Assembly (NCBI GenBank): GCA_029860345.1
Contig: JAOUBJ010000004.1
Location: 62,001-126,000, forward strand
Reading direction: 5' to 3'
DNA length: 64,000 bases
From: Candidatus Zixiibacteriota bacterium
GTDB taxonomy: Bacteria; Zixibacteria; MSB-5A5; GN15; FEB-12
A program made the position numbers and the translations under genes. Below, in pieces: positions 1 to 64,000 of this stretch. Below the pieces are notes generated by a model, which saw only the letters and a program-made list of their open reading frames with translations, did no database searches and had not been told where the DNA came from. The stretch's first letter is position 1. The number at the start of each line of letters is the position of its first letter.

Positions 1-114
1 GACATCGACGAAGTCGATTTCTCTGACTGTCGGGACCCCTGTTCTGTAGCGCGAGAACCACGGCTTAGCCGTGTCGTCCCCTAGCGCATCCGAAGGCGAA
101 CCTATCCTGCCAGA

Positions 115-549
115 TTACACCAACGCTACCAGCTTGGCATCCAGTTTGATCTCCACAGCACTTAGTGCCTGCGATATCGGACAACCTGTTTTGGCGTTGT
201 TGGCGAATTTCATAAATGTACTTTCGCTGATATCCGGCACCACCGCTTCACAAATCAACTCGATCGAAGTGATCTTAAACCCATCTTCAACTTTGTCCAG
301 ATGAACCTTGGCGTCGGTTTTCACGCTAGTCGGTTTGTGTCCGCCGACGGCCAGTTCGTGCGATAGGGCCATGGAAAAACAGCCGGCGTGCGCGGCCGCA
401 ACCAGCTCTTCCGGGTTGGTGCCGGAGGCACCTTCAAATCGCGATCCAAACGAGTAGGCACCTTCGAAGGCGCCGCTTCCGAACGCGATGGTTCCTTTTC
501 CACTTGGCAGATTCCCCTCCCACACAGCATGAGCTTTTCTTACCGGCAT
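115..549 (-). CDS. OsmC/Ohr family peroxiredoxin
   Basis: A 144-residue OsmC-type protein. This family reduces organic hydroperoxides in the cytoplasm with a pair of reactive cysteines, used against oxidative or osmotic stress. Both expected cysteines are present: Cys57 in AAAHAGCFSMAL and Cys123 in KTGCPISQAL. The length is normal for an OsmC (not Ohr) member. I chose the ATG at 549 because AAGGAG lies 8 nt upstream; the frame is open for ten more codons but those lack a ribosome site. The family call is firm; the substrate is not known. Confidence 0.93.
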   Translation of the reverse strand: MPVRKAHAVWEGNLPSGKGTIAFGSGAFEGAYSFGSRFEGASGTNPEELVAAAHAGCFSMALSHELAVGGHKPTSVKTDAKVHLDKVEDGFKITSIELICEAVVPDISESTFMKFANNAKTGCPISQALSAVEIKLDAKLVALV

Positions 550-585
550 CTTGATACTCCTTTTTAGGATCGACTTCATTCTCTT

Positions 586-1300
586 AGGTCAAGAGCCCTG
601 TGCTCCTGACACAATCGATTTCAACTTCTGCTTAGACACAGTGATTAACCATCCAACGGTGCCTGGAGTTCCAAAAGCAAGTGGCAAAGCTACAGAAACA
701 CAACGGAATCGCACCCGCCGCGAAACGCTCTGGGTGCGGTGCCGTGCAGCCGCGCACGAAGCGCATGAGACCCATTTATGGGCAGGTGGTTCTCTCGATC
801 AGCGGAATCCCACCCGCCGCGAAACGCTCTGGGTGCAGTGCCGTGTTGAAAGACAGCCGCGCACGAAGCGCATGAGACCCATTTATGGGCAGGTGGTTCT
901 CTCGATCAGCGGAATCCCACCCGCCGCGAAACGCTCTGGGTGCGGTGCCGTGCAGCCGCGCACGAAGCGCATGAGACCCATTTATGGGCGTCTTGACCCT
1001 GTTCAGGTGGCGTTGGGCGACTCCGCCCGACGCCTGCCTACCATCCCGTTGGCTGTCAGGCGAGTCGCCTGACAGCACCCGCGTTGTGGTGGCCGAGTCT
1101 TCACACTCGGCACAACCTCATCCTGAGCGCAGTCGAAGGATGAACCCATGCACGAAGCGCATGAAACCCATTTATGGGCAGGTGGTTCTCTCGATCAACG
1201 GAATCCCACCCGCCGCGAAACGCTCTGGGTGCAGTGCCGTGCAGCCGCGCACGAAGCGCATGAAACCCATTTATGGGCCGCCGCTTGGACACAAATACAT
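586..1300. repeat. Intergenic repeat field with four copies of a ~107-bp unit
   Basis: This gene-free stretch (550-1362) is made of repeats. A unit of about 100-107 bp begins with AATCCCACCCGCCGCGAAAC, continues with a GCACGAAGCGCATGAGA block and the palindrome CCCATTTATGGG, and ends with an AGGTGGTTCTCTCGATCA block. It occurs near 706, 806, 913 and 1202, with a partial copy at 1149. The palindrome is at 771, 878, 977, 1167 and 1266. Other small palindromes sit between: a CAGGAG/CTCCTG-type hairpin at 586-612, the GGCGAGTCGCC hairpin at 1056-1075, and a TCGAAGGATGA element near 1124. Open frames through it are by-products of the repeat. Confidence 0.85.
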
Positions 1301-1362
1301 TGACGAATCGTCGTTCGACCGTATCTTGAAATCAGTACTCTTCACCGCCAGTGGAGACACCT

Positions 1363-3861
1363 ATGCGCCAACTACCAACTGTCTGCATTATTGCAGTCTT
1401 GATGTTGTTACCAACCGAGGGTAACACGCAAACAACTCGGATCGACTGGCCCTCATCGCCCGCAAACACGCCCTTCTGGCGTCCGACCTCGACAGAGCAG
1501 TTAGACCAACTTCCAGCCTGGTTGCAGGCGCAGTACAAGCCAAAGCAACCGCCACCAAACCACATGAGCAAAACACCCGGTCATTACACGAGAGACGACT
1601 GGGCCGCTGCCATCGACTACACCTGGGGAAGTGGCGAACCAGCAGAGATCAAGGAGTTCGTCTGGGCCGAGTACTGGGGCATCACCGACAGCCTGTACGC
1701 TTGTTGGCAGGACATCGACGACGATTGGGACTCGATCCAGGTTTCCGCATTGAACGAACTCGCTTCGGGCGTTAGTCGGGGTCGCTTTGCCGCCATGTTA
1801 ACTTATGCCAGTATGGCTCTCATGGAGAGTCATTCTCGTTGCTTTGATTACAATCTGGCCCTGACTCAGCCGTTACCGGGGGTACCGATCATGACGATTG
1901 GTGACTGGGGTTCCAGCACTCATTTCGGCGCCTCTTTGACACCGCTTGAGGACAGTACTCTTCTCGTATATCAAACAACGCCGGCCCACGTACTGACGTT
2001 GGTTCCGGGAGATCGAGTTCTCGGCTATGACGGCGTCCCCTGGGCGGAACTCGGCCGGGAATTGTTGGCAGCCCAACTTCCGACCACGTGGAGCATGTGG
2101 GGAAGCTCCCAGGAGGCTTTTGACCACTCTGTAATGATGGCCGCCGGACTCAACTGGCATCTGTTTGACACCATCGACATTGTCAAGTTTGTATCCGGCG
2201 ATACTCTGCATCTCGCCACCGGTGTACTCGACGGTGTGCCGCGACACATCGAAAGTAGGGAGCAACTTCCGGTACCGGGCATACCCATGCCTGATACGAC
2301 GGCGATCACATGGGGCATAATCGAAGGTACCCAGATCGGCTATGTTTATGGCCTCTACTGGGGGGACAATGCCCAAACTGAGTTCCTGGCCGCTATCGAC
2401 ACACTGCTGATCGACCATGAAACACTCGGGCTGATTTTCGACTTCCGCACCAATTACGGCGGCAATATGTTCCTGGCCTACCCGGGTTTGGAACGTCTGT
2501 TTGCCGACACAGTGTGGACAATCGGATTTGATCAGCGCTGCGATCCATTCGACCATGATCTGATGTGCCTGGCCGCCGATCCTTCCGGATACCGAATCGA
2601 TGGTGACTCCAGTTCGTTTTATGATCGCCCTATTGCCATCCTGACCGGTCCGGGCGCGGTGAGTTCCGGTGATCAGATCGCACTGGCCATGGCCTTTCAC
2701 CCCAAGGCCAGAACCTTCGGCAAACCGACCGCCGCCGCCTTTAACGGCCCCCTGATGGGCACCTTCGCCGATGGATTCTGGATGGGCGTGGCCGTAGCGG
2801 ATGCCTGGCTGGTCAGCAATCCAGGGCATTACTTGACCCACGACTACATCCCGGTTGACGAAACTGTCTGGCTGACGCCGGAGGGTGTCGCGCAAGGGCG
2901 AGACGATGTCGTTGAAGCGGCCGCGACATGGATCGAGACTGACCAGGCGATTTTTCCGAACAGTGACTTGAACGCCGGACAAGCACCCTGCACGGTTTCG
3001 TTCGAGGGCTGGACATCGCACCCGATCGACCAATGGAGTTGGGAATTCGGCGACGGCGACTCGGCCTCCGGACAAAACCCTGTTCACGTTTACACCGAAG
3101 GCGGCATCTACGACGTCACCGTCAGTGGTGTCGGAACCGAGGGAACCTACAACTACCAACGACGCTCGGCTGTGACCGTTCTTGCCGACACCATGCGAAC
3201 CGATTCGGTTGAGCTCACAGACAGCGCCACGTCGGTTGAGATTGTTGTGTACGCCGTCAACACCGTACCGCTCAGTCGGCTCGATATTCCGGTGGAGTTC
3301 GATGGTGATCTCAGCCTGATGTACGACACCTTCTCGACCGAGGGTTGCCGCACCGAGTACTTTGAGGTCGCTCGGCTCCAGAATTACTCACCGGTGAACA
3401 GTCGACTTAACATCAGGCTCGAAGCGTCCGGCGCCATCGTCCGGCCGGACTTGCCGGTCGGAGACGGGCCGGTGTTGAAACTGTACCTGAAACCGGACGG
3501 TGCACCTCAGCCGGGTCAGGATGCAACGATCGAATTCGATGGCTACTCGGACTACCTGCCGCGTATGTATAGCCGTGTCGCCACCTACCTGGCTCGTTCA
3601 CAACCCGGTATGGTGTTCTTCGCGGGTTGTTGTAACGGCATTCGCGGAAATGTCGATAGTGACCCGGACGACGAGACCGACATCTCCGATCTGGTTTTTC
3701 TGGTCAGCTACATGTTCGATCTGGGACCGGCTCCGGAGTGTGATGAGGAGGCGAATGTAGACGGCGATCCCAACGGTCTCCTGGATATCGCCGATCTGGT
3801 CTTCCTCGTCGACTACATGTTCAACGGCGGCTGGCCTCCAGGCGCCTGCCCAATTCATTAG
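1363..3861 (+). CDS. Secreted S41-like peptidase with PKD, cohesin-like and dockerin-like domains
   Basis: An 832-residue exported protein. A signal peptide (about residues 1-23) starts at ATG 1363, preceded by GTGGAG; a GTG four codons upstream overlaps that site. The middle part (about 320-500) looks like the C-terminal processing peptidase family S41: an IFDFRTNYGG strand followed by GPGAVSSGDQ, where the serine would be the nucleophile. A PKD domain follows (WEFGDGDSASGQNPVHVY), then a beta-rich stretch resembling a cohesin, then two calcium-binding dockerin-like repeats (TDISDLVFLVSYMF and LDIADLVFLVDYMF). It probably acts outside the cytoplasm on proteins. The general lysine partner of S41 was not identified with certainty, so protease activity is inference. 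Confidence 0.82.
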   Translation: MRQLPTVCIIAVLMLLPTEGNTQTTRIDWPSSPANTPFWRPTSTEQLDQLPAWLQAQYKPKQPPPNHMSKTPGHYTRDDWAAAIDYTWGSGEPAEIKEFVWAEYWGITDSLYACWQDIDDDWDSIQVSALNELASGVSRGRFAAMLTYASMALMESHSRCFDYNLALTQPLPGVPIMTIGDWGSSTHFGASLTPLEDSTLLVYQTTPAHVLTLVPGDRVLGYDGVPWAELGRELLAAQLPTTWSMWGSSQEAFDHSVMMAAGLNWHLFDTIDIVKFVSGDTLHLATGVLDGVPRHIESREQLPVPGIPMPDTTAITWGIIEGTQIGYVYGLYWGDNAQTEFLAAIDTLLIDHETLGLIFDFRTNYGGNMFLAYPGLERLFADTVWTIGFDQRCDPFDHDLMCLAADPSGYRIDGDSSSFYDRPIAILTGPGAVSSGDQIALAMAFHPKARTFGKPTAAAFNGPLMGTFADGFWMGVAVADAWLVSNPGHYLTHDYIPVDETVWLTPEGVAQGRDDVVEAAATWIETDQAIFPNSDLNAGQAPCTVSFEGWTSHPIDQWSWEFGDGDSASGQNPVHVYTEGGIYDVTVSGVGTEGTYNYQRRSAVTVLADTMRTDSVELTDSATSVEIVVYAVNTVPLSRLDIPVEFDGDLSLMYDTFSTEGCRTEYFEVARLQNYSPVNSRLNIRLEASGAIVRPDLPVGDGPVLKLYLKPDGAPQPGQDATIEFDGYSDYLPRMYSRVATYLARSQPGMVFFAGCCNGIRGNVDSDPDDETDISDLVFLVSYMFDLGPAPECDEEANVDGDPNGLLDIADLVFLVDYMFNGGWPPGACPIH

Positions 3862-4126
3862 GTCGGGACCCTCCCAGCGGTTCCGACAAGTCTTGTAGGG
3901 TAGGTCGCTCTTCTCTCTTGGAGACCTGGTTTAACATCTTTGTAGGTCAGGACCCCTGTGCTTCTGACACAAACCGCGGTCCCGCGGAACGGACCCACCC
4001 TACTATATTGACACACTCAACCATCCTATTCCTCGACCACGTATCACTGGTATGAAATCCAATCGCTCCCTGCTTTGTGTCTTCAGGGTGCGACGTCCGG
4101 AAACCGTCGAAACTCAGGAGAAATAA
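3862..4126. repeat. Short intergenic repeats before the MBL gene
   Basis: Contains a degenerate GTAGGTCGCTC...GGAGACCT hairpin (about 3899-3930) and a GTAGGTCAGGACCCCTGTGC hairpin (about 3943-3973), both members of families seen across the window. No promoter was identified with confidence; the ribosome site CAGGAG lies just before 4127. Confidence 0.6.
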
Positions 4127-5098
4127 ATGTCGTTAAGAAAAATCGCAATACCTGCTCTACTCATTACCCTGAGCGCGGCACAGTCGATAGCCACCGAACT
4201 GCCCAAGGATAACTACATTCTCAACCTCTATGATGCCTTTGGCGAAGAACAGCCCGGGCTCACTCAGGACTTTGGCTTTTCGGCGCTGGTGAAGTACAAC
4301 GGCTTGACTATTCTGTTCGATGGCGGCACCAACGCCGATCTGCTCAAATCCAACTGTGAAGCACTGGGCGTGGACCTGTCCAAAGTCGATTTTGCCGTAG
4401 CTTCGCACAGCCATTTTGATCATATCAATGGCTTCGACTATCTTTTGAGTGTCCATCCGGATGTCAAAATCTACTTCCCCTACGATCCATTTTGGGGCGC
4501 GCCATTGCCGTTCGATGTAACCGGACAGGAGCACGAACAGTGTGAACATCTGCCCAGAGAACAAAAATACTTCGGTGGCGGCGACACCAAGTTCACGTTC
4601 AACCAAAGCGGTCGGTTTTGGGGTGCGAACATCGAGTATGTCAAAGGCTCGAAAGAGGTCCAGCATGGTGTCAACCTTATCTCCACGCGCTCGCCGTTCA
4701 TGGGTTACTTTACCAGCTATCCGAATGTCGCCCTGACCGGTGAACAAGTGGACGATGAGTCGCTCAAAAAAATCGGTTTGCCGGAACTGTCGTTGAGTCT
4801 CCGTACCGACGACGGTGAGGTTGTTATAGTCGGTTGTTCGCATTCGTTGGTGACAACGATTGTTGATTCGACCAAGCAACAACTCGACAACGACATCGCG
4901 CTGGTGATGGGTGGTTTTCATCTGTTGCCGTATGGCACAGAGGAGATTACCGACATGGCCACCAAGATGAAGGATCTCTTCGGTGTCAAACGGGTCGCTC
5001 CTGCGCATTGCACCGGGCATCTTGGTTTCAAGATTTTCGGCGAGACCTTCGGCGAGCGCTACCACCTGGCCGGCCTCGGCTCGGTGATCGAATTCTGA
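4127..5098 (+). CDS. Exported MBL-fold metallo-hydrolase (COG1237-like)
   Basis: A 323-residue metallo-beta-lactamase-fold hydrolase with a likely signal peptide (SLRKIAIPALLITLSAAQSIA). The zinc motif HSHFDH lies in ASHSHFDHINGF, and later histidines are in VGCSHS, GGFHLL and APAHCTGH. Order and spacing fit the branch that contains archaeal dihydropterin-linked beta-ribofuranosylaminobenzene phosphate synthase-like proteins, which include many uncharacterised hydrolases. A CAGGAG site precedes the ATG. It stands alone between repeat fields. The reaction is unknown; the fold call is safe, the signal peptide makes a pterin-pathway role unlikely. Confidence 0.85.
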   Translation: MSLRKIAIPALLITLSAAQSIATELPKDNYILNLYDAFGEEQPGLTQDFGFSALVKYNGLTILFDGGTNADLLKSNCEALGVDLSKVDFAVASHSHFDHINGFDYLLSVHPDVKIYFPYDPFWGAPLPFDVTGQEHEQCEHLPREQKYFGGGDTKFTFNQSGRFWGANIEYVKGSKEVQHGVNLISTRSPFMGYFTSYPNVALTGEQVDDESLKKIGLPELSLSLRTDDGEVVIVGCSHSLVTTIVDSTKQQLDNDIALVMGGFHLLPYGTEEITDMATKMKDLFGVKRVAPAHCTGHLGFKIFGETFGERYHLAGLGSVIEF

Positions 5099-5157
5099 TG
5101 TCACCCTGATGTCACCTTGATCGCAGTTGCTGGGGCGTCACACCGAAGCCACTGTAA

Positions 5158-5590
5158 ATGGAGCAGGGCGCGGAGCGCCAAGGACCGATTCATCGGTGTC
5201 ACCCTGAGCACGGTCGATAGCCGGGTATCGACAACGCCCGAATGGCGAGACACTCCGCGAGGCGCGGGGTGTCATGCCGGACCTTGATCCGGCATCCAGT
5301 CTTCTCTTGTAGGGCAGGTCTCTCTTTTCTTGGAGACCTGCCACCCGGTCAAGCCGGGTCCTTTCTTGTAGGTCGAAACCCCTGTGGTTTCAACAGTAGG
5401 TCAGGAGCTCTGTGCTCCTGCCATCTTCGGCGGCATCGCAGGGATCCCGCCTAACGGGATTCATGCTTCGACTTCGCTCAGCATGAGGTGATGAATCACT
5501 CTCTCGCGATGCGCCCGCTACTACTTTCACACAGCGTTGTGGTGGTCGAGTCTTCAGACTCGGCCACACGGACCCACCATACAGGCCGTC
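5158..5590. repeat. Repeat-filled intergenic region (5099-5606)
   Basis: No gene. Recognisable palindromes: ACCGATTCATCGGT at 5184-5197; a GCCGGA...TCCGGC element around 5271-5299; GCAGGTCTC...GAGACCTGC at about 5316-5343; GTCGAAACC...GGTTTCAAC at about 5370-5393; CAGGAGCTCTGTGCTCCTG at about 5399-5420; GCTTCGACTTCGCTCAGC at about 5464-5482; GTGATGAATCAC at 5488-5499; and a GAGTCTTCAGACTC element at about 5549-5562. Each has relatives elsewhere in the window. Confidence 0.75.
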
Positions 5591-5606
5591 CAAGCTGACG
5601 ACAAGC

Positions 5607-6062
5607 CTACAGCGGTCGGTGATCGGTCAGGGTAGCGGTCACCCACCAGGTTCTCAGCGGACTGGCATAGAATCCCGGATTTGCGGCAATCTGACAGACC
5701 GTTGTCTGACTCCCTTCTTCGGTCACCTCGGCCACCCGCACTGTAGCCGCATCGAACTTGAACCCGTTCGGCTCCATTTCGTCCGCGATGACATGGCCGC
5801 CAATCCAGAACACCCGCACCGGGCACTTGCGCTTGTTAGTGGTCATCCAGCAAGTCACCTGACAGACGGTGGTACTGTCTTCGATCTGAATCCACATGTT
5901 TGACCCGCACAGGTCCTCCAGGTATACTTCGATCGGCAGGCCGTCACAATTGGACGGCGGACCGCCACCACCGGGCTTCTTAGCGCCGACATTGACCCCG
6001 ACAAGGACCACGGCCAGCAGTGCCACCGGGATGAGAGCCGCGATTAGACGATACTTCTTCAT
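5607..6062 (-). CDS. Small secreted protein of unknown function
   Basis: A 151-residue protein with a clear signal peptide (KKYRLIAALIPVALLAVVLVGV) and six cysteines in the mature part, arranged as NCDGLP, DLCGSN, VCQVTCW, KRKCPV and VCQIA. The ATG at 6062 has GGAGG 7 nt upstream. The two QTT/STTVCQ phrases (TTVCQVTCW and TTVCQIAAN) suggest an internal duplication of a small beta unit. I do not recognise a family. The cysteine pattern and export suggest disulphide-bonded envelope or extracellular location. Confidence 0.75.
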   Translation of the reverse strand: MKKYRLIAALIPVALLAVVLVGVNVGAKKPGGGGPPSNCDGLPIEVYLEDLCGSNMWIQIEDSTTVCQVTCWMTTNKRKCPVRVFWIGGHVIADEMEPNGFKFDAATVRVAEVTEEGSQTTVCQIAANPGFYASPLRTWWVTATLTDHRPL

Positions 6063-6198
6063 GTTGGTTCCTCCTTGCAGCGATAGGTTTGTAGCGATTG
6101 GTCGGACTTAGCGCTGTATTCTTACAACTCTCAGCAGCAAATGTCAAGTCTTGTGGGGCAGGCCTATCCTTCCTGCGATTTGCGGTGACCCACCGCAT

Positions 6199-6227
6199 GT
6201 GGTCGGCGTACGTCCCCGTGCGCCGAC
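6199..6227. repeat. 29-bp direct repeat, left copy
   Basis: Identical to 7021-7049. It starts GTGGTCGGCG, contains TACGTCCCCG and ends TGCGCCGAC. The two copies flank the outer-membrane protein gene at 6372-6959 in the same orientation, and weak similarity continues to the right of both (GCGGCAGACGGG versus GCGGTAGACGGG). The rest of 6063-6371 shows nothing else I can name apart from the ribosome site of the next gene. Confidence 0.85.
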
Positions 6228-6371
6228 AAAGGCATCGCGGCAGACGGGCGGGCCATCGGGCCTAAACTCACAGCGATTCCGACCGATAACTATCAGGTGT
6301 GCAGAGTTCATACAGTGCAGATGAATTCTGGTTCAATCGGAGAGTTAAACACTTTAACACAGGAGTCGATT

Positions 6372-6959
6372 ATGAAGAAAACTCTGCTTATCGTAGCAAT
6401 CGCTTCTCTGTTCGTCGTATCCGCGCTCTCCGCGCAGATGCGCGATTTCTCAGGGAAGAGCTGGGTATCCGGTAATCTGGGATACGCTGTGGGAACCGGC
6501 GATGCCTTCGCAAGTTATTCGGAGCCGATCACCAATGTTGAGTTCTCGACAGGTGCCGGTCTTGGTTTCGGTGGCCAGTTCTACTATGGCCTCAAAAAGA
6601 ACTTCCTTATTGGCGGTGAGGTGATGATGCAGAGATATACTGTTGACATTTCAGCTCCAGCCAATTTGGCCCTGAATTTTCCAGGCATCGATATGTCGGA
6701 GAGCACTACCGAGACCAATGTAATTGTGAACGGACTCTACGGTGTAAAACAGACCCGCAAGTCAGACATTTTCCTCATGGGAGGGCCTGGCATGTATGAC
6801 TTTGGCGGATTCGAGTTTGGTTTGAATACCGGCCTGTTCTGGCGCCACCAGGTCTCAGAATCGGTCCATCTTTTTGGCATGCCCCGCATGCACGTGGTCT
6901 TTACCGATGCCACGCCGATGATGTTCCAGTTTACGATGGGTGCCCAACTCTCGTTGTAG
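6372..6959 (+). CDS. Outer-membrane beta-barrel protein
   Basis: A 195-residue protein with a signal peptide ending in ALSAQ, followed by short amphipathic strands with turns, such as NLGYAVGTGD, GGQFYYGLKKNFLIGGEVMM and GLNTGLFWRHQVS. It ends in MGAQLSL, a hydrophobic terminus of the kind used for barrel insertion. This fits an 8-stranded OmpA/OprF-like or opacity-type barrel. ATG 6372 is preceded by CAGGAG; an upstream start at 6297 would mask the signal peptide. The gene is monocistronic, with its own intrinsic terminator. Specific function is unknown. Confidence 0.85.
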   Translation: MKKTLLIVAIASLFVVSALSAQMRDFSGKSWVSGNLGYAVGTGDAFASYSEPITNVEFSTGAGLGFGGQFYYGLKKNFLIGGEVMMQRYTVDISAPANLALNFPGIDMSESTTETNVIVNGLYGVKQTRKSDIFLMGGPGMYDFGGFEFGLNTGLFWRHQVSESVHLFGMPRMHVVFTDATPMMFQFTMGAQLSL

Positions 6960-6985
6960 ACGGCAGCACAGATTTTGGTTTATCC

Positions 6986-7015
6986 GAGGCAGGTTTTTCA
7001 CCTGCCTCTTTTTTT
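6986..7015 (+). terminator. Intrinsic terminator of the barrel protein gene
   Basis: Perfect 9-bp stem GAGGCAGGT/ACCTGCCTC with a TTTTC loop, followed by seven T residues, 26 nt after the stop codon. Confidence 0.95.
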
Positions 7016-7020
7016 GTTTT

Positions 7021-7049
7021 GTGGTCGGCGTACGTCCCCGTGCGCCGAC
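7021..7049. repeat. 29-bp direct repeat, right copy
   Basis: Identical in sequence and orientation to 6199-6227. A GTGATAAATCAC palindrome follows at 7114-7125, overlapping the end of the next gene. Confidence 0.85.
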
Positions 7050-7121
7050 GACGTCGACTCGCGGTAGACGGGGACATCCACCGCGCACGGGAATCTGGAA
7101 TGGGTTTGTTTTGGTGATAAA

Positions 7122-7757
7122 TCACTCTTTTGCGCTTCGCGCGTTGTTGGTGTCAGACACTGGCTTAACCGGTTCGGGAGGGGTGTTCGAAATGGGTTTG
7201 TTATGCTTTTTTTTACTTTCCTGGCGGTCTTGGAGGCGGAACAGGAGAGTATAGCAGCGGGTGAGTTGGCGATCCAAACGCATCTCGTAGCGTTGCAGGG
7301 TGTCACGGTGGGACTCACTGGGCATTGACTGGGAGCCGAGAATGTCGGCGTTGCGTCGTTCAACGGTGTCATCATCGAGGTCATCGGGATCGATAAAGAC
7401 GCCAAACTGGCGACCGCGCTCAATGTCTTCGGCGGCCTGGTCAAGTTGACAGTTGATTTTGGATTTCTCGGCGTTGATGACGCGACGGTAGCGCCACAGG
7501 GCGTTGGCGATTTTCAGGACGAGGTGTTCCTGGAGGATACCTTCCGGTTTGAGTTCTTCGATGAGGGAGTCGAGCAATTGTTGGTATTGTTCGGGGTCTT
7601 CGTTGAGGTGGGGTGAGTTGAGGACAATGTCTGTGGCGTGGAGACCGTGCTTGATGGCGTTACGACTTGAGGCCGCTTTGCCATTGACACTCTTCGGCCC
7701 GGTCGATTTCTTGGCGTTACGCCTGTTGGCTGCGATCTGCTTTTCACTCGTAGGCAT
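7122..7757 (-). CDS. Unknown-function protein, QIAANRRNAKKSTGP family, copy A
   Basis: A 211-residue cytoplasmic-looking protein. Its first 45 residues are strongly conserved with the gene at 18213 (SEKQIAANRRNAKKSTGP, then GKA.SSRNAIKHGL). A helical region follows (LQEHLVLKIANALWRYRRVI) and a second helix near the end of the core (YEMRLDRQLTRCYTLLFRL); the tail is low-complexity, rich in Pro, Asn and Thr. I recall this N-terminal motif in multicopy families of several environmental phyla, without an assigned function. Start ATG 7757 is preferred because both copies share AAGGAC-TGTCGT just before it. The basic N-terminus could bind nucleic acid; that is a guess. Confidence 0.75.
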   Translation of the reverse strand: MPTSEKQIAANRRNAKKSTGPKSVNGKAASSRNAIKHGLHATDIVLNSPHLNEDPEQYQQLLDSLIEELKPEGILQEHLVLKIANALWRYRRVINAEKSKINCQLDQAAEDIERGRQFGVFIDPDDLDDDTVERRNADILGSQSMPSESHRDTLQRYEMRLDRQLTRCYTLLFRLQDRQESKKKHNKPISNTPPEPVKPVSDTNNARSAKE

Positions 7758-7812
7758 ACGACAGTCCTTTATCATAAAGGAGTCACCTGCGATTTGCCGT
7801 GATGTTGTGGGG
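7758..7812 (-). promoter_or_regulatory. Conserved 55-nt leader of copy A
   Basis: Read on the minus strand it begins CCCCACAACATCACGGCAAA and ends AAAGGACTGTCGT directly before the ATG. The gene at 18213 has a leader of exactly the same length with the same ends (18158-18212). The inner 20 nt differ, and here include the perfect palindrome CTTTATGATAAAG. Conservation at both ends suggests a shared promoter, operator or recombination element. Confidence 0.6.
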
Positions 7813-7859
7813 AATTAGTTGGGGGGAGGCTGAGAGCGGAAGAGTTGTCGGGATGTTGA

Positions 7860-8348
7860 TTAATACTCTGACTCGCCAGCAAAAATCTCTTCCACGTTTT
7901 CTACCCATTCCCAAGGAGTTAGGGTCACGGTTTCCTTGGGTCCTCTTCTGACGATCACACGCTCCACCCCTGAGTTCATGATGATTCGCTTGCACATTTT
8001 GCACGGTTCAGCATCGCTTACGATATCGTTCGTCTTAAAGTCGAAACCTACCAAGTACATGGTCGCACCGATCATTTGTTCACGGGAGGCGTGGATTATA
8101 GCGTTCATCTCTGCGTGTACTGATCTGCAGAGCTCATATCTCTCACCATGAGGTATGTTGTACTTTTCCCGGAGACATTGGCCAATGTCGTTACAGTTGG
8201 GTGCTTTTCTAGGGGATCCCGTATATCCAGTGCTTATGATATGATCATCAATTACTATTATCGCACCGAAGTTCCGTCTAAGGCAGGTTCCTTTGCGTGA
8301 CACCGCTTCGGCTATTGACAAGTAGTAATCTTCTTTTGTCATTTTCAT
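7860..8348 (-). CDS. dCMP deaminase (ComEB-like)
   Basis: A 162-residue zinc deaminase that converts dCMP to dUMP. Zinc and catalytic residues are all visible: HAE at 78-80 and PCKMC at 115-119. The insert with cysteines (PNCNDIGQC, then YELCRSVHAEMNAI) is characteristic of dCMP deaminase rather than cytidine or tRNA deaminase. The start at 8348 has AAGGAT 7 nt upstream. It is the last gene of a four-gene minus-strand operon and starts 40 nt after the MazG-like gene. Base composition is more AT-rich than in housekeeping genes nearby. In this setting it may alter deoxynucleotide pools or supply a modified base pathway. Confidence 0.92.
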   Translation of the reverse strand: MKMTKEDYYLSIAEAVSRKGTCLRRNFGAIIVIDDHIISTGYTGSPRKAPNCNDIGQCLREKYNIPHGERYELCRSVHAEMNAIIHASREQMIGATMYLVGFDFKTNDIVSDAEPCKMCKRIIMNSGVERVIVRRGPKETVTLTPWEWVENVEEIFAGESEY

Positions 8349-8388
8349 TTTGTTATCCTTCAAGATCATTCGGTCAAAGGGGCATTGA

Positions 8389-9447
8389 TCATGGCTTATT
8401 GGATTCTTCCGCCGCAGCTTCCAAGCTTGCTTCTGCAACCAACTCTATTGCTGGATAGAACAAGCATTCGCATGATTCGTGTTCACAGGCATAACACTTC
8501 ATTGGTTGCTCAACAGTCGATGACTCATAGCGGTCCTTAAGTACTTCCTCAATATGGAATTCCGTTACAACACTATCGTCTATTTTCTCATGCGTCAATA
8601 TCTCAAACAACTTGAGTTGAACTGCACATAGCCATGAAAAGGTGTCAGCCAGCTCAACCACGAAATCCATCTTGGCCTTTACGATTCTGGACCTAATGAG
8701 GAGAGGGTCGTTAGATGTCAGATCGATATCCTTCATGGCGTCCTTGGTTCTGGGTTTATCGTAACGCTCTTTGAGTTCGCTCATGGTAGTGCTGTATTCT
8801 GTCACGAGGCCTTCGATCGATGAGATGTGCTTTAGATATGCTTCGTCAACACCCGTGATGTTGGCCTCCAGAATGCCACGAAATTGAATTAAGTTCCGGA
8901 CCGCTTTAGCTTCTTCTCCAGCTTCCTCCAAGAGGTGAAACCCTACGCTCTCGAGCGTCTGTAGATGAATCTGCCCGCTATATATCTTCCAAAAGTCAAA
9001 AAGCCAGTTGTCAATGGATCGGTCTTTGTAGGAGTTGTTCTTCTTTCGCTCGAGTAACTGTGGATACTTAGCGTCTTTATCTTCATCCTCATCCATTTCC
9101 TCAGGAGAACATCTGCAGGGAGATTTGATGCAGTGTCCACATTCTCCGGGAAATTTGAGTGCTACAATATCGGAGAGGTTGTCACTTATCTTGAAGAGGT
9201 GATCGCTGCCGTTGCTGCACTTGCCAACGTAACAGCACATCCAACAGAAGGCGTGAGCTGCACTCTGGACAAGATCCCTGTAATTGGTTCTTCTAATTGC
9301 CTCACCCACGGTACTAACATGAGCCATAACAGCGCTCCAGAATTCCTCGGGTTGTCTCGAAGCATCAGGTTTTGAATACAGAGTTTGGAAACCTTCAGTC
9401 CACCCCTGAATCGATCGTGATTCAATTTGAGGCCAAAAACGAGCCAT
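8389..9447 (-). CDS. Duplicated MazG-like (all-alpha NTP pyrophosphatase fold) protein with two Cys clusters
   Basis: A 352-residue protein. The second half carries MazG-type metal motifs, EEAGEE at 174-179 and ELAD at 265-268, in helices as expected for an all-alpha nucleoside triphosphate pyrophosphatase. The first half repeats the plan in degenerate form: VGEAIRR near 49 and AAHAFCWMCC near 64-72, without the acidic ligands. Each half ends in a similar knuckle, CGHCIKSPCRC (103-113) and CYACEHESCEC (318-328), likely zinc-binding. The start ATG 9447 has GGGAGA upstream. It lies 18 nt after the radical SAM gene. The substrate is unknown; the operon partners suggest a (d)NTP. Confidence 0.7.
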   Translation of the reverse strand: MARFWPQIESRSIQGWTEGFQTLYSKPDASRQPEEFWSAVMAHVSTVGEAIRRTNYRDLVQSAAHAFCWMCCYVGKCSNGSDHLFKISDNLSDIVALKFPGECGHCIKSPCRCSPEEMDEDEDKDAKYPQLLERKKNNSYKDRSIDNWLFDFWKIYSGQIHLQTLESVGFHLLEEAGEEAKAVRNLIQFRGILEANITGVDEAYLKHISSIEGLVTEYSTTMSELKERYDKPRTKDAMKDIDLTSNDPLLIRSRIVKAKMDFVVELADTFSWLCAVQLKLFEILTHEKIDDSVVTEFHIEEVLKDRYESSTVEQPMKCYACEHESCECLFYPAIELVAEASLEAAAEESNKP

Positions 9448-9465
9448 AGCTAAATCTCCCTGCCG

Positions 9466-10449
9466 TTAGCATTTCTGTGCGTAATAGCGTGACGCGTGGT
9501 CTGCGCTACTTACATATTCAAAGTAGTCCTCAATCCGAGCCATCGGTCCTAGCCACACTTTTTTGCCAGGTTCTTCATCACTTTGAGTGTAGATGTCTCC
9601 GTTATGAACAAGAAGAAACACTGAGTTGTGGCGCCGATCCATCTTAGAGATACACTTTACATCGCAGAGTTGGGCGTGCTTTTCAATGTTTGCGACGCAC
9701 TCACTGTACTCGGGATAAGTTACCAGGTGTTTCTTCCTCTGGGTATCGTACAACACCTTGTGCGAGGGAATAATGCGCTGCAAGTACAGCTTGTTGATAC
9801 CCAACTCCTTCAGACGATATGGCAGCTTGTGAAAGTTTGAGTCTGCGTAATTGACCCCGCTCACCACAGATTGGACGGCTACCGTAAGCCCCTGCCTGGA
9901 CAACAAGCGGATAACCTGCTCCTTGCGCTTCATATAGTCACGATCCGACTTGAATAGTGAGCCGTATTTCCGAAAATACGTCTCCCTGCTGGGTGTTGGG
10001 CTATCCCAAGATACACGTACCATCGCATGCTTTCGCACAAGGATTTGAAGGGTCTTCACGGAAGGCTTTATGGTACCATTGGTATCCACAACAATGCCCT
10101 TTTTCTGTATGCCCGAAACAAGGGCCGTGAGCGAAGATTCTACCTCAGGTAGGAATGGCTCACCGCCAGTAATGACTACTAGCAGAAAGCCCGATGTATT
10201 GATGGCCTTTAGCACTTCTCTCGACACTTTTAGGTCCAGTGAATTTGGTTTTCCCAAGATTTTGGAAGTATCTTTGGCAACACAATAGCAACAGTTCATA
10301 TTGCAGCGAAAGGTCAGATCCACATTCAGTACAACAGGCGCTTTCACATACGGTCTTGAACCGCTGTTGCCACTAACATTCAGATAGAAATCGTGCCTAG
10401 CGGTATCATAGCCAATGTGTCCCCAGCGTTCTTTCCGCCTATAGATCAC
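9466..10449 (-). CDS. Radical SAM enzyme, short form without SPASM cluster
   Basis: A 327-residue radical SAM protein. The [4Fe-4S] motif is Cys49-x3-Cys53-x2-Cys56 (CNMNCCYC), and the SAM-binding ITGGEPFLP is at 93-101. There is no C-terminal SPASM-type cysteine cluster. The C-terminal FLLVHNGDIYTQSDEEPGKK segment looks like a substrate-facing lid. The GTG start at 10449 overlaps the methyltransferase stop by 4 nt, so translation is coupled. Partners that act on DNA and nucleotides make a nucleotide or nucleobase substrate plausible, as for prokaryotic viperins, but I do not see viperin-specific motifs. AT-rich. Confidence 0.85.
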   Translation of the reverse strand: MIYRRKERWGHIGYDTARHDFYLNVSGNSGSRPYVKAPVVLNVDLTFRCNMNCCYCVAKDTSKILGKPNSLDLKVSREVLKAINTSGFLLVVITGGEPFLPEVESSLTALVSGIQKKGIVVDTNGTIKPSVKTLQILVRKHAMVRVSWDSPTPSRETYFRKYGSLFKSDRDYMKRKEQVIRLLSRQGLTVAVQSVVSGVNYADSNFHKLPYRLKELGINKLYLQRIIPSHKVLYDTQRKKHLVTYPEYSECVANIEKHAQLCDVKCISKMDRRHNSVFLLVHNGDIYTQSDEEPGKKVWLGPMARIEDYFEYVSSADHASRYYAQKC

Positions 10450-11681
10450 CTTCTCACCATCCTGACAATACTCTCTTCATGTTTTCGCAAAACGATCGGA
10501 TGTTCTGCCGAAATATTGCGTCTTCCTTGATGAGGCTTCATTTGTCGAAAGACCTTCTCAGCAGTAAGATCATTGCGTCGAGCAAAATCCTTCAAAAAGG
10601 CCGAAAGGTTGTTGAGCTCGCCACGGTGAATGTTATTCTGGACAGCCATATATAGAGAGCCATTTTGTCTCAGCAATTTGAAAGCATCAAGAATGAAGCG
10701 ATACAAATCAGCATAATACCGTGTGAAGTATCGCAGATAATAACTACCCTCATCAGAAGGTGCCAATTTGTTCACTTCCTTAAGGAACTTGACGGTGGCC
10801 GGCGCATTCATTCTGAGCCACTCTATATCGGCACCGGGGTCCTGATAATCTGAGACGCGATTTGTCCCAAGCATACCATTCGAAACAATATCTGGATCGT
10901 ACTCAAGAGAGATCCTCGATAACATATGAAGTTCAGGGGCATATGTTACAGCGTAATCAAATCTATTTGGAAAAGGGGGTGATGTGAAGATTGCATCGTA
11001 TTTTCGCTTCTTACTGATCTTGGACGCTTCTAAGCAAGTGAATTCACATCGCGAGTTTGTCTTTGGATCAATGCCGTTGTAGAACGTCTCATAGTATTTC
11101 CGATACCGGCTTAGGAAGGCAATAATGAGGTCGGACAGAGGTACTTCGGTAGTCATTCCACCTGGTCGAAGCCACGTCCTGTTTTTGGCAGAAGGTGTTA
11201 CTCCGGAGAGGGGGCGAACACAGAGAATCAACACGGCTCGGAAAAGTGGCCTAATGCTGCCTGGAATCGTATCTATGTTGTCCCAAGAACGACGAAATCG
11301 CTCCACGATATCATCTCTCATCCAATGGGAGGTTACTTTGAGGTTGCTACGCCTCAGTGGACTAAGGTGCTTCGTTAGCTCCTCGCGAGTCGCAGTCCAG
11401 TAATCTGGTGCCAACGATTGCAACGCGATAAACACCTCTGGTAGCTTTGCCTCATTTATTAACTTGTGGTGGGGGAGCAGATCATTGAAGTGTCCCTTCA
11501 TTTTCCTAGTTGCAACGTACGGTAGCAACCTCGCCGTACCTGCGAAGGGATCGAGAATTGACTTGGTGGGGTTTAGAACATGTTCTACTGCCCATGATAC
11601 TATTTCGGATCGAAAGGCTGCATATTCGTTATGGAGAACTTTGACTATTTTAGCCTTTTTGCCTAAATCTCGGTGTTTCAA
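10446..11681 (-). CDS. DNA methyltransferase, SPP[FY] type
   Basis: A 411-residue amino-methyltransferase. SAM-binding motif I is LDPFAGTARLLPY (44-49 core), and the catalytic motif is TSPPF at 233-237 followed by PNRFDYA. The S/T-S-P-P-Y/F form is typical of N4-cytosine or N6-adenine methylases. No restriction endonuclease is encoded nearby. The start is a TTG at 11681, the only in-frame option upstream of motif I; GGAAGG lies about 10 nt before it. It is the first gene of the four-gene operon. It could modify DNA, or might act on an unusual substrate together with the radical SAM enzyme. Confidence 0.85.
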   Translation of the reverse strand: MKHRDLGKKAKIVKVLHNEYAAFRSEIVSWAVEHVLNPTKSILDPFAGTARLLPYVATRKMKGHFNDLLPHHKLINEAKLPEVFIALQSLAPDYWTATREELTKHLSPLRRSNLKVTSHWMRDDIVERFRRSWDNIDTIPGSIRPLFRAVLILCVRPLSGVTPSAKNRTWLRPGGMTTEVPLSDLIIAFLSRYRKYYETFYNGIDPKTNSRCEFTCLEASKISKKRKYDAIFTSPPFPNRFDYAVTYAPELHMLSRISLEYDPDIVSNGMLGTNRVSDYQDPGADIEWLRMNAPATVKFLKEVNKLAPSDEGSYYLRYFTRYYADLYRFILDAFKLLRQNGSLYMAVQNNIHRGELNNLSAFLKDFARRNDLTAEKVFRQMKPHQGRRNISAEHPIVLRKHEESIVRMVRR

Positions 11682-11991
11682 TGACCAGCAACCTTCCTAG
11701 AGCCAACACAGCCAACGAGGGGGTTTACTGGCTCCTGGAAAAAACTGTTATTCGTCGAAAGGTTGGTTCTTGCAACCCATCTACCATTATCTTCAGGCAT
11801 CAATCTGTTGATTTCTCAAACAAGAAGTCAAACTAAAAACACACCCATCGCGAATCAATTGCTGGATTATTGCCTGCGAGAGAAGGACAAACCGGGTTCC
11901 CGCCAATATGGCAGCCCCCCTGCCATTCCTCACCATAACCCAGCAATACCCAACATTTCGTCACTTTTTTCACAAAACAATAGGAAACTTC
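11682..11991. other. Intergenic, nothing assigned
   Basis: An AT-rich divergent region between the methyltransferase operon and groES. It must contain the minus-strand operon promoter, but no convincing -35/-10 pair was found. One open frame here lacks a ribosome site and coding character. Confidence 0.5.
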
Positions 11992-12020
11992 TTGACAACT
12001 CAGTCGTTATAATGTATTGT
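11992..12020 (+). promoter_or_regulatory. groESL promoter
   Basis: TTGACA at 11992-11997, a 17-nt spacer, then TATTGT at 12015-12020, directly abutting the CIRCE operator. A TATAAT at 12008-12013 is only 10 nt from the -35 and is a less likely -10. Confidence 0.75.
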
Positions 12021-12046
12021 TAGCACTCACTGACGATGAGTGCTAA
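12020..12046 (+). promoter_or_regulatory. CIRCE operator (HrcA binding site)
   Basis: Perfect consensus TTAGCACTC, 9-nt spacer, GAGTGCTAA. CIRCE is the known operator of the heat-shock repressor HrcA. Its position at or just after the transcription start implies HrcA repression of groES-groEL, released by heat or chaperonin load. hrcA itself is not in the window. Confidence 0.98.
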
Positions 12047-12156
12047 CAAATGCCGATAACAATAACGTAAAGAGTCACCAAGGCAAAGAGTTAGAAGAAG
12101 TAGCAAAAAGTACAAAAAACAACAGAACGCATTCAATAAACAATTGGAGGTTTGTG

Positions 12157-12450
12157 ATGCACGTAAAACCATTAGCTGATCGCGTAGTCGTAAGAGCGCT
12201 CGAAGCTGAAGAAACCAAAAAGGGCGGGATCATTATCCCCGATACCGCCAAAGAAAAGCCGATGGAAGGCGAAATCATCGAAGTCGGCACCGGTCGCAAG
12301 ACCGACGAAGGCACAGTCGTTGCCCCCGAAGTCAAAAAGGGTGACCGCATCCTGTACGGCAAATACAGCGGCACCGAAGTTTCAATCGACGGCGAAGAGT
12401 ATCTCATCATGCGTGAGTCCGATATTTTCGCCATCATCCAGAACAGCTAA
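12157..12450 (+). CDS. groES: Co-chaperonin GroES
   Basis: A 97-residue Hsp10 that caps the GroEL ring. The full family pattern is present: [10 protein letters not shown] at the start, the mobile loop around [17 protein letters not shown], and [14 protein letters not shown] near the end. TTGGAGG lies 6 nt before ATG 12157. It is the first gene of the CIRCE-controlled operon and ends 21 nt before groEL. Confidence 0.98.
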
Positions 12451-12459
12451 ACGCGCTGA

Positions 12460-14121
<1,662 letters not shown>

Positions 14122-14206
14122 GCCCCCTTATTTGCAGAACACTCTGCAACTGCAGTTCATTCTGCGATTGCGGAGCAACCTGCAAACCTGCATATATTGC
14201 CCCCCA

Positions 14207-14235
14207 AGGCCCTGGCGTTCGCGCCGGGGCCTTTT
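14207..14235 (+). terminator. groESL intrinsic terminator
   Basis: An 11-bp stem AGGCCCTGGCG/CGCCGGGGCCT closing a TTCG tetraloop, with one G-T pair, followed by a T tract. Confidence 0.93.
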
Positions 14236-14332
14236 CTTGTGGGGGGGGAGCCTTAGCGAGAGGCAGACTGTATTCTAAGAGGTATCGACGTGTTCGAATT
14301 AGTTGACAACGTACAGCAGTGATGTAGGCACC

Positions 14333-15190
14333 TCATGAATCAACCTTGAGTTGGGGATATGCGTTTCTTAATCTTTCTTCATAGAGCTTCTTGATAGTCT
14401 CATCTTGATCTTGAAAGAGCTCCGCCGCCTTAAGTAGCTCAAGCTTTTCTTCATCTGTGGAAGCCGTATACTCGAGTGCCTTAATTATCTTGAATTCTAG
14501 TGCTAATCCACTCAGCTCGTCGGACAAACCGGCAAATAGGGCCATTTTGCCCATAAACTCTGACAGAAGATCGTGGTCCGCGAGTTCAGGATACCTAATC
14601 GCATGATCACATTCTGCCCAGGCTTCTTCGAATAATGTGCGCACTTGAATCTCTACCTGGTAATTGCTCTTGCCCATCGGCTGATTAACAAGATAGTGAA
14701 CCGATCGATACCCGTGTTCAGCCTCTTCAATAGTGCATCCATTCTTCTCATATAGCTGAATCAAGTAATCTGGATCACCGTTTTGGACCTTTGCGGTTGG
14801 GTTTTCGTTGTGCTCCCAAGTCTTCATTACAAAACCATGAATAGAAGTCCACTCCTTCTTGAACTTATGTAGTATTCTGGCACCAACCAAATCACTAACG
14901 GTGGTTAGGTAATTAGATGGCGTGATGTAAGGGTTCCCTGCCTTGTAACATCTTCGAATGATCTTCGCAATAAGACGAGCCGGGTCCTTAGCCCGACTTC
15001 TAGTTGCATGCACATGGTCGATATCGCGGCAGAGCTTTGCTACTGAGTCACCGACGGCCCTGAGAGCCGACACTCTTGGCCTATAGTCGCTGTAAATAGT
15101 CTCCAAGTCATGCCAGTCCAATCTGCTGCTCACGTAATTATCTTCATCAATGGAATGATCTGACAAGAACCTATCTTTGTCACCCAGCAT
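14333..15190 (-). CDS. RelA/SpoT-type nucleotidyltransferase (small alarmone-synthetase-like)
   Basis: A 285-residue single-domain protein. It has the synthetase signatures VSDLVGARI (98-106), HGYRSVHYLV (159-168) and EIQVRTLFEEAWAECDH (180-196). The HD hydrolase, TGS and ACT domains of long RSH proteins are absent. The C-terminal 80 residues are helical. Members of this group make (p)ppGpp or (p)ppApp, or act as toxins that pyrophosphorylate tRNA; which applies here cannot be read from sequence. It follows the HExxH gene by 80 nt on the same strand, and both are AT-rich compared with groEL. A two-gene stress or defence cassette is possible. Confidence 0.85.
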   Translation of the reverse strand: MLGDKDRFLSDHSIDEDNYVSSRLDWHDLETIYSDYRPRVSALRAVGDSVAKLCRDIDHVHATRSRAKDPARLIAKIIRRCYKAGNPYITPSNYLTTVSDLVGARILHKFKKEWTSIHGFVMKTWEHNENPTAKVQNGDPDYLIQLYEKNGCTIEEAEHGYRSVHYLVNQPMGKSNYQVEIQVRTLFEEAWAECDHAIRYPELADHDLLSEFMGKMALFAGLSDELSGLALEFKIIKALEYTASTDEEKLELLKAAELFQDQDETIKKLYEERLRNAYPQLKVDS

Positions 15191-15269
15191 CAGGTATCTT
15201 CTTCCTTACGGCGGCCTACCACAATTCACAAAGGCCTGTCTACAATTCGTTCTTACATATACTTGTAAT

Positions 15270-17420
15270 CTATGATTCAGATAATGTTTCAGTGTGCCAA
15301 AGAGTTAATAAAGCAGCGATCCTGGACGCTAGCGTCAATTGCCCATTCCTTTTGTTTAGCGCGATAACAAAGAGGTCCGGAGCAACTGTAGACTTAGTGT
15401 AAACCTGCCCGCTGAGCACACTTTCAATTGCCTCAACGATAGGCGGTGGTTCGAGCTCTTCCGCCGCAGGGTTGAAAGCTGTCTTCTCCAAGAAAGATTC
15501 GTGCAAGAACTCAATTATGGGCAAGAAAGTTGCGGCGTCACTCAATACTGCGTCATCATAGCGAGCTTCGTCGGGACAATCAAGATCTAGAGAATTCAAC
15601 TTCTCCTTAAACCCCTCCAACTCCGTGCGAACACTTAGAGACTTCGAGAATCTATTGTCCTCACTATTCAGAATGCGTGAGGAATACAAATACATCAGAA
15701 AATATCTTATGTAATGGTTTATCTGGAGTGTCCTCTGTTTAATATATCTCCAGATATTTGTCAGATAGAGATCGAAGTCTCCTCTGTGGCAGAAGTATAG
15801 GTCGAAAGCGTCGGCCCCGATTTCGTAAATGAAGTTTTTTGTTAGTCCTGTGACATGAGGGTCACTTGTATCAAATGACCGAACACGAATCACATCTTCA
15901 GTTGCGGGATTGGATAACAAATCGATGAAGTCTGTTCGCATCATCGCCACGTGCCCCGCCTCGTGAAATAACCCCCACCATCCTTCCGGCTTGAACATGT
16001 ATTCGGATGGCAAATTCACCGGTTCATTATATGAACTGAAGCCCAGTTCATAGTATCCAACCACAACAAACCCGTTCCACTCTACTCCAACGCGAGACAA
16101 TACGGTCCTCACAACGCTACTCACCGCTTTCAAAATCCGCTGTATCCCCCCCTTCGTTGGCGTGAAAAAGCCTTGTGGATATTCCAGGGCCATGAAAGCC
16201 CCGTGAGCTCTCTCAACTGAGGCATATGTAATCAATTCGATTATTGCCCCGACAAAATTCCTGTCCTTACTATCCTCTGGATCTAATTCTACAAGCCATC
16301 TTGGCAAAGTTTCGTCAAGAACAAGTCGGAGATCGGAGAAACAGCTTCCAATAAGAGGATCCTGGACCAGCGTATTGGTGCCAAAATACAAATTAAACAG
16401 AATACTTTCGAATACGGGGCCCCACTTATTGAACAAATCCATCCGTTCAGAATCTACAGTTATTGCCTTGCGATCAACGAGTGTCGATTGTGTAGTTGGG
16501 AACAATCTTGCTCCATCGTGCCCAAGAATGTGTACCGATGTCGAATACAACAACTTGCCTAAGTCTCGCCTAAGCTCCAACACATTTGCTATAAACTCGC
16601 CCCACGTGCGGCTGTTTGTAGCGTCAAAAGAAAGGTCAAATCCACCATATGAGCAGTAGCCATTGCCGATCTTCTCAGTAACTGAGTCATATACTTGCTG
16701 CATGTTCCCCGGAATACAGGCCACATTCCATCGAGGAAATACACCGGATGACATATCAATCGGTTCAATAAAAGATTTTCGAATGGTGTCAAAGTCTCCA
16801 TTCTTCACCAAACTGAAATCAATCCCCACCATCGAGAAGGTTTTAGCTACAACTAGTGTATCTGTGGCCTCGGAATCAAAAGAACTCGGGAGAGAGACTT
16901 TTGTTCGGCCGAGTCTTGCCAGGGCGTCTGTTACATCTTTGAAGGAGTGGCCACGAACTACAAAAAGGAGCTCGGCCCATCCCGTTGTTCCAAGTACGTC
17001 GACTTGAACTTTCTCGGAGTCTGCGGTCTGGTCAGAAAGGACTTGATCAATTATCGCGCCGTATTGTCCGGACAGCATCTCGGCCGTCTTAAAGAACAAT
17101 AAACCCCACACATACCCGGCATCATCATTACAGCGAGGGAATTCTTCGTCTCGACTATGCGACCAAGGGAAGGCAAATATCTGATTTCCGCCCCTAATAT
17201 TGTCAATTGATCCTGACTTACTAGGTCCACTCAGAAAATCGTCCGTGTAATATATTGCGCCTACATCATATCTACCAAAGAGCTGAAGAAGGGCAACCGG
17301 CTCAGACCCTGTATTTTCCAATATTGCGTCATGCAGTTTATCTGCGACATCGACAAGTGAGCCTGGAGCAGAACTCAGAAGCGATATCTTCAACCCTTTA
17401 TTAGCAATGAAGCTTGCCAC
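15270..17420 (-). CDS. Large HExxH-containing protein of unknown function
   Basis: A 716-residue protein with no signal peptide. The only catalytic-looking motif is HEAGH at 486-490 (WWGLFHEAGHVAMM), followed about 43 residues later by YEIGADAFD, where Glu533 or an Asp could be the third zinc ligand. This is the arrangement of a gluzincin-type metallopeptidase. The N-terminal 200 residues contain a beta-alpha segment (GTTGWAELLFVVRGHSFKDV) that resembles a ligand-sensing fold. GTG start at 17420 with AAGGT 7 nt upstream. It lies directly upstream of the alarmone-synthetase-like gene. Base composition suggests recent acquisition. I do not recognise a described family. Confidence 0.7.
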   Translation of the reverse strand: MASFIANKGLKISLLSSAPGSLVDVADKLHDAILENTGSEPVALLQLFGRYDVGAIYYTDDFLSGPSKSGSIDNIRGGNQIFAFPWSHSRDEEFPRCNDDAGYVWGLLFFKTAEMLSGQYGAIIDQVLSDQTADSEKVQVDVLGTTGWAELLFVVRGHSFKDVTDALARLGRTKVSLPSSFDSEATDTLVVAKTFSMVGIDFSLVKNGDFDTIRKSFIEPIDMSSGVFPRWNVACIPGNMQQVYDSVTEKIGNGYCSYGGFDLSFDATNSRTWGEFIANVLELRRDLGKLLYSTSVHILGHDGARLFPTTQSTLVDRKAITVDSERMDLFNKWGPVFESILFNLYFGTNTLVQDPLIGSCFSDLRLVLDETLPRWLVELDPEDSKDRNFVGAIIELITYASVERAHGAFMALEYPQGFFTPTKGGIQRILKAVSSVVRTVLSRVGVEWNGFVVVGYYELGFSSYNEPVNLPSEYMFKPEGWWGLFHEAGHVAMMRTDFIDLLSNPATEDVIRVRSFDTSDPHVTGLTKNFIYEIGADAFDLYFCHRGDFDLYLTNIWRYIKQRTLQINHYIRYFLMYLYSSRILNSEDNRFSKSLSVRTELEGFKEKLNSLDLDCPDEARYDDAVLSDAATFLPIIEFLHESFLEKTAFNPAAEELEPPPIVEAIESVLSGQVYTKSTVAPDLFVIALNKRNGQLTLASRIAALLTLWHTETLSES

Positions 17421-17611
17421 CTAATGTACCTTCGTTATTGGTAGGTTCTTGTAGCTGATTCAACACGCGTGCCTATACGTTCCCTATTCTATATGAACAG
17501 TGTCCGTGGGTGTTAAAGACAATTGTGAGTGATTCTCCTGCTCTGATTAACCAACTCCCAAGTTGACTGAATCACTCCTATAGTGGAAATCTGACAATTG
17601 ACTTCCTGTGG

Positions 17612-17812
17612 CTATGATTTCAAGTGGGGATTTTCCTGCTCAATTTGAGCTTTCAAGTCATCAACATAAGACCTGGTAACTCGCAATAATTCAGGCAAAG
17701 GAATAACAATAGAATCACCCTGATATGAATAGTCCTCTCCCTCAAGGCTATTCCCCCATCGATTTGAGCGAAAAGCTCCGCAAACCTTGGCTAGTTCAAT
17801 TGAGTATTCCAT
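17612..17812 (-). CDS. Possible small protein upstream of the HExxH gene
   Basis: A 66-residue frame with GGAG 5 nt before its ATG. Composition is protein-like: SIELAKVCGAFRSNRW, then PLPELLRVTRSYVDDLKAQI as an amphipathic helix. It is on the same strand as the two following genes but 190 nt away. It could be a regulator or antitoxin-like partner. Coding status is uncertain. Confidence 0.4.
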   Translation of the reverse strand: MEYSIELAKVCGAFRSNRWGNSLEGEDYSYQGDSIVIPLPELLRVTRSYVDDLKAQIEQENPHLKS

Positions 17813-18157
17813 GTTCGCTCCAACAATCTATAGACCTAATGTGACTTATCTAATTGTATGTGATGCTTAATCCACCAATCACAGAAGACTTCCTGAGATT
17901 TCTGGTTCAGGACTGGTTAAAATCACACTAAGCCATACACACTTAGACGGTTCTCCACCTAATATATCGTCAATTAGCAAAAAAGTCCAACTATTTGAAC
18001 GGCGTGTCAAGGTTTTTGTTTCAAAAATGGACACCTTAATTGTGTTTTCTTGCCAAGAATCCAATCATGACCCAAAGTTTGCCGCGTGGCCCATCCCCGC
18101 CGGGTCGGGGTGGGTCTCCAGGCCCACAGCACTGTTTGGTAGGTCCCCACACACTTT
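17813..18157. other. Intergenic, nothing assigned
   Basis: AT-rich until about 18060, then GC-rich. A 61-codon TTG-started minus-strand frame lies at 17879-18064 but has no ribosome site. No repeat of the families seen elsewhere was found. Confidence 0.4.
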
Positions 18158-18212
18158 CCCCACAACATCACCGCAAAAAACTGTGCGGGACAGTCTGTAA
18201 AAGGACAGTCGT
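18158..18212 (+). promoter_or_regulatory. Conserved 55-nt leader of copy B
   Basis: Starts CCCCACAACATCACCGCAAA and ends AAAGGACAGTCGT just before ATG 18213. Same length and same ends as the leader of copy A at 7758-7812. The middle differs and holds the repeated GGGACAGTC/AGGACAGTC words. Confidence 0.6.
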
Positions 18213-18875
18213 ATGTCTACGAGTGAGAAACAGATAGCTGCTAACCGGCGCAACGCCAAAAAGTCAACCGGTCCGCGAACGCCCGAAGGCAAAGCAGTCG
18301 CCAGTCGCAACGCCGTCAAGCACGGCCTCCGCGCCCGTGACCCCATCCTCAAATCCCCCCACCTCAACGAGAACCCCGAAGAGTACAAACGCCTCCTCGA
18401 TACCCTGTACGATGAACTCAAACCGCAGGGCATCATCCAGGAACACCTCGTCCTCAAAATCGTTAACATCATGTGGCGCTACCGCCGTGTCATTGACGCC
18501 GAAACTTCAAAGATCAACCGCCAACTCGAATCTGCCGCGTACGACATCGAACGCGGCGACCACCTCCGCTTTGTGACCGATCCGGACGACGCCGATGACA
18601 GAATCCTCGCTCGCCACGAAACCAATCTCGTCGGCGTCAACTCCGTCCCCGACCAATCCTTTCGCGACTCCCTCATGACCTATGAGATGCGCCTTGATCG
18701 GCAGCTCACCCGTGCCTTCCGCCTTCTTTATCAACTGCAACTCGCCCAGTCCTCAAAAACACTGCAAGATTTAACAGACACTCGTGAAATCCAACCGAAC
18801 GAAACCATTTCCTCCACCAGTCCCGCTCCACCTAACCCCATACCCAACACCGACAACCCCGACCACACGGATTAA
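18213..18875 (+). CDS. Unknown-function protein, QIAANRRNAKKSTGP family, copy B
   Basis: A 220-residue paralogue of the gene at 7122-7757, in opposite orientation. Identity is highest in the first 45 residues and in the helices LQEHLVLKIVNIMWRYRRVI and YEMRLDRQLTRAFRLLYQL. An acidic DPDDADD stretch and a Pro/Thr/Asn-rich tail match the other copy in character. The amino-acid divergence shows the duplication is not recent. Function is unknown; the pair brackets the accessory genes and groESL. Confidence 0.77.
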   Translation: MSTSEKQIAANRRNAKKSTGPRTPEGKAVASRNAVKHGLRARDPILKSPHLNENPEEYKRLLDTLYDELKPQGIIQEHLVLKIVNIMWRYRRVIDAETSKINRQLESAAYDIERGDHLRFVTDPDDADDRILARHETNLVGVNSVPDQSFRDSLMTYEMRLDRQLTRAFRLLYQLQLAQSSKTLQDLTDTREIQPNETISSTSPAPPNPIPNTDNPDHTD

Positions 18876-18925
18876 TGCCCCACCACCTAAACAAACCCAT
18901 TTTCACGCGCTGCCCCGTTTCTATC

Positions 18926-19246
18926 ATGCTGGACTTGATCCAGCATCCAGCCTTCAGTAAGGCAGGTCTCTCCGCAGACCTGCCCGCAGAAGTAGGTCAG
19001 GAGCCTTGTGCTCCTGACGCATTGTCGAAACCGCAGGGGTCTCGACCTACAAGAGAAGACTGGATTCTGGCCTTCGCCAGAATGACATTTCGTTGTGCCC
19101 GCGTGATCTTCAGATCGCGTGGGTTAGAATGGCCGAGTCTGAAGACTCAACCATCACAAACAAGAGAACCCTGGATTCTGGCCTGCGCCAGGATGACATT
19201 CACAAAGGCGGGTCCACGGCGCGGCGCACAGGCGAAGATGGACCCA
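18926..19246. repeat. Repeat-filled intergenic region
   Basis: Palindromes in order: ATGCTGGA...TCCAGCAT (about 18928-18947); GCAGGTCTCTCCGCAGACCTGC (about 18961); a CAGGAG/CTCCTG hairpin (about 18995-19016); GTCGAAACCGCAGGGGTC (about 19024-19045); ATTCTGGCCTTCGCCAGAAT (about 19064-19083); GATCTTCAGATC (about 19107); GAGTCTGAAGACTC (about 19136); ATTCTGGCCTGCGCCAGGAT (about 19175-19194); and the GGCGGGTCCACGGCGCGGCG element (about 19208-19245). Confidence 0.7.
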
Positions 19247-19270
19247 CACCACCAGACCGCAAATAGACCC

Positions 19271-20290
19271 TTAGCGGCTTATAAACTTCCCCAGACCTTC
19301 AACCGAAAGCTCAAACTCGTGGCCGGAACTCAGAAGTTTGTAACCCATCTCGGCGTTGACCTTTTGGATGGGTGCGTTAGCCGCCCGCATGTCGGTGGTC
19401 ATTGTTTTGTTGTCGGGAAAATCCTCACCTACTTTGAAAAAGAGGGCGGCTTTCAACCATCGTGACAAACCTCGTCCGCGGTACTCGCTATTCAACCCGG
19501 TCATGGCCTGGTAAACATCGCTTGAGTCGGCACCGGTAACAAAGGCGTTGCTGTGACCGATCATTTCGCCGTCGGTATCGAAAAGAGCATAGACATAAAC
19601 GTAGGCGTTGTTCTGCCGCCGCCACTCTCTATCCTGCCTGACTTCATCGATGGTCATCTTGAACTGCTTGTCGGACTCCCGCTCGGTCGGCATCTCGTGC
19701 ATGTACCTGATAAACAGATTGGTGTGAGTGATGAGGTGTTGATCTGGTATCTCCGGATAAAACTCAAGCCGCAAAGCAGGGTTCTGCCGGGGAATGTCAT
19801 CGAGCCATGATTTCATAAGCGAGGTGTTGGCTTTCTTGCGAATCAGCCGAAACCGATCAAGCCGGTTGAGCTCTGTCCCCGACCATCGCCGCGCGATATT
19901 GGATATCCGCCGGGTGGTAGCCATGATATGGGCGCTGTGCGACTTGCACTCATGCAGAAGACGCAAAAACTCGGCAGCTACAATCCGTTCGAACTCGCCG
20001 GAAGCATCCTCATAAACAGAGTCGACCCGCACCGATACGCACTGGTCAGGTGTGTTTGGCGACATAACGTTTAAGTCGGCCCATCCAACGGCCGTTTGCT
20101 GGTCGAACAGGACAAACCGGTAGTAATCCGGATCCGAGTCCATAAGCGAAAGGAACCTCTCCTTGGTCTGCACCCACCCCACCTTGGCCATGGAGGAATC
20201 GTACTTTTCGTGCAATGTTTCCATCAGTGCATAATATGCCTGCCAGCGCTGATCGGTAAAGGAAGGGTCTGTAATGTGGAAAAGGTCCAT
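19271..20290 (-). CDS. Tandem GNAT-fold acetyltransferase
   Basis: A 339-residue protein of two GNAT-like halves. The second half has the acetyl-CoA loop GLNSEYRGRGLSRWLKAAL (about 260-280) and the N-terminal-to-motif-B phrase DMRAANAPIQKVNAEMGYK. The first half is degenerate. Such doublets include mycothiol synthase-like and Eis-like enzymes; the acceptor here is unknown. AAGGAAC lies before ATG 20290. It is a lone gene next to a divergently transcribed export operon. Confidence 0.82.
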   Translation of the reverse strand: MDLFHITDPSFTDQRWQAYYALMETLHEKYDSSMAKVGWVQTKERFLSLMDSDPDYYRFVLFDQQTAVGWADLNVMSPNTPDQCVSVRVDSVYEDASGEFERIVAAEFLRLLHECKSHSAHIMATTRRISNIARRWSGTELNRLDRFRLIRKKANTSLMKSWLDDIPRQNPALRLEFYPEIPDQHLITHTNLFIRYMHEMPTERESDKQFKMTIDEVRQDREWRRQNNAYVYVYALFDTDGEMIGHSNAFVTGADSSDVYQAMTGLNSEYRGRGLSRWLKAALFFKVGEDFPDNKTMTTDMRAANAPIQKVNAEMGYKLLSSGHEFELSVEGLGKFISR

Positions 20291-20665
20291 CGGGGCTCGT
20301 TCCTTTCATTCAAGATCAACGTGTTGCCCCCACCTCTTGCCTAACAGTAACAATTCGGGCGAACTACGTCAACCGAGTCTTTGCCTGCGACAGTGTGAAG
20401 ATCAGGGTTCATAGTTGACACCGATTTATTCTCTGGATACCTTGGCTCACGGTTACCAAAGCGCAGTAGAGAGCACCCGAAGTATGACAGCTCGATCCTT
20501 TTTGGCTGGCCTTCACTTTGATTTTCCCTTACCTTTGACAGGTTTTGTGGATAGATTTAGAAACTTTTGGCAGCAGTTTTCGTCGTAGTCTGGATATTGA
20601 CGAGCATCGGCAAAAGCCGTGAATAATGTGAGTTGAGAAAAGCGAAAGTACAGTAGGTTGTTGGA
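20291..20665. promoter_or_regulatory. Divergent intergenic region with a possible promoter for the export operon
   Basis: TTGACA at 20415-20420, then TACCTT at 20438-20443 with a 17-nt spacer, about 220 nt before the adaptor gene. A second TTGACA is at 20536-20541 with no good -10. No repeats of the window families were seen. Weak evidence. Confidence 0.3.
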
Positions 20666-21862
20666 ATGTCGGAATCGAATGCGCACAATGCAGATTTGTC
20701 CGCGCTAAAAATAGATCGCAGTCGGAAGTCCGGCGTCCCCGGGCGGTGGAAGCGATGGCTGCATCTTCTCTGGTTGTTGGTGCCGGTAGTTGTGTATTTT
20801 GGTTATCAGTACACACTCAAAGAAGTCACGCCCGCCCAGAAAGTGAAACTGACCACCATACGTTACCTGGCCGGTTCCGATGCCGCGGCCGAACTTGTCG
20901 CGACCGGCTACGTGGTTGCTCAGATCAAAGCTGCGGTGTCATCCAAAGGCACCGGCCGCTTGGCGACTCTGAAAGTCGAAGAGGGAGACACGGTCGTGGC
21001 CGGCCAGGTAATAGCCCGGCTCGAAAACGAAGACATGATTGCCAATTTGAGTCTCTATGAAGCTTACCTGAAACAGCATCAAGCCGATTCACTGGCTGCC
21101 GGGCTGAACCACAAGCGTCAGAGCAGACTACACCAGACCGGTGGCGCCACCGACGAAATCCTGGAACGTGCGACCGCCGATTACCACCGAGCGTTGGCCA
21201 ATGTGGAAGCAGGTCTGGCACAGGTGAGAGCAGCTGAAGTGGCCGTGGAAAACACCATCATCAGAGCACCGTTCGATGGCACCGTGTTGACCAAGGATGC
21301 CGATGTGGGCGAGATGGTCGCACCAATGGCGGCTTCGGCATCATCGCGCGGCGCCGTGGTGACCATCGCGGATATGTCGTCGCTGGAAGTTGAGGCCGAT
21401 GTCTCCGAGTCCAACATTCAAAAAGTAATCGTCGGCCAACCGTGCGAGATAATCCTCGACGCCTATCCCTCTCAGAAATACACAGGTTTTGTAAAGAAGA
21501 TAGTACCCACGGCCGACCGCAGTCGCGCCACGGTCATGGTCAAAGTGGCCTTCGTCGACAAAGATGACCGCGTACTTCCGGAAATGTCGGCGCGTGTTAA
21601 CTTCATGCCGCCGGATGACAACGATGCAACGCTTGAACCGGAACCGGTGTTGGTGGTTGATAACGACGCCGTGGTGATGCGCCAGGGACGAGGGGTACTG
21701 TTTCGGCTGGACAATGAATACGCCCGCCTTACCGAGGTGTCGCTTGGCCGTAAACTCGGCTCGGTGACGGAAGTCCTGAGTGGGCCGGCCTCGGGCACAA
21801 GCGTGATCCTCAACCCGCCCGGTGCGCTGGTGGATGGTGATAAAGTAAGTGTGAGCAAATAG
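20666..21862 (+). CDS. Efflux adaptor subunit (HlyD/MacA family)
   Basis: A 398-residue membrane-fusion protein. One N-terminal transmembrane helix (LHLLWLLVPVVVYFGYQYTL, about 32-51) anchors it. A split biotinyl-lipoyl-like domain follows (GRLATLKVEEGDTVVAGQVIARLE and IIRAPFDGTVLTKDADVGEMV) around a helical hairpin (about 120-200), then beta-barrel and membrane-proximal parts. It would link the inner-membrane ABC permeases to an outer-membrane channel. First gene of a four-gene operon; the next starts 16 nt later. Confidence 0.92.
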   Translation: MSESNAHNADLSALKIDRSRKSGVPGRWKRWLHLLWLLVPVVVYFGYQYTLKEVTPAQKVKLTTIRYLAGSDAAAELVATGYVVAQIKAAVSSKGTGRLATLKVEEGDTVVAGQVIARLENEDMIANLSLYEAYLKQHQADSLAAGLNHKRQSRLHQTGGATDEILERATADYHRALANVEAGLAQVRAAEVAVENTIIRAPFDGTVLTKDADVGEMVAPMAASASSRGAVVTIADMSSLEVEADVSESNIQKVIVGQPCEIILDAYPSQKYTGFVKKIVPTADRSRATVMVKVAFVDKDDRVLPEMSARVNFMPPDDNDATLEPEPVLVVDNDAVVMRQGRGVLFRLDNEYARLTEVSLGRKLGSVTEVLSGPASGTSVILNPPGALVDGDKVSVSK

Positions 21863-21877
21863 TATCAGGGAATTGAC

Positions 21878-22555
21878 ATGAGTGACTCCGTTGTAGAGGT
21901 AAAGAAAGTAAGTAAATCGTACTTTAGAGATGATATGGAAATCCCGGTATTGCACGAGATCGATCTGAGTGTGGAGACCGGCTGGTTCCTGGCTCTGATG
22001 GGTCCGTCCGGTTCCGGAAAAACCACCCTGCTCAATCTGATTGCCGGCATTGACCAGCCGACGGCCGGGACATTGAAAGTAGCCGGGGAGGACATCGGCA
22101 TCCTCAACGACGGGAAACTGGCCAAATGGCGGTCGCAACATATCGGTTTCGTGTTTCAGTTTTACAATCTGATGCCTGTTCTGACCGCTTTTGAAAACGT
22201 GGAACTGCCGCTTCTGTTGACCAGCCTGTCCAAGAAGGAACGACGCCACCATGTCGAAACGGCTCTGTCCATTGTCGGTCTCGCCGATCGCATGAAACAC
22301 TATCCACGCCAGCTTTCCGGCGGGCAGGAACAGCGGGTGGCGATTGCCAGGGCGATTGTCTCCGATCCAACTTTGATATTGGCCGATGAACCGACCGGTG
22401 ATCTCGATAGACAGTCGGCCGAAGAGATCATGGTTTTGCTTAGCCGCCTGAACAAAGAGTTTAACAAGACTATCCTGATGGTAACCCACGATCCGGCCGC
22501 GGCCGAAAAAGCAGGCGTTATCCGCAACCTCGACAAAGGGGAACTGCTGGCGTGA
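21878..22555 (+). CDS. ABC transporter ATPase (MacB/LolD type)
   Basis: A 225-residue nucleotide-binding subunit. Walker A GPSGSGKTT at 42-50, Q-loop FVFQFYNL near 91-98, signature LSGGQEQRVAIARA at 146-159, and Walker B LILADEPTGDLD at 166-177. The size and the EPTGDLD phrase fit the MacB/LolD/FtsE group that partners FtsX-like permeases. It powers export or extraction by the two permeases that follow. Stop overlaps the next start (GTGA). Confidence 0.96.
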   Translation: MSDSVVEVKKVSKSYFRDDMEIPVLHEIDLSVETGWFLALMGPSGSGKTTLLNLIAGIDQPTAGTLKVAGEDIGILNDGKLAKWRSQHIGFVFQFYNLMPVLTAFENVELPLLLTSLSKKERRHHVETALSIVGLADRMKHYPRQLSGGQEQRVAIARAIVSDPTLILADEPTGDLDRQSAEEIMVLLSRLNKEFNKTILMVTHDPAAAEKAGVIRNLDKGELLA

Positions 22556-23709
22556 AAGCGTTGAAGCTGATCGGTAAAAATGCGTTCCGGCGCAAACTGC
22601 GAACTTTCCTCACTATCCTGGGATTGGCTCTGGCTGTGATGGCCTTCGGATTGATTCGCACTTTCATTAACGCCTGGTATGCCGGAGCCCGAGCGGCGGC
22701 GCCGGACCGCCTGATCACCCGTCACGCGGTGTCGATTATCTTTCAGTTACCGATCGCCTACCGTGAGCAGCTTTTGAAGATCGAAGGAGTCGAGGATGTC
22801 ACCTACGCCACCTGGTTCGGCGGGTACTATGTGGACCCCAGTAACTTCTTCGCCAATTTCGCCGTTGATCACTCCAACTATTTTGATATCTACCCGGAGA
22901 TAGTTATTTCCGCTGATCAACTGGAGAACTTCAACAAAGAACGCAACGCGGCCATTGTGGGACAAGGGCTGGCTGATCGGTTCGGTTGGCGGATCGGCGA
23001 CAAAGTACCCCTGATCGGAACGATCTACCCCGGCGATTGGGAGTTTATCATTCGCGGGATTTACACCGGCAAAGAAGAGTCAACCGATGAAACCTTGTTC
23101 ATCTTCAGATTCGACTGCCTCGATGAACGGATGAAAACTGAGTCACCGGGGCGGGCTGGACAAACGGGCTGGTACGGACTGAAAATCTCCGATCCGGGTC
23201 AAGCAGCCGCTATCAGCAACACGGTAGACGAACGGTTCAACAACTCCTGGGCGGAGACTCGAACCGAAACCGAAAAAGAATTCCAGATGAGCTTCATCCA
23301 GATGTCGAGTGCTATCATCCTCGGCCTCAGAATTGTCTCTTACCTGATCATCGGAATCATCCTCATGGTACTGGCCAACACCATGGCCATGACGGCTCGC
23401 GAACGAGTATCCGAGAATGCGTTCATGCGAACGATCGGCTTCCAGGGATATCATCTGATCGGACTGATACTGGGCGAATCGTTGTTCATCGCTGTCCTGG
23501 GCGGACTGGTCGGTATGGGTCTGCTGGTGCTGGTGGCCAACGGAGTTAGTGTGGCCTTGAGCCAGTTTTTCCCGGGTTTTCAGCCTGATAGCCTGACCTT
23601 CATGTTCTCATTCGGGACGGCCGTCATCGTCGGCCTTTTGGCTGCCCTCTTTCCTATCAGCCGGGCCTTGAGAATCAAAATCGTCGATGGACTTAGAGTG
23701 GTCGATTAG
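22552..23709 (+). CDS. ABC transporter permease, FtsX/MacB type (first)
   Basis: A 385-residue permease with an N-terminal transmembrane helix (about 15-40), a large periplasmic domain (about 40-265) and three C-terminal helices (IILGLRIVSYLIIGIILMV, then LFIAVLGGLVGMGLLVLV, then a last one near 355). This is the MacB core topology. GTG start at 22552, coupled by a 4-nt overlap to the ATPase gene. Substrate unknown. Confidence 0.93.
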   Translation: MKALKLIGKNAFRRKLRTFLTILGLALAVMAFGLIRTFINAWYAGARAAAPDRLITRHAVSIIFQLPIAYREQLLKIEGVEDVTYATWFGGYYVDPSNFFANFAVDHSNYFDIYPEIVISADQLENFNKERNAAIVGQGLADRFGWRIGDKVPLIGTIYPGDWEFIIRGIYTGKEESTDETLFIFRFDCLDERMKTESPGRAGQTGWYGLKISDPGQAAAISNTVDERFNNSWAETRTETEKEFQMSFIQMSSAIILGLRIVSYLIIGIILMVLANTMAMTARERVSENAFMRTIGFQGYHLIGLILGESLFIAVLGGLVGMGLLVLVANGVSVALSQFFPGFQPDSLTFMFSFGTAVIVGLLAALFPISRALRIKIVDGLRVVD

Positions 23710-23720
23710 TGGAGTGAAAT

Positions 23721-24884
23721 ATGATTCCGGCAAGTTACACCCTTAGAAACATCTTGAAGTATCGGATAACTTCGACTTTAACAATACTCGGTATCGGGCT
23801 GGTGGTTTTCGTTTTTTGCGCTTCGATGATGCTCACCCACGGACTCACCGAGACTCTGGTATCGTCGGGCACCGACGGCAACGTCACCGTCATTCGGCAA
23901 GCATCGCAAACCGAGGTGCAATCGATTATTGGCCGTGAACAGGCTCGCATCGTTGGTACCTTTCCAGAAATCGCTCAGGATGATGAGGGATTGCCGATAA
24001 TCACCAACGAGATTTACGTGTTGATCACCCTGAAAAAGTTGGACAGCGGTGAAGAAGGCAACGTGGTTGTGCGCGGCGTGTCCGACAACTCCATGACACT
24101 AAGGCCGATGATCACATTGGTCGAAGGGCGCATGTGTGAAAACGAAGGGTCGGAGATCATAGTCGGGCGATCGCTCTCTGAGAGGTTCGAGCAGTGTACC
24201 ATCGGCGGCCGGATCAGATTCGGCGCCCGCGACTGGACGGTGGTGGGTATCTTTGACGCCCAGGAGTCCGGCAATGATTCTGAAATCTGGTGCGATGTCG
24301 AACAAGCGGCTGATGCTTTTCGCCGCCCGGTTTATTCTTCGCTGACTTTCCGGATCGCCGACAGCTTGCAGTTTGAAGGAATGAAGACCAAGATCGAGGA
24401 TGACCGTCGCTTGCCGCTTGAGATACTATGGGAGAAAGAGTACTATGAGCGTCAGTCGAAAACTTTCAGCACTTTCATTGGCATTACCGGAAACGTTATC
24501 AGCGTAATCTTCAGCCTTGGTGCGATTATCGGGGCCATGATCACTATGTATGCCGCCGTGGCCAATCGTACCAAAGAGATCGGCACACTCAGGGCGCTGG
24601 GTTTCAAACGGATGAACATTCTGCTTTCATTCTTGTTGGAGTCGCTGATCATCTCGCTGTTGGGTGGAACGCTCGGCGTTTTCGGCGCTTTCTTTTTGAG
24701 ATTCGTCCGAGTTTCGACAACCAACTGGGATACCTTCTCGGAAATCGCCTTCAACTTCGAGATTTCAAACGACATCGTTATAGCAGCAATGATATTTTCG
24801 CTTGCCATGGGAATCGTCGGAGGCTTCTTGCCGGCCGTGAGAGCCTCACGCATGAAGATAGTAGAGTCCTTCCGCGCCACCTAA
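23721..24884 (+). CDS. ABC transporter permease, FtsX/MacB type (second)
   Basis: A 387-residue paralogue of the preceding permease, with the same plan: helix near 15-38, periplasmic part, and three helices at the end (ITGNVISVIFSLGAIIGAMI and two more). The phrase RTKEIGTLRALGFKR is the typical cytoplasmic loop of this family. Two different permeases imply a heterodimeric transporter, unlike homodimeric MacB. Starts 11 nt after the first permease. No terminator was identified downstream. Confidence 0.93.
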   Translation: MIPASYTLRNILKYRITSTLTILGIGLVVFVFCASMMLTHGLTETLVSSGTDGNVTVIRQASQTEVQSIIGREQARIVGTFPEIAQDDEGLPIITNEIYVLITLKKLDSGEEGNVVVRGVSDNSMTLRPMITLVEGRMCENEGSEIIVGRSLSERFEQCTIGGRIRFGARDWTVVGIFDAQESGNDSEIWCDVEQAADAFRRPVYSSLTFRIADSLQFEGMKTKIEDDRRLPLEILWEKEYYERQSKTFSTFIGITGNVISVIFSLGAIIGAMITMYAAVANRTKEIGTLRALGFKRMNILLSFLLESLIISLLGGTLGVFGAFFLRFVRVSTTNWDTFSEIAFNFEISNDIVIAAMIFSLAMGIVGGFLPAVRASRMKIVESFRAT

Positions 24885-25055
24885 AGATCAATCGGGTGGC
24901 TAATGAGGAGGGGGGAGGCTCGGCCATCCAGATTGGTCTACTACCCCAGCGATCCGGGGAGATCACAGCACCAGTAGTTAATCGCGGAAACTCAAAAGAA
25001 TACCAGACTTGTCGATATATTTGAGTAAGCAATAAGAACCGGATCGACAGCACTA

Positions 25056-25481
25056 ATGTACAGCATAGAGAAAACATTTTACGGATTCAGGATCACTCAG
25101 GTTGGCCGGTTCGGCATGGACGAGGTTGAACGTTACAAGGCGGATGTCGTGCGCACCCTCGCTCGGCACGATCAACCGTTCTCGCTTGTGTTGGACTCTC
25201 GCAGGTTAGTATTGCCAACCCGTGACGTTCTGGAAGTGTTTGCTCAACTGCATGAGATTGTCTGGCGCATGAGTTGTCGGCGGGTGGCTATCATTGTTGA
25301 GTCGCCTATCGCAAGAAACATGGCCGAACAGGGCTGCGACAAACCGGAAATGGCCAACCAGGATCGAGTGATCGATGCCAGGAAGTACCCCGATTGGGAA
25401 TCAAGAGCTGTAGCCTGGCTCGTCGATGGAGTGGAACCGGAATACTTGCCTTCGGCGAAGATAAGTTCGGTATCGCAGTGA
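25056..25481 (+). CDS. STAS-like/SpoIIAA-like small protein
   Basis: A 141-residue protein with alternating strands and helices: YGFRITQVGRFGMDEVERYKADV, then FSLVLDSRRLVLPTRDVLEVFAQL, then CRRVAIIVESPIARNM. This layout matches STAS/SpoIIAA-like domains seen in lipid-binding or anti-sigma-antagonist proteins. A Ser in IVESPIARNM could be a regulatory site, but that is only suggestive. No signal peptide. Single gene. Confidence 0.55.
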   Translation: MYSIEKTFYGFRITQVGRFGMDEVERYKADVVRTLARHDQPFSLVLDSRRLVLPTRDVLEVFAQLHEIVWRMSCRRVAIIVESPIARNMAEQGCDKPEMANQDRVIDARKYPDWESRAVAWLVDGVEPEYLPSAKISSVSQ

Positions 25482-25526
25482 CCCAGGCCACTCTGGACTC
25501 CATTGTCAAACCAAGTTTACCTTTGT

Positions 25527-25775
25527 GTAGGGTGGTGTAGGGCGACCCCGGCCGACACAGGCAAGCCTGTTCTTCGCGCTTCGCGCCCTCCATATAACCC
25601 TCGTTGGAAACTTTACCGGCGCGGAGCGCGCGATAGCGAATTATCACCTCATGCTGAGCGGAGTCAAAGCATGAACGTCCTTCCTTGGTACCCCACCCAG
25701 AGCGCTTCGCGCCGGGTGGGATTGAAAACGTTAAGAGCAACCCACCTGTCGCTACGCTTTAGGTGGGGTACCAAG
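25527..25775. repeat. Repeat-filled intergenic region
   Basis: Gene-free 25482-25859. Includes a GTGTAGGGCGACCCCGGCCGACAC element (about 25533), a CAGGCAAGCCTGTTCTTCGC element (about 25558-25592), a CATGCTGAGCGGAGTCAAAG element (about 25653), and a mirrored pair of GGTACCCCACC elements (about 25688-25720 and 25740-25774) enclosing GTTAAGAGCAA. Confidence 0.7.
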
Positions 25776-25859
25776 TAGAAGCCGCTTGTGGCCGTCCTCG
25801 TCTGCCCAGAATCCACGTGGCGCACGAGGACGTACACCACGCACAATCCCACAATCTCA

Positions 25860-27116
25860 TTAGTTCGTGGCCTCTTGCGACCCGCCTGTCTGCGCAGGTG
25901 GCGCCATCGTTGTATTCACGGTCCCATAAGCGGTTGGAAAAAACATCGCCGTGATCTTTGTATGACCCACCGACGAAACCGTGTTGTCTTCTCTGGCGCC
26001 ACGAAGGTAATAGGTGTGCGATCCGGCTGTGACGGCGTCTACTGCCGTGACACTAAACGGGGACTGGAAACTCCCGTTTGCAGTTCTAAATCCTATTTTG
26101 AAGAAAGCGAGATTGGTCTGATCAATGGGGTCTCCCGGACCATTCTTCCCCACGCTTATTCTTGCCCAGCTTTCCGTCACACCTGACGTCGTATGTTCCA
26201 CTGTAACCTGTCCACTGCCAATCACAAAAACAAACCCGTCGCTGGGCGCTACTATTGTCGTCGAAGTTATAACGGTATCGAAACGAAACCCCACACCTCT
26301 GTAGGGGAGTGTCACGAAAACCGCCGAGTCTCCCGACAGACCCGGTTCGTTGAACATCTCCAGCGCGTTGATAGAACTTTCGCCCAGGCGCACAGCGTTG
26401 TCACCGTCACCGTTTGGTTTGACCACCATGTTCGTGTCGCCGTTACCGGTGAAAACAAACTCATCGCCGACATCGTCATACATCAATCCCCAGTCAGGGA
26501 AACCGGGAGAATGCGCCACGACAGCTCGGGGAGGATTGGTGACGCCTGCATGATATATATACGTCATCGGCGTAGTACCATTGTGGAACCCAAGCGGTCC
26601 GGTCATCTCATCGCCAGTGACATTGACATAATCTTCATCGTGATCGTGCGCACCGGTTAGAAAATCTGTTGAATTCATTCCGTCAAGAAGATCGGCGTTG
26701 TTGGCGAAGACGGCGTTGTCTGCGTAGCGGGCGCTGTCGGCCTTGTTGGCATGAAATGCATACGGCACCGTTACCAGTTTAACTCGCGGAGTTCCCTCCG
26801 GGTTGGCACCGACCTGTATACCCAGATAACGCTCGGTGCCGTTGAACACGGTATCCAATATCGGATTGCCCGATCCCAGCAATACTGAAAACAGACCGTC
26901 GACGACATCCACGCTCTGTGTCTCCGTCCACTTGGAGTTTCCATCGGCATCGGCGTCGTAAATAGTAAAGGTAACAGAATACTTGTCATCGGCCACCGGA
27001 TCACCGACGGCATCGGTCAGTCGACCCTGGTAGTTGATAGCGGTCGGGCTGATAGCAAGGGCTGCAACGGCCAACAAGAAAACAGCAACTCCGCAGATTA
27101 CGATTGGACGGAACAT
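25860..27116 (-). CDS. Secreted tail-fibre-like/collar-type repeat protein
   Basis: A 418-residue exported protein. Signal peptide FRPIVICGVAVFLLAVAALAIS. The mature start INYQGRLTDAVGDPVADDKYSVTFTIYDA is a beta domain often seen at the N-terminus of surface proteins from environmental bacteria. After VPYAFHANKADSARYADNA comes a short heptad-like stretch, then LLDGMNSTDFL, which resembles phage tail-fibre trimerisation regions. The C-terminal half is beta-rich. ATG 27116 has GGAGAG upstream; a frame open further upstream has no ribosome site. Cell-surface role likely, ligand unknown. Confidence 0.65.
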   Translation of the reverse strand: MFRPIVICGVAVFLLAVAALAISPTAINYQGRLTDAVGDPVADDKYSVTFTIYDADADGNSKWTETQSVDVVDGLFSVLLGSGNPILDTVFNGTERYLGIQVGANPEGTPRVKLVTVPYAFHANKADSARYADNAVFANNADLLDGMNSTDFLTGAHDHDEDYVNVTGDEMTGPLGFHNGTTPMTYIYHAGVTNPPRAVVAHSPGFPDWGLMYDDVGDEFVFTGNGDTNMVVKPNGDGDNAVRLGESSINALEMFNEPGLSGDSAVFVTLPYRGVGFRFDTVITSTTIVAPSDGFVFVIGSGQVTVEHTTSGVTESWARISVGKNGPGDPIDQTNLAFFKIGFRTANGSFQSPFSVTAVDAVTAGSHTYYLRGAREDNTVSSVGHTKITAMFFPTAYGTVNTTMAPPAQTGGSQEATN

Positions 27117-27309
27117 AGGACTCTCCTTCAAAAAACAAGCACATGATTTTCGTGGCTCTGGCAAGTACATATTCAGGGCAGAATCGCAGTGGAGCACAGC
27201 AAGATGGTCTATCTCCACCTACATTGCCCGTGTTGGCAAATATACCTGATTGTCCGGTTTTGTCAAGCCCGCCGTGCCAGTGGCTTTTATTACTCTGCCT
27301 TCTAAGATG

Positions 27310-27632
27310 ACACCCACGTCATGCCGAGGGCAGTCGAGGCACGAGCATTCTTTCTTCGGTACCCCACCTAAAGCGAAGCGACAGGTGGGTTTCCCTGTGA
27401 TCACCAACAATCCCACCCGACGCCAAGCCTCTGGGTGGGGCACCCCGAACATGCCCCTGCCAACCTCATGCACGAGCGGAGTCGAGGCACGAGCATCGGG
27501 TGGCCGCCTCATACCTCGTTTGGGGCGGCAGGCAAATCTGTTTTTCGCACTGCGCGCCATTCAGGTGGTGTTGGTCGACCCCGCCCGACACCTGCAGTTC
27601 AACTTATCGGTTGTCAGGCAAGTCGCCTGACA
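27310..27632. repeat. Repeat-filled intergenic region
   Basis: Gene-free 27117-27764. Elements: CATGCCGAGGGCAGTCGAGG (about 27319), GGTACCCCACCTAAAGCGAA...ACAGGTGGG (about 27358-27390), CCCACCCGACGCC...CTGGGTGGGGCACC (about 27413-27443), a second GAGCGGAGTCGAGGC (about 27476), GGGTGGCCGCCTCATACCTC (about 27499-27528), GTTGGTCGACCCCGCCCGAC (about 27570-27590) and GTCAGGCAAGTCGCCTGAC (about 27614-27630). Confidence 0.7.
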
Positions 27633-27764
27633 GCGCTTGGAAGCTTGCATGGTTCCTCGAAAACCAATTCTTGCCAAATCGACCTAAATGGTCTATGTTG
27701 GCCCAGCAGGATGTGTATAACATGCGTATATGTTTTTAGCCAAAACCAAACGAAGAGATATTCA

Positions 27765-30428
27765 ATGACCTTAGTTAAGAGCCAGAAACTCGGCCCCTAT
27801 GAAATCATCGAGCAAGCCGGCGCCGGTGGGATGGGTGAAGTTTATAAAGCGATCGATACCCGTCTTGAACGAACAGTGGCGGTTAAAGTGCTGCCGTCGA
27901 CCTTTGCCCTGAATCAGGATGTCAAATCGCGCTTTGAGCGCGAAGCAAAATCCATATCGAGTCTCAACCATCCGTGTATCTGCACGCTCTACGATGTTGG
28001 CCAGGAGAACGGCATCGACTACCTGGTGATGGAGTTCATCGAAGGCGAGACGCTCACTGAGCGAATCATGAGAGGTCCCTTGCCGATGAAAGAGCTGCTG
28101 GAAATAGCTGTTCAGATCGCCGACGCCCTCGATAAAGCCCACCGCCAGGGACTTGTCCATCGGGATTTGAAACCGGGCAACATTATGCTGACCAAGACAG
28201 GCGCCAAACTGTTGGACTTCGGACTGGCTAAACTACAAATAGACGGTTCTGGTCCCGAGGTAAAGAGCATCACTCAAACCACCCCACTGACCGGCGTGGG
28301 AACACTCCTGGGGACCATGCAGTACATGGCGCCCGAACAACTCGAAGGTGAGGAAGCCGATGCCCGCTCGGATATTTTTGCCTTCGGTGCAGTTATGTAT
28401 GAAATGGCTACCGGTAGTCGTGCCTTTTCCGGCGGCTCACAGGCGTCGTTGATTGCCTCTATCTTAAAAGAAGAGCCCCGTTCGGTGTCGGAAGTCCAGC
28501 CGATGCTGCCACCAATCTTGGAGCAGACAATCAGCCAGTGCATGGAGAAGGACCCCGACCAGCGCTGGCAAACCGCCGGAGATCTGAAACGCTCGCTCCA
28601 GTGGATAGCCGACGGCAAGATGGGTACGAGAACATCAAGCCTCATTCCGCAAAACAGATCGACTCGTGAGACGATCACCATGATCGGCATGATTTTCTTT
28701 ATCATCGCAACATCGGTGGCCGGTTACCTGTACTGGCAGAAGACCAACGAACCTAAACCGGTCGTCAAGGCGCATCTGCTGGCGCCGGAGGACAACGAGT
28801 ACGGCGATTTTGCCGGAGGGAGTTTCGCTTTGTCGCCGGACGGTGAGAAGCTCGCCTATAGTGCGTCGGACACGGTAACGAACAAGACTCAGATCTGGGT
28901 CAGGCCGCTCAACTCACTGGCCGCCCTGCCGCTGCCCGGTACCGAGAACGCCTTCCTGCCGTTTTGGTCACCGGACAGCAAGTACATCGCGTTCTTCAAG
29001 AATGCTAAGTTGAAAAAGATACTGGCTGCCGGCGGACCCACTTTGACTATTTGCAACGCACCTAACGGACGTAGCGGGAGCTGGAATTCAGAAGACGTCA
29101 TCCTGTTTACGCCGAGCCACATCGGACCTATTCACCGGGTTTCGGCAGCAGGAGGTGAGTCCACACCGGTCACGACTTTGGACAGCAGTTTTGGTGACAA
29201 GACCCACCGCTGGGTGCGCTTCCTGCCGGATGGGAATCACTTTCTTTTCTACGCTCGCACCGGTTCCGGCTCCGGGGGTGAGAAGGATGCTATCTGCATC
29301 GGCTCGTTGGATTCAGACAGGGTTGATCGCATCATTCATGCCAGTTCAACTCTGGATTATGCCAATGGACATATAATCTACCAACGGGAGTCTTCTCTTA
29401 TGGCTCATCCGTTCGATGCTGCTTCGCTTGAACTAACTTCAGATGCTTTTCCACTGGTGGAGGATGTGTCATACCTACAGAACTGGAGCCGGTCTATCTT
29501 TACCGTCTCGAACAACGGGACACTGGTGTATCGCTCCGGCAAACTGAACATCGGCTCGCAACTGATGCTCTTTGACAGAAACGGTGAAGTGCTGGATACC
29601 ATAGGTGATCAGCTGGTTCAGTTCTCTCAGCGACTCTCCCCGGACGAACGGTTCATTGCCATTAGCGTCGACGACCAGGCGAACTCCAACGAGGATATCT
29701 GGACATTCGACATTGAGCGAGGGATCAAAACACGATTCACTTTCGACTCCACCATGGATGCGATGCCGATTTGGTCTCCTGACGGCGAACAAATTGTATT
29801 CCGCTCCGATAGATCAGGCAAGCCAGGCATATTTGTTAAGAATGTCTCCGGACTCGGCGAGATTGAGAAGATTCTGGAGGGTGATAAGGAAGTGTGGCCT
29901 TATAGCTGGACGCCGGATGGTCAGAGTATCATCGTAATGAAGGATGTAACCGACAAGGGAACCGATATCTGGGCTGTTCCAGTTGACGGAGAAAAGGAAG
30001 CGTTCGCTGCCGTCAGTACTAACTTTGATGAGTGGTACCCTGAAATATCGCCCGACGGTCGATGGCTGGCGTATGTGTCGGATGAAACCGGTAAGGAAGA
30101 AATCTATGTGACACCTTTCCCCGGTCCGGGCAGCAAGTGGCAGGTATCTACCAATGAAGGGGATCGTCCGATTTGGCGTGGCGACGGCAAGGAACTGTAC
30201 TACCTGAACAACAAAGAAGAAATTATGGTCGCAGAGGTCGACGGAAGTACGGCCTCGTTCAGGGTTGGGAAAGTCAACAAGCTGTTTGAGATCAATGGGT
30301 CCCGGCCCGGTACCGTTTACGACGTCACCAAAGACGGTCAACGATTCCTGGTGAATCAGAATGTGCAGGCCGTATCGAAATCAAAAGTCGTTCTGGTCCG
30401 CAACTGGGATCACAGCCTGGATCACTAA
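27765..30428 (+). CDS. Transmembrane Ser/Thr protein kinase with C-terminal beta-propeller
   Basis: An 887-residue Hanks-type kinase. Kinase domain at 12-280: glycine loop GAGGMGEV (18-25), Lys41, HRDLKPGN (132-139), DFGLAK (151-156) and APEQ. One transmembrane helix at about 304-324. The rest, about 340-887, holds repeats such as LSPDGEKLAYSA, WSPDSKYIAFF, WSPDGEQIVFRSD and ISPDGRWLAYVSD, which are the PD40/TolB-type blades of an extracytoplasmic propeller. It likely senses an external ligand and phosphorylates cytoplasmic targets. ATG 27765 was chosen because the kinase fold begins right after it; no strong ribosome site. Confidence 0.95.
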   Translation: MTLVKSQKLGPYEIIEQAGAGGMGEVYKAIDTRLERTVAVKVLPSTFALNQDVKSRFEREAKSISSLNHPCICTLYDVGQENGIDYLVMEFIEGETLTERIMRGPLPMKELLEIAVQIADALDKAHRQGLVHRDLKPGNIMLTKTGAKLLDFGLAKLQIDGSGPEVKSITQTTPLTGVGTLLGTMQYMAPEQLEGEEADARSDIFAFGAVMYEMATGSRAFSGGSQASLIASILKEEPRSVSEVQPMLPPILEQTISQCMEKDPDQRWQTAGDLKRSLQWIADGKMGTRTSSLIPQNRSTRETITMIGMIFFIIATSVAGYLYWQKTNEPKPVVKAHLLAPEDNEYGDFAGGSFALSPDGEKLAYSASDTVTNKTQIWVRPLNSLAALPLPGTENAFLPFWSPDSKYIAFFKNAKLKKILAAGGPTLTICNAPNGRSGSWNSEDVILFTPSHIGPIHRVSAAGGESTPVTTLDSSFGDKTHRWVRFLPDGNHFLFYARTGSGSGGEKDAICIGSLDSDRVDRIIHASSTLDYANGHIIYQRESSLMAHPFDAASLELTSDAFPLVEDVSYLQNWSRSIFTVSNNGTLVYRSGKLNIGSQLMLFDRNGEVLDTIGDQLVQFSQRLSPDERFIAISVDDQANSNEDIWTFDIERGIKTRFTFDSTMDAMPIWSPDGEQIVFRSDRSGKPGIFVKNVSGLGEIEKILEGDKEVWPYSWTPDGQSIIVMKDVTDKGTDIWAVPVDGEKEAFAAVSTNFDEWYPEISPDGRWLAYVSDETGKEEIYVTPFPGPGSKWQVSTNEGDRPIWRGDGKELYYLNNKEEIMVAEVDGSTASFRVGKVNKLFEINGSRPGTVYDVTKDGQRFLVNQNVQAVSKSKVVLVRNWDHSLDH

Positions 30429-30474
30429 GCATCCCGCCCACCAATTGGAGAGTCTGCTAACAGACTCCTCCAAC

Positions 30475-30731
30475 CACCTCATGGTGAGCGGAGTCGAACC
30501 ACAGGCAAGCCTGTTCTTCGCGCTTCGCGCCCTCCACTTAAACCTGCTTGAAAACGTCACCGGCGCGGAGCGCAAGAAAGTGATTTATCACCTCATGGTG
30601 AGCGGAGTCGAACCACAGGCAAGCCTGTTCTTCGCGCTTCGCGCCCTCCACTTAAACCTGCTTGAAAACGTCACCGGCGCGGAGCGCAAGAAAGTGATTT
30701 ATCACCTCATGGTGAGCGGAGTCGAACCATG
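30475..30731. repeat. Perfect 114-bp tandem repeat, 2.25 copies
   Basis: Copies start at 30475, 30589 and 30703 (partial). The unit begins CACCTCATGGTGAGCGGAGT, includes CAGGCAAGCCTG next to TTCGCGCTTCGCGC, and ends in the palindrome GTGATTTATCAC (30580-30591 and 30694-30705). The two full copies look identical, so the duplication is recent. A CCCTTCGACTCCGCTCAGGG element follows at about 30749. Confidence 0.9.
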
Positions 30732-30784
30732 AACGCTTGACCATGCACCCTTCGACTCCGCTCAGGGTGAGGTTTTAGTGAAGC

Positions 30785-31819
30785 TCAGGAAGACGTAGCA
30801 CTCGCCATCTGATATAGACAGACCGGGAACGACTCGTTGAGGCTGCCGGTGTGGGCATAAGAGAGACAGCGGCAGGCTCCGTGACAGTTATCGGCATTAT
30901 CGCAGACCGAGCAGACACCCTCGATCTGATCATGTGGAAACGACTGCATAACCGTCATAGCCGGATCGTGCCAGAGTTCGACCAACGAGCGCCTCTTGAC
31001 GTTACCGACCACGAATCTATCATACAGCATGGCCGTGCAGGGATAGACATCGCCGTTGGCCTTGATATAGCATGTCGCGACACCGGCGACACATTCGTGA
31101 AACCAATAATCCGGCGGTACCGGTCCGAAGCCGGGATCGAAAACCGTCTGGAGACTGTCGTCACTACTCACTTGTTCGATAAAATCATGCAACCGCGACA
31201 GGTCCTCTCCAAACTGGAACCGGCGTCTAATGGCGTCGCTTTTGCTTCGCCCCTCGGGCGTGAAGCCACAGAACCTGATCCCGGCCACGCCTTCGCGCTT
31301 GGCCAGTTTGACCATCTCAAGTCCGTCATCGAGGTTTTCAGCGCCCAATAGCATGGCAATGTGAGTTTCGATCTCAAGCTCCTTACAAACCCGGATGGCG
31401 TTGATGACTTTGAGGAACTCCTCGTCGCTGGTACCCCTGATCCGCCGGCTTCTGGCGGGAGAGGTGCCGTCCAGACTAATCTGGATCATGGCCACCCCTA
31501 CTTTTTTGAACTCTACAGCCCGCTCATGGTCGAGAAGTACGCCATTGGTGGTGATGCCTGAGTTGATCTGATGTTCTGTCATAGCGTATTCTATCAATTC
31601 AGCAAGGTCGGCCCGCAAAAGCGGCTCACCCCCGGTCCATCCGATCATCTTTACGCCCAGTTCGGCGGCGGCGTCGAGGACTCGGCGGCATTCCAGGCTG
31701 GTCAGTTCCGCTTCAGTTTGACGTGCTTCGGGGTTGTAGCAGTGAGGACAATGCAGGTTGCAGGAGTTGGTAATCTCCCAACCCAACATCATCGGTTGTC
31801 TCGGTTCGGTGTCGGTCAT
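30785..31819 (-). CDS. Radical SAM/SPASM protein (PqqE-like), second enzyme of peptide cassette
   Basis: A 344-residue radical SAM enzyme. Cluster motif Cys20-x3-Cys24-x2-Cys27 (CNLHCPHC), SAM motif WTGGEPLLR, and a C-terminal cysteine-rich SPASM-type region (ECVAGVATCYI, YPCTAML, VCSVCDNADNCHGACRC) that would bind auxiliary clusters. SPASM enzymes typically modify ribosomally made peptides. It is the last gene of a minus-strand set: 442-residue SPASM enzyme, 31-codon peptide, this gene. The gap to the peptide gene is 79 nt and contains a strong hairpin. Confidence 0.9.
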   Translation of the reverse strand: MTDTEPRQPMMLGWEITNSCNLHCPHCYNPEARQTEAELTSLECRRVLDAAAELGVKMIGWTGGEPLLRADLAELIEYAMTEHQINSGITTNGVLLDHERAVEFKKVGVAMIQISLDGTSPARSRRIRGTSDEEFLKVINAIRVCKELEIETHIAMLLGAENLDDGLEMVKLAKREGVAGIRFCGFTPEGRSKSDAIRRRFQFGEDLSRLHDFIEQVSSDDSLQTVFDPGFGPVPPDYWFHECVAGVATCYIKANGDVYPCTAMLYDRFVVGNVKRRSLVELWHDPAMTVMQSFPHDQIEGVCSVCDNADNCHGACRCLSYAHTGSLNESFPVCLYQMASATSS

Positions 31820-31857
31820 CGCTGGTCACTTTCCAATGCGTTAATCCAATTGTTGCC

Positions 31858-31888
31858 GAAGGCGTCGGCAGTTGGTGCCGACGCCTTC
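31858..31888 (-). promoter_or_regulatory. Strong intercistronic hairpin after the peptide gene
   Basis: Perfect 13-bp stem GAAGGCGTCGGCA/TGCCGACGCCTTC with a 5-nt loop and no T tract. It lies between the peptide gene and the second radical SAM gene. Hairpins in this position in RiPP operons commonly keep precursor mRNA abundant relative to enzyme mRNA. Confidence 0.75.
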
Positions 31889-31898
31889 GTTATAGCCA

Positions 31899-31994
31899 TC
31901 ACTTAGGTCCCGGCGGCAGAATCAAAAATAGTCTCCGGTAGCAAGGACATGGCTTGCGGGGCGTAATGCCTTTTGGGTTCTCGATCAACTTCAT
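31899..31994 (-). CDS. 31-residue peptide, candidate RiPP precursor
   Basis: A short gene between two SPASM radical SAM genes. Its ATG overlaps the stop of the upstream enzyme (ATGA), and AAGGAGGTGATTGC upstream contains a near-perfect Shine-Dalgarno 5 nt before the start; such a site is far stronger than others in this window and implies high translation. The peptide starts MKLIENPKGITPRK, then has Cys16-Pro-Cys18-Tyr19, two arginines, a hydrophobic run LFLIL and an end rich in Pro and Gly (PPGPK). Cys16 and Cys18 are possible thioether donors. It matches no precursor family I know. What is seen: size, site, coupling, context. The RiPP role is inference. Confidence 0.72.
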   Translation of the reverse strand: MKLIENPKGITPRKPCPCYRRLFLILPPGPK

Positions 31995-33319
31995 GCAATC
32001 ACCTCCTTTCGTGCGTCGTAAAGGTATCTTAGAACAAGCATATCCTCAAGGTTATGCTTGAAGGGTGAACAAGCGCCTTTGTCGGCATCGTTGTTCTTCA
32101 GTCCGTGGAGAGGACATCCGCCCATGCAGAGCGGGAGGATGTCGCACTTTCGGCATTCGATCATGGCAAAGGGGTCCCAGGCGCGGTACTTTTCAAGGTT
32201 GGCTTGTTGTACGCTGTCGATCTGTTCGGTGAAGAGGTTCCCCGTGGATTCGGTAGCCTCTGTGGAGAGTTCCTCCCAGCATCGGAACAACCGGCCGGTG
32301 GGAGAGACCACAAAGGAATTCTCTGTCACGGCGCCGCAGTGTCCGCCGGAGAAAACCTCGGGATAATCCACCATCGGTATGCCCATTGCGAAAAGTCTCT
32401 GATAGAGTTTTACGAGGTACCGGGAAAACTCCCGGTCGGTGAAACATCGGTCTCTGACCGAAGCACAAGCGGCACCCGAGGCTGTGACCTGGGCAAAGTG
32501 AACACCCAACCGGTCGAGTATCGAGCGATCCTTCAGTTCACAGAGAACCTCCACGGCCGTATCGAGATTGTCCCGGTCAATATTGATCCGTACCACGATG
32601 TCGAGTGTTTGGCACGATTGAGCGATGTTGTCAACTATGCGGTCGAACGTCCCTCGGCCGTTTTTCAATCGCCGCCGTTGGTCGTGCGTCCGGCGGGGAC
32701 CGTCGAGTGTCACCTGGGCGGTAGTGATCCCGGCCGCTTTAAGGCGCGCAGCTCGTTCGCGGTCGAGCAGGTAACCGTTGGTAATGATCGAACTCGGCTC
32801 GACCGTAACGCCAAGCCGAGCCGCCAGGGCGGAAAAACCGGCTTGCAACCGTTCTATCGTGGGCAGACACAGAGTTGGTTCGCCGCCGAACCAGGTTATC
32901 ATCAGGCTATCGGCTTTCTCCAGACGGCGTACGGCGAAATCCATCAGTGCCTCTTCGGTCTCGCCGGTCATGCGAAGGGCCGACTGGCTCTCAAAACAAT
33001 AATCGCAGCCAAAATTGCAGGCCAGCGTGGGTGCGATGGTCAGGGACAGACAATCACCGCCCAGCCGCTCGGAAAGGCTCTGGGATTCGATAGCGGACAG
33101 TTCATCGGTGTCGTCATCGACCAGGAAACCGTTCTCAATCAGAGCCGGCCATAACTTCAGGTCGCCGGCAGCCTGCGAAGGCCGGTCGCATGAGAGATAC
33201 TGTTTGATTTGCGGATAAGATTCGCAGTCGATTTCGGCCAGAGCGCCGTTGGCCCCGTTGAACAACAGAGCCTTCCCATCTTCGATGGCGAAGAGGTGTG
33301 CGTACTTAGATGGCTTCAT
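31991..33319 (-). CDS. Radical SAM/SPASM peptide maturase, first enzyme of cassette
   Basis: A 442-residue enzyme. The N-terminal 70 residues (KALLFNGANGALAEID through LIENGFLVDDDTDEL) form the small winged-helix-like region typical of peptide-modifying radical SAM enzymes, where the leader is bound. Cluster motif Cys101-x3-Cys105-x2-Cys108 (CNFGCDYC), SAM motif WFGGEPTL, and a C-terminal SPASM region (FRCWEEL, ECRKCDILPLCMGGCPL, KGAC). This architecture is shared by sactipeptide and related maturases and by anaerobic sulfatase maturases. Start at 33319 because the conserved N-terminus begins there; no ribosome site is obvious. Its last codons contain the ribosome site of the peptide gene. 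Confidence 0.9.
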   Translation of the reverse strand: MKPSKYAHLFAIEDGKALLFNGANGALAEIDCESYPQIKQYLSCDRPSQAAGDLKLWPALIENGFLVDDDTDELSAIESQSLSERLGGDCLSLTIAPTLACNFGCDYCFESQSALRMTGETEEALMDFAVRRLEKADSLMITWFGGEPTLCLPTIERLQAGFSALAARLGVTVEPSSIITNGYLLDRERAARLKAAGITTAQVTLDGPRRTHDQRRRLKNGRGTFDRIVDNIAQSCQTLDIVVRINIDRDNLDTAVEVLCELKDRSILDRLGVHFAQVTASGAACASVRDRCFTDREFSRYLVKLYQRLFAMGIPMVDYPEVFSGGHCGAVTENSFVVSPTGRLFRCWEELSTEATESTGNLFTEQIDSVQQANLEKYRAWDPFAMIECRKCDILPLCMGGCPLHGLKNNDADKGACSPFKHNLEDMLVLRYLYDARKEVIA

Positions 33320-33516
33320 AGACAGGCTATGATGAGAGACAATGAAAACTAGCAGATCGAAACCCGCCATTATATCGCGAATGCGATGGTCGATGTCAAG
33401 TGAAAGTCGGGGACCATACATTTCCGGCCGCTTTTCCCCAAGTTACGCAGCCACATAACTTACGACTACCGCTCCTTCCTGAGCCGCTTGTCCCAGCAAA
33501 GCCAACCACAAACCAC

Positions 33517-33545
33517 TTGACAGCGTGTCTATGTTGGTCGATATT
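33517..33545 (+). promoter_or_regulatory. Candidate promoter of the selenoprotein gene
   Basis: TTGACA at 33517-33522, a 17-nt spacer and GATATT at 33540-33545. Downstream in the leader is an 8-bp hairpin GAGAACCG/CGGTTCTC (33573-33594). The region 33320-33629 otherwise shows nothing I can name. Confidence 0.45.
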
Positions 33546-33629
33546 GGACCCATATAGTCTGTAATAGAAAGCGAGAACCGTTATGCCGGTTCTCTCGGTA
33601 GTATTCCTCCTTCAAGTGAGCGAGTTGTT

Positions 33630-34652
33630 ATGAACAGAGTTAACGCATCGAAAAGGGCTTGGTGGCTGGCTGGATTCTTGTTCGTTATCGGCAGTCTGTG
33701 GGCAAACGTACCCATCGCGGCTGAGGAATCGGATCAACCCATGATCGGCCAACCGGCGCCATCATTTTCTCTGCTGGACCTGGACGATCAGAGAATCTCC
33801 TCCGATGACCTGCGAGGTTCCTATCTGGTCATCCACGTCGCTGCTTCGTGGTGACCGTTCTGTAATGCGGAGGCTCCGCATTTGGAAGCGTTACACCGGA
33901 AACATCCCGGCAATGAAGTGCGCGTATTTATCATAGATGTTAATGAAGATAAGTCGGTCGGTGGACCTTGGGCGGCTGGACATGGCCTGACCTTCCCGGT
34001 ATTGTTGGACACCGATGGTAAGGTGTCGGCAAGTTTCGCGCCCGAAGGGTTATTGCCTGAGTTACCCCGTGACCAGATACCGATAGGCTCCAACCTTTTA
34101 ATCGATCCTGATGGGAAGATTCAGTTTTATTCACTGCTGGACACGAAGAACTTTGATTCCAAGCTGGTTGCGCTGAGAGCAAAGCTCTATGCGCTTATCG
34201 CAGCCGAAAGCCCCAAACTGTCAACCGATGGGGCGCAGGTGGTCACAAAGGCGATCTCTCTGAACAAACCTGAATCCGTTACGCTCAAAAAGGGCGGCGA
34301 CGCTGTCACCACAATTGTGATTACGGTAAAGGATGGTTTCCACGTGCTGGCCGACGGCGGTACAGAGAAGACACTCATACCGCTTCGAATCGACCTGGCT
34401 CCGAATCAGTATGTCACTATTGACGAGTTGACCTATCCTGAAAGCGAACCTTTTGATTTTGTCGGCAGTGACAGTCCGTGGCGAGTTTATTCCGGGGATG
34501 TGGCAACGACTCTGAATCTTTCTGTGAGCTCAGGCGCCGGCTCGTGGCAGGGGGCTCTTGAGGGTCAGATTGTTTTTCAAAGTTGCAACGATCGGACTTG
34601 TTTTCCGCCCGATTCAATACCGTTGTCGATTCCGATCAGAATTGGTGAATAG
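33630..34652 (+). CDS. Selenocysteine-containing thioredoxin-like protein fused to a DsbD-alpha-like domain
   Basis: One 340-residue protein if the in-frame TGA at 33852-33854 is read as selenocysteine. Signal peptide (AWWLAGFLFVIGSLWANVPIAA), then a TlpA/ResA-type fold: APSFSLLDLDD, SYLVIHVAASW, Sec75-Pro-Phe-Cys78, EAPHLEALHRKHP, GSNLLIDPDGKI. The TGA falls exactly at the first cysteine of the CxxC site, which a random mutation would rarely hit, and the frame continues without other stops. The C-terminal half (about 205-340) resembles the DsbD N-terminal domain, with the redox pair in CNDRTCFPP. Likely an exported thiol-disulphide oxidoreductase. A Cys-containing TlpA relative is at 38693. 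sel genes are outside the window. Confidence 0.85.
33855..33882 (+). promoter_or_regulatory. Bacterial SECIS-like hairpin
   Basis: Directly downstream of the UGA codon. Stem AATGCGG/CCGCATT (33864-33870 with 33876-33882), 7 perfect pairs, apical loop AGGCT. The loop begins 16 nt after the UGA, and its second base is G. Bacterial SECIS elements are described as having the apical loop 16-37 nt from the UGA with a G in the first two loop positions, so this fits at the short limit. Confidence 0.75.
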
Positions 34653-34801
34653 GAGTCGGCACGGTCGTGGCGAGGGGGTAAATCCTGTTTGAGGGGCAGG
34701 GCGGGTCTGTCTTCGCCTGCGCGCCGCGGCGTGAACCCGCCATCTGTCGATTCCCCCGGAGACAAGCCATCCGCCAAACTTACCAAACAGAAAACAATTC
34801 A
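34653..34801. repeat. Intergenic repeat before the typA promoter
   Basis: Holds one GCGGGTCTGTCTTCGCCTGC element (about 34702-34740), the reverse form of the family at 19208, 40427 and 48050. Nothing else is seen. Confidence 0.6.
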
Positions 34802-34829
34802 TTGACAAAACGAAATAAAACAGTATAAT
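34802..34829 (+). promoter_or_regulatory. Consensus sigma-70 promoter of typA
   Basis: TTGACA at 34802-34807, 16-nt spacer, TATAAT at 34824-34829. Both hexamers are perfect. It is about 140 nt upstream of the typA start. Confidence 0.85.
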
Positions 34830-34847
34830 CATCGGGTTGTGTAACCC

Positions 34848-34879
34848 CCCGGGCAGCCAAAAAGCTGGTCGGGTTTTTT
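34848..34879 (+). terminator. Terminator-like hairpin in the typA leader
   Basis: CCCG-GG-CAGC and GCTG-GT-CGGG form a stem with one internal mismatch, loop CAAAAA, then six T residues. It begins only about 12 nt after the expected transcription start, and is preceded by a small GGGTT/AACCC hairpin (34834-34847). It could attenuate typA transcription or yield a tiny RNA. Confidence 0.6.
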
Positions 34880-34970
34880 CTGCGTGATTATTCCCTGAAA
34901 GTTTAATCGGTAGATTTGGTGAACCAGGTTACGTCTTGAATGGTTCTGTGCTTGAAAGGTGTATTGATAA

Positions 34971-36884
34971 ATGACAGATATTGCTCACATCCGGAATCTC
35001 GCCATTGTCGCCCATATCGACCATGGCAAGACTACCCTGATAGACTCTGTGTTCAAAGCCACTCAGACTTTCCGTGAAAACCAGGAAGTGGCCGAACGGC
35101 TCATGGACAACAACGTTCTCGAACGTGAGCGCGGTATTACCATTCGTTCCAAACACTGCACCGTGTCATGGGATGACTACCTGATAAACATCATAGACAC
35201 GCCCGGTCACGCCGACTTTTCCGGCGAAGTAGAACGCGTACTCTCGATGGTTGACTCGGTTCTCTTGTTGGTCGATGCCAACGAAGGACCGATGCCACAG
35301 ACCAGGTATGTGCTTATGCGTGCCTTGAAGCTCGGTCTTCGCCCGATTGTCATAGTCAATAAAGTTGACCGTCCCAACTCCCGCCCGGATTATGCCCTGA
35401 ACAAAACATTCGATCTCTTCATAGAGTTGGGGGCCACCGATGAACAAGCGGCCTTCCCGGTACTGTATGGCTCCGGTTTGGACGGATGGTTTGTCAATGA
35501 CCTGGACAAAGAAGAGCATAAGGGAATGGGTCCACTCTTTCAGACAATCATTGACGAAGTCCCGCCGCCCCAGGTCAATCATGACGGAGACTTTTTGATG
35601 CAGGTGAGTTCTCTTGACTGGAATGACTATATCGGTCAGATCGGTTGCGGAAGGGTTCTTCGGGGCAACCTGAAGAAGGGCGAAGAATTTACTCGCATGG
35701 TTACAAAGCTGAACGATCCATTATCGCAGGATAAAGGGTGGGTGTTAGGTTCCTCTTCAAAAGCGAAGGGCATCCACATGTGGATTACTCGCGGCCTGAC
35801 CCGGGTGGAAACCGATGAGATATCAGCCGGTGATATTGTCTGGATAGCCGGACCGCCGGAGATTGGCATTGGCGATACTTTTACCAAAAACGAAGATACC
35901 AACCAAGCACTGGAGCCGCTTGAGATAGAAGAACCTACTCTTTCAATGTTCTTCCTGGTCAACAACGGACCATTCTCGGGCCAGGACGGCACCGCCATTA
36001 TGCTCCGCCAGTTAAAGGACCGGCTGGAAAGAGAGCTTCGTGTGAATGTCGCCCTTCGAATGGAAGATGTCGGTCGTCCGGACGGTGTAAAGGTTTCCGG
36101 ACGCGGCGAACTTCACCTGGCTATCTTGATCGAGGAGATGCGACGTGAGGGCCTCGAGTTCTGCATCTCCCGCCCCGAGGTTATCACCCATCTCGATGAA
36201 GATGATAATGTTCTGGAGCCCATGGAGACGCTTATCATCGATGTCCCCGAAGAACATCAGGGGATCATCATTGAGAAACTGGCCAAACGAAAAGGCGAAT
36301 TGACATCGGTTGAAAACGCCGGTACCAAGACTATTCGCATCGAATTTGAAATCCCTACCCGTGGTCTGTTCGGATACCGGTCGGAGTTTTTGACGGATAC
36401 CCGTGGTCTGGGCGTCATGGCTTCCCGTTTTGTCGGTTACGGACCGTGGCGTGGTGACATAGTGTCACGAAGCAAAGGGTCTGTCATTAGCATGGAAACA
36501 GGTACGGCCACCGCCTATGCTCTGGAAGGGTTTCAGGAACGGTCGGTCATCTTTATCGAACCTACAGATAGAGTCTATACCGGTCAGATTGTCGGTGAGA
36601 ATTCACGCAATATGGATATGACCTGCAACCCGACCAAACGAAAACAATTGACCAATCACCGTGCGTCCAATAAAGACATGGGTGTCAAACTTGATGTCCC
36701 CCGCAAGATGACGCTGGAGCAGGCGATGGAGTGGATCAGAGACAGCGAGCTGGTGGAAGTAACTCCAAAGTCTATTCGGATCAGAAAACAGGTTCTGGAT
36801 TTCGATGAACGAAAGCGCGGCGAGAAAAAACTGCTCGCTTTGGATGAGAGCACCAATGGATTACGCTCAAGACTTTCCGCGTAG
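34971..36884 (+). CDS. typA: Translational GTPase TypA/BipA
   Basis: A 637-residue ribosome-associated GTPase needed for 50S assembly at low temperature. G motifs: AHIDHGKTT (G1), RGITI (G2), DTPGHADF (G3) and NKVDRP (G4). Elongation-factor-like domains follow, then the BipA-specific C-terminal part ([15 protein letters not shown], and [10 protein letters not shown] near the end). The length is about 20 residues above the usual one, from the N-terminal and C-terminal ends. Expression is driven by a consensus promoter followed by a leader hairpin. Confidence 0.97.
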
Positions 36885-36972
36885 AGTCCGGCAGGTATGT
36901 CACCGACGTAGAAAACTATCGTTTCAATCGAATCGAGAGACCCGGTAAACTTATTACATTAGAGAGAATCAG

Positions 36973-38535
36973 TTGAACTTGAACCAAATACTAAACGACA
37001 CTGCCTTAGCAAGCCGAAACAGAAAAAGTGTCCCAACAACCAGACGATCCAACAGCGGATTCGATAACCTGGGTATAGCACCGAGCTTGATGAAGGCAAT
37101 CGACCGACTGAACTTTGAACGTCCGACGCCTATTCAAAAGGAATCGATACCGATCGGTATTCGCGGCGACGATATTATAGCCGTCGCCCAAACAGGCTCA
37201 GGCAAAACTTTGGCCTTCGGTATTCCGATGTTGCAGCGTTTGTCAAAAAGCAAAAGAGGCACCGGGCTGGTTGTTGTCCCAACCCGCGAATTGGCCTTGC
37301 AGGTGGAAGAATCAATCCATGCTGTCAGCGGTTCTGTGAATATTCGTTCGGCGGTTTTAATCGGCGGCGCATCGATGTCGGTCCAACGGAATGTCCTCAA
37401 AAAGAACCCACGGGTTATCATAGCCACGCCCGGACGTTTAATGGATCATCTCGAGAAAAAAACCGTGGACCTATCCAGGGTTGAAGTTTTTGTGCTGGAT
37501 GAAGCAGACCGGATGCTCGATATGGGCTTCATCCCTGACATCAAAAAGATAATGAAGTCGATTCCCGATCAGCGCCAAACAATGTTGTTCTCAGCAACCA
37601 TGCCGAAAGAAATCGAAGCTATTGCCGAGAAGCTCATGCGGGCTCCGACCCGCATCGAGATTGACCGTTCCGGCGCGACTCCGGCGGAGGTAAGTCATGA
37701 GATGTTTATCATTAATAAGCAGGACAAGAGCCGGCTTTTGGCCCTCCAGCTCAAGCAGTGTTCCGGTCCGGTACTGGTCTTTACCAAGACCAAGTGGATG
37801 GCCAAGAAACTCACGGCCAAAGTGAATAACATGGGTTTTGCCACGGCCCAGATTCATTCCAATCGAAGCCAGGAGCAAAGGCGTAGCGCCCTGGAGGGTT
37901 TTAGACGGGGAAGATATCAGATCCTGATAGCTACTGACATTGCCGCCCGCGGAATCGATGTTTCGGGAATCGAACTGGTGGTCAACTACGATATGCCGGC
38001 CAATTCAGAAGATTATGTGCACCGGATCGGTCGCACCGGGCGGGCCGGGAAAACAGGCCACGCTGTTTCTTTTGCGACTGCTGATCAAGAAGGGTCGATC
38101 AGAAACATCGAGAGATTCATAAAGACCGAGCTGGCCATATCAGCGCCACCGACACTGCCTTCCGAGATGCGTCTCCCGGCGAAAGCCGATCAACCGGGTT
38201 TTGGAAGCGAGCCTTCAAAAGGTGAGAAAAGCTCGAAGCGAGATTCTCAAAAAGACTCCCCATCAGCTCGTCGGAGTTTCAACAAAAGAGGTCCCCGAAA
38301 ACTCTCGGCGAAGCGGACTGGGTCAAAACAGAAAGAGTCCAAAAGAGAAGATTCGCATCCGGGGGGCTCAAAGCGCAGAGTCTCCACTCCTCAAAGATCA
38401 CAGCCGGCCAAACTCAACCAAGATGACACCAAAGGTGAAAGCCCTTTCTGGACTAATTTCAAGAAACACCGTCCCGCTCGGAAGAAATCTGCGGGCCAGG
38501 GCTCCGGTCGGAAGAATCGGTCCAAGCGCAGATAG
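36973..38535 (+). CDS. DEAD-box RNA helicase (RhlE-like)
   Basis: A 520-residue ATP-dependent RNA helicase. Q motif FDNLGI...RPTPIQ, motif I AQTGSGKT (72-79), DEAD in VLDEADRMLD, SAT in LFSATMP, and HRIGRTGRAG. After about residue 395 there is a long basic, Ser/Lys/Arg-rich tail for RNA binding. The start appears to be a TTG at 36973; the next ATG would remove part of the Q-motif region. It lies 88 nt after typA and may be cotranscribed; both are linked to ribosome assembly and cold growth. Confidence 0.95.
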   Translation: MNLNQILNDTALASRNRKSVPTTRRSNSGFDNLGIAPSLMKAIDRLNFERPTPIQKESIPIGIRGDDIIAVAQTGSGKTLAFGIPMLQRLSKSKRGTGLVVVPTRELALQVEESIHAVSGSVNIRSAVLIGGASMSVQRNVLKKNPRVIIATPGRLMDHLEKKTVDLSRVEVFVLDEADRMLDMGFIPDIKKIMKSIPDQRQTMLFSATMPKEIEAIAEKLMRAPTRIEIDRSGATPAEVSHEMFIINKQDKSRLLALQLKQCSGPVLVFTKTKWMAKKLTAKVNNMGFATAQIHSNRSQEQRRSALEGFRRGRYQILIATDIAARGIDVSGIELVVNYDMPANSEDYVHRIGRTGRAGKTGHAVSFATADQEGSIRNIERFIKTELAISAPPTLPSEMRLPAKADQPGFGSEPSKGEKSSKRDSQKDSPSARRSFNKRGPRKLSAKRTGSKQKESKREDSHPGGSKRRVSTPQRSQPAKLNQDDTKGESPFWTNFKKHRPARKKSAGQGSGRKNRSKRR

Positions 38536-38692
38536 AAGGCAAGCCACCCCCTAAGGTTTGATCCCTGTATTCTGAATGCGAAAGCCTGAATTTACGTTGA
38601 TTAAAGGCCGGTTTTGGAGTACCTTGGTCATTAGGAAATTACTCTTGTGGTAGCGCTCTGGCGCCGCCCGGCCAAACATCGGAGGTATACTG

Positions 38693-40189
38693 ATGAGTAT
38701 ACACATTGTCACACGCACACTGATAGTCCTGGGGGCGGTCGCCCTGCTGTTAGGTGCTCTGTCCTGTTCACAACAAGAGGCGGCCGTTCTCGAAGCGCCG
38801 ACCTACTATGCGGATACTATTGTCGAACAGGTACGCAATCATGTCAATCAGGGGTATGAGTTTCTGGATTCCGGCAATACCGAAAGTGCCGTGGCCGAGT
38901 TTGCCAGGATCAGCGAACTGACAAAGTGCGGTCTGATTCAGGAATATCATACCGCTTGTGTCTACGGTCGAACGGGAGACAAGGACAATGCCTTTGTCTG
39001 GTTGGATAAGTTGGTTGCGAACGGTTATGACAAAGCCGAGAATCTGAAGTATGATTCCGATTTGGAATCGCTGCAAGAGGATCCTCGTTTCGATAAAGTA
39101 TACGAAGACGCCAAAAGTAATGCCGCTACTCTGAGCGCTGCTTTGGCGGCCGGTATGCCCGAATATGCCAAGGCCGAGACGACTTTTACCACGGAAGAAG
39201 AATACGAGGCATGGGCTAAATCGCAGAGCGGTCGGATACGCAAACATAGTATGTTCTGGACATCGACCGACTACACCAAAGCAAGGATCGATCTGGCTGC
39301 GCGGAAACTCGCTGCCCTGCGCCAACTCAAAGCAGGCGATCCGGAGTATGACTACCTCCTGGAGCGCGTGCGCGAGGCGGCCGCTCTGTCATCCATGTAT
39401 GAAGCATGGGGACCGGTGACCGATCTGACCATGAAAGAGGTCGGGAATTATAAGGGTCCCAACCAAAGCGAAGTGGATTTTCGCGCCGGCCTGGCTTTAT
39501 CCATGAAGTATGGCGAGGATGATCCTGAAAGAAACGGAGCCTTTACTCAGGCCAATGCCTATCTGGCCAAAGTCGAGGACGGGACCGACTATTATGGTGC
39601 CGCGCAAGCATTGACGGTGGTTAATCAACTGCGCCAACCAGACGCCGACCAGGTGAAGCTTGCAGCCGAGCTCACAATGGTTGCCGACAAGTACATGGAT
39701 GAAAAGTTCGCCTACCGTGTTATCTCTACCCAGTTCGGGCCCGGAGCTGTCGAGACACTCTGGCCTTTGGCCCTGGATAAACCCGACCTTGTCGATAAGG
39801 CGATCTCTCTGGATGACTACAAGGGAAAAGTGGTCCTGATCGATTTCTGGGCGACCTGGTGCGGTCCCTGCCGCGCTGAACTGCCCAACCTGGTGCAGGT
39901 GTACAATGACTATCACGATAAGGGACTCGAGATTGTGTCGATATCGCTGGACTATGCTGACCGCGTCGACAAAGAGGCTTACACCAAATGGATCGATGAG
40001 CATGATATGAACTGGCGTCACTCTTACGACGGCGAGGGATGGGATACACCCCTGGTCAAAAAGTATTTTGTCAGTTCGATTCCGGCCGCTTTCCTGGTGG
40101 GCCCCGATGGTTCGCTGCTCGCGACCGGTGAAGATTGCCGCGGTGCGGCTCTTGCGGAAAGTGTCGAGAAGGCGCTCGGCAGCATTTAG
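38693..40189 (+). CDS. Lipoprotein with C-terminal TlpA/ResA thioredoxin domain
   Basis: A 498-residue lipoprotein. Lipobox LGALSC with Cys25 as the acylated residue. The middle is helical, with TPR-like parts (NQGYEFLDSGNTESAVAEFARI, and GDKDNAFVWLDKLVANGY). The C-terminal 140 residues are a thioredoxin fold with the active site WCGPC at 389-393 and a cis-proline loop SSIPAAFLVGPDG. It is anchored outside the inner membrane, and likely reduces or oxidises envelope proteins. GGAGG precedes the ATG. It gives the cysteine counterpart to the UGA-containing protein at 33630. Confidence 0.93.
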   Translation: MSIHIVTRTLIVLGAVALLLGALSCSQQEAAVLEAPTYYADTIVEQVRNHVNQGYEFLDSGNTESAVAEFARISELTKCGLIQEYHTACVYGRTGDKDNAFVWLDKLVANGYDKAENLKYDSDLESLQEDPRFDKVYEDAKSNAATLSAALAAGMPEYAKAETTFTTEEEYEAWAKSQSGRIRKHSMFWTSTDYTKARIDLAARKLAALRQLKAGDPEYDYLLERVREAAALSSMYEAWGPVTDLTMKEVGNYKGPNQSEVDFRAGLALSMKYGEDDPERNGAFTQANAYLAKVEDGTDYYGAAQALTVVNQLRQPDADQVKLAAELTMVADKYMDEKFAYRVISTQFGPGAVETLWPLALDKPDLVDKAISLDDYKGKVVLIDFWATWCGPCRAELPNLVQVYNDYHDKGLEIVSISLDYADRVDKEAYTKWIDEHDMNWRHSYDGEGWDTPLVKKYFVSSIPAAFLVGPDGSLLATGEDCRGAALAESVEKALGSI

Positions 40190-40230
40190 TTCCGAACGTT
40201 GCACGTACTGATTATTACGATTCTTACAAA

Positions 40231-40264
40231 GCGGAGAAGGTGCCAAGCCTTCTCCGCTTTTTTT
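40231..40264 (+). terminator. Intrinsic terminator of the TlpA lipoprotein gene
   Basis: Perfect 10-bp stem GCGGAGAAGG/CCTTCTCCGC, 7-nt loop, seven T residues. Confidence 0.96.
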
Positions 40265-40382
40265 GTGTCACGTACCGGGCCCGGTCCTATTGGGTAGCCC
40301 ATCAGCTTGCTGTGGGATTACGGCCGACGTGGCCCGGACGTTCGTCCGGGGTATCAGGACCCTCGGCATCCATTCTTCGTAG

Positions 40383-40615
40383 GGCAGGTCTCTCTTCTCT
40401 TGAAGACCTGCCAATCACGGCGGGTCCACGCCGCGGCGCGCAGGCAAAGACGGACCCACCCTACTTCAGAACTCTCTTCTCGTGAGCGGCAGATGTCCAC
40501 ATCTGCCGTTTATACAGACAACGCGCGCAGCGCGAGAAACAGGCTTGCCTGTGTTGTGCCCACGTGATCTTCAGATCGCGTGGGATTGTGGCTGAGTCTG
40601 AAGACTCGACCACCA
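40383..40615. repeat. Repeat-filled intergenic region
   Basis: Gene-free 40190-40748. Elements: GCAGGTCTC...GAAGACCTGC (about 40384-40410), GGCGGGTCCACGCCGCGGCG (about 40428-40465), GGCAGATGTCCACATCTGCC (about 40488-40508), CGCGCAGCGCGAGAAACAGG with CAGGCTTGCCTG (about 40531-40553), GATCTTCAGATC (about 40567) and GAGTCTGAAGACTC (about 40596). Confidence 0.7.
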
Positions 40616-40748
40616 CAACGTACATCTGCCACTTTCGCAGGTCCTGATTTCGACGAAATCGGAATTGTGACCCCGCGATATCCAACCAACCGGTTGCGGA
40701 CCGCTATCTGAGTGTTATATTGCTGCAACAAAACTGCGGGAGAATGAT

Positions 40749-41060
40749 ATGGCAGACGAAGGATTACTGTGCTGGAACTGCGGCCGCGCTACCGGGATCA
40801 CCGGGCGGGTGATGCGTTCCGATTCGTGCGAAAATTGTCTGGCCGATTTGCGATGTTGTCATGGATGTCGGCACTATGCACCGGGGCGACGGTTTCAATG
40901 TATGGAGTCGGTCGAGACGAACGTGGTCAACAAAGAGAAGAACAATTTCTGTGATTTTTTCCAGATGCGCGATGCGGTGAAACGTCCCGGTGGTATCCAT
41001 CAGGGCCAGGACATGAAAGACGACCGCAAGAAAGGCTTCGACGACTTGTTCAAGGATTAG
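40749..41060 (+). CDS. Small zinc-ribbon-like protein, unknown function
   Basis: A 103-residue protein with eight cysteines in pairs: CWNC, CENC, CCHGC, FQC and NFC. Two of these pairs (LLCWNCG and DSCENCL) look like a zinc ribbon. The C-terminus is charged (KDDRKKGFDDLFKD). GGGAGA precedes the ATG. This cysteine layout occurs in small conserved proteins of several phyla, but I know no function. No signal peptide. Confidence 0.8.
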   Translation: MADEGLLCWNCGRATGITGRVMRSDSCENCLADLRCCHGCRHYAPGRRFQCMESVETNVVNKEKNNFCDFFQMRDAVKRPGGIHQGQDMKDDRKKGFDDLFKD

Positions 41061-41164
41061 TTCCATAAAGGGGTTCTTGTGCTTCGCGCATGTCATCCTC
41101 GTGCCGTTGTTTCTGTTGGCGCTACGTCGCAAGTTCCGGCGGTGAGGATACTCGGAGTCAAACT

Positions 41165-41550
41165 TATGTCATGCTGAGCGCAGTCGAAGCATGGGCCAAA
41201 CCTGCAGTAATTCACCCTTCGACTCCGCTCAGGGTGAGGTTACAAACGCGCGAAGCGCAACAGGGCGATTTATCGCTTCGGTACCCCACCTAAAGCCTTG
41301 CGACAGGTGGGTCCCTCTGTGAAAACTTAGGTCCCTCCCGACGCTGCCGCTCTGGGTGGGGCACCAATAAAGTATCACGCCAAGGGCGTGATGTCGAAAC
41401 CGCAGGGGTGTCGACCTACTTTTGAAGACCGCTCCCCTTCTGTCATTCCGGCGAAGGCCGGAATCCAGTTCTGTATTCCAAGACTGGATACTGGCCTGCG
41501 CCAGTATGACGGAGACTCCGAAGATAGATTCCCGCCTACGCGGGAATGAC
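41165..41550. repeat. Repeat-filled intergenic region
   Basis: Gene-free 41061-41558. Elements: CATGCTGAGCGCAGTCGAAG (about 41171), CCCTTCGACTCCGCTCAGGG (about 41217-41236), GCGATTTATCGC (41265-41276) after CGCGCGAAGCGCAACAG, GGTACCCCACCTAAAGCC...ACAGGTGGG (about 41280), GTCGAAACCGCAGGGG (about 41394), ATTCCGGCGAAGGCCGGAAT (about 41444-41463), ATACTGGCCTGCGCCAGTAT (about 41488-41507) and ATTCCCGCCTACGCGGGAAT (about 41527-41546). Confidence 0.75.
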
Positions 41551-41558
41551 AGATTTGT

Positions 41559-42074
41559 CTAGTCCTGTTTGGGTTCGCCCAACTCGGCCATCTGCTTCTG
41601 GCGTTTGACCAGTTTCCCAAGTGATCCCAAGCGAGGGCGAACAACTTGATAGGCAACAAATGAAAACACGACCAGAATAAGTGTCGCGCGAAACCGTCCG
41701 GTCAGGGCAAAATAGATGTAGCCATACAGTGATATCGCCGCCACCAGCAGCGATATCGGACGAGAAGCACGCAATAGACCCATCCTCAAGTCTTCCTGAA
41801 TCGTGTCCATGCTTTTGATCATCGGTCGGTCGAGCAGTTTGCGACGGTACCACCAGGCCAATCCACCTTGAGCCACTGTCAGCACGGCGAAGACATAGAA
41901 GAGTGGATTGGCCGAGTCGCCGATGCGGTTCGGGGGGAAGTGGTTGGTGGCCAGGTAGTGGCATAGATACAGCCCGACGGCCGGCAGGAGAACGTTGACC
42001 ACCAGTGCGAAGTACAGAGACTTGGCCAGTATGCGGTGCAGATCGACACCGAAGTCATCGGAAAACAAACTCAT
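41559..42074 (-). CDS. Integral membrane protein, unknown function
   Basis: A 171-residue protein with four likely transmembrane helices (ILAKSLYFALVVNVLLPAVG, PLFYVFAVLTVAQGGLAWWY, PISLLVAAISLYGYIYFAL and ATLILVVFSFVAYQVV). A soluble stretch between helices two and three contains LDRPMIKSMDTIQEDLR. ATG 42074 overlaps the preceding stop (ATGA) and has GGAGGC upstream. Third gene of tadA, membrane protein, membrane protein on the minus strand. Function unknown. Confidence 0.8.
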   Translation of the reverse strand: MSLFSDDFGVDLHRILAKSLYFALVVNVLLPAVGLYLCHYLATNHFPPNRIGDSANPLFYVFAVLTVAQGGLAWWYRRKLLDRPMIKSMDTIQEDLRMGLLRASRPISLLVAAISLYGYIYFALTGRFRATLILVVFSFVAYQVVRPRLGSLGKLVKRQKQMAELGEPKQD

Positions 42075-42538
42075 GGAGCCTCCAGGCGTTGAAGGAGCCG
42101 TGTGAACTTTATTCGTGACGGCCAATAGATAATCGACCATGCCGCGCCGATCGGGTAGAACGCCAGCAGCCGCCACAGACCACCTTCAACCAGGAAATTG
42201 ACGAACCCCAGTATGAAAGTCACGTGAATTACAGCCAGCCTGGTGATGAGCATGGTGTATGCCAGGTGGTCTCGGGACATATCCTTGGTTTTGCCTTTAC
42301 GATAGGCAGAAATCAGAAGGCGTTCAAACAACGTTATATAGAAAGGCAGTATTACAGCGATTATGAGCAAGATGTAGAACATAATGTCGTTGTGGCCACC
42401 GTCTGGAAAGCGGGCGGCGGCGGATTCGCTTTGAAAGAATGCGATCCATAGATACATGCACGGCGCCAGGCCGAGGATGTTTACCGACATTAGAGGTATT
42501 AACCACCACCTATTGCCAAGAAGTTTACCCACATCCAT
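42071..42538 (-). CDS. Integral membrane protein, unknown function
   Basis: A 155-residue protein with about four transmembrane helices (WWLIPLMSVNILGLAPCMYL, DIMFYILLIIAVILPFYITL, LAYTMLITRLAVIHVTFIL and LLAFYPIGAAWSIIYW). ATG 42538 overlaps the tadA stop by one base, with GGAGAGG upstream. Together with the next gene it may form a small membrane complex. No family recognised. Confidence 0.8.
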   Translation of the reverse strand: MDVGKLLGNRWWLIPLMSVNILGLAPCMYLWIAFFQSESAAARFPDGGHNDIMFYILLIIAVILPFYITLFERLLISAYRKGKTKDMSRDHLAYTMLITRLAVIHVTFILGFVNFLVEGGLWRLLAFYPIGAAWSIIYWPSRIKFTRLLQRLEAP

Positions 42539-43014
42539 CAATTGACCCTCTCCTTATCGTCGCGCAGTTTCTTGAAGAACGATTTCATTAGAGCCGAAAC
42601 TTCATCCTCTCTGACCCCTGCAACGACTTCCATGCGATGGTTGAATTGGTCTTCGGCAGGGATGTCGATTATTGAACCGCAGGCGCCGAACTTCGGATCG
42701 GCTGCGCCGTAGATGATCGTTTTTATTCGTGACAACATCGCCGCCCCGGCGCACATCGGACACGGTTCCAAAGTTGAGATCAGGACACAGTTCTCCAGCC
42801 GCCAGTCGCCGAAGTGATTATAAGCAGCCGACAGAGCGATCATCTCGGCGTGGGCGGACGCATCATGAAGCTGTCGAGTTCGGTTGTGGCCGCGTCCGAT
42901 AACACGATCTTCGAAGACAACCAGGGCGCCTACCGGAATCTCACCGGCCTCGAAAGCAAGTGATGCTTCATGCAAGGCCATTTCCATGAACTGCTGTTGC
43001 CTGAGTTGATCCAT
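42538..43014 (-). CDS. tadA: tRNA-specific adenosine deaminase TadA
   Basis: A 158-residue zinc enzyme that converts A34 to inosine in tRNA-Arg. Catalytic HAE at 55-57 and zinc ligands PCPMC at 84-88, with the TadA phrases AHAEMIAL and EPCPMCAGAAMLSRI. It is of normal length. It is the first gene of a three-gene coupled operon with two membrane proteins. No clear ribosome site before 43014. Confidence 0.96.
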   Translation of the reverse strand: MDQLRQQQFMEMALHEASLAFEAGEIPVGALVVFEDRVIGRGHNRTRQLHDASAHAEMIALSAAYNHFGDWRLENCVLISTLEPCPMCAGAAMLSRIKTIIYGAADPKFGACGSIIDIPAEDQFNHRMEVVAGVREDEVSALMKSFFKKLRDDKERVN

Positions 43015-43194
43015 GCAGGCAATATAGACGGCGGTGGTCAGGCCGACAATTCTTTTTTGCTCGGGCCGCGTACCACAGGCGGATGCACAGACGTTTTAGT
43101 CGACAATAGCCAACCTGGCCTTGACAGATGTAGATAATTCGGTAGTTTATAGACAAAGTCGCAACGGTCAAACCAGTCGACAGAGTAGGTCAAC

Positions 43195-45705
43195 GTGAAA
43201 ACACAATCAAAACTCCTCGTGCTCATGGGATTGATCTGTATGGTCGGAACGGTTGCATCAAAGCCACCAGAGAAGTCCGATCCCATTCTACAGAGTGCAC
43301 TGAGAGACAGCCGAACCATTGACGATGACACGTATATCGACGCCAATAAGGTCTTGATGTTTGTTACCAACCACGGCAACTTCGGCCGTGACCTGGCCGG
43401 CGTCTTCGATCTTTATGCAGGCACATTCTATCCTTACTCGACTATCCAGGATATCCATAGCGGGTTGCGCAATGACTTCCTGATTTACGCCGCGGGGCTT
43501 TGGGTCGGCGGCAAGGTCAATGGACAAACACGAGTTGCCATCAGCGAATACATTGACGAGTACGTCCCCGGACCAATGGCCGGAGGTACCTTTCAGCCGG
43601 ATGATCCGGCCTTCAGGGTGTACAAGCTGTACCGCGACAGTCTTGGGGACAACCCTAATGACGACTTTCTGAACTGGCCCGTCGATCAGGGTGCTCCGGT
43701 GGATAGTGCGGGCAGTCCTCTCATGAAAGGTGATCAGATGTTGTGGGCGGTGTTCAATGACGCCGATCCGTCCCAACACACCCACGATGCCGGACAGACG
43801 GTCCCCCTTGGCCTGGAGGTCCAGATGACCTGTTGGGCGGTCGATGAACCGGGGGAGATTGTCACACCGACAAAGGACCGATGGTCGGCTGTCCATACTG
43901 CCGGGAGTTCGCCGGGCAGTGTGGATGTGGCTATAACTGACTATGGAGCACTGACCGGAGATAGTCTCCTGGTGGTATTCGAGCCGGACGACACTCTTGG
44001 GTCAACCTGGAGTCTTATCGATGCTGTGTCGGGTGCGGTGATTCTTCACAATCAAACCGACCAAAATGGCACATCGGTGCCGACGCCGGTCGGCATGAGC
44101 ATAGCCGTCAATGGTGGTCCGCTCGGCGTAGGCGGGTGGGTAATCCCTAACGGTATTCGTCGATTCACCTGGGCTGGTGGAGCCGGGAATCTTGGTTGGG
44201 AGGGATTAAATGGAGCCCTGGGTTGGGGCGGTCCCGGTGATACCCATGGCTTCGGTCTCAACGATCCGGTCCCATACTATGATCTTCCGACAGTGCTTTT
44301 GAAACTGGCTCCGACCGACGCCGAGGGTAACGTCGACCCGTCGCACCCCGATCTGTCTTTCGCCTATCGGTATGGACGCGGCTTCTCTTCTCCACCGGCC
44401 CAACCCGAATTCGCTCCGTACATCATTAACACCGCCAACGGCGGCTACACATTCCAGGATTTTGTCAAGAGTATGCCGATTTCGGCTTGGAATGTCGATG
44501 TTGACCCACCTCAGCGCTTGACTTTGGGTTATCTCGAAAACAACGCCGAATTCGGAATGGTGGACGGCGAATATTGGCCGCCGTACTTTGACGATGCGGA
44601 CAATACAGCCGGTGACGGTCCGCGCGAATGGCTGTGGGTCTATCTTGATGACTACAGCGAAACAGCCAACCCTGCATTTCAAGGGGATGCAATTGAGGAT
44701 TCCATGCCGATCATGTACTGGGCTACCTGGGCACGTCGCATGGACGAAGGCTGGAATGATGAGGATGAATTCCTGATCATCCCTCGGCATGAGTACAGCA
44801 ACACGCCGATGGACACTTTCTCTTTGGTGGCCGCCGCACCTGACACCCTGACTTGCGGTGGCGAGGGATTGTCGATCTACATGGAATACAAGCTGTACAA
44901 CAAAGGCGGCAACGACATCGAAGACTGCTATCTGTCGATTTGGTCGGACCCGGACCTGGGCGACGCCGGCGACGATTTGGTTGGTTGCGACACTCTAAGT
45001 AATCTGTTCTTCTGCTACAACAACGACAACGACGACGCCGGTTATTACCTGGATAAACCACCGGCTGTCGGCTTCAAAATACTTGCCGGGCCATTAGTTC
45101 CGGCGGCCGGATCGACAGCTGTTTTCGGAGATACCTGGTGGCCGGACTATCACAACCTGGGGCTGACATCGTTCATCAATTTGTTTGGCGGCACCGACCC
45201 CAACAATCCCCCGGAAGCCTATAACTATTTGCAGGGACTGGACAGATTCGGCGACCCTCTGCCCAACGGCACTCGGTACATGGTCCCCGGTGATCCAGTC
45301 ACGGGAACAGGTGATTTGGATCACTATCCGTCTGATCGCAGGATGCTGGGGAGCACAGGACCGTTTGATTTCCCAGCCAACGATAGTCAGTACTTCCTGA
45401 TAAAGCTCGCAGTCGGACAGGGAGAGGACCGGCTGGCTTCGATCACGAACATGAAAGAGAATCTGAACGCACCTTCGACTTGCTGCCTGTTGCGCGGGGA
45501 TATCAACCATGTTGACTCGCCGCCGATCGACATCAGCGATATAATATACCTGGTTAGTTACTTGTTTATCGAAGGTCCGCCACCGGTCTGCCACGTCGAG
45601 GGTGATGTAAATGGTGACGGCAATCCGCTGCTTGATATCTCGGACCTGGTGTACTTGATCGATTATGCTTTCAGGGGCGGTCCGACACCACCACCCTGCC
45701 CATAG
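43195..45705 (+). CDS. Large secreted protein with C-terminal dockerin-like repeats
   Basis: An 836-residue exported protein. Signal peptide KLLVLMGLICMVGTVAS after a GTG start at 43195. The N-terminal region (IYAAGLWVGGKVNGQTRVAISEY) is a phrase I associate with large surface proteins of uncultured FCB bacteria. The C-terminal 70 residues carry two dockerin-like calcium-binding repeats (RGDINHVDSPPIDISDII and GDVNGDGNPLLDISDLV), each ending YLVSYLF or YLIDYAF, like the protein at 1363. These tails may be attachment or sorting modules. Middle part unrecognised. Confidence 0.75.
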   Translation: MKTQSKLLVLMGLICMVGTVASKPPEKSDPILQSALRDSRTIDDDTYIDANKVLMFVTNHGNFGRDLAGVFDLYAGTFYPYSTIQDIHSGLRNDFLIYAAGLWVGGKVNGQTRVAISEYIDEYVPGPMAGGTFQPDDPAFRVYKLYRDSLGDNPNDDFLNWPVDQGAPVDSAGSPLMKGDQMLWAVFNDADPSQHTHDAGQTVPLGLEVQMTCWAVDEPGEIVTPTKDRWSAVHTAGSSPGSVDVAITDYGALTGDSLLVVFEPDDTLGSTWSLIDAVSGAVILHNQTDQNGTSVPTPVGMSIAVNGGPLGVGGWVIPNGIRRFTWAGGAGNLGWEGLNGALGWGGPGDTHGFGLNDPVPYYDLPTVLLKLAPTDAEGNVDPSHPDLSFAYRYGRGFSSPPAQPEFAPYIINTANGGYTFQDFVKSMPISAWNVDVDPPQRLTLGYLENNAEFGMVDGEYWPPYFDDADNTAGDGPREWLWVYLDDYSETANPAFQGDAIEDSMPIMYWATWARRMDEGWNDEDEFLIIPRHEYSNTPMDTFSLVAAAPDTLTCGGEGLSIYMEYKLYNKGGNDIEDCYLSIWSDPDLGDAGDDLVGCDTLSNLFFCYNNDNDDAGYYLDKPPAVGFKILAGPLVPAAGSTAVFGDTWWPDYHNLGLTSFINLFGGTDPNNPPEAYNYLQGLDRFGDPLPNGTRYMVPGDPVTGTGDLDHYPSDRRMLGSTGPFDFPANDSQYFLIKLAVGQGEDRLASITNMKENLNAPSTCCLLRGDINHVDSPPIDISDIIYLVSYLFIEGPPPVCHVEGDVNGDGNPLLDISDLVYLIDYAFRGGPTPPPCP

Positions 45706-45728
45706 GGGCTTGTTGACAAACCCTGATT
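45703..45728 (+). repeat. 26-bp inverted repeat, left copy
   Basis: CCATAGGGGCTTGTTGACAA followed by ACCCTG. Its reverse complement, with two or three differences, is at 46386-46411. The pair encloses the tRNA-Ala gene. The left copy overlaps the last codon of the dockerin protein. Between it and the tRNA (45729-46145) I see no gene; a 44-codon frame at 45954 lacks a ribosome site. Confidence 0.7.
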
Positions 45729-46145
45729 ACGTTGTGTCGGGTCCTGAACGCGCCAAAGGCGTGGTTGTGACCCGACACGCAACTGCTTGTCAGACATGGG
45801 CGGCGGGTCACACGGATTCGCCGGCGTCCGCCGCGGCGGACAGGACCCACCGCAACGGGCAAAAGGCACTTTTTCAACACTCCCATAGGTGGAGAACCGC
45901 GAAGGCGCGCTCCATACTCATCATCACGGGCTTTGTCGGGGGGCGGGCTCGAATGAAATTTCCGAGCTACGCCCAGCGCGTGACTTGCGATTACGAATTG
46001 GGTGCCTGGACCGAGTACGCGGCGTTCAAAGACAGGCTCGCCTGCGAGAATTCGCTTGGCCGTCCGATCATATTATATTATCGTTAGTCCGCTCCGGGTG
46101 TGGGTAGAAGCCTGCTCGGACCGGGACGAAAGACATTTATGTCTT

Positions 46146-46218
46146 GGGGCAGTAGCTCAGTTGGGAGAGCGCCACGTTCGCAACGTGGAGGTCGTGGGTT
46201 CGATCCCCATCTGCTCCA
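46146..46218 (+). tRNA. tRNA-Ala (anticodon CGC)
   Basis: A 73-nt cloverleaf. Acceptor GGGGCAG pairs with CTGCTCC; the anticodon arm is CCACG-TTCGCAA-CGTGG with CGC at positions 34-36, reading GCG (Ala); the T loop is TTCGATC. CCA is not encoded. A CCCGGACC/GGTCCGGG hairpin follows at about 46234-46252. Confidence 0.97.
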
Positions 46219-46308
46219 TTTGAAATAAGACTGAGACCCGGACCAAGGTCCGGGCCACCTTATTGTCTGTTTTGTGTCGCCAGATGCCGCGCGTTGCGGT
46301 GTCGGTGC

Positions 46309-46813
46309 TGTCAGGCGACTCGCCTGACAGCCGGTGGGTTTGACGGCAGGTGTCGGGCGGGGTCGCCCAACACCACCCCGCGATCCAGGGGTTTATCAAC
46401 AAGCCCCATGGTCCGGGCCACCCTATTGTCTGTCATTCCCGCGCAGGCGGGAATCCACTCTTCGTAGGTCGATACCCCTGCGGTTTCGACATCGGTGTCG
46501 AGTGACCTATCCCGTCTCCAGCGGGACTGTGGGAATCGTCGGGACCACTAGGGTCCTGACCAACTGGTTTTCGATTCTGGCGGCTTTTGCGGCCGTCATT
46601 TTTTGGCTCTTTGACAGCAAGACAAGCTTGCTTTTTGCGCTTCGCACCTCTTGAGTGATCGACTCGACGAACAGTTGAGCGCAAAAGGCAATTGGGTTAT
46701 CTAGTATCTGCGAAAACTCGCAGGCGCGCGCCGCGAAAAAAGCCATTTATGGCCGCGAAGCGCGAGAAAGCGATTTATCGCCGCGCCGAAGGCGCAAGAA
46801 CTGATTTATCAGT
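46309..46813. repeat. Repeat-filled region between tRNA-Ala and SRP RNA
   Basis: Gene-free 46219-46813. Elements: CTGTCAGGCGACTCGCCTGACAG (about 46309), GTGTCGGGCGGGGTCGCCCAACAC (about 46351), the right copy of the inverted repeat (46386-46411), ATTCCCGCGCAGGCGGGAAT (about 46434-46453), GTCGATACCCCTGCGGTTTCGAC (about 46468), and a run of hairpins GCCATTTATGGC (46742), GCGATTTATCGC (46770) and CTGATTTATCAG (46801), each preceded by a GCGAAGCGC-like block. Confidence 0.75.
46386..46411 (-). repeat. 26-bp inverted repeat, right copy
   Basis: Reverse complement of 45703-45728 with few differences; contains GTTTATCAACAAGCCCC. Confidence 0.7.
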
Positions 46814-47079
46814 GTGTGCTAGATGGGGAGTTAGCGGTGCCCTGTAACCCGGAACCCGCTATACCGGGATTGAATTCCCACCCGAGGGTTATGCGACCGA
46901 TTGTATTCGATGCTTAAGTGGTGTTGATGGTCGGGTCCTGTACAACAAGAGCCTATGAACCCGGTCAGGACCGGAAGGTAGCAGCCGTAAGTAGTTACTG
47001 TTGTGTGTTGCAGGGTCACCCGATCTGAGCTAACTGGGCGGAGGATCTTTTGGTTAGCGATTCGGAGGTGGGTGCACAA
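46814..47079 (+). ncRNA. ffs: Signal recognition particle RNA, large bacterial type
   Basis: The conserved Ffh-binding hairpin lies at about 46963-46986 (GGTCAGGACCGGAAGGTAGC then AGCC), with the GGAA tetraloop and asymmetric loop. The 5' part (GTGCTAGATGGGGAGTTAGC, GGTGCCCTGTAACCCG) matches the Alu-like domain found in long SRP RNAs of Firmicutes, Thermotogae and others. Ends were set by pairing of GTGC at 46816 with GCAC at 47074, so they are approximate. It directs ribosomes making membrane and secreted proteins to the membrane. Confidence 0.93.
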
Positions 47080-47086
47080 AAACCAG

Positions 47087-47116
47087 ACCCCCTGATTTGA
47101 TTCAGGGGGTTTTGTT
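47087..47116 (+). terminator. Terminator of the SRP RNA gene
   Basis: 9-bp stem ACCCCCTGA/TCAGGGGGT, loop of 6, then TTTTGTT. Confidence 0.93.
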
Positions 47117-47135
47117 GTGGGCGGATTCTCTGCGG

Positions 47136-47849
47136 CTATTGCTGCAACAACAGCACGATATTTGAGAAGACCTGCTTAAACAGTTCGAACAACTCCTTGC
47201 CTTGTTCGTTGTTAAGACTCAGCGCAATAGTTATCGATACGAGAGTTGAAAAAGCAAGGCTCCGCCAGTTGATACGGTTGAGCAGTCCAACCTGCTCAGC
47301 TAGATAATCAAGCCGATCATCGACCAGCGAAATATGCTCATCTGTAGTCTCGAACCTATCGATAACGAGTTGCCTGAACTCCTTAATGGCCATTCGCAGT
47401 TGTACTTGCTCTGGTTGCGTGAAAGGCTCGCGGTCGTCACTTCCAACGGGTTCATCGGAAACGACAGGTGTCTGTGATTGGATTTGTGCCCAGAGGTCAG
47501 GTTCCTGAAGTTCATCAATATATCGCTTTACATGGTCTATCATCCACTTCTTGAATACTGAATATGCCGTGTCAATTGATCCGCCATTTGTCGGATTCCA
47601 AGCACCCTCACGGAAGTCCGGAACGAAGCGAGTGTAATTCCACTGATAAGAGTCGAAGCTATGTCCCATTCTTGCGATTGCGAATTCAAAGGGTGTCGCC
47701 TTGTATCCAAGAATGAAGCAGTGTCTGGGGCCTATCTTGCGTTCCTCCGTTTCGAACCTGCCCAGATCTAATGGTCCGGAATTGATGACCTCAATGAACC
47801 CATTCCTGTGCTTCCTCAACATTCCAATGGCTGGCTTGTCGTCACTCAT
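47136..47849 (-). CDS. Unknown protein with a C-terminal membrane segment
   Basis: A 237-residue protein. The first 120 residues look globular and soluble (GFIEVINSGPLDLGRFETEE, ATPFEFAIARMGHSFDSY, YSVFKKWMIDHVKRYIDEL). A coiled-coil-like stretch follows (VQLRMAIKEFRQLVIDRFETTDEHISLVDDRLDYL cannot be missed as one long helix, about 145-185), then a hydrophobic segment near 200-215. GAGG precedes ATG 47849. More AT-rich than its neighbours and placed tail-to-tail against the SRP RNA gene. I recognise no family; a membrane-tethered effector is possible. Confidence 0.7.
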   Translation of the reverse strand: MSDDKPAIGMLRKHRNGFIEVINSGPLDLGRFETEERKIGPRHCFILGYKATPFEFAIARMGHSFDSYQWNYTRFVPDFREGAWNPTNGGSIDTAYSVFKKWMIDHVKRYIDELQEPDLWAQIQSQTPVVSDEPVGSDDREPFTQPEQVQLRMAIKEFRQLVIDRFETTDEHISLVDDRLDYLAEQVGLLNRINWRSLAFSTLVSITIALSLNNEQGKELFELFKQVFSNIVLLLQQ

Positions 47850-47929
47850 GCAATAGTCCTCGCAGGTCCCTTGTCACGTTATGCCTTCGCTATTGGTCGT
47901 GAAAATAGCCGCTCCTCTCCGTATTGTCA

Positions 47930-48095
47930 AGCAAGCCTGCAACGCGCGAAGCGCAAGAAACACGGCTTGACCGTATGTCATGCCGTGCGGAGTCGAGGTA
48001 TGAGCACAAACGGCAGATGTGGACATCTGCCGCCCACAGAACAGAATCGGCGGGTCCACGCCGTGGCGTGCAGGCGAAGACGGACCCACCCTACT
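47930..48095. repeat. Intergenic repeats before the TauE/SafE gene
   Basis: Elements: GCGCGAAGCGCAAGAAACAC followed by GGCTTGACC (about 47943-47972), CATGCCGTGCGGAGTCGAGG (about 47980), GGCAGATGTGGACATCTGCC (about 48011-48031), GGCGGGTCCACGCCGTGGCG (about 48050-48092). Confidence 0.7.
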
Positions 48096-48097
48096 AA

Positions 48098-48883
48098 CTA
48101 AAACAACAAATCCTTACCGTAGACAAGCCCCATGAGTAACAATAGTACGCCCAGCACGATGTTGAACCGACGCGTGGAATGTTTGCGTCCCAGTCGAGCG
48201 CCGAAGTAATTGCTGGCCATGTATGCAAGCAGTCCCACCAACATAGCCGGCCAGACAATGTCGCCGTGCGCCTGATACTTGATCACCGACCCAACACTCA
48301 ACGGCGGAAGCAAAATACCCAGCGAGATAGCGCGGGCGTCGTCTTTGTTCACTCCGAACAACCAGATCATCACCGGCACCATCAAAACACCGGCGCCAAT
48401 ACCAAAGAACCCGCCGGCCACACCGACCACGATTCCAAGCAGCGTCATCGAAAACCTGTTCAACCGAATACGTCCGTCCGGCGTGCCCACACCCGCTGTT
48501 GACAAACCGTTCACCAGTTCCATGGCCACCGATCTCACCCCCAGGATCAGCAAGAAGGCAGCGAAAGCCAACCGTAGAGTCTCATGCGACAAGCCATACG
48601 CCAACAGTGCGCCCGGATACGAGAAGATGGCGTATGTGAGAAGGCCAATCGTGATGAACACTAAGTTGCACCGCACCCGGTCCCACATTACGATCACGGC
48701 GGGCAGACTCAACGGTCCCAACATAATTGCTGCCACCGTCCCCTGCGCCATGTGCTGTGTGTAACCCAAAAAGTATCCATACACAAACACCAGAACGGGT
48801 GCGGCGCCGATACCTGAGTATCCACCCAGAAAACCAACCACGATCCCTCCGGCCGTGACCAACAACAGTTCATCAAGTGACAA
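48098..48883 (-). CDS. TauE/SafE family anion transporter
   Basis: A 261-residue membrane protein with seven or eight helices, in two repeated halves: GGIVVGFLGGYSGIGAAPVLV near the start and LGIVVGVAGGFFGIGAGVLMVP in the middle. These glycine-rich duplicated motifs define the family (sulfite, sulfoacetate and organosulfonate exporters). TTG start at 48883 with AAGGAA 6 nt upstream. The substrate cannot be told. Single gene. Confidence 0.93.
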   Translation of the reverse strand: MSLDELLLVTAGGIVVGFLGGYSGIGAAPVLVFVYGYFLGYTQHMAQGTVAAIMLGPLSLPAVIVMWDRVRCNLVFITIGLLTYAIFSYPGALLAYGLSHETLRLAFAAFLLILGVRSVAMELVNGLSTAGVGTPDGRIRLNRFSMTLLGIVVGVAGGFFGIGAGVLMVPVMIWLFGVNKDDARAISLGILLPPLSVGSVIKYQAHGDIVWPAMLVGLLAYMASNYFGARLGRKHSTRRFNIVLGVLLLLMGLVYGKDLLF

Positions 48884-49058
48884 GCAGGTTCCTTATCCGT
48901 TTGAATCTCAAGTCTGTATACAAATTAGCTTCATCCGGCTCTCGGTCAAGGTTGGACTGGCTGACATTTGAGTAGCGACATTTGAGTGGCCGGTGATCTG
49001 GATATCTTATGCAAAAATGTTTAGACCTGAGAGCATCCGGTTACGTCCATAAAAGTGT

Positions 49059-50240
49059 ATGGAGTTTTTGACGAAAACAAGACGACGCCGTTTGATTCGA
49101 CGAATCGCTCCGTGGTTAACGTCGGCAGTGCTGATCTGTCTCGCCTGTCGCGACAGTTCGCAGCAGCCTGGTCCGGGCACTCTCAGGCACGAGTTTCTCG
49201 GTGAGGGGGAGTATCTGGGTGAGTACTGGCCGACCGACGGATGGCGTGAGTGTCGTCCGGAGGAAGTCGGCATGAATTCTGCGGCGCTACTTCTGGTTCA
49301 TGCCTACGCCGCAGACCCTGAGTTCAATACCGAGGGACTGGTGATTGTTAAGGAGGGTTACATAGTAGGTGAAGGATACTTCAGAGATTTCAGCATTGAC
49401 GACCGTCACTACAGCTACTCGGTAGCCAAGAGTTTTACCTCGGCCGTGGTCGGGATGGCCATTGACAATGGATTCATCACCGGGATCGATGAAAAGGTTT
49501 TTCAATACTACCCGCAGTGGCAACTGCCGAACACTGATCCGCGCAAACAGCAGATTACCATTCGGCATCTCTTAACCATGATGTCGGGGATCGAATGGAA
49601 CGAGGACGACTACTACTCGGACCCATCCCAAAACGATGCTTTCATCATGCATCGCCGGTCGGACATGAATCAGTATGTGCTGGACAAGCCGATGAAAGAT
49701 ACGCCGGGTGAAGTGTGGTATTATTCGACGGGCAACTCTCAACTTCTGTCCGGAGTGGTCCAGGGCGCTACCGACCAGACTGTGTACGAATACGCCCGGC
49801 CAAATTTGCTTGAACCTTTGGGGATCGAGGAGATCGGCTGGGACCACGATGCCACCGGACAAACCCACACCGGCTCGGGTGTCCGGGCAACAGTGCGTGA
49901 GTTTGCCAAGTTCGGGTATCTTTATCTCAACAAAGGGCGCTGGGACAAAGTGCAGATTGTCTCGGCCCAATGGGTCAATGAGTCGGTGCAACCGATCTCG
50001 AACGATTTGAGTCACTACGGATATCATTGGTGGCTCAAACCGGTCTTGTCCGAGCATCAGAATTCAATCGTACCCGACAGCACTTTCATCGCCTGGGGGA
50101 TTTACACGCAACAGATCATTGTCATACCCGAAGAGAGAATGGTCATCGTGCGTGTCGGCAACGATCCGACCACCGGACGGAATGACTGGAGTACTACGAC
50201 CTTTCTCACCAAAGTTATGGAATCGGTAATCGACCGATAA
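49059..50240 (+). CDS. Serine hydrolase of the class C beta-lactamase/DD-peptidase family, lipoprotein
   Basis: A 393-residue protein. Lipobox LICLAC with Cys30. The nucleophile motif SVAK is at 121-124 (YSYSVAKSFTSAVVGMAI); the second motif is probably YYSTGNSQLLSG, where a tyrosine stands in for YxN; WYSTG-like. The usual third motif is replaced by a less clear region near WGIYTQQI. These proteins act on peptidoglycan-like or ester substrates and are usually not true beta-lactamases. No strong ribosome site before 49059. Confidence 0.9.
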   Translation: MEFLTKTRRRRLIRRIAPWLTSAVLICLACRDSSQQPGPGTLRHEFLGEGEYLGEYWPTDGWRECRPEEVGMNSAALLLVHAYAADPEFNTEGLVIVKEGYIVGEGYFRDFSIDDRHYSYSVAKSFTSAVVGMAIDNGFITGIDEKVFQYYPQWQLPNTDPRKQQITIRHLLTMMSGIEWNEDDYYSDPSQNDAFIMHRRSDMNQYVLDKPMKDTPGEVWYYSTGNSQLLSGVVQGATDQTVYEYARPNLLEPLGIEEIGWDHDATGQTHTGSGVRATVREFAKFGYLYLNKGRWDKVQIVSAQWVNESVQPISNDLSHYGYHWWLKPVLSEHQNSIVPDSTFIAWGIYTQQIIVIPEERMVIVRVGNDPTTGRNDWSTTTFLTKVMESVIDR

Positions 50241-50674
50241 ACAGGCAAGCCTGTTTCTTGCGCTGCGCGGTGATATGTCAGCCATAAATGGCTCTCTTGC
50301 GCTGCCCGCCCGGACCGTCATTGCGAGGTGCGTCTTACGCGCCGCGGCAATCTCACAGATATTGTCCTGCCGGACCTTGATCCGGCAACCAGGCGATAAA
50401 TTGCTACTACGCGCGTAGCTCGGCAAGAGTCATTCCTACAAAAGCAGAAATCCAGGCAGGTGAGCATAGCCTGGATTCTGGCCTTCGCCAGAATGACAGA
50501 ACCGTAGGGCGTCGGGTGGCCGCCTCAAACCTTGTTTGGGGCGGGTTCACCCTTCGACTCCGCTCAGTGTGACACGGTCAAGCCGTGTTTTTGTGGCTTC
50601 GCCACGTGGTACCTGAGCGTGGACTTGCACGAAAGAGCGATTTATCGCCGCGAAGCGCAAAAGCCATTTATGGC
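50241..50674. repeat. Repeat-filled intergenic region
   Basis: Elements: CAGGCAAGCCTG + TTTCTTGCGCTGCGCG (about 50242-50270), GCCATAAATGGC (50281-50292), GCCGGACCTTGATCCGGC (about 50374), ATTCTGGCCTTCGCCAGAAT (about 50473-50492), GGGTGGCCGCCTCAAACC...GGGGCGG (about 50515-50545), CCCTTCGACTCCGCTCAG (about 50551), ACACGGTCAAGCCGTGTTTT (about 50573), GCGATTTATCGC (50637-50648) and GCCATTTATGGC (50663-50674). The last overlaps the end of the next minus-strand gene. Confidence 0.75.
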
Positions 50675-51735
50675 CTCGATGCCCGGCTGAGAAGTTTCAG
50701 TTTATGACGCTGACGACGATTCGTCTCTTTCGGAATTTGTTCGCGGTACTCACCAAAACGGAGGGCGACCTTGCGCGCTTTTTCTTGCATGCCCAATTCA
50801 TCAAAGCAGAGGTAGAGTTGATGGTCGCACTCGATCAGGTTGTAGTAGTTCCCAACGTCTCGTTCGAGTCTGCCGCGTATATCTGTGTAGACTTCGACCG
50901 CCCGGCCGTATCGCTTCATCCGAAAATGAGTTTCAGCCAACGGCCACAGGAACAACTTGCCTTTAGGAAACTGTCGGGTCATTTGCTCGGTGAGGACCAG
51001 CGCAGAATCGTACTGATTGCTGTCCAGCCATATCCATATAAGCGAATTGCGAGCAGCCTCACACGAGATCGATGATGAATCGGCTGCCAGACGCAGTTCG
51101 TCTATGCCGCGCTCCGTCTCGTCTTTCAGAATTCGCAGTCGTCTCAGCAATCCCCCTTTGGCTGACTTCCAGTAATGATACAGACCGAGGCCCAAGCACA
51201 GATCATAACAACCGCTGTCGAGCTTCCAACCTTGTTCGTACTGGGAACGGGCATCAAAGCCCAAACGCAAGGCCCGAAACTTGGACCCGAATTTGGACTC
51301 CCACATGGCACGGTAGGAGCGGACATGTCCGCGAAAAAAGCTCATCCACGCAGCGCTGTTGGTGTTGCAGGTATCCATAATCTGTGCGGCCAGTTGGTCA
51401 GTCATATCCAACCAGGCAAACAACGAATCGCGCGGTTCGGCCTGTTCCTGATCAAACATTCTCCCCAGCAAGGTTGCTGCAAGACAGAACGGACCCAGCG
51501 GATCGCCGGGGTATAGATCGAGCATTTGCCGACCCATAGAATCAGCCGCCATGAAATTGTCGTTGTAGATTGCATGCTGCACTTGAACGGCCAGACTCTT
51601 CTTGTGGTTGTCGAGATAGCTATCGGCCGCACTCACCGAGGGCACCGACACAAGGAACAACAGTATTGAAAGAGAATACGAGATAGCACGGCTACGATTA
51701 ACGGTTGGCCTGACCTCACCCTGAGCCGAGTCCAA
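50668..51735 (-). CDS. Exported TPR-like protein, start uncertain
   Basis: Signal peptide RAISYSLSILLFLVSVPSVSAA, then helical TPR-like repeats (AIYNDNFMAADSMGRQMLDLYPG, DSNQYDSALVLTEQMTRQFPKG, FRMKRYGRAVEVYTDIRGRL). It resembles tetratricopeptide scaffolds of the envelope. The frame is open back to 51882, but that ATG lies inside the terminator of the upstream gene and the first ~55 codons cover repeat-derived DNA. The best start I can find is a TTG at 51735; there is no ribosome site. The last codons overlap the ATTTAT palindrome at 50663. Confidence 0.65.
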   Translation of the reverse strand: MDSAQGEVRPTVNRSRAISYSLSILLFLVSVPSVSAADSYLDNHKKSLAVQVQHAIYNDNFMAADSMGRQMLDLYPGDPLGPFCLAATLLGRMFDQEQAEPRDSLFAWLDMTDQLAAQIMDTCNTNSAAWMSFFRGHVRSYRAMWESKFGSKFRALRLGFDARSQYEQGWKLDSGCYDLCLGLGLYHYWKSAKGGLLRRLRILKDETERGIDELRLAADSSSISCEAARNSLIWIWLDSNQYDSALVLTEQMTRQFPKGKLFLWPLAETHFRMKRYGRAVEVYTDIRGRLERDVGNYYNLIECDHQLYLCFDELGMQEKARKVALRFGEYREQIPKETNRRQRHKLKLLSRASRP

Positions 51736-51859
51736 GAGTGGTTTTCGGAAGAGATTGCTGCGCCGGCTTTGGTCGCTTGCGGTGACAGTGCCTGAGACGT
51801 CCGACCAGGTCGCCCCACACCAGCCCCGAATCAGACCCCGAAGCCACGGTGTCGGGCAC

Positions 51860-51888
51860 AAAAAAACCGGGAAGAAACTCATCCCGGT
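51860..51888 (-). terminator. Terminator of the sigma/anti-sigma operon
   Basis: On the minus strand: 7-bp stem ACCGGGA/TCCCGGT, 9-nt loop, seven T residues. It follows the anti-sigma gene by about 20 nt. Confidence 0.9.
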
Positions 51889-51909
51889 CAGGTTAGTTTT
51901 GGTCGGCGG

Positions 51910-52707
51910 TCAGGGCAACAATAACTTAGTAAGAACCATTTCCTCGACCGGCGTGAAATCGAAAAGATCGAGACCCTCCCGCTCGGAAGCGGCTATTATC
52001 ACAGCATTGCCAACTTGATGAAAAAGCAGACGGCAGTCGTGGCAAGTGTGATCGAAGAACACGGTACCATCGCGTGTTACCGCGGCATCGGACAGATCGT
52101 CCGGAATAGTAAACTCGCTACTGGGGGCGGCGAACACCGAGACCGATTGCTCACCATTATGAAAGACAAAGTGAGCCATCTGAACACCATCAAAATCCTC
52201 GGTGAAGTTGGAGATCAACTGAAAGCCCAACTCCTTACCCAGGCTGGAAAAGTCAAGGCCGAGGTAGCTGCCATCAGGCACAATACCGGGCTGAAAGTCC
52301 GGCTCCAGAACCTGATAATGTGAGGCCTCAAACGGTACATACAGATTCACGTGCCGATAGTAATCAGAAGCCAGCGACACGGCGCCGATAACGATTACAA
52401 CTGAAGCCACGGCAACCATCGTTTTGGCAATCAAACTGTAAGAGCGCGGTGGCGCACCGGGTACACTCTCTTTGTCGATGGCGTCAAGTTGCATTATGAC
52501 TTTGGCTTTGAGGCCTTCGATGTTTCCCTCGGCACCGTTGTTTTTCAGGCGTTCGGCGATCAAATCATGAACGCTTGTTTCCAGGCGGTAGATCTTTAAA
52601 CAATCACGACAGCTATTGACATGCCGCTGGACTTCGGCGGCATCAATTTCGTTAGCCTCTTTGTCGATTATGTCATAAAGAAGGTCCAGAGCTTCCTGGC
52701 AATTCAT
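51910..52707 (-). CDS. Anti-sigma factor with zf-HC2 domain
   Basis: A 265-residue membrane protein. The N-terminal zinc-binding anti-sigma domain has Cys3, His29, Cys33 and Cys36 (HVNSCRDC). One transmembrane helix follows (TMVAVASVVIVIGAVSLAS, about 94-112), then a 150-residue extracytoplasmic domain with Cys-x2-Cys (HTCHDCRLLF) that could sense redox state or heme. It binds and silences the sigma factor encoded just upstream; the genes overlap by one base. Confidence 0.92.
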   Translation of the reverse strand: MNCQEALDLLYDIIDKEANEIDAAEVQRHVNSCRDCLKIYRLETSVHDLIAERLKNNGAEGNIEGLKAKVIMQLDAIDKESVPGAPPRSYSLIAKTMVAVASVVIVIGAVSLASDYYRHVNLYVPFEASHYQVLEPDFQPGIVPDGSYLGLDFSSLGKELGFQLISNFTEDFDGVQMAHFVFHNGEQSVSVFAAPSSEFTIPDDLSDAAVTRDGTVFFDHTCHDCRLLFHQVGNAVIIAASEREGLDLFDFTPVEEMVLTKLLLP

Positions 52708-53288
52708 TATGCTTTTTCCTTGATGTACCCATTCTTCACAGCATAGTCAAAAAGTTGCTTTTGCAGTATCTTTCGTCCTCGATGGAGCCTGCTTTTAACC
52801 GTGCCGAGTTGGAGGTCGGCGATAGCAGCAATCTCCTGATAGGAAAAGCCCTCAAGGAACGATAGGACAGCGACCATTCTGAAGTCATCGGGAAGGTTTT
52901 CAATTGCTTTCTTAACATCGTCGTCAAATATCTTTGAGAATAGAGCCTGTTCGGGATTATCACTCTGTTCGAATCCGGCCAACTGCCCATAAAGGTAGTT
53001 TTCATCTATATCGTCAATATTGGCCGCCATTGGAGAGCGGGACTTGGAGCGATACTGGTTGATAAAGATATTGGTCATGATCTTGAACAACCAGGCTCGA
53101 CAATTGGAGCCCGTCTCGAATTTATCCCAGAACCGGTACGCCTTGGCAAATGCTTCCTGTACAAGATCCTCGGCATCGCTTTGATTCTTTGCCAGTCGCA
53201 AAGCCGTACGATACAGAGCATCCATGTGAGGCACCGCCTCGGCCTCAAACTCCTTTCTTTTGGCAGCATCCTTCTTCCGGTCGGCCAT
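52707..53288 (-). CDS. ECF-type RNA polymerase sigma factor
   Basis: A 193-residue sigma-70 family protein. Region 2 is DALYRTALRLAKNQSDAEDLVQEAFAKAYRF...CRAWLFKIMTNIFINQYR, and region 4 is LPDDFRMVAVLSFLEGFSYQEIAAIADLQLGTVKSRLHRGRK-like (helix-turn-helix near 145-180; QEIA and GTVKSRLHRG). It directs transcription of a stress regulon when released by the anti-sigma factor. ATG 53288 has a GGGGGG block as ribosome site; the earlier in-frame start lacks one. Confidence 0.94.
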   Translation of the reverse strand: MADRKKDAAKRKEFEAEAVPHMDALYRTALRLAKNQSDAEDLVQEAFAKAYRFWDKFETGSNCRAWLFKIMTNIFINQYRSKSRSPMAANIDDIDENYLYGQLAGFEQSDNPEQALFSKIFDDDVKKAIENLPDDFRMVAVLSFLEGFSYQEIAAIADLQLGTVKSRLHRGRKILQKQLFDYAVKNGYIKEKA

Positions 53289-53687
53289 CAGTCCCCCCCT
53301 TGAACACAGCAAGAACCGGCGATGCTATCGGTTTTTCTAATCATCTAAACATAATCCCCGGTCCTAAAGTTCCCGCTGGCAGCACCTTAAACCGAATAGC
53401 CATATTTCTATAACCGGCTATAGGCTCCATATTTAACAATGCGGCGCTGGGTTTTCATGGTCCATGTTAGAATAATACGTAACCAAATTCAGACTGACAA
53501 GCGATTTTGTGGGGGGGAGGGGGAACCCGTTAGGGCATTGGTATACGGTGGAAAGTAAGAAAGCATGAGATTTTGTTGACAATACAGTTGGCAAAAAAGT
53601 AATTGACAGTGATAAGTGATTGTGCATGGAGTTGACAAGCCATATCTTATCAGACGGACAGGAGTACTGGCGCATAGGAGTAGGATC
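53289..53687. other. Divergent intergenic region
   Basis: AT-rich from 53430 on, with three TTGACA hexamers (about 53575, 53608 and 53633) but no well-spaced -10. A poly-purine GGGGGGGAGGGGG tract lies at about 53511-53523. No window-type repeats. Confidence 0.4.
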
Positions 53688-54197
53688 ATGATAGACAAGA
53701 GACTGGCGGGGATATATCTGCTCATGGAGGAATTGGGCGGATTCGGGATTGATGACCTCGAAGATAGAGTATTCGTACAGAAAGCGATTTATCTGTTGCA
53801 AGTGCTTGGAATTGATCTGAGATATCGTTTTTCCTGGTATCTGAGAGGGCCATACTCAACTCATTTGACTCAGTCAGTTTTTGAGTTAACCAGTAACAAA
53901 TCTATGCAAGACGAAGCCAAGAAACTTACAATTCGACCGGAGGTTAGGCCAGCCATAAACAAGCTGAAAAAACTCATGGAGGCGAAGCCAGAATCGTTGA
54001 CGCCGTCTTCGTGGCTGGAATTGCTTGGTTCAATCCACTATTTGAAACATATTTCAAAGGCCATAGCTAGCAAGGATGTTGCTGGTGCTATTCTTGGAAG
54101 GGCTGGCAAAGATTGGTTTAGCGACGAGGAGGCAGTTGCTGCGTGGGATCAACTGGACAGCGTTGGGCTAATCGGGAATATTAAACTTCCTCTATAG
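53688..54197 (+). CDS. YwgA-like helical protein
   Basis: A 169-residue all-helical protein (IYLLMEELGGFGIDDL, RVFVQKAIYLLQVLGIDL, SWYLRGPYSTHLTQSVFEL). The phrase KAIYLLQ...WYLRGPYS resembles the YwgA group, which in Bacillus lies beside the HD hydrolase gene ywfO, as here. GGAG and AGGAT precede ATG 53688. The next gene starts 15 nt after its stop. More AT-rich than its neighbours. Likely a regulatory or sensing partner of the HD enzyme. Confidence 0.65.
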   Translation: MIDKRLAGIYLLMEELGGFGIDDLEDRVFVQKAIYLLQVLGIDLRYRFSWYLRGPYSTHLTQSVFELTSNKSMQDEAKKLTIRPEVRPAINKLKKLMEAKPESLTPSSWLELLGSIHYLKHISKAIASKDVAGAILGRAGKDWFSDEEAVAAWDQLDSVGLIGNIKLPL

Positions 54198-54212
54198 AAT
54201 CCGCGGTGGGGC

Positions 54213-55709
54213 ATGGACTTTAACGCAAAGACCATTTGTGATAGTGTTCACGGGTCGATAGGCATATCTGAACTCGAGCAGCGGATAATTAACACTCGCA
54301 CTTTCCAGCGACTCAAGAAGATCAAGCAGTTGGGGCTTGCGTCCTTGGTCTTTCCTGGTGCAGAACACTCACGCTTTGCCCATTCTATTGGCGCCATGCA
54401 CATTATGTCGCGGATGGTTGACGGTCTCAGAGCAGCCAAATGCCCACATGTGTCTGGTGAAAACGGTGACGAGATCAAGCAGAAGCTGAGACTTGCTGCA
54501 CTATTGCACGATATAGGGCACTATCCTCTGGCCCATTTGGGGGAGCAAGCTTTTCAATGGGTTGATTACATTAAGAGAGTAGAAGGAGTAACAGAAGGCG
54601 AGGAGTTGGAGGATCGCAGAAGCCTACTGCAGCGAGCAGCCGAAAGTCCAAAGAGTCAGGCTGCAAAGCATGAACGACTTGGAGAAAAGATCCTCACGCA
54701 CTCGGAGTCTGAGCTCAGACGGCTGATTGCAGAGGCTGGATTCGAACCCGCGGAAATAGCTCGGATAATTAATGCCGAAGACAAGGATAATCCTTTTCAC
54801 ATTCAGTTAATGAGCAGTACGCTTGACTGCGACAGAGTAGACTTCCTCTTGAGAGACTCTTTGGCCTCTGGTACGAGTTTTGGCCAGGTGGACATCAATT
54901 ATATTATTGCGAACATCTACTGGGATTCAGAGTCTCAACGCGTCTGCTTCAAATCAAAGGCCAAGAACGCTATTGAGCACTTTATCATGTCGAGGTACTT
55001 CTCTTACAACTTGACTTACCACAAGACGGTAATGGGCTTTGAACTCATGGCCAAAACACTGTTTTTCATGATGATGTCCGACGACTCCTTCCCAAAAGAC
55101 TCCTACGGGGGAATCGCTACATCACTCGCGGAAGTAGATGATCGAATTGGGAGTGACCCGGAGTTTCTTGCGAATTTCACAGATGAGTACTTTTGGTACT
55201 ACTTGGAAAAATCAGGAGAACTTGGTTTTGGAGATGACCTGTTCAAAAGACTAAGAAGGCATCTGCTGCACAGAGAACCCCTACGACCTCTCTGGGAAGA
55301 GAGGTTGGTGGCAGACCTGAGCAACGACGAGATAAGTTCTCCCTTTAAATACGTGTCCGAGAAACTCTTGGACGACCTTCGGTCAAGACAAGATTGTCAG
55401 GACTCTCTAGACAAAGCCGGACTCAATGTCGATGATGTTGTCGTACTCTCAAAACAGATCGACTTCGAGGGTGTCACGTACTCCCGGCCATACTATAAGA
55501 AGCCACCTAATGCCGAAGATCTTTACAAACTGGTGAAGATCCACTCGAGTGAGAAAACCGGTGACCTAATTCAAGATCCCGGCTCTATCATCCGTGTTCT
55601 AAGCAATTACCAACAACGCATAGCTAGAGTGTATGCTCTTGTACCCAAAGACAGCAAGGAGGAACGAGCTCTTAGAGACATAATCAGGGATCGAGTAGAA
55701 GACAACTGA
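54213..55709 (+). CDS. HD-domain phosphohydrolase (COG1078, YwfO/dNTPase-like)
   Basis: A 498-residue metal-dependent phosphohydrolase. The HD site is H57 in EHSRFAHSIG, HD at 99-100 in LLHDIGHYPLAH, and the late aspartate in STLDCDRVDFLLRDS. The family includes dGTP triphosphohydrolase-like enzymes that cleave dNTPs. The C-terminal 200 residues are family-variable. Paired with the YwgA-like gene. dNTP depletion is a known antiphage strategy, so a defence role is possible; housekeeping pool control is equally open. Confidence 0.88.
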   Translation: MDFNAKTICDSVHGSIGISELEQRIINTRTFQRLKKIKQLGLASLVFPGAEHSRFAHSIGAMHIMSRMVDGLRAAKCPHVSGENGDEIKQKLRLAALLHDIGHYPLAHLGEQAFQWVDYIKRVEGVTEGEELEDRRSLLQRAAESPKSQAAKHERLGEKILTHSESELRRLIAEAGFEPAEIARIINAEDKDNPFHIQLMSSTLDCDRVDFLLRDSLASGTSFGQVDINYIIANIYWDSESQRVCFKSKAKNAIEHFIMSRYFSYNLTYHKTVMGFELMAKTLFFMMMSDDSFPKDSYGGIATSLAEVDDRIGSDPEFLANFTDEYFWYYLEKSGELGFGDDLFKRLRRHLLHREPLRPLWEERLVADLSNDEISSPFKYVSEKLLDDLRSRQDCQDSLDKAGLNVDDVVVLSKQIDFEGVTYSRPYYKKPPNAEDLYKLVKIHSSEKTGDLIQDPGSIIRVLSNYQQRIARVYALVPKDSKEERALRDIIRDRVEDN

Positions 55710-55731
55710 CTCACCAGATTCCCCATCCCCC

Positions 55732-56166
55732 CTACACATCCCACGAATCACGTTTGGAAAAATAGAGGACCTCTTTCATGGTCGTGTAGCCATGTTTCTG
55801 AAAGAGGCTGATCGAAGGACTATTGACGTCTTCGATCAAAGCGGCAATGATATCCGCCCCACGCGCTCTGAGGAACTGTTCCAACGCTTTGATAATCTCC
55901 CCGCCGAAGCCCTCGCCGCGACGGTCCGGATCGACCGCCACACGATTGATCCATCCCTTGCGACCATCGAATGTCGCCAGCCCGACCGCCAGCATCCGAT
56001 CGTTTTCAAACAGCCCGAAAAAAGCAGTGTCTTCCCGGGCGATTTCGATCGCTATCCGGTCCCGATGGTCTCGTCCCTGTGGTCGGTACGGCAGTCCGGC
56101 ATCAGCCCAGACACGGATGATGTCGTGGTAGTCGTCAGCGGTCAGTCTTCTCAGTTCGCGGTCCAT
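55732..56166 (-). CDS. GNAT-family N-acetyltransferase
   Basis: A 144-residue single-domain acetyltransferase. Acetyl-CoA loop VAVDPDRRGEGFGGEIIKAL and the motif-B phrase VNSPSISLFQKHGYT, as in RimI-like enzymes. GAGGAGA precedes ATG 56166. Its start overlaps the end of the DUF116 gene by 32 nt, so the two are likely cotranscribed. Acceptor unknown. Confidence 0.93.
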   Translation of the reverse strand: MDRELRRLTADDYHDIIRVWADAGLPYRPQGRDHRDRIAIEIAREDTAFFGLFENDRMLAVGLATFDGRKGWINRVAVDPDRRGEGFGGEIIKALEQFLRARGADIIAALIEDVNSPSISLFQKHGYTTMKEVLYFSKRDSWDV

Positions 56167-56818
56167 ATTTCTCCTCTAAGATATCCTGCAACCAAGCCAT
56201 GGAGAACTCCGATGCACAGGGCTGGTCATTCCAGTGTTCGCAGCCGGAGAAGTTCAGCAGTACGCCGCGCGCCGGGATACCTACTTCTGCAGCCGTGCGC
56301 ATGCCGGTGGCCAGCATCTTGATACAGGCCACGCCGATGACGCCGATTTCACCCATCGTCTCCTGATAGTGTTCGAGTTGTTGGGTCAGTTTCCGTTTGG
56401 AAAAGATAACCTTGCATCGGTATCGTGCGGCCAATTCGGTGATACCGAAAGCCTGACAAGTTTGGACGCATCGTTTGCAGACATCGCCGTAGGGGGTGTC
56501 GACTTTTTCGCAGTTGGGATTGTGCAAAGTCAGACAATCGGGCATGACGATCAGTGTTTTCTTTGCGTTGTTAAAAGCTTGGCGGTCCCGCTTGTCCTGA
56601 ACGCTGAAGGCCAGCAATTCCATCAGATAGGTTGCTTTGTCGGTGCTGCGCAAGGATTCACCGTGGTCGTTGTTTTGTGCCTTCTCGACATAGGCGTCGA
56701 TCCTGTTGAACTCTTTGGTGAAAAACTCGAATCCCTCAGAAAGAACCTGCCGGGTAAAATCGTCGAGTCGTGCACGGAAATCTTGGCCAAGATGATAGGT
56801 GGGAATGTGTCTTTCCAT
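56135..56818 (-). CDS. DUF116-like cysteine-rich protein
   Basis: A 227-residue cytoplasmic protein. Cysteines are grouped as PDCLTLHNPNC, VCKRCVQTC, FSGCEHWNDQPC, a pattern I match to DUF116, often linked to iron-sulfur or anaerobic metabolism. ATG 56818 begins the conserved sequence (ERHIPTYHLGQDFRARLDDF); the frame stays open further but overlaps the upstream lipoprotein gene. Starts 35 nt after that gene. Function unknown. Confidence 0.75.
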   Translation of the reverse strand: MERHIPTYHLGQDFRARLDDFTRQVLSEGFEFFTKEFNRIDAYVEKAQNNDHGESLRSTDKATYLMELLAFSVQDKRDRQAFNNAKKTLIVMPDCLTLHNPNCEKVDTPYGDVCKRCVQTCQAFGITELAARYRCKVIFSKRKLTQQLEHYQETMGEIGVIGVACIKMLATGMRTAAEVGIPARGVLLNFSGCEHWNDQPCASEFSMAWLQDILEEKYGPRTEKTDR

Positions 56819-56853
56819 GAGGCCAATATAGCCGATTTGCGCGCGGGCAAAAT

Positions 56854-57363
56854 CTATTTTTCGATTCGCTGTGACAACTGTTCCAAACGTCGTAACCCGG
56901 ACTGAGCGCGCGAAGAACCGGGGTGTAAATTGAGCGCCGTGTGGTAACTCAGTTCGGCCCGCGAGAGGTCCCCTTGTTGTTCCCAAAGTTCACCCAAGGC
57001 CAGGTAGATCAAAGCGCGTTCCCGGCTTTCTTCCGGGGCGCAAGTCAGGGCCGTGTGCAAGGCAGCCACGGCAGCGGTTTTATCGGACTGTTTGCGGTAA
57101 ATCAGCCCCAGGAAATAGTGAGCTTGCCAGTGGGCTGCGTCCATTTCGACCGCCCGCCGGAAATGGGCGGTGGCCGCTTCAAGCTTGTCGGCGCGGTAGA
57201 GACTCAAACCATCGCTGAATGACCGTTCAGAAGCAGGCGACACCGACGTGACTGGCGAGCGATCCTCGATCAGTTTGGCCCGGGTGACTGTCATCTGTTT
57301 GCCACAACCGGAGAGGATTGTCGCGATAAGCAGCAGGCCTGAAATTGTCACGAATCTGGTCAA
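56854..57363 (-). CDS. TPR lipoprotein
   Basis: A 169-residue lipoprotein. Lipobox LLIATILSGC with Cys20. Two to three TPR units follow (SDGLSLYRADKLEAATAHFRRAVEMD, HYFLGLIYRKQSDKTAAVAAL, YLALGELWEQQGDLSRAELSYHTALNLHP in pieces). It probably scaffolds envelope proteins. TTG start at 57363 with AGGAG 7 nt upstream. First of a three-gene minus-strand operon. Confidence 0.85.
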   Translation of the reverse strand: MTRFVTISGLLLIATILSGCGKQMTVTRAKLIEDRSPVTSVSPASERSFSDGLSLYRADKLEAATAHFRRAVEMDAAHWQAHYFLGLIYRKQSDKTAAVAALHTALTCAPEESRERALIYLALGELWEQQGDLSRAELSYHTALNLHPGSSRAQSGLRRLEQLSQRIEK

Positions 57364-57465
57364 GCCGATCTCCTGTCAGACTGGATTATTGACTATCTTT
57401 CATTTTATCGGCCGATTTGGCGGCTGGCTCCATGGGGCTGTAAATCAGCCCGGTAGGACGGAATC

Positions 57466-57994
57466 CACCCTTCGACTGCGCTCAGGGTGACAGGGTGAAA
57501 ACTCCGCTTGAGGTACCAAAGTAGGACGGCGGGCAAGCCCTGTCTTCAATCAAAAAACCGTAGGTCGAAACCCCTGCGGTTTCGACATCCCGCGCCAAGC
57601 GGGATTCTCTTGCCGTGGCCGGGTGGCCCCAAGCCCTGTTTGGATCGGGGGATTCACCCGATGATGAATCACCCCCAAAGCGACTTTGAGGGTGCCACCC
57701 ACCGCCTTCGCCGGCCATAAATGGCGTTCATGCCCTGCGGGCCAGGGTTTTCGACCTACCGTAGCTTTGTTACCCATCTGCCCGGTCTAAAGTGTAACCT
57801 ATGTACCCGGTTCATACCAGGGCGGGGTGTGTTCTTTAGTGTTCAGCAGGGTCCTGGCTTCACCGCAGGTGACGGTGTGACCCTGCTGGTGGCTGGCGCG
57901 CTGGGTCTCACCCGCCTACGGCGAGAAGGACCCAGCGCAACCTGGTACGACCGGCCCTTATTGACTTCGTGGTTCCCGGACGTATATTGGCGCC
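57466..57994. repeat. Repeat-filled intergenic region
   Basis: Gene-free 57364-57994. Elements: CCCTTCGACTGCGCTCAGGG (about 57468), GTCGAAACCCCTGCGGTTTCGAC (about 57563-57586), GGGTGGCCCCAAGCCCTG (about 57620), GATGAATC (about 57661), GCCATAAATGGC (57714-57725). From about 57740 to 57990 I see no repeat, gene or promoter that I can name; the CoaX start has no clear ribosome site. Confidence 0.65.
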
Positions 57995-58762
57995 ATGATT
58001 CTGGTGATCGACATCGGTAACAGCAATATCGTCATCGGCCTCTACGCAGGCGAAAAGCTGGAGGGCAGCATACGCCTGACCACCCGCGACAGTCTGACCT
58101 CCGATGAAGCCGGTCTGCTGGTCACCGGTTTTCTCAGCCGCAAAGAGTTCGATCCCGACAAATTCGACCAGGTGGTGATCGGTTCGGTTGTCCCGCATTT
58201 GACCTCTGCGTTTGAAGAAACGGTACGCAAGTACCTCGGTTGCGACCCAGTGGTGGTCTCAGCCGACTTGAATCTGCCGGTCACAATCGATATCGATCGC
58301 CCGCACCAAGCCGGCGCCGATCGGATAGCCAATGCTGCGGCTGGTTTCACTCGCTGGGGCGGGCCGCTGATCGTGGTCGATTTTGGGACGGCCACAACTT
58401 TTGATATTGTCAACTCAGATGGAGCCTACATAGGCGGCGTGATTTCGCCGGGCCATAAAACCTCGATGGCACAACTGGTTCGGCGGACGGCGCAACTGCC
58501 CGAAGTACGCATTGAACCGCCCTCACAAGTGGTTGGACGGGACACTGAGACGGCCCTTATGTCGGGGCTCTTTCATGGCACGGTGGGGCAGGTGGATCAT
58601 ATCATCGACAAAATCATCGAGGAAACCGGCATGGTCGACCCGACCATCATAGCGACCGGCGGGTTAGCCACCGGTATCGAGATGCATTCCCGTCATATCC
58701 AGAAGGTCGACCTGGACCTGACATTGGACGGCCTGCGCATTATCGGCCAGATGAACAAGTAG
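57995..58762 (+). CDS. coaX: Type III pantothenate kinase
   Basis: A 255-residue acetate-kinase-fold enzyme that phosphorylates pantothenate, the first step of coenzyme A synthesis. Motifs: DIGNSNIVIGLY at the start (phosphate loop), the family GADRIAN, VDFGTATTFD, and GGVISPG. Length is normal. Needs a monovalent cation and is not feedback-inhibited by CoA, unlike CoaA. Single gene in repeats. Confidence 0.97.
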   Translation: MILVIDIGNSNIVIGLYAGEKLEGSIRLTTRDSLTSDEAGLLVTGFLSRKEFDPDKFDQVVIGSVVPHLTSAFEETVRKYLGCDPVVVSADLNLPVTIDIDRPHQAGADRIANAAAGFTRWGGPLIVVDFGTATTFDIVNSDGAYIGGVISPGHKTSMAQLVRRTAQLPEVRIEPPSQVVGRDTETALMSGLFHGTVGQVDHIIDKIIEETGMVDPTIIATGGLATGIEMHSRHIQKVDLDLTLDGLRIIGQMNK

Positions 58763-58980
58763 GGTGGGTCCGTCTTCGCCTGCGCGCCGCAGCGCGGACC
58801 CGCCGAAGAGCAGTCAAAAGTGTCGAAACCCGCCTTCGGCGGCCATAAATGGCATTCATGCCCTTCGGACCAGGGGTATCGACTTACAAGAAAAGCTGCA
58901 CTGGGTGGCACCCTCAAACTCGGTTTGGGGGTGGCTCTATTTCTCCGCCCCAAACAAGGTTTGAGGCGGCCACCCGCTGT
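58761..58980. repeat. Intergenic repeats after coaX
   Basis: GTAGGGTGGGTCCGTCTTCG...GGACCCGCC (about 58760-58803), GCCATAAATGGC (58842-58853), and CCGCCCCAAACAAGGTTTGA...GGCCACCCG (about 58943-58977). Confidence 0.7.
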
Positions 58981-59015
58981 CGTCGGAACCGCTAGAAGGC
59001 GCCTGACCTGCAAGA

Positions 59016-60119
59016 CTACATCAACGCGCCCGTTTTGTAGGCGGGCAAATAAACACCGAAAATCAGAATCAGGCAGACCACGACATATATCGGCAACAAC
59101 CAACGCCTGCGTGGTCCGGTAACGGCCAACGCCACCATCACAAAGAGTGGGAATGCAACCACGATGTGCCGGTAGTAACAATCGGTGGTTCCGGCCGAGG
59201 GTGTGAAGAGAAGCAGTCCGAACATCAGAATATGCCAGGTGCGCGGCAGTTTGCGACTGTAGAACAGAGCCGTGACCACGATCACGAACAACAGTATTAA
59301 TGCGACCGGATGGCTCCAGGGTAGATCGTGCAGCGAACGAATTATCGTCCAGAGTGGAAAACTGGTTTCGTGGGCGTAGTAGTCCTGAGATTGGAAAGTG
59401 AAATACAAGAAGAAGTCGTCGAAGCGCCAATAGTAGTAGAGGCAGAAAGCCATAAGAGTAGCACCCATGGCCACCACGGTCGTCATCAAAGCGTTGCGAT
59501 CAGGTTGCGAAAGCTGTTTGTACTTAGTGCCCAGTACCCACAAAACCGGCAGACCGATCACCATACCGGATGGATAGGTAACAGCCAACAGACAACAAGG
59601 CAGAATCAGCCAGCGGTAATTTTCGGTATCCAAAAGATACAAGGCCGAGGCCAAAAGAAGCAGGAAGAAAGCATACGGAAAGCCGGTCAGCAGATAGAAT
59701 GATCCTGGAAACAAAAGTAAACAGATCAAACTGAGCAGCGCGGCTCGACCCCCAAACCGTCTGGCCACTAATCGATACAGGAGCAGCAAGGCCAGCCAAA
59801 GTGAGAGCCAGGTCACAGCCAGTAGTGAATACCGATGTTCCAACCCAACCCGGGTCAACAGACCGGCCGCCAGAGGGTACATAGGAAACCATCCGACGTT
59901 GCCGCACAGATGACCGGTGTCGTCACCGCATGGAAACAGCTCGTATCCGTCGCGGGCAATGGAAAGATAGAGCCGACTGTCCCACTGAATCAAGGTTCGC
60001 AGCAGACTATCGTACTTGGTGGGACCGGTTTGCAAAAGGCTCAGAAAAATCAGGATGAAGGCCAGAAACAACAGCGTGGGTCGTTGAAAACTTTTGCTTT
60101 TTAGTATCGAGAGATTCAT
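59016..60119 (-). CDS. PIG-V/mannosyltransferase-like membrane glycosyltransferase
   Basis: A 367-residue polytopic membrane protein with about nine helices. IQWDSRLYLSIARDGY (near 45-60) matches the first-loop acidic motif of GPI mannosyltransferase-like enzymes (WDxxWYxxIAxxGY type), and GNVGWFPMYPLAAG follows. Such proteins move sugars from a lipid carrier in the outer leaflet. Start at 60119; a further ATG at 60164 would overlap the divergent gene at 60158. Substrate unknown. Confidence 0.8.
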   Translation of the reverse strand: MNLSILKSKSFQRPTLLFLAFILIFLSLLQTGPTKYDSLLRTLIQWDSRLYLSIARDGYELFPCGDDTGHLCGNVGWFPMYPLAAGLLTRVGLEHRYSLLAVTWLSLWLALLLLYRLVARRFGGRAALLSLICLLLFPGSFYLLTGFPYAFFLLLLASALYLLDTENYRWLILPCCLLAVTYPSGMVIGLPVLWVLGTKYKQLSQPDRNALMTTVVAMGATLMAFCLYYYWRFDDFFLYFTFQSQDYYAHETSFPLWTIIRSLHDLPWSHPVALILLFVIVVTALFYSRKLPRTWHILMFGLLLFTPSAGTTDCYYRHIVVAFPLFVMVALAVTGPRRRWLLPIYVVVCLILIFGVYLPAYKTGALM

Positions 60120-60157
60120 TAAGTTAACACAATGTTTCGACTCGTGTGTGACGGCCC

Positions 60158-61888
60158 ATGACAATACAGCGCATTACAAACCACCGCTCTTTTATGCCCG
60201 GCCTCGCCGGACTTCTGGCTTTTTTCTACACGCTGCCTTTTCTGTTGAAACTGTCTTATTGGGGCGGGCGCGACTGGGACCTTTTCACCACAATGGCCGC
60301 CGTGCCCGTCGGCAGTATTATGCACTATGGCCAGTTCCCCTTCTGGAATCCATACCTGGGTGGCGGTAACATTTTGTTCCACCATCCGGAGGTAGCCATA
60401 TTCTCGCCGTTCATGCTTTTGTACCTGATCTTCGGCGCCGTGATCGGCTTGAAACTGCAGGTATTGGTTTGCTATTGGCTGGGTTTTTACGGCAGCGGTA
60501 AACTGGCCCAACATCTGGGCATGTCGAAAACAGCGACTGTCCTGGTTCTGGTCAGCTACTTCGGTTCGGTTCATTTTGCGCTGCACTTCGCGGAGGGTCA
60601 TATACCCTTCACGCATTTCTGTTTCCTACCCTGGATCGCATACTTTCTGTTGCGATCAGATTCTGGTGTGAGGGATTTAATCGGCGCCGGGGTGGGGATT
60701 GCCTTGATTGTTCTCGGCAACGGCGCCGCGATTCCAATGTTGTACTCTCTGTCGTTCGTTGCGTTACTCTTGCTTCTGGTATCATTGACGAGAAAAAAGT
60801 ACATTTTGTTGCAAAAACTATTCATTGCAACGGTCGTTGGAGCCGGGCTGGCAGCGGTCAAACTCGTGCCGATGCTTGTCTACCTGTACCAGAACAAGTG
60901 GCCGGGCAATCCAGACGAGTCCGTTCCTCTTTCTGCCCTGGGCTCGATATTCTTCGGACTGAAACACTCGCTGTACGAGCAGAATTTCGCCGAGCAGTTC
61001 TGGGCCTGGCATGAATACGGCGCTTACATGTCACCGCTGCTGGTGATTCTGGCAGTGTTCGCGCTGATTCTCTGCTGGCGACGTCATTGGTATTGGATAG
61101 TGCTCGCCTTGTTTTTTTTGATTTTGGGGTTAGGCAATTTCGGATGGTTTTCGCCCTGGTCGCTGCTGTCGCATCTGCCCGGGTTTTCGTCGGCCCGGTG
61201 CACCGGACGAGCTTTTCAGATGGTCATTTTGTCGATAGCCATACTGGGTGGTTTCGGATTCGATCTTATCCGGCGACGTTTCGCAGAATCGGCGCGAAGA
61301 GTTTGGGTCAACAGCGCCATCAGTCTCTCGGTTGTGATAATCATTGCCACCAACTTGATTCTGGCCTGGCCGATCATGAGCAGCGCCTTCAAACAACCGC
61401 CGCAAGCGGTGCCACGATCAGATACATTTGTCCAGGTGGTCGATGACCAACCTCAGGCGTACAAAAACTACCTGGCCAATCGCGGATCGCTGGTGACTCC
61501 CTGGCTGTCGGCTTACCACCCCAGCCGCGGCTTGGTCGATATGGCCAATGTCGTACACGCCGAGTATGTCGCCTCTGGAAAGATTGATTCGGTTCAACGA
61601 GAATACACCCCCAATCGGATTGAGTATGAGTTTACCGCCACTCAGCCGGGTGAACTGATAATCGGCATGGGATATGACCGAGGTTGGCGAACCGAAGACG
61701 GGCGAGAGCTCACAGAGCGGCAGGGCTTGTTGTCATTTAGTTTTGAAGCAGGCAGTCAGCGGGTGGTCATGGTCTATGGTACGCCGTATTTTTGTCACGG
61801 TCTGGTTATCTCTTTGATCTTTGTTGTTGGTACTGTCTTGGCGTCGATGTTTGCTCGCCGGCAATTCCCCGCCCCAAACAAGGTTTGA
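60158..61888 (+). CDS. YfhO-like polytopic membrane protein
   Basis: A 576-residue membrane protein with about twelve helices and an acidic first loop (YWGGRDWDLFTTM, FPFWNPYLGGGNILFHHPE). The phrase FPFWNPYxGGG is typical of YfhO-type proteins, thought to be GT-C-fold glycosyltransferases involved in decorating cell-wall polymers. The C-terminal 100 residues form a soluble beta domain (RIEYEFTATQPGELIIGMGYDRGW). Divergent from the mannosyltransferase-like gene by 38 nt. Confidence 0.82.
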   Translation: MTIQRITNHRSFMPGLAGLLAFFYTLPFLLKLSYWGGRDWDLFTTMAAVPVGSIMHYGQFPFWNPYLGGGNILFHHPEVAIFSPFMLLYLIFGAVIGLKLQVLVCYWLGFYGSGKLAQHLGMSKTATVLVLVSYFGSVHFALHFAEGHIPFTHFCFLPWIAYFLLRSDSGVRDLIGAGVGIALIVLGNGAAIPMLYSLSFVALLLLLVSLTRKKYILLQKLFIATVVGAGLAAVKLVPMLVYLYQNKWPGNPDESVPLSALGSIFFGLKHSLYEQNFAEQFWAWHEYGAYMSPLLVILAVFALILCWRRHWYWIVLALFFLILGLGNFGWFSPWSLLSHLPGFSSARCTGRAFQMVILSIAILGGFGFDLIRRRFAESARRVWVNSAISLSVVIIIATNLILAWPIMSSAFKQPPQAVPRSDTFVQVVDDQPQAYKNYLANRGSLVTPWLSAYHPSRGLVDMANVVHAEYVASGKIDSVQREYTPNRIEYEFTATQPGELIIGMGYDRGWRTEDGRELTERQGLLSFSFEAGSQRVVMVYGTPYFCHGLVISLIFVVGTVLASMFARRQFPAPNKV

Positions 61889-62290
61889 GGCGGCCACCCG
61901 TCGCTGCCTCGAAGGGTCGTCCTGAGCGCAGTCGAAGGGCGAGGTTTCGACACCGCCGACAGACGCGCAAAACGCGAAAGACGAGCTTGCTTCCACCCCA
62001 AACAAGTCAGGTCCGCTAAGGGTACTGACCTACTACTCCGCTCAGTCAGTAGGTCGTCCGCCGCGGCGGATTAGCGGTTCCGACAAGCGCGACGGCAGAT
62101 CCAGAAGCGGTTCTGCCCTACGAATCAATGGATTCCTGCTTTCGCAGGAATGACTTTGACAGCACCACTGAAGAGATGCGCGATGGCCATGGATGTGAAT
62201 TGTCACCGCTAAACCCAAGGAACCCATTTATGGGCCATTTGGGTCTGATTTATCATAGCGTGATTTATCACAGCGTGATTCATCACACCG
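61866..62290. repeat. Repeat-filled intergenic region
   Basis: Gene-free 61889-62330. Elements: CGCCCCAAACAAGGTTTGAG...GGCCACCCG (about 61868-61899, overlapping the previous stop), CCTGAGCGCAGTCGAAGGGC (about 61920), ATTCCTGCTTTCGCAGGAAT (about 62132-62151), CCCATTTATGGG (62223-62234), GTGATTTATCAC (62260-62271) and GTGATTCATCAC (62275-62286). Confidence 0.75.
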
Positions 62291-62330
62291 GTTGACTTTG
62301 TAGACCCTTTTCGCTATTCTTGCCACCTAA

Positions 62331-63731
62331 ATGTCGAATACCGTGCCCGAAAGGTTCGTGATCAATCGTATTTTGAGACACTCATGGCTCCTGGTGGTTT
62401 GTCTGTGGTTTGTGGCGGCGGTTCCGGTAGCTGCCCAAGCTGTGGCCGAGGTCGACAGTCTTGAAGGCTCGTGGGCTGAGATGTATCGCTTCTTTGATGA
62501 GCCGGTCGACCCAAAAACCTACCTGATCCGGCCCGGTGAAGAACTGCTGGTTACTTTTCTCCAGGCCAAGCTGGGGCCGCTGACTTTGACTGTCGATCCG
62601 CAAGGCCGGATCGTGCACCCAACGCTTGGGTTGTTCGACCTGTCGCACAAGTCACTGGCGGAGGCAAGGACACTGCTTGAGGGCGCTTTGGAGAACCTTT
62701 ACAAAGTTGAGCAGATCGAAATATCGGTGCTCAAACCGCAGCGGACAGCCGTGCAGGTATCGGGCGCTGTAACCAGGCCGGGTATGTACAAAGGGTTCAC
62801 CTCGCATCGTGTCTCAGAAATCATCGAGCAGGCGGGCGGCATTGCCTGGCACGGCTCGACCCGACAGATTGAGTTCACCGGTGGACCTCGTCCTTTGATT
62901 ATCGATCTCGACAAAGTCAGGTACCTCGGTGACAATTCTTCAAATCCCTGTCTTTACGCCGGATACAGCATCCACGTCCCCAGTAAATCGGCCCTGCGGG
63001 TCCAGGTAGTAGGCGAGGTCAACCGTCCGCGCGAGATCGAACTGGTACCGGGTGACGGGGTGTCGACTCTCATCGCTCTGGCCGGTGGCTTTCGCGCCGG
63101 TGCAGATGTCTCTCAGGTGAGTATATCCAGAGGCGCCGATGTTGTAATAACTCCCGATGAAGGTGTACTGCCGCCGTTGCAGCAGGGAGACATTATCACC
63201 GTACCGGCTCGTGAGCGTACCCATGATCAGGAAATGCTGAAACTCTTCGGCGCGGTGTCGGCTCCCGGAATGTATGCGTTTTCGACCGGCCTCACGCTGG
63301 AATCACTGGTTGGAAAGGCCGGTGGTTTCACTCAGGAAGCCAGCCGGGGAATGGTGACACTGTTTCGCAAAGCCGGGGCCGATGAATGGGGCCGCATTTC
63401 GGAACGACGCTATCCGATTACCAGCGCCGTGGGGGCCGATGGTAATATACTGGCTATGACCTTAAGAGCGGGAGATTCGGTTTATGTCCCCTTTCAGGTC
63501 GGTTATGTCAACGTTACCGGCGAGGTGCTTAATCCCGGACGGTATCCCTTTATTGATAACAAAGATGCCCTGTTTTACGTCATGACGGCCGGAGGATTTT
63601 TGCCCAGAGCCAACACCGAAGAAATCTCAATCTATAATCGGATAGCCAAGACTACCGCCGAATTCTCTACCGGGGTGATGGTTCACGATGGCGATGAACT
63701 TATCATCAACCTGCGTGAGGAACTCAGATGA
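62331..63731 (+). CDS. Polysaccharide export protein with SLBB domains (Wza-like)
   Basis: A 466-residue exported protein. Signal peptide (SWLLVVCLWFVAAVPVAAQA). An export domain follows (YLIRPGEELLVTFLQ, VDPQGRIVHPTLGLFDL, LAEARTLLEGAL) and then three SLBB units (VSGAVTRPGMYKG, VVGEVNRPREIEL, LFGAVSAPGMYAFSTG, VNVTGEVLNPGRYPF). It would form the outer-membrane channel for a capsule or exopolysaccharide. The next gene overlaps by 4 nt. A longer export operon probably continues beyond the window. Confidence 0.93.
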   Translation: MSNTVPERFVINRILRHSWLLVVCLWFVAAVPVAAQAVAEVDSLEGSWAEMYRFFDEPVDPKTYLIRPGEELLVTFLQAKLGPLTLTVDPQGRIVHPTLGLFDLSHKSLAEARTLLEGALENLYKVEQIEISVLKPQRTAVQVSGAVTRPGMYKGFTSHRVSEIIEQAGGIAWHGSTRQIEFTGGPRPLIIDLDKVRYLGDNSSNPCLYAGYSIHVPSKSALRVQVVGEVNRPREIELVPGDGVSTLIALAGGFRAGADVSQVSISRGADVVITPDEGVLPPLQQGDIITVPARERTHDQEMLKLFGAVSAPGMYAFSTGLTLESLVGKAGGFTQEASRGMVTLFRKAGADEWGRISERRYPITSAVGADGNILAMTLRAGDSVYVPFQVGYVNVTGEVLNPGRYPFIDNKDALFYVMTAGGFLPRANTEEISIYNRIAKTTAEFSTGVMVHDGDELIINLREELR

Positions 63732-64000
63732 ACTCTACCGGTTCGACCAATCTGTGGCTTCTGATGGAGGTAATGACGCGCCGCCGCACTTTGATCCTGA
63801 GCATTGTCATTGTTGTAACGTTGACCGCCGTTGTCGTGTCGTTGATCCTGCCCAAATACTACCTGGCTACGGCCCTTCTTTTGCCGCCGAAAGATGTGAG
63901 CATCCCGGTGGCCGGACTGGGACGGATATCGGAAGTGGTGTCGGTAACCAAGGGATTGAACTTGCCGGTGTTGGTCACTACATCGGATGTTTACCGTCGC
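63728..64000 (+). CDS. Chain-length determinant/Wzz-like protein, partial
   Basis: The first 91 codons only; the gene runs off the window. ATG overlaps the stop of the Wza-like gene (ATGA). A transmembrane helix (ILSIVIVVTLTAVVVSLIL) is followed by PKYYLATALLLPPKD, the usual start of Wzz/BY-kinase membrane subunits that set polysaccharide length. Confidence 0.85.
   Translation, partial: MNSTGSTNLWLLMEVMTRRRTLILSIVIVVTLTAVVVSLILPKYYLATALLLPPKDVSIPVAGLGRISEVVSVTKGLNLPVLVTTSDVYRR

Follow-up and report, generated by a model that had tools for sequence, protein, structure and literature searches.

Results

Organization of the locus

The DNA analyzed here is a 64 kb stretch of a Zixibacteria genome (hereafter, the window). 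It contains a very small gene, P0001, positioned between the genes of two SPASM radical SAM enzymes, P0002 and P0003. The features of this cassette are listed below in the order in which they are read.

33319..31991, minus strand: P0002, SPASM radical SAM peptide maturase with an RRE-like N-terminal domain (Cys ligands, NCBIfam, AF2 model, PDB match)
31998..32008, minus strand: Shine-Dalgarno element AAGGAGGTGAT of P0001, an exact anti-SD match
31994..31899, minus strand, stop codon included: P0001, 31-aa putative precursor peptide MKLIENPKGITPRKPCPCYRRLFLILPPGPK (held-out HMM, homologues beside the same enzyme pair, purifying selection)
31857..31889, minus strand: intercistronic hairpin with a 14-bp stem and a 5-nt loop, without a T-run (dG -35.3 kcal/mol; z -5.0 and -5.4)
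31819..30785, minus strand: P0003, second SPASM radical SAM enzyme, 344 aa, PqqE/MftC/NirJ-like (Pfam Radical_SAM and SPASM)

Ordinary gene calling misses this 31-residue gene between two radical SAM enzymes. The first-pass annotation had nevertheless placed a tiny gene here, with the strongest ribosome site of the window and translational coupling to the maturase, and each of these points was confirmed: the gene is present on the minus strand, the anti-SD match occurs once in 64 kb, and the TGA of P0002 (31993..31991) overlaps the ATG of P0001 as ATGA. An AGGAGG/AGGAGGTGA element is also found upstream of most homologous peptides.

The flanking regions hold several further features. Divergent from P0002 is an AhpC/TSA- and DsbD_N-like redox gene (33630-34652, plus strand) with an in-frame TGA giving AASW-U-PFCNAE; because of this codon and a genomic tRNA-Sec that scores 69.4 bits and so exceeds the Rfam cut-off, it probably encodes a selenoprotein. 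Just downstream of P0003, positions 30475-30729 comprise two identical 114-nt tandem copies and the 27-nt start of a third (CACCTCATGGTGAGCGGAGTCGAACCA), and diverged copies of a 24-nt core of this repeat occur at 5464 and 25648. Next to the cassette, a gene at 27435-30428 (plus strand) encodes a 997-aa fusion of a protein kinase with PD40/beta-propeller repeats.

Evidence that P0001 is a gene

To evaluate the small reading frame independently of its own sequence, an HMM was built from the peptides of 12 relatives, with the window peptide left out, and used to search the window, divided into 1,976 stop-to-stop segments. P0001 was the sole significant ORF (45.5 bits, E 4.7e-13; runner-up E 0.22). 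No second copy was found in the genome assembly of 4.76 Mb and 35 contigs, in which the best other match had an E value of 0.37.

Two peptide genes of 28 codons each could be compared between the related species G088 and G089. In each of them 6 codons differ synonymously and no amino acid is changed, an ATG/TTG start swap that the script scored as non-synonymous being set aside. For the same pair of species the P0002 gene has 143 synonymous and 90 non-synonymous codons, and the DNA between the peptide genes is 46% identical. Since the changes within the peptide genes are all synonymous while the intergenic DNA has diverged, the peptide family is under purifying selection on its amino-acid sequence. 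Two of the lines of inquiry suggested by the first-pass annotation thus speak for the gene, as this substitution pattern is joined by homologous peptides beside related enzyme pairs in most of 18 Zixibacteria genomes and in one MAG labelled Acidobacteria. We conclude that P0001 is a real, conserved gene under purifying selection.

The two radical SAM enzymes

Homologues begin with a conserved MKxS, and the Met of P0002 that matches it, at 33319, is the likely start; the longer open reading frame reaches 33421. The CX3CX2C motif (C101, C105, C108) and seven SPASM cysteines are invariant in the 10 homologues aligned. The best NCBIfam model, TIGR04334 (Clo7bot maturase), aligns over nearly the full length of the protein with 285.9 bits against a cut-off of 600, followed by TIGR04463 with 282 bits against 525; by sequence, P0002 is a relative of these maturases and not a member of either family. 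The AF2 model (pLDDT 90) begins with a beta-beta-beta-alpha-alpha-alpha arrangement (strands 7-11, 17-21 and 26-30; helices 35-43, 56-62 and 73-86), which is the RRE topology; in the PDB, the best fold matches of the model are CteB (TM 0.71), anSME and TigE (TM 0.66). The N-terminus is therefore predicted, by topology, to be a leader-recognition domain, in agreement with the RRE-like N-terminus proposed in the first-pass annotation.

P0003, found past the hairpin with the SPASM domain that had been expected of it, begins directly at the radical SAM core and has no N-terminal recognition domain. Its neighbors in NCBIfam and PDB are NirJ2, MftC and PqqE, with NirJ2 giving the best NCBIfam score and all scores falling below the cut-offs. 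Its radical SAM and SPASM cysteines are all retained in the aligned homologues, barring N bases in one contig, and its AF2 model is weak in the SPASM part (pLDDT 69.7). The trees of the P0002 and P0003 families are largely similar.

Distribution and variation of the peptide family

The two enzyme families co-occur, on family-1 scores, in 18 of 132 Zixibacteria genomes, and related peptides adjoin the pair in most of these; the pair with a peptide is also present in the Acidobacteria-labelled MAG (L052). Only one further genome, the fragmented assembly G066, holds a P0003-family fragment without P0002. All genomes carrying the enzyme pair are MAGs, and the named relatives within this GTDB family are assigned to Candidatus Zixiibacteriota/GN15, an example being the MAG contig PQAP01000219.1. 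The distribution is patchy: no other species sampled from the window's genus has the cassette. No peptide gene was found at the G029 locus or at a second locus of G011, where both contigs end near the enzymes.

Peptides of the same design were found by the enzyme pair in G009 (MKFIEKPKTAQAKPCPCYNRLFYILPPNPVK), G057 (MKFIESPSTAIQKPCPCYKRLFLILPPLQD), G086 (MKFLEKPQDSVKKPCPCLNRLFLILPPW), G077 (MRIIETARQAQSKPCPCYKMLFLILPPW), G088 (MRIVQKSKETRKPCPCYKIMFYILPPW), G012 (MRFIESKKEAAAKPCPCLNKLYYILPPW) and others, and most members are 27-31 residues long. Class A peptides represent most genomes, including that of the window, and are usually encoded between the two enzymes; exceptions are G012 (gene after P0003) and G064 (gene before P0002). 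The class A core reads [KR]PC-P-CYxx-LF-x-ILPP, and all 11 of the aligned peptides share P2, C5 and I12 of this core. A CPCY center with a Pro/Gly-rich tail had been singled out as distinctive; the element KPCPCYxxLFxILPP is indeed conserved, but the positions after PP are variable and often hold a single W. The precursor is duplicated in G086, G088, G017 and G106. Between one and four diversified copies are present in G016-G018 and G106, and these contain from one to six Cys. Among homologues, both the number and the position of Cys differ. In class B (G030, G056, G084:C42) the peptides lie upstream of P0002, have IIC...GPLxIIC-like cores without CPC and without ILPP, and are associated with directly adjacent enzymes. 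Both enzyme trees place the window enzymes together with those of G064 and of the class B clade, so that the class B enzymes represent a branch inside the family despite their differing cores.

P0001 matched no NCBIfam or Pfam model, and scans of 10 sister peptides with the same collections gave no family beyond a 9-bit match to Clo7bot (TIGR04333, cut-off 31). Among the matches listed in a literature search that combined Zixibacteria with radical SAM enzymes or RiPPs, none mentions Zixibacteria, and a full-text search for Clo7bot with radical SAM returned nothing. In a study that annotated 22 pathways from a SPASM similarity network, the main text includes none with the P0001 motif (PMC9062424). 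The best reading is that P0001 belongs to an undescribed precursor family of the radical-SAM RiPP kind, accompanied by two SPASM enzymes of different subfamilies.

Leader sequence and relation to known systems

The first-pass annotation had noted that the peptide fits no known precursor class. This stands insofar as no curated family was matched, but P0002 is akin to the Clo7bot/TIGR04463 maturases and the leader is shared with Clo7bot. Precursors of Clo7bot and peptides of the P0001 type have a common leader, M-[KR]-[FY]-I-x-[KP], and the peptides of Clostridium senegalense, genuine Clo7bot at 53-54 bits to TIGR04333, start in the same way. Wider-family maturases also adjoin small Cys-rich peptides with this leader: an M-x-[FYILV]-[IVL]-x-P-like start was found in 35 of 154 SD-preceded small ORFs within 1.6 kb of a maturase as compared with 8 of 442 elsewhere (p 2.5e-15, a value that is only descriptive because the pattern was derived from the same loci). 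In this wider family, a Desulfobacterales MAG (L066, DTYH01000194.1) has four P0002-like maturases in tandem at 3279-8651. From these sequence comparisons, the first ~12 residues of P0001 would be a leader read by P0002.

Clo7bot (TIGR04334/TIGR04333) is the nearest maturase family of P0002, and its precursors likewise have a leader and Cys. P0001 differs in being shorter, in its CPC...ILPP core and in having no TIGR04333 match, and P0002 remains far from the family cut-off; at a Clo7bot-type locus of C. senegalense (L069), no P0003-like partner gene was seen. The best solved relative of P0002 is CteB, the SCIFF/ranthipeptide thioether synthase (PDB 5WGG, 5WHY; E 1.6e-8), which like P0002 combines an RRE, a radical SAM core and a SPASM domain with two auxiliary clusters, at an identity of 17-19%. 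P0002 is not a member of the SCIFF maturase family TIGR03974 (72.9 bits, cut-off 425), and P0001, with two Cys, is unlike the SCIFF precursors. The latter have six Cys in 45 residues. The RiPP radical SAM enzyme TigE (PDB 8VPO) aligns at 7-244 with P0002 35-248, covering the N-terminal domain and core (E 3.2e-7).

The nearest solved structure to P0003 is PqqE (6C8V, E 6e-19), and PqqE and MftC similarly comprise a radical SAM core and SPASM domain with no RRE of their own. P0003 is a member of neither the PqqE family (TIGR02109, 145.5 bits, cut-off 381) nor the MftC family (TIGR03962, 158.6 bits, cut-off 265), and no PQQ or mycofactocin genes were recognized near the locus. To our knowledge P0001 resembles neither PqqA nor MftA, and we know of no sequence resemblance between it and the TigE precursor repeats. 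The geopeptide/GeoRSP models (TIGR04280, TIGR04303) include neither enzyme (P0002 148.4 against 400, P0003 132.6 against 400).

The intercistronic hairpin

A 13-bp hairpin had been described ahead of the second enzyme; the hairpin is present, with a stem of 14 bp. No run of T follows the stem, and for this reason a classical intrinsic terminator was rejected as a reading. Across the family, the 90-nt stretch 3' of the precursor gene folds at z < -2 in 19 of 29 genes as compared with 9 of 145 random windows; the control windows were drawn from the same loci and include coding DNA, so this difference indicates structure at a conserved place and not function. The stems differ in sequence and those between genes have no T-run, and in G088 and G084:C42 the strong hairpin comes after the last peptide copy.

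A paralogous RiPP locus elsewhere in the genome

The genome contains a second locus (the PLYG locus, G000:C7:100629-106250; L045:9452-15243) with a precursor (MIYLIEPTPTMQKGCPLKGCTNLCKIKPLYGIIV), two SPASM enzymes, a B12-binding radical SAM enzyme and an ABC exporter, whose enzyme set is paralogous to that of the cassette. Such loci are widespread in Zixibacteria, where precursors of the type M[IV]YLIDP...C..C...PLYGIPP lie upstream of the sister enzymes and match no NCBIfam or Pfam model. The PLYG locus is present in 18 of 18 cassette genomes, while 20 genomes have it alone and 94 have neither locus (Fisher p 5e-12), and the cassette is accordingly found in 0 of the 94 genomes lacking it; within the window's own family the four-way counts are 9, 0, 5 and 40 (p 4e-7). 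Both p values are inflated by shared ancestry. The exporter lies directly downstream in 15 of the 18; in two others the contig ends, and in G106 it was not found.

Discussion

The cassette has the features of a radical-SAM RiPP locus, that is, a short, encoded and conserved precursor beside a maturase; with regard to the sactipeptides and ranthipeptides, the SPASM maturase carries CX3CX2C and seven SPASM Cys and the core has two Cys. This assignment is well supported because the peptide is conserved under purifying selection, the enzyme cysteines are retained and the N-terminus of P0002 has the RRE topology. We consider it probable that P0002 binds the leader and forms a Cys thioether, with P0003 acting as a second modifier or an obligate partner. 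The ~12 N-terminal residues of P0001 (MKLIENPKGITP) would serve as the leader bound by the RRE-like domain, and the core RKPCPCYRRLFLILPPGPK would be the part modified. Given its likeness to CteB and to ranthipeptide and sactipeptide synthases, P0002 most likely forms one or two thioethers from the CPC cysteines, the presumed acceptor being a carbon atom in an aliphatic or aromatic residue further downstream. P0003 would act on the same peptide, either through a second modification or as the obligate partner of P0002 in a complex. The strong Shine-Dalgarno element, the translational coupling and, putatively, the hairpin may together fix the ratio of substrate to enzyme.

It had been proposed that the two enzymes suggest two modifications, but the presence of two enzymes is not proof of this. 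The loci of thuricin CD and ruminococcin C have radical SAM enzymes of one kind. Each of these loci likewise encodes two SPASM radical SAM enzymes with small Cys-containing precursors, and both enzymes install thioethers (PMC12093266, PMC8188230), whereas P0002 and P0003 come from different subfamilies. The two thuricin CD enzymes form one complex, and of their activities just one is strictly required (PMC12093266), so two enzymes need not imply two modifications. P0002 and P0003 might by analogy with TrnC/TrnD of thuricin CD constitute one complex that makes a single kind of link, with one enzyme performing the chemistry; this precedent (PMC12093266), the strict co-occurrence of the pair and the missing recognition domain of P0003 would all fit. 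We regard such an arrangement as somewhat unlikely, as a CteB-like and a PqqE-like enzyme are paired here and the cluster ligands are complete in both.

The affinity of P0003 to NirJ2, MftC and PqqE raises two other possibilities. P0001 could give rise to a redox cofactor or metal ligand that acts inside the cell, as in PQQ or mycofactocin, in place of a secreted peptide, which would agree with a locus lacking an exporter and with the well conserved class A core. The patchy occurrence in 18 of 132 genomes, with the other species sampled from the genus lacking the cassette, the diversified and duplicated cores of G016-G018 and G106, and the lack of a conserved oxidoreductase or peptidase neighbor make this quite improbable. 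Still less probable is a substrate of P0003 elsewhere, such as a tetrapyrrole as for NirJ/AhbD, with its proximity to the peptide being incidental. The best NCBIfam score, to NirJ2, points in that direction, but P0003 is far under the NirJ/AhbD cut-offs and accompanies the P0002 family in all 18 genomes and in the Acidobacteria-labelled MAG, the G066 fragment alone being apart. Finally, the location between genes, the strong Shine-Dalgarno element and the hairpin ahead of P0003 could describe a leader peptide with a regulatory role, its translation controlling P0003. We rejected this reading and give it almost no weight, as the position of the peptide gene relative to P0003 varies (after it in G012; upstream of P0002 with adjacent enzymes in class B), tandem copies exist, and the amino-acid sequence is conserved while synonymous sites change freely.

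A dedicated leader peptidase or exporter, which is a usual but non-obligatory RiPP trait, is not conserved at the locus, and beyond the enzyme pair no conserved neighbors were found outside the syntenic species G016-G018. Since all 18 genomes carry the PLYG locus (with its exporter in 15), export of the cassette product in trans is possible, and that exporter may serve both loci. More tentatively, and in our view with rather less than even likelihood, the two loci could form one interdependent system with a shared exporter, a two-component product and cross-link chemistry not yet described; sister precursor families would then be handled by separate, related enzyme sets with two SPASM enzymes each and the B12 enzyme in the PLYG locus.

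These findings extend the radical-SAM RiPPs by a precursor family and by a two-enzyme architecture, from an uncultured phylum in which the literature searched describes no RiPPs of this type. As the peptide is small enough for synthesis and in vitro assay, the division of work between a CteB-like and a PqqE-like enzyme on one peptide is directly testable, and the nested occurrence with the PLYG locus makes a shared exporter a testable idea as well.
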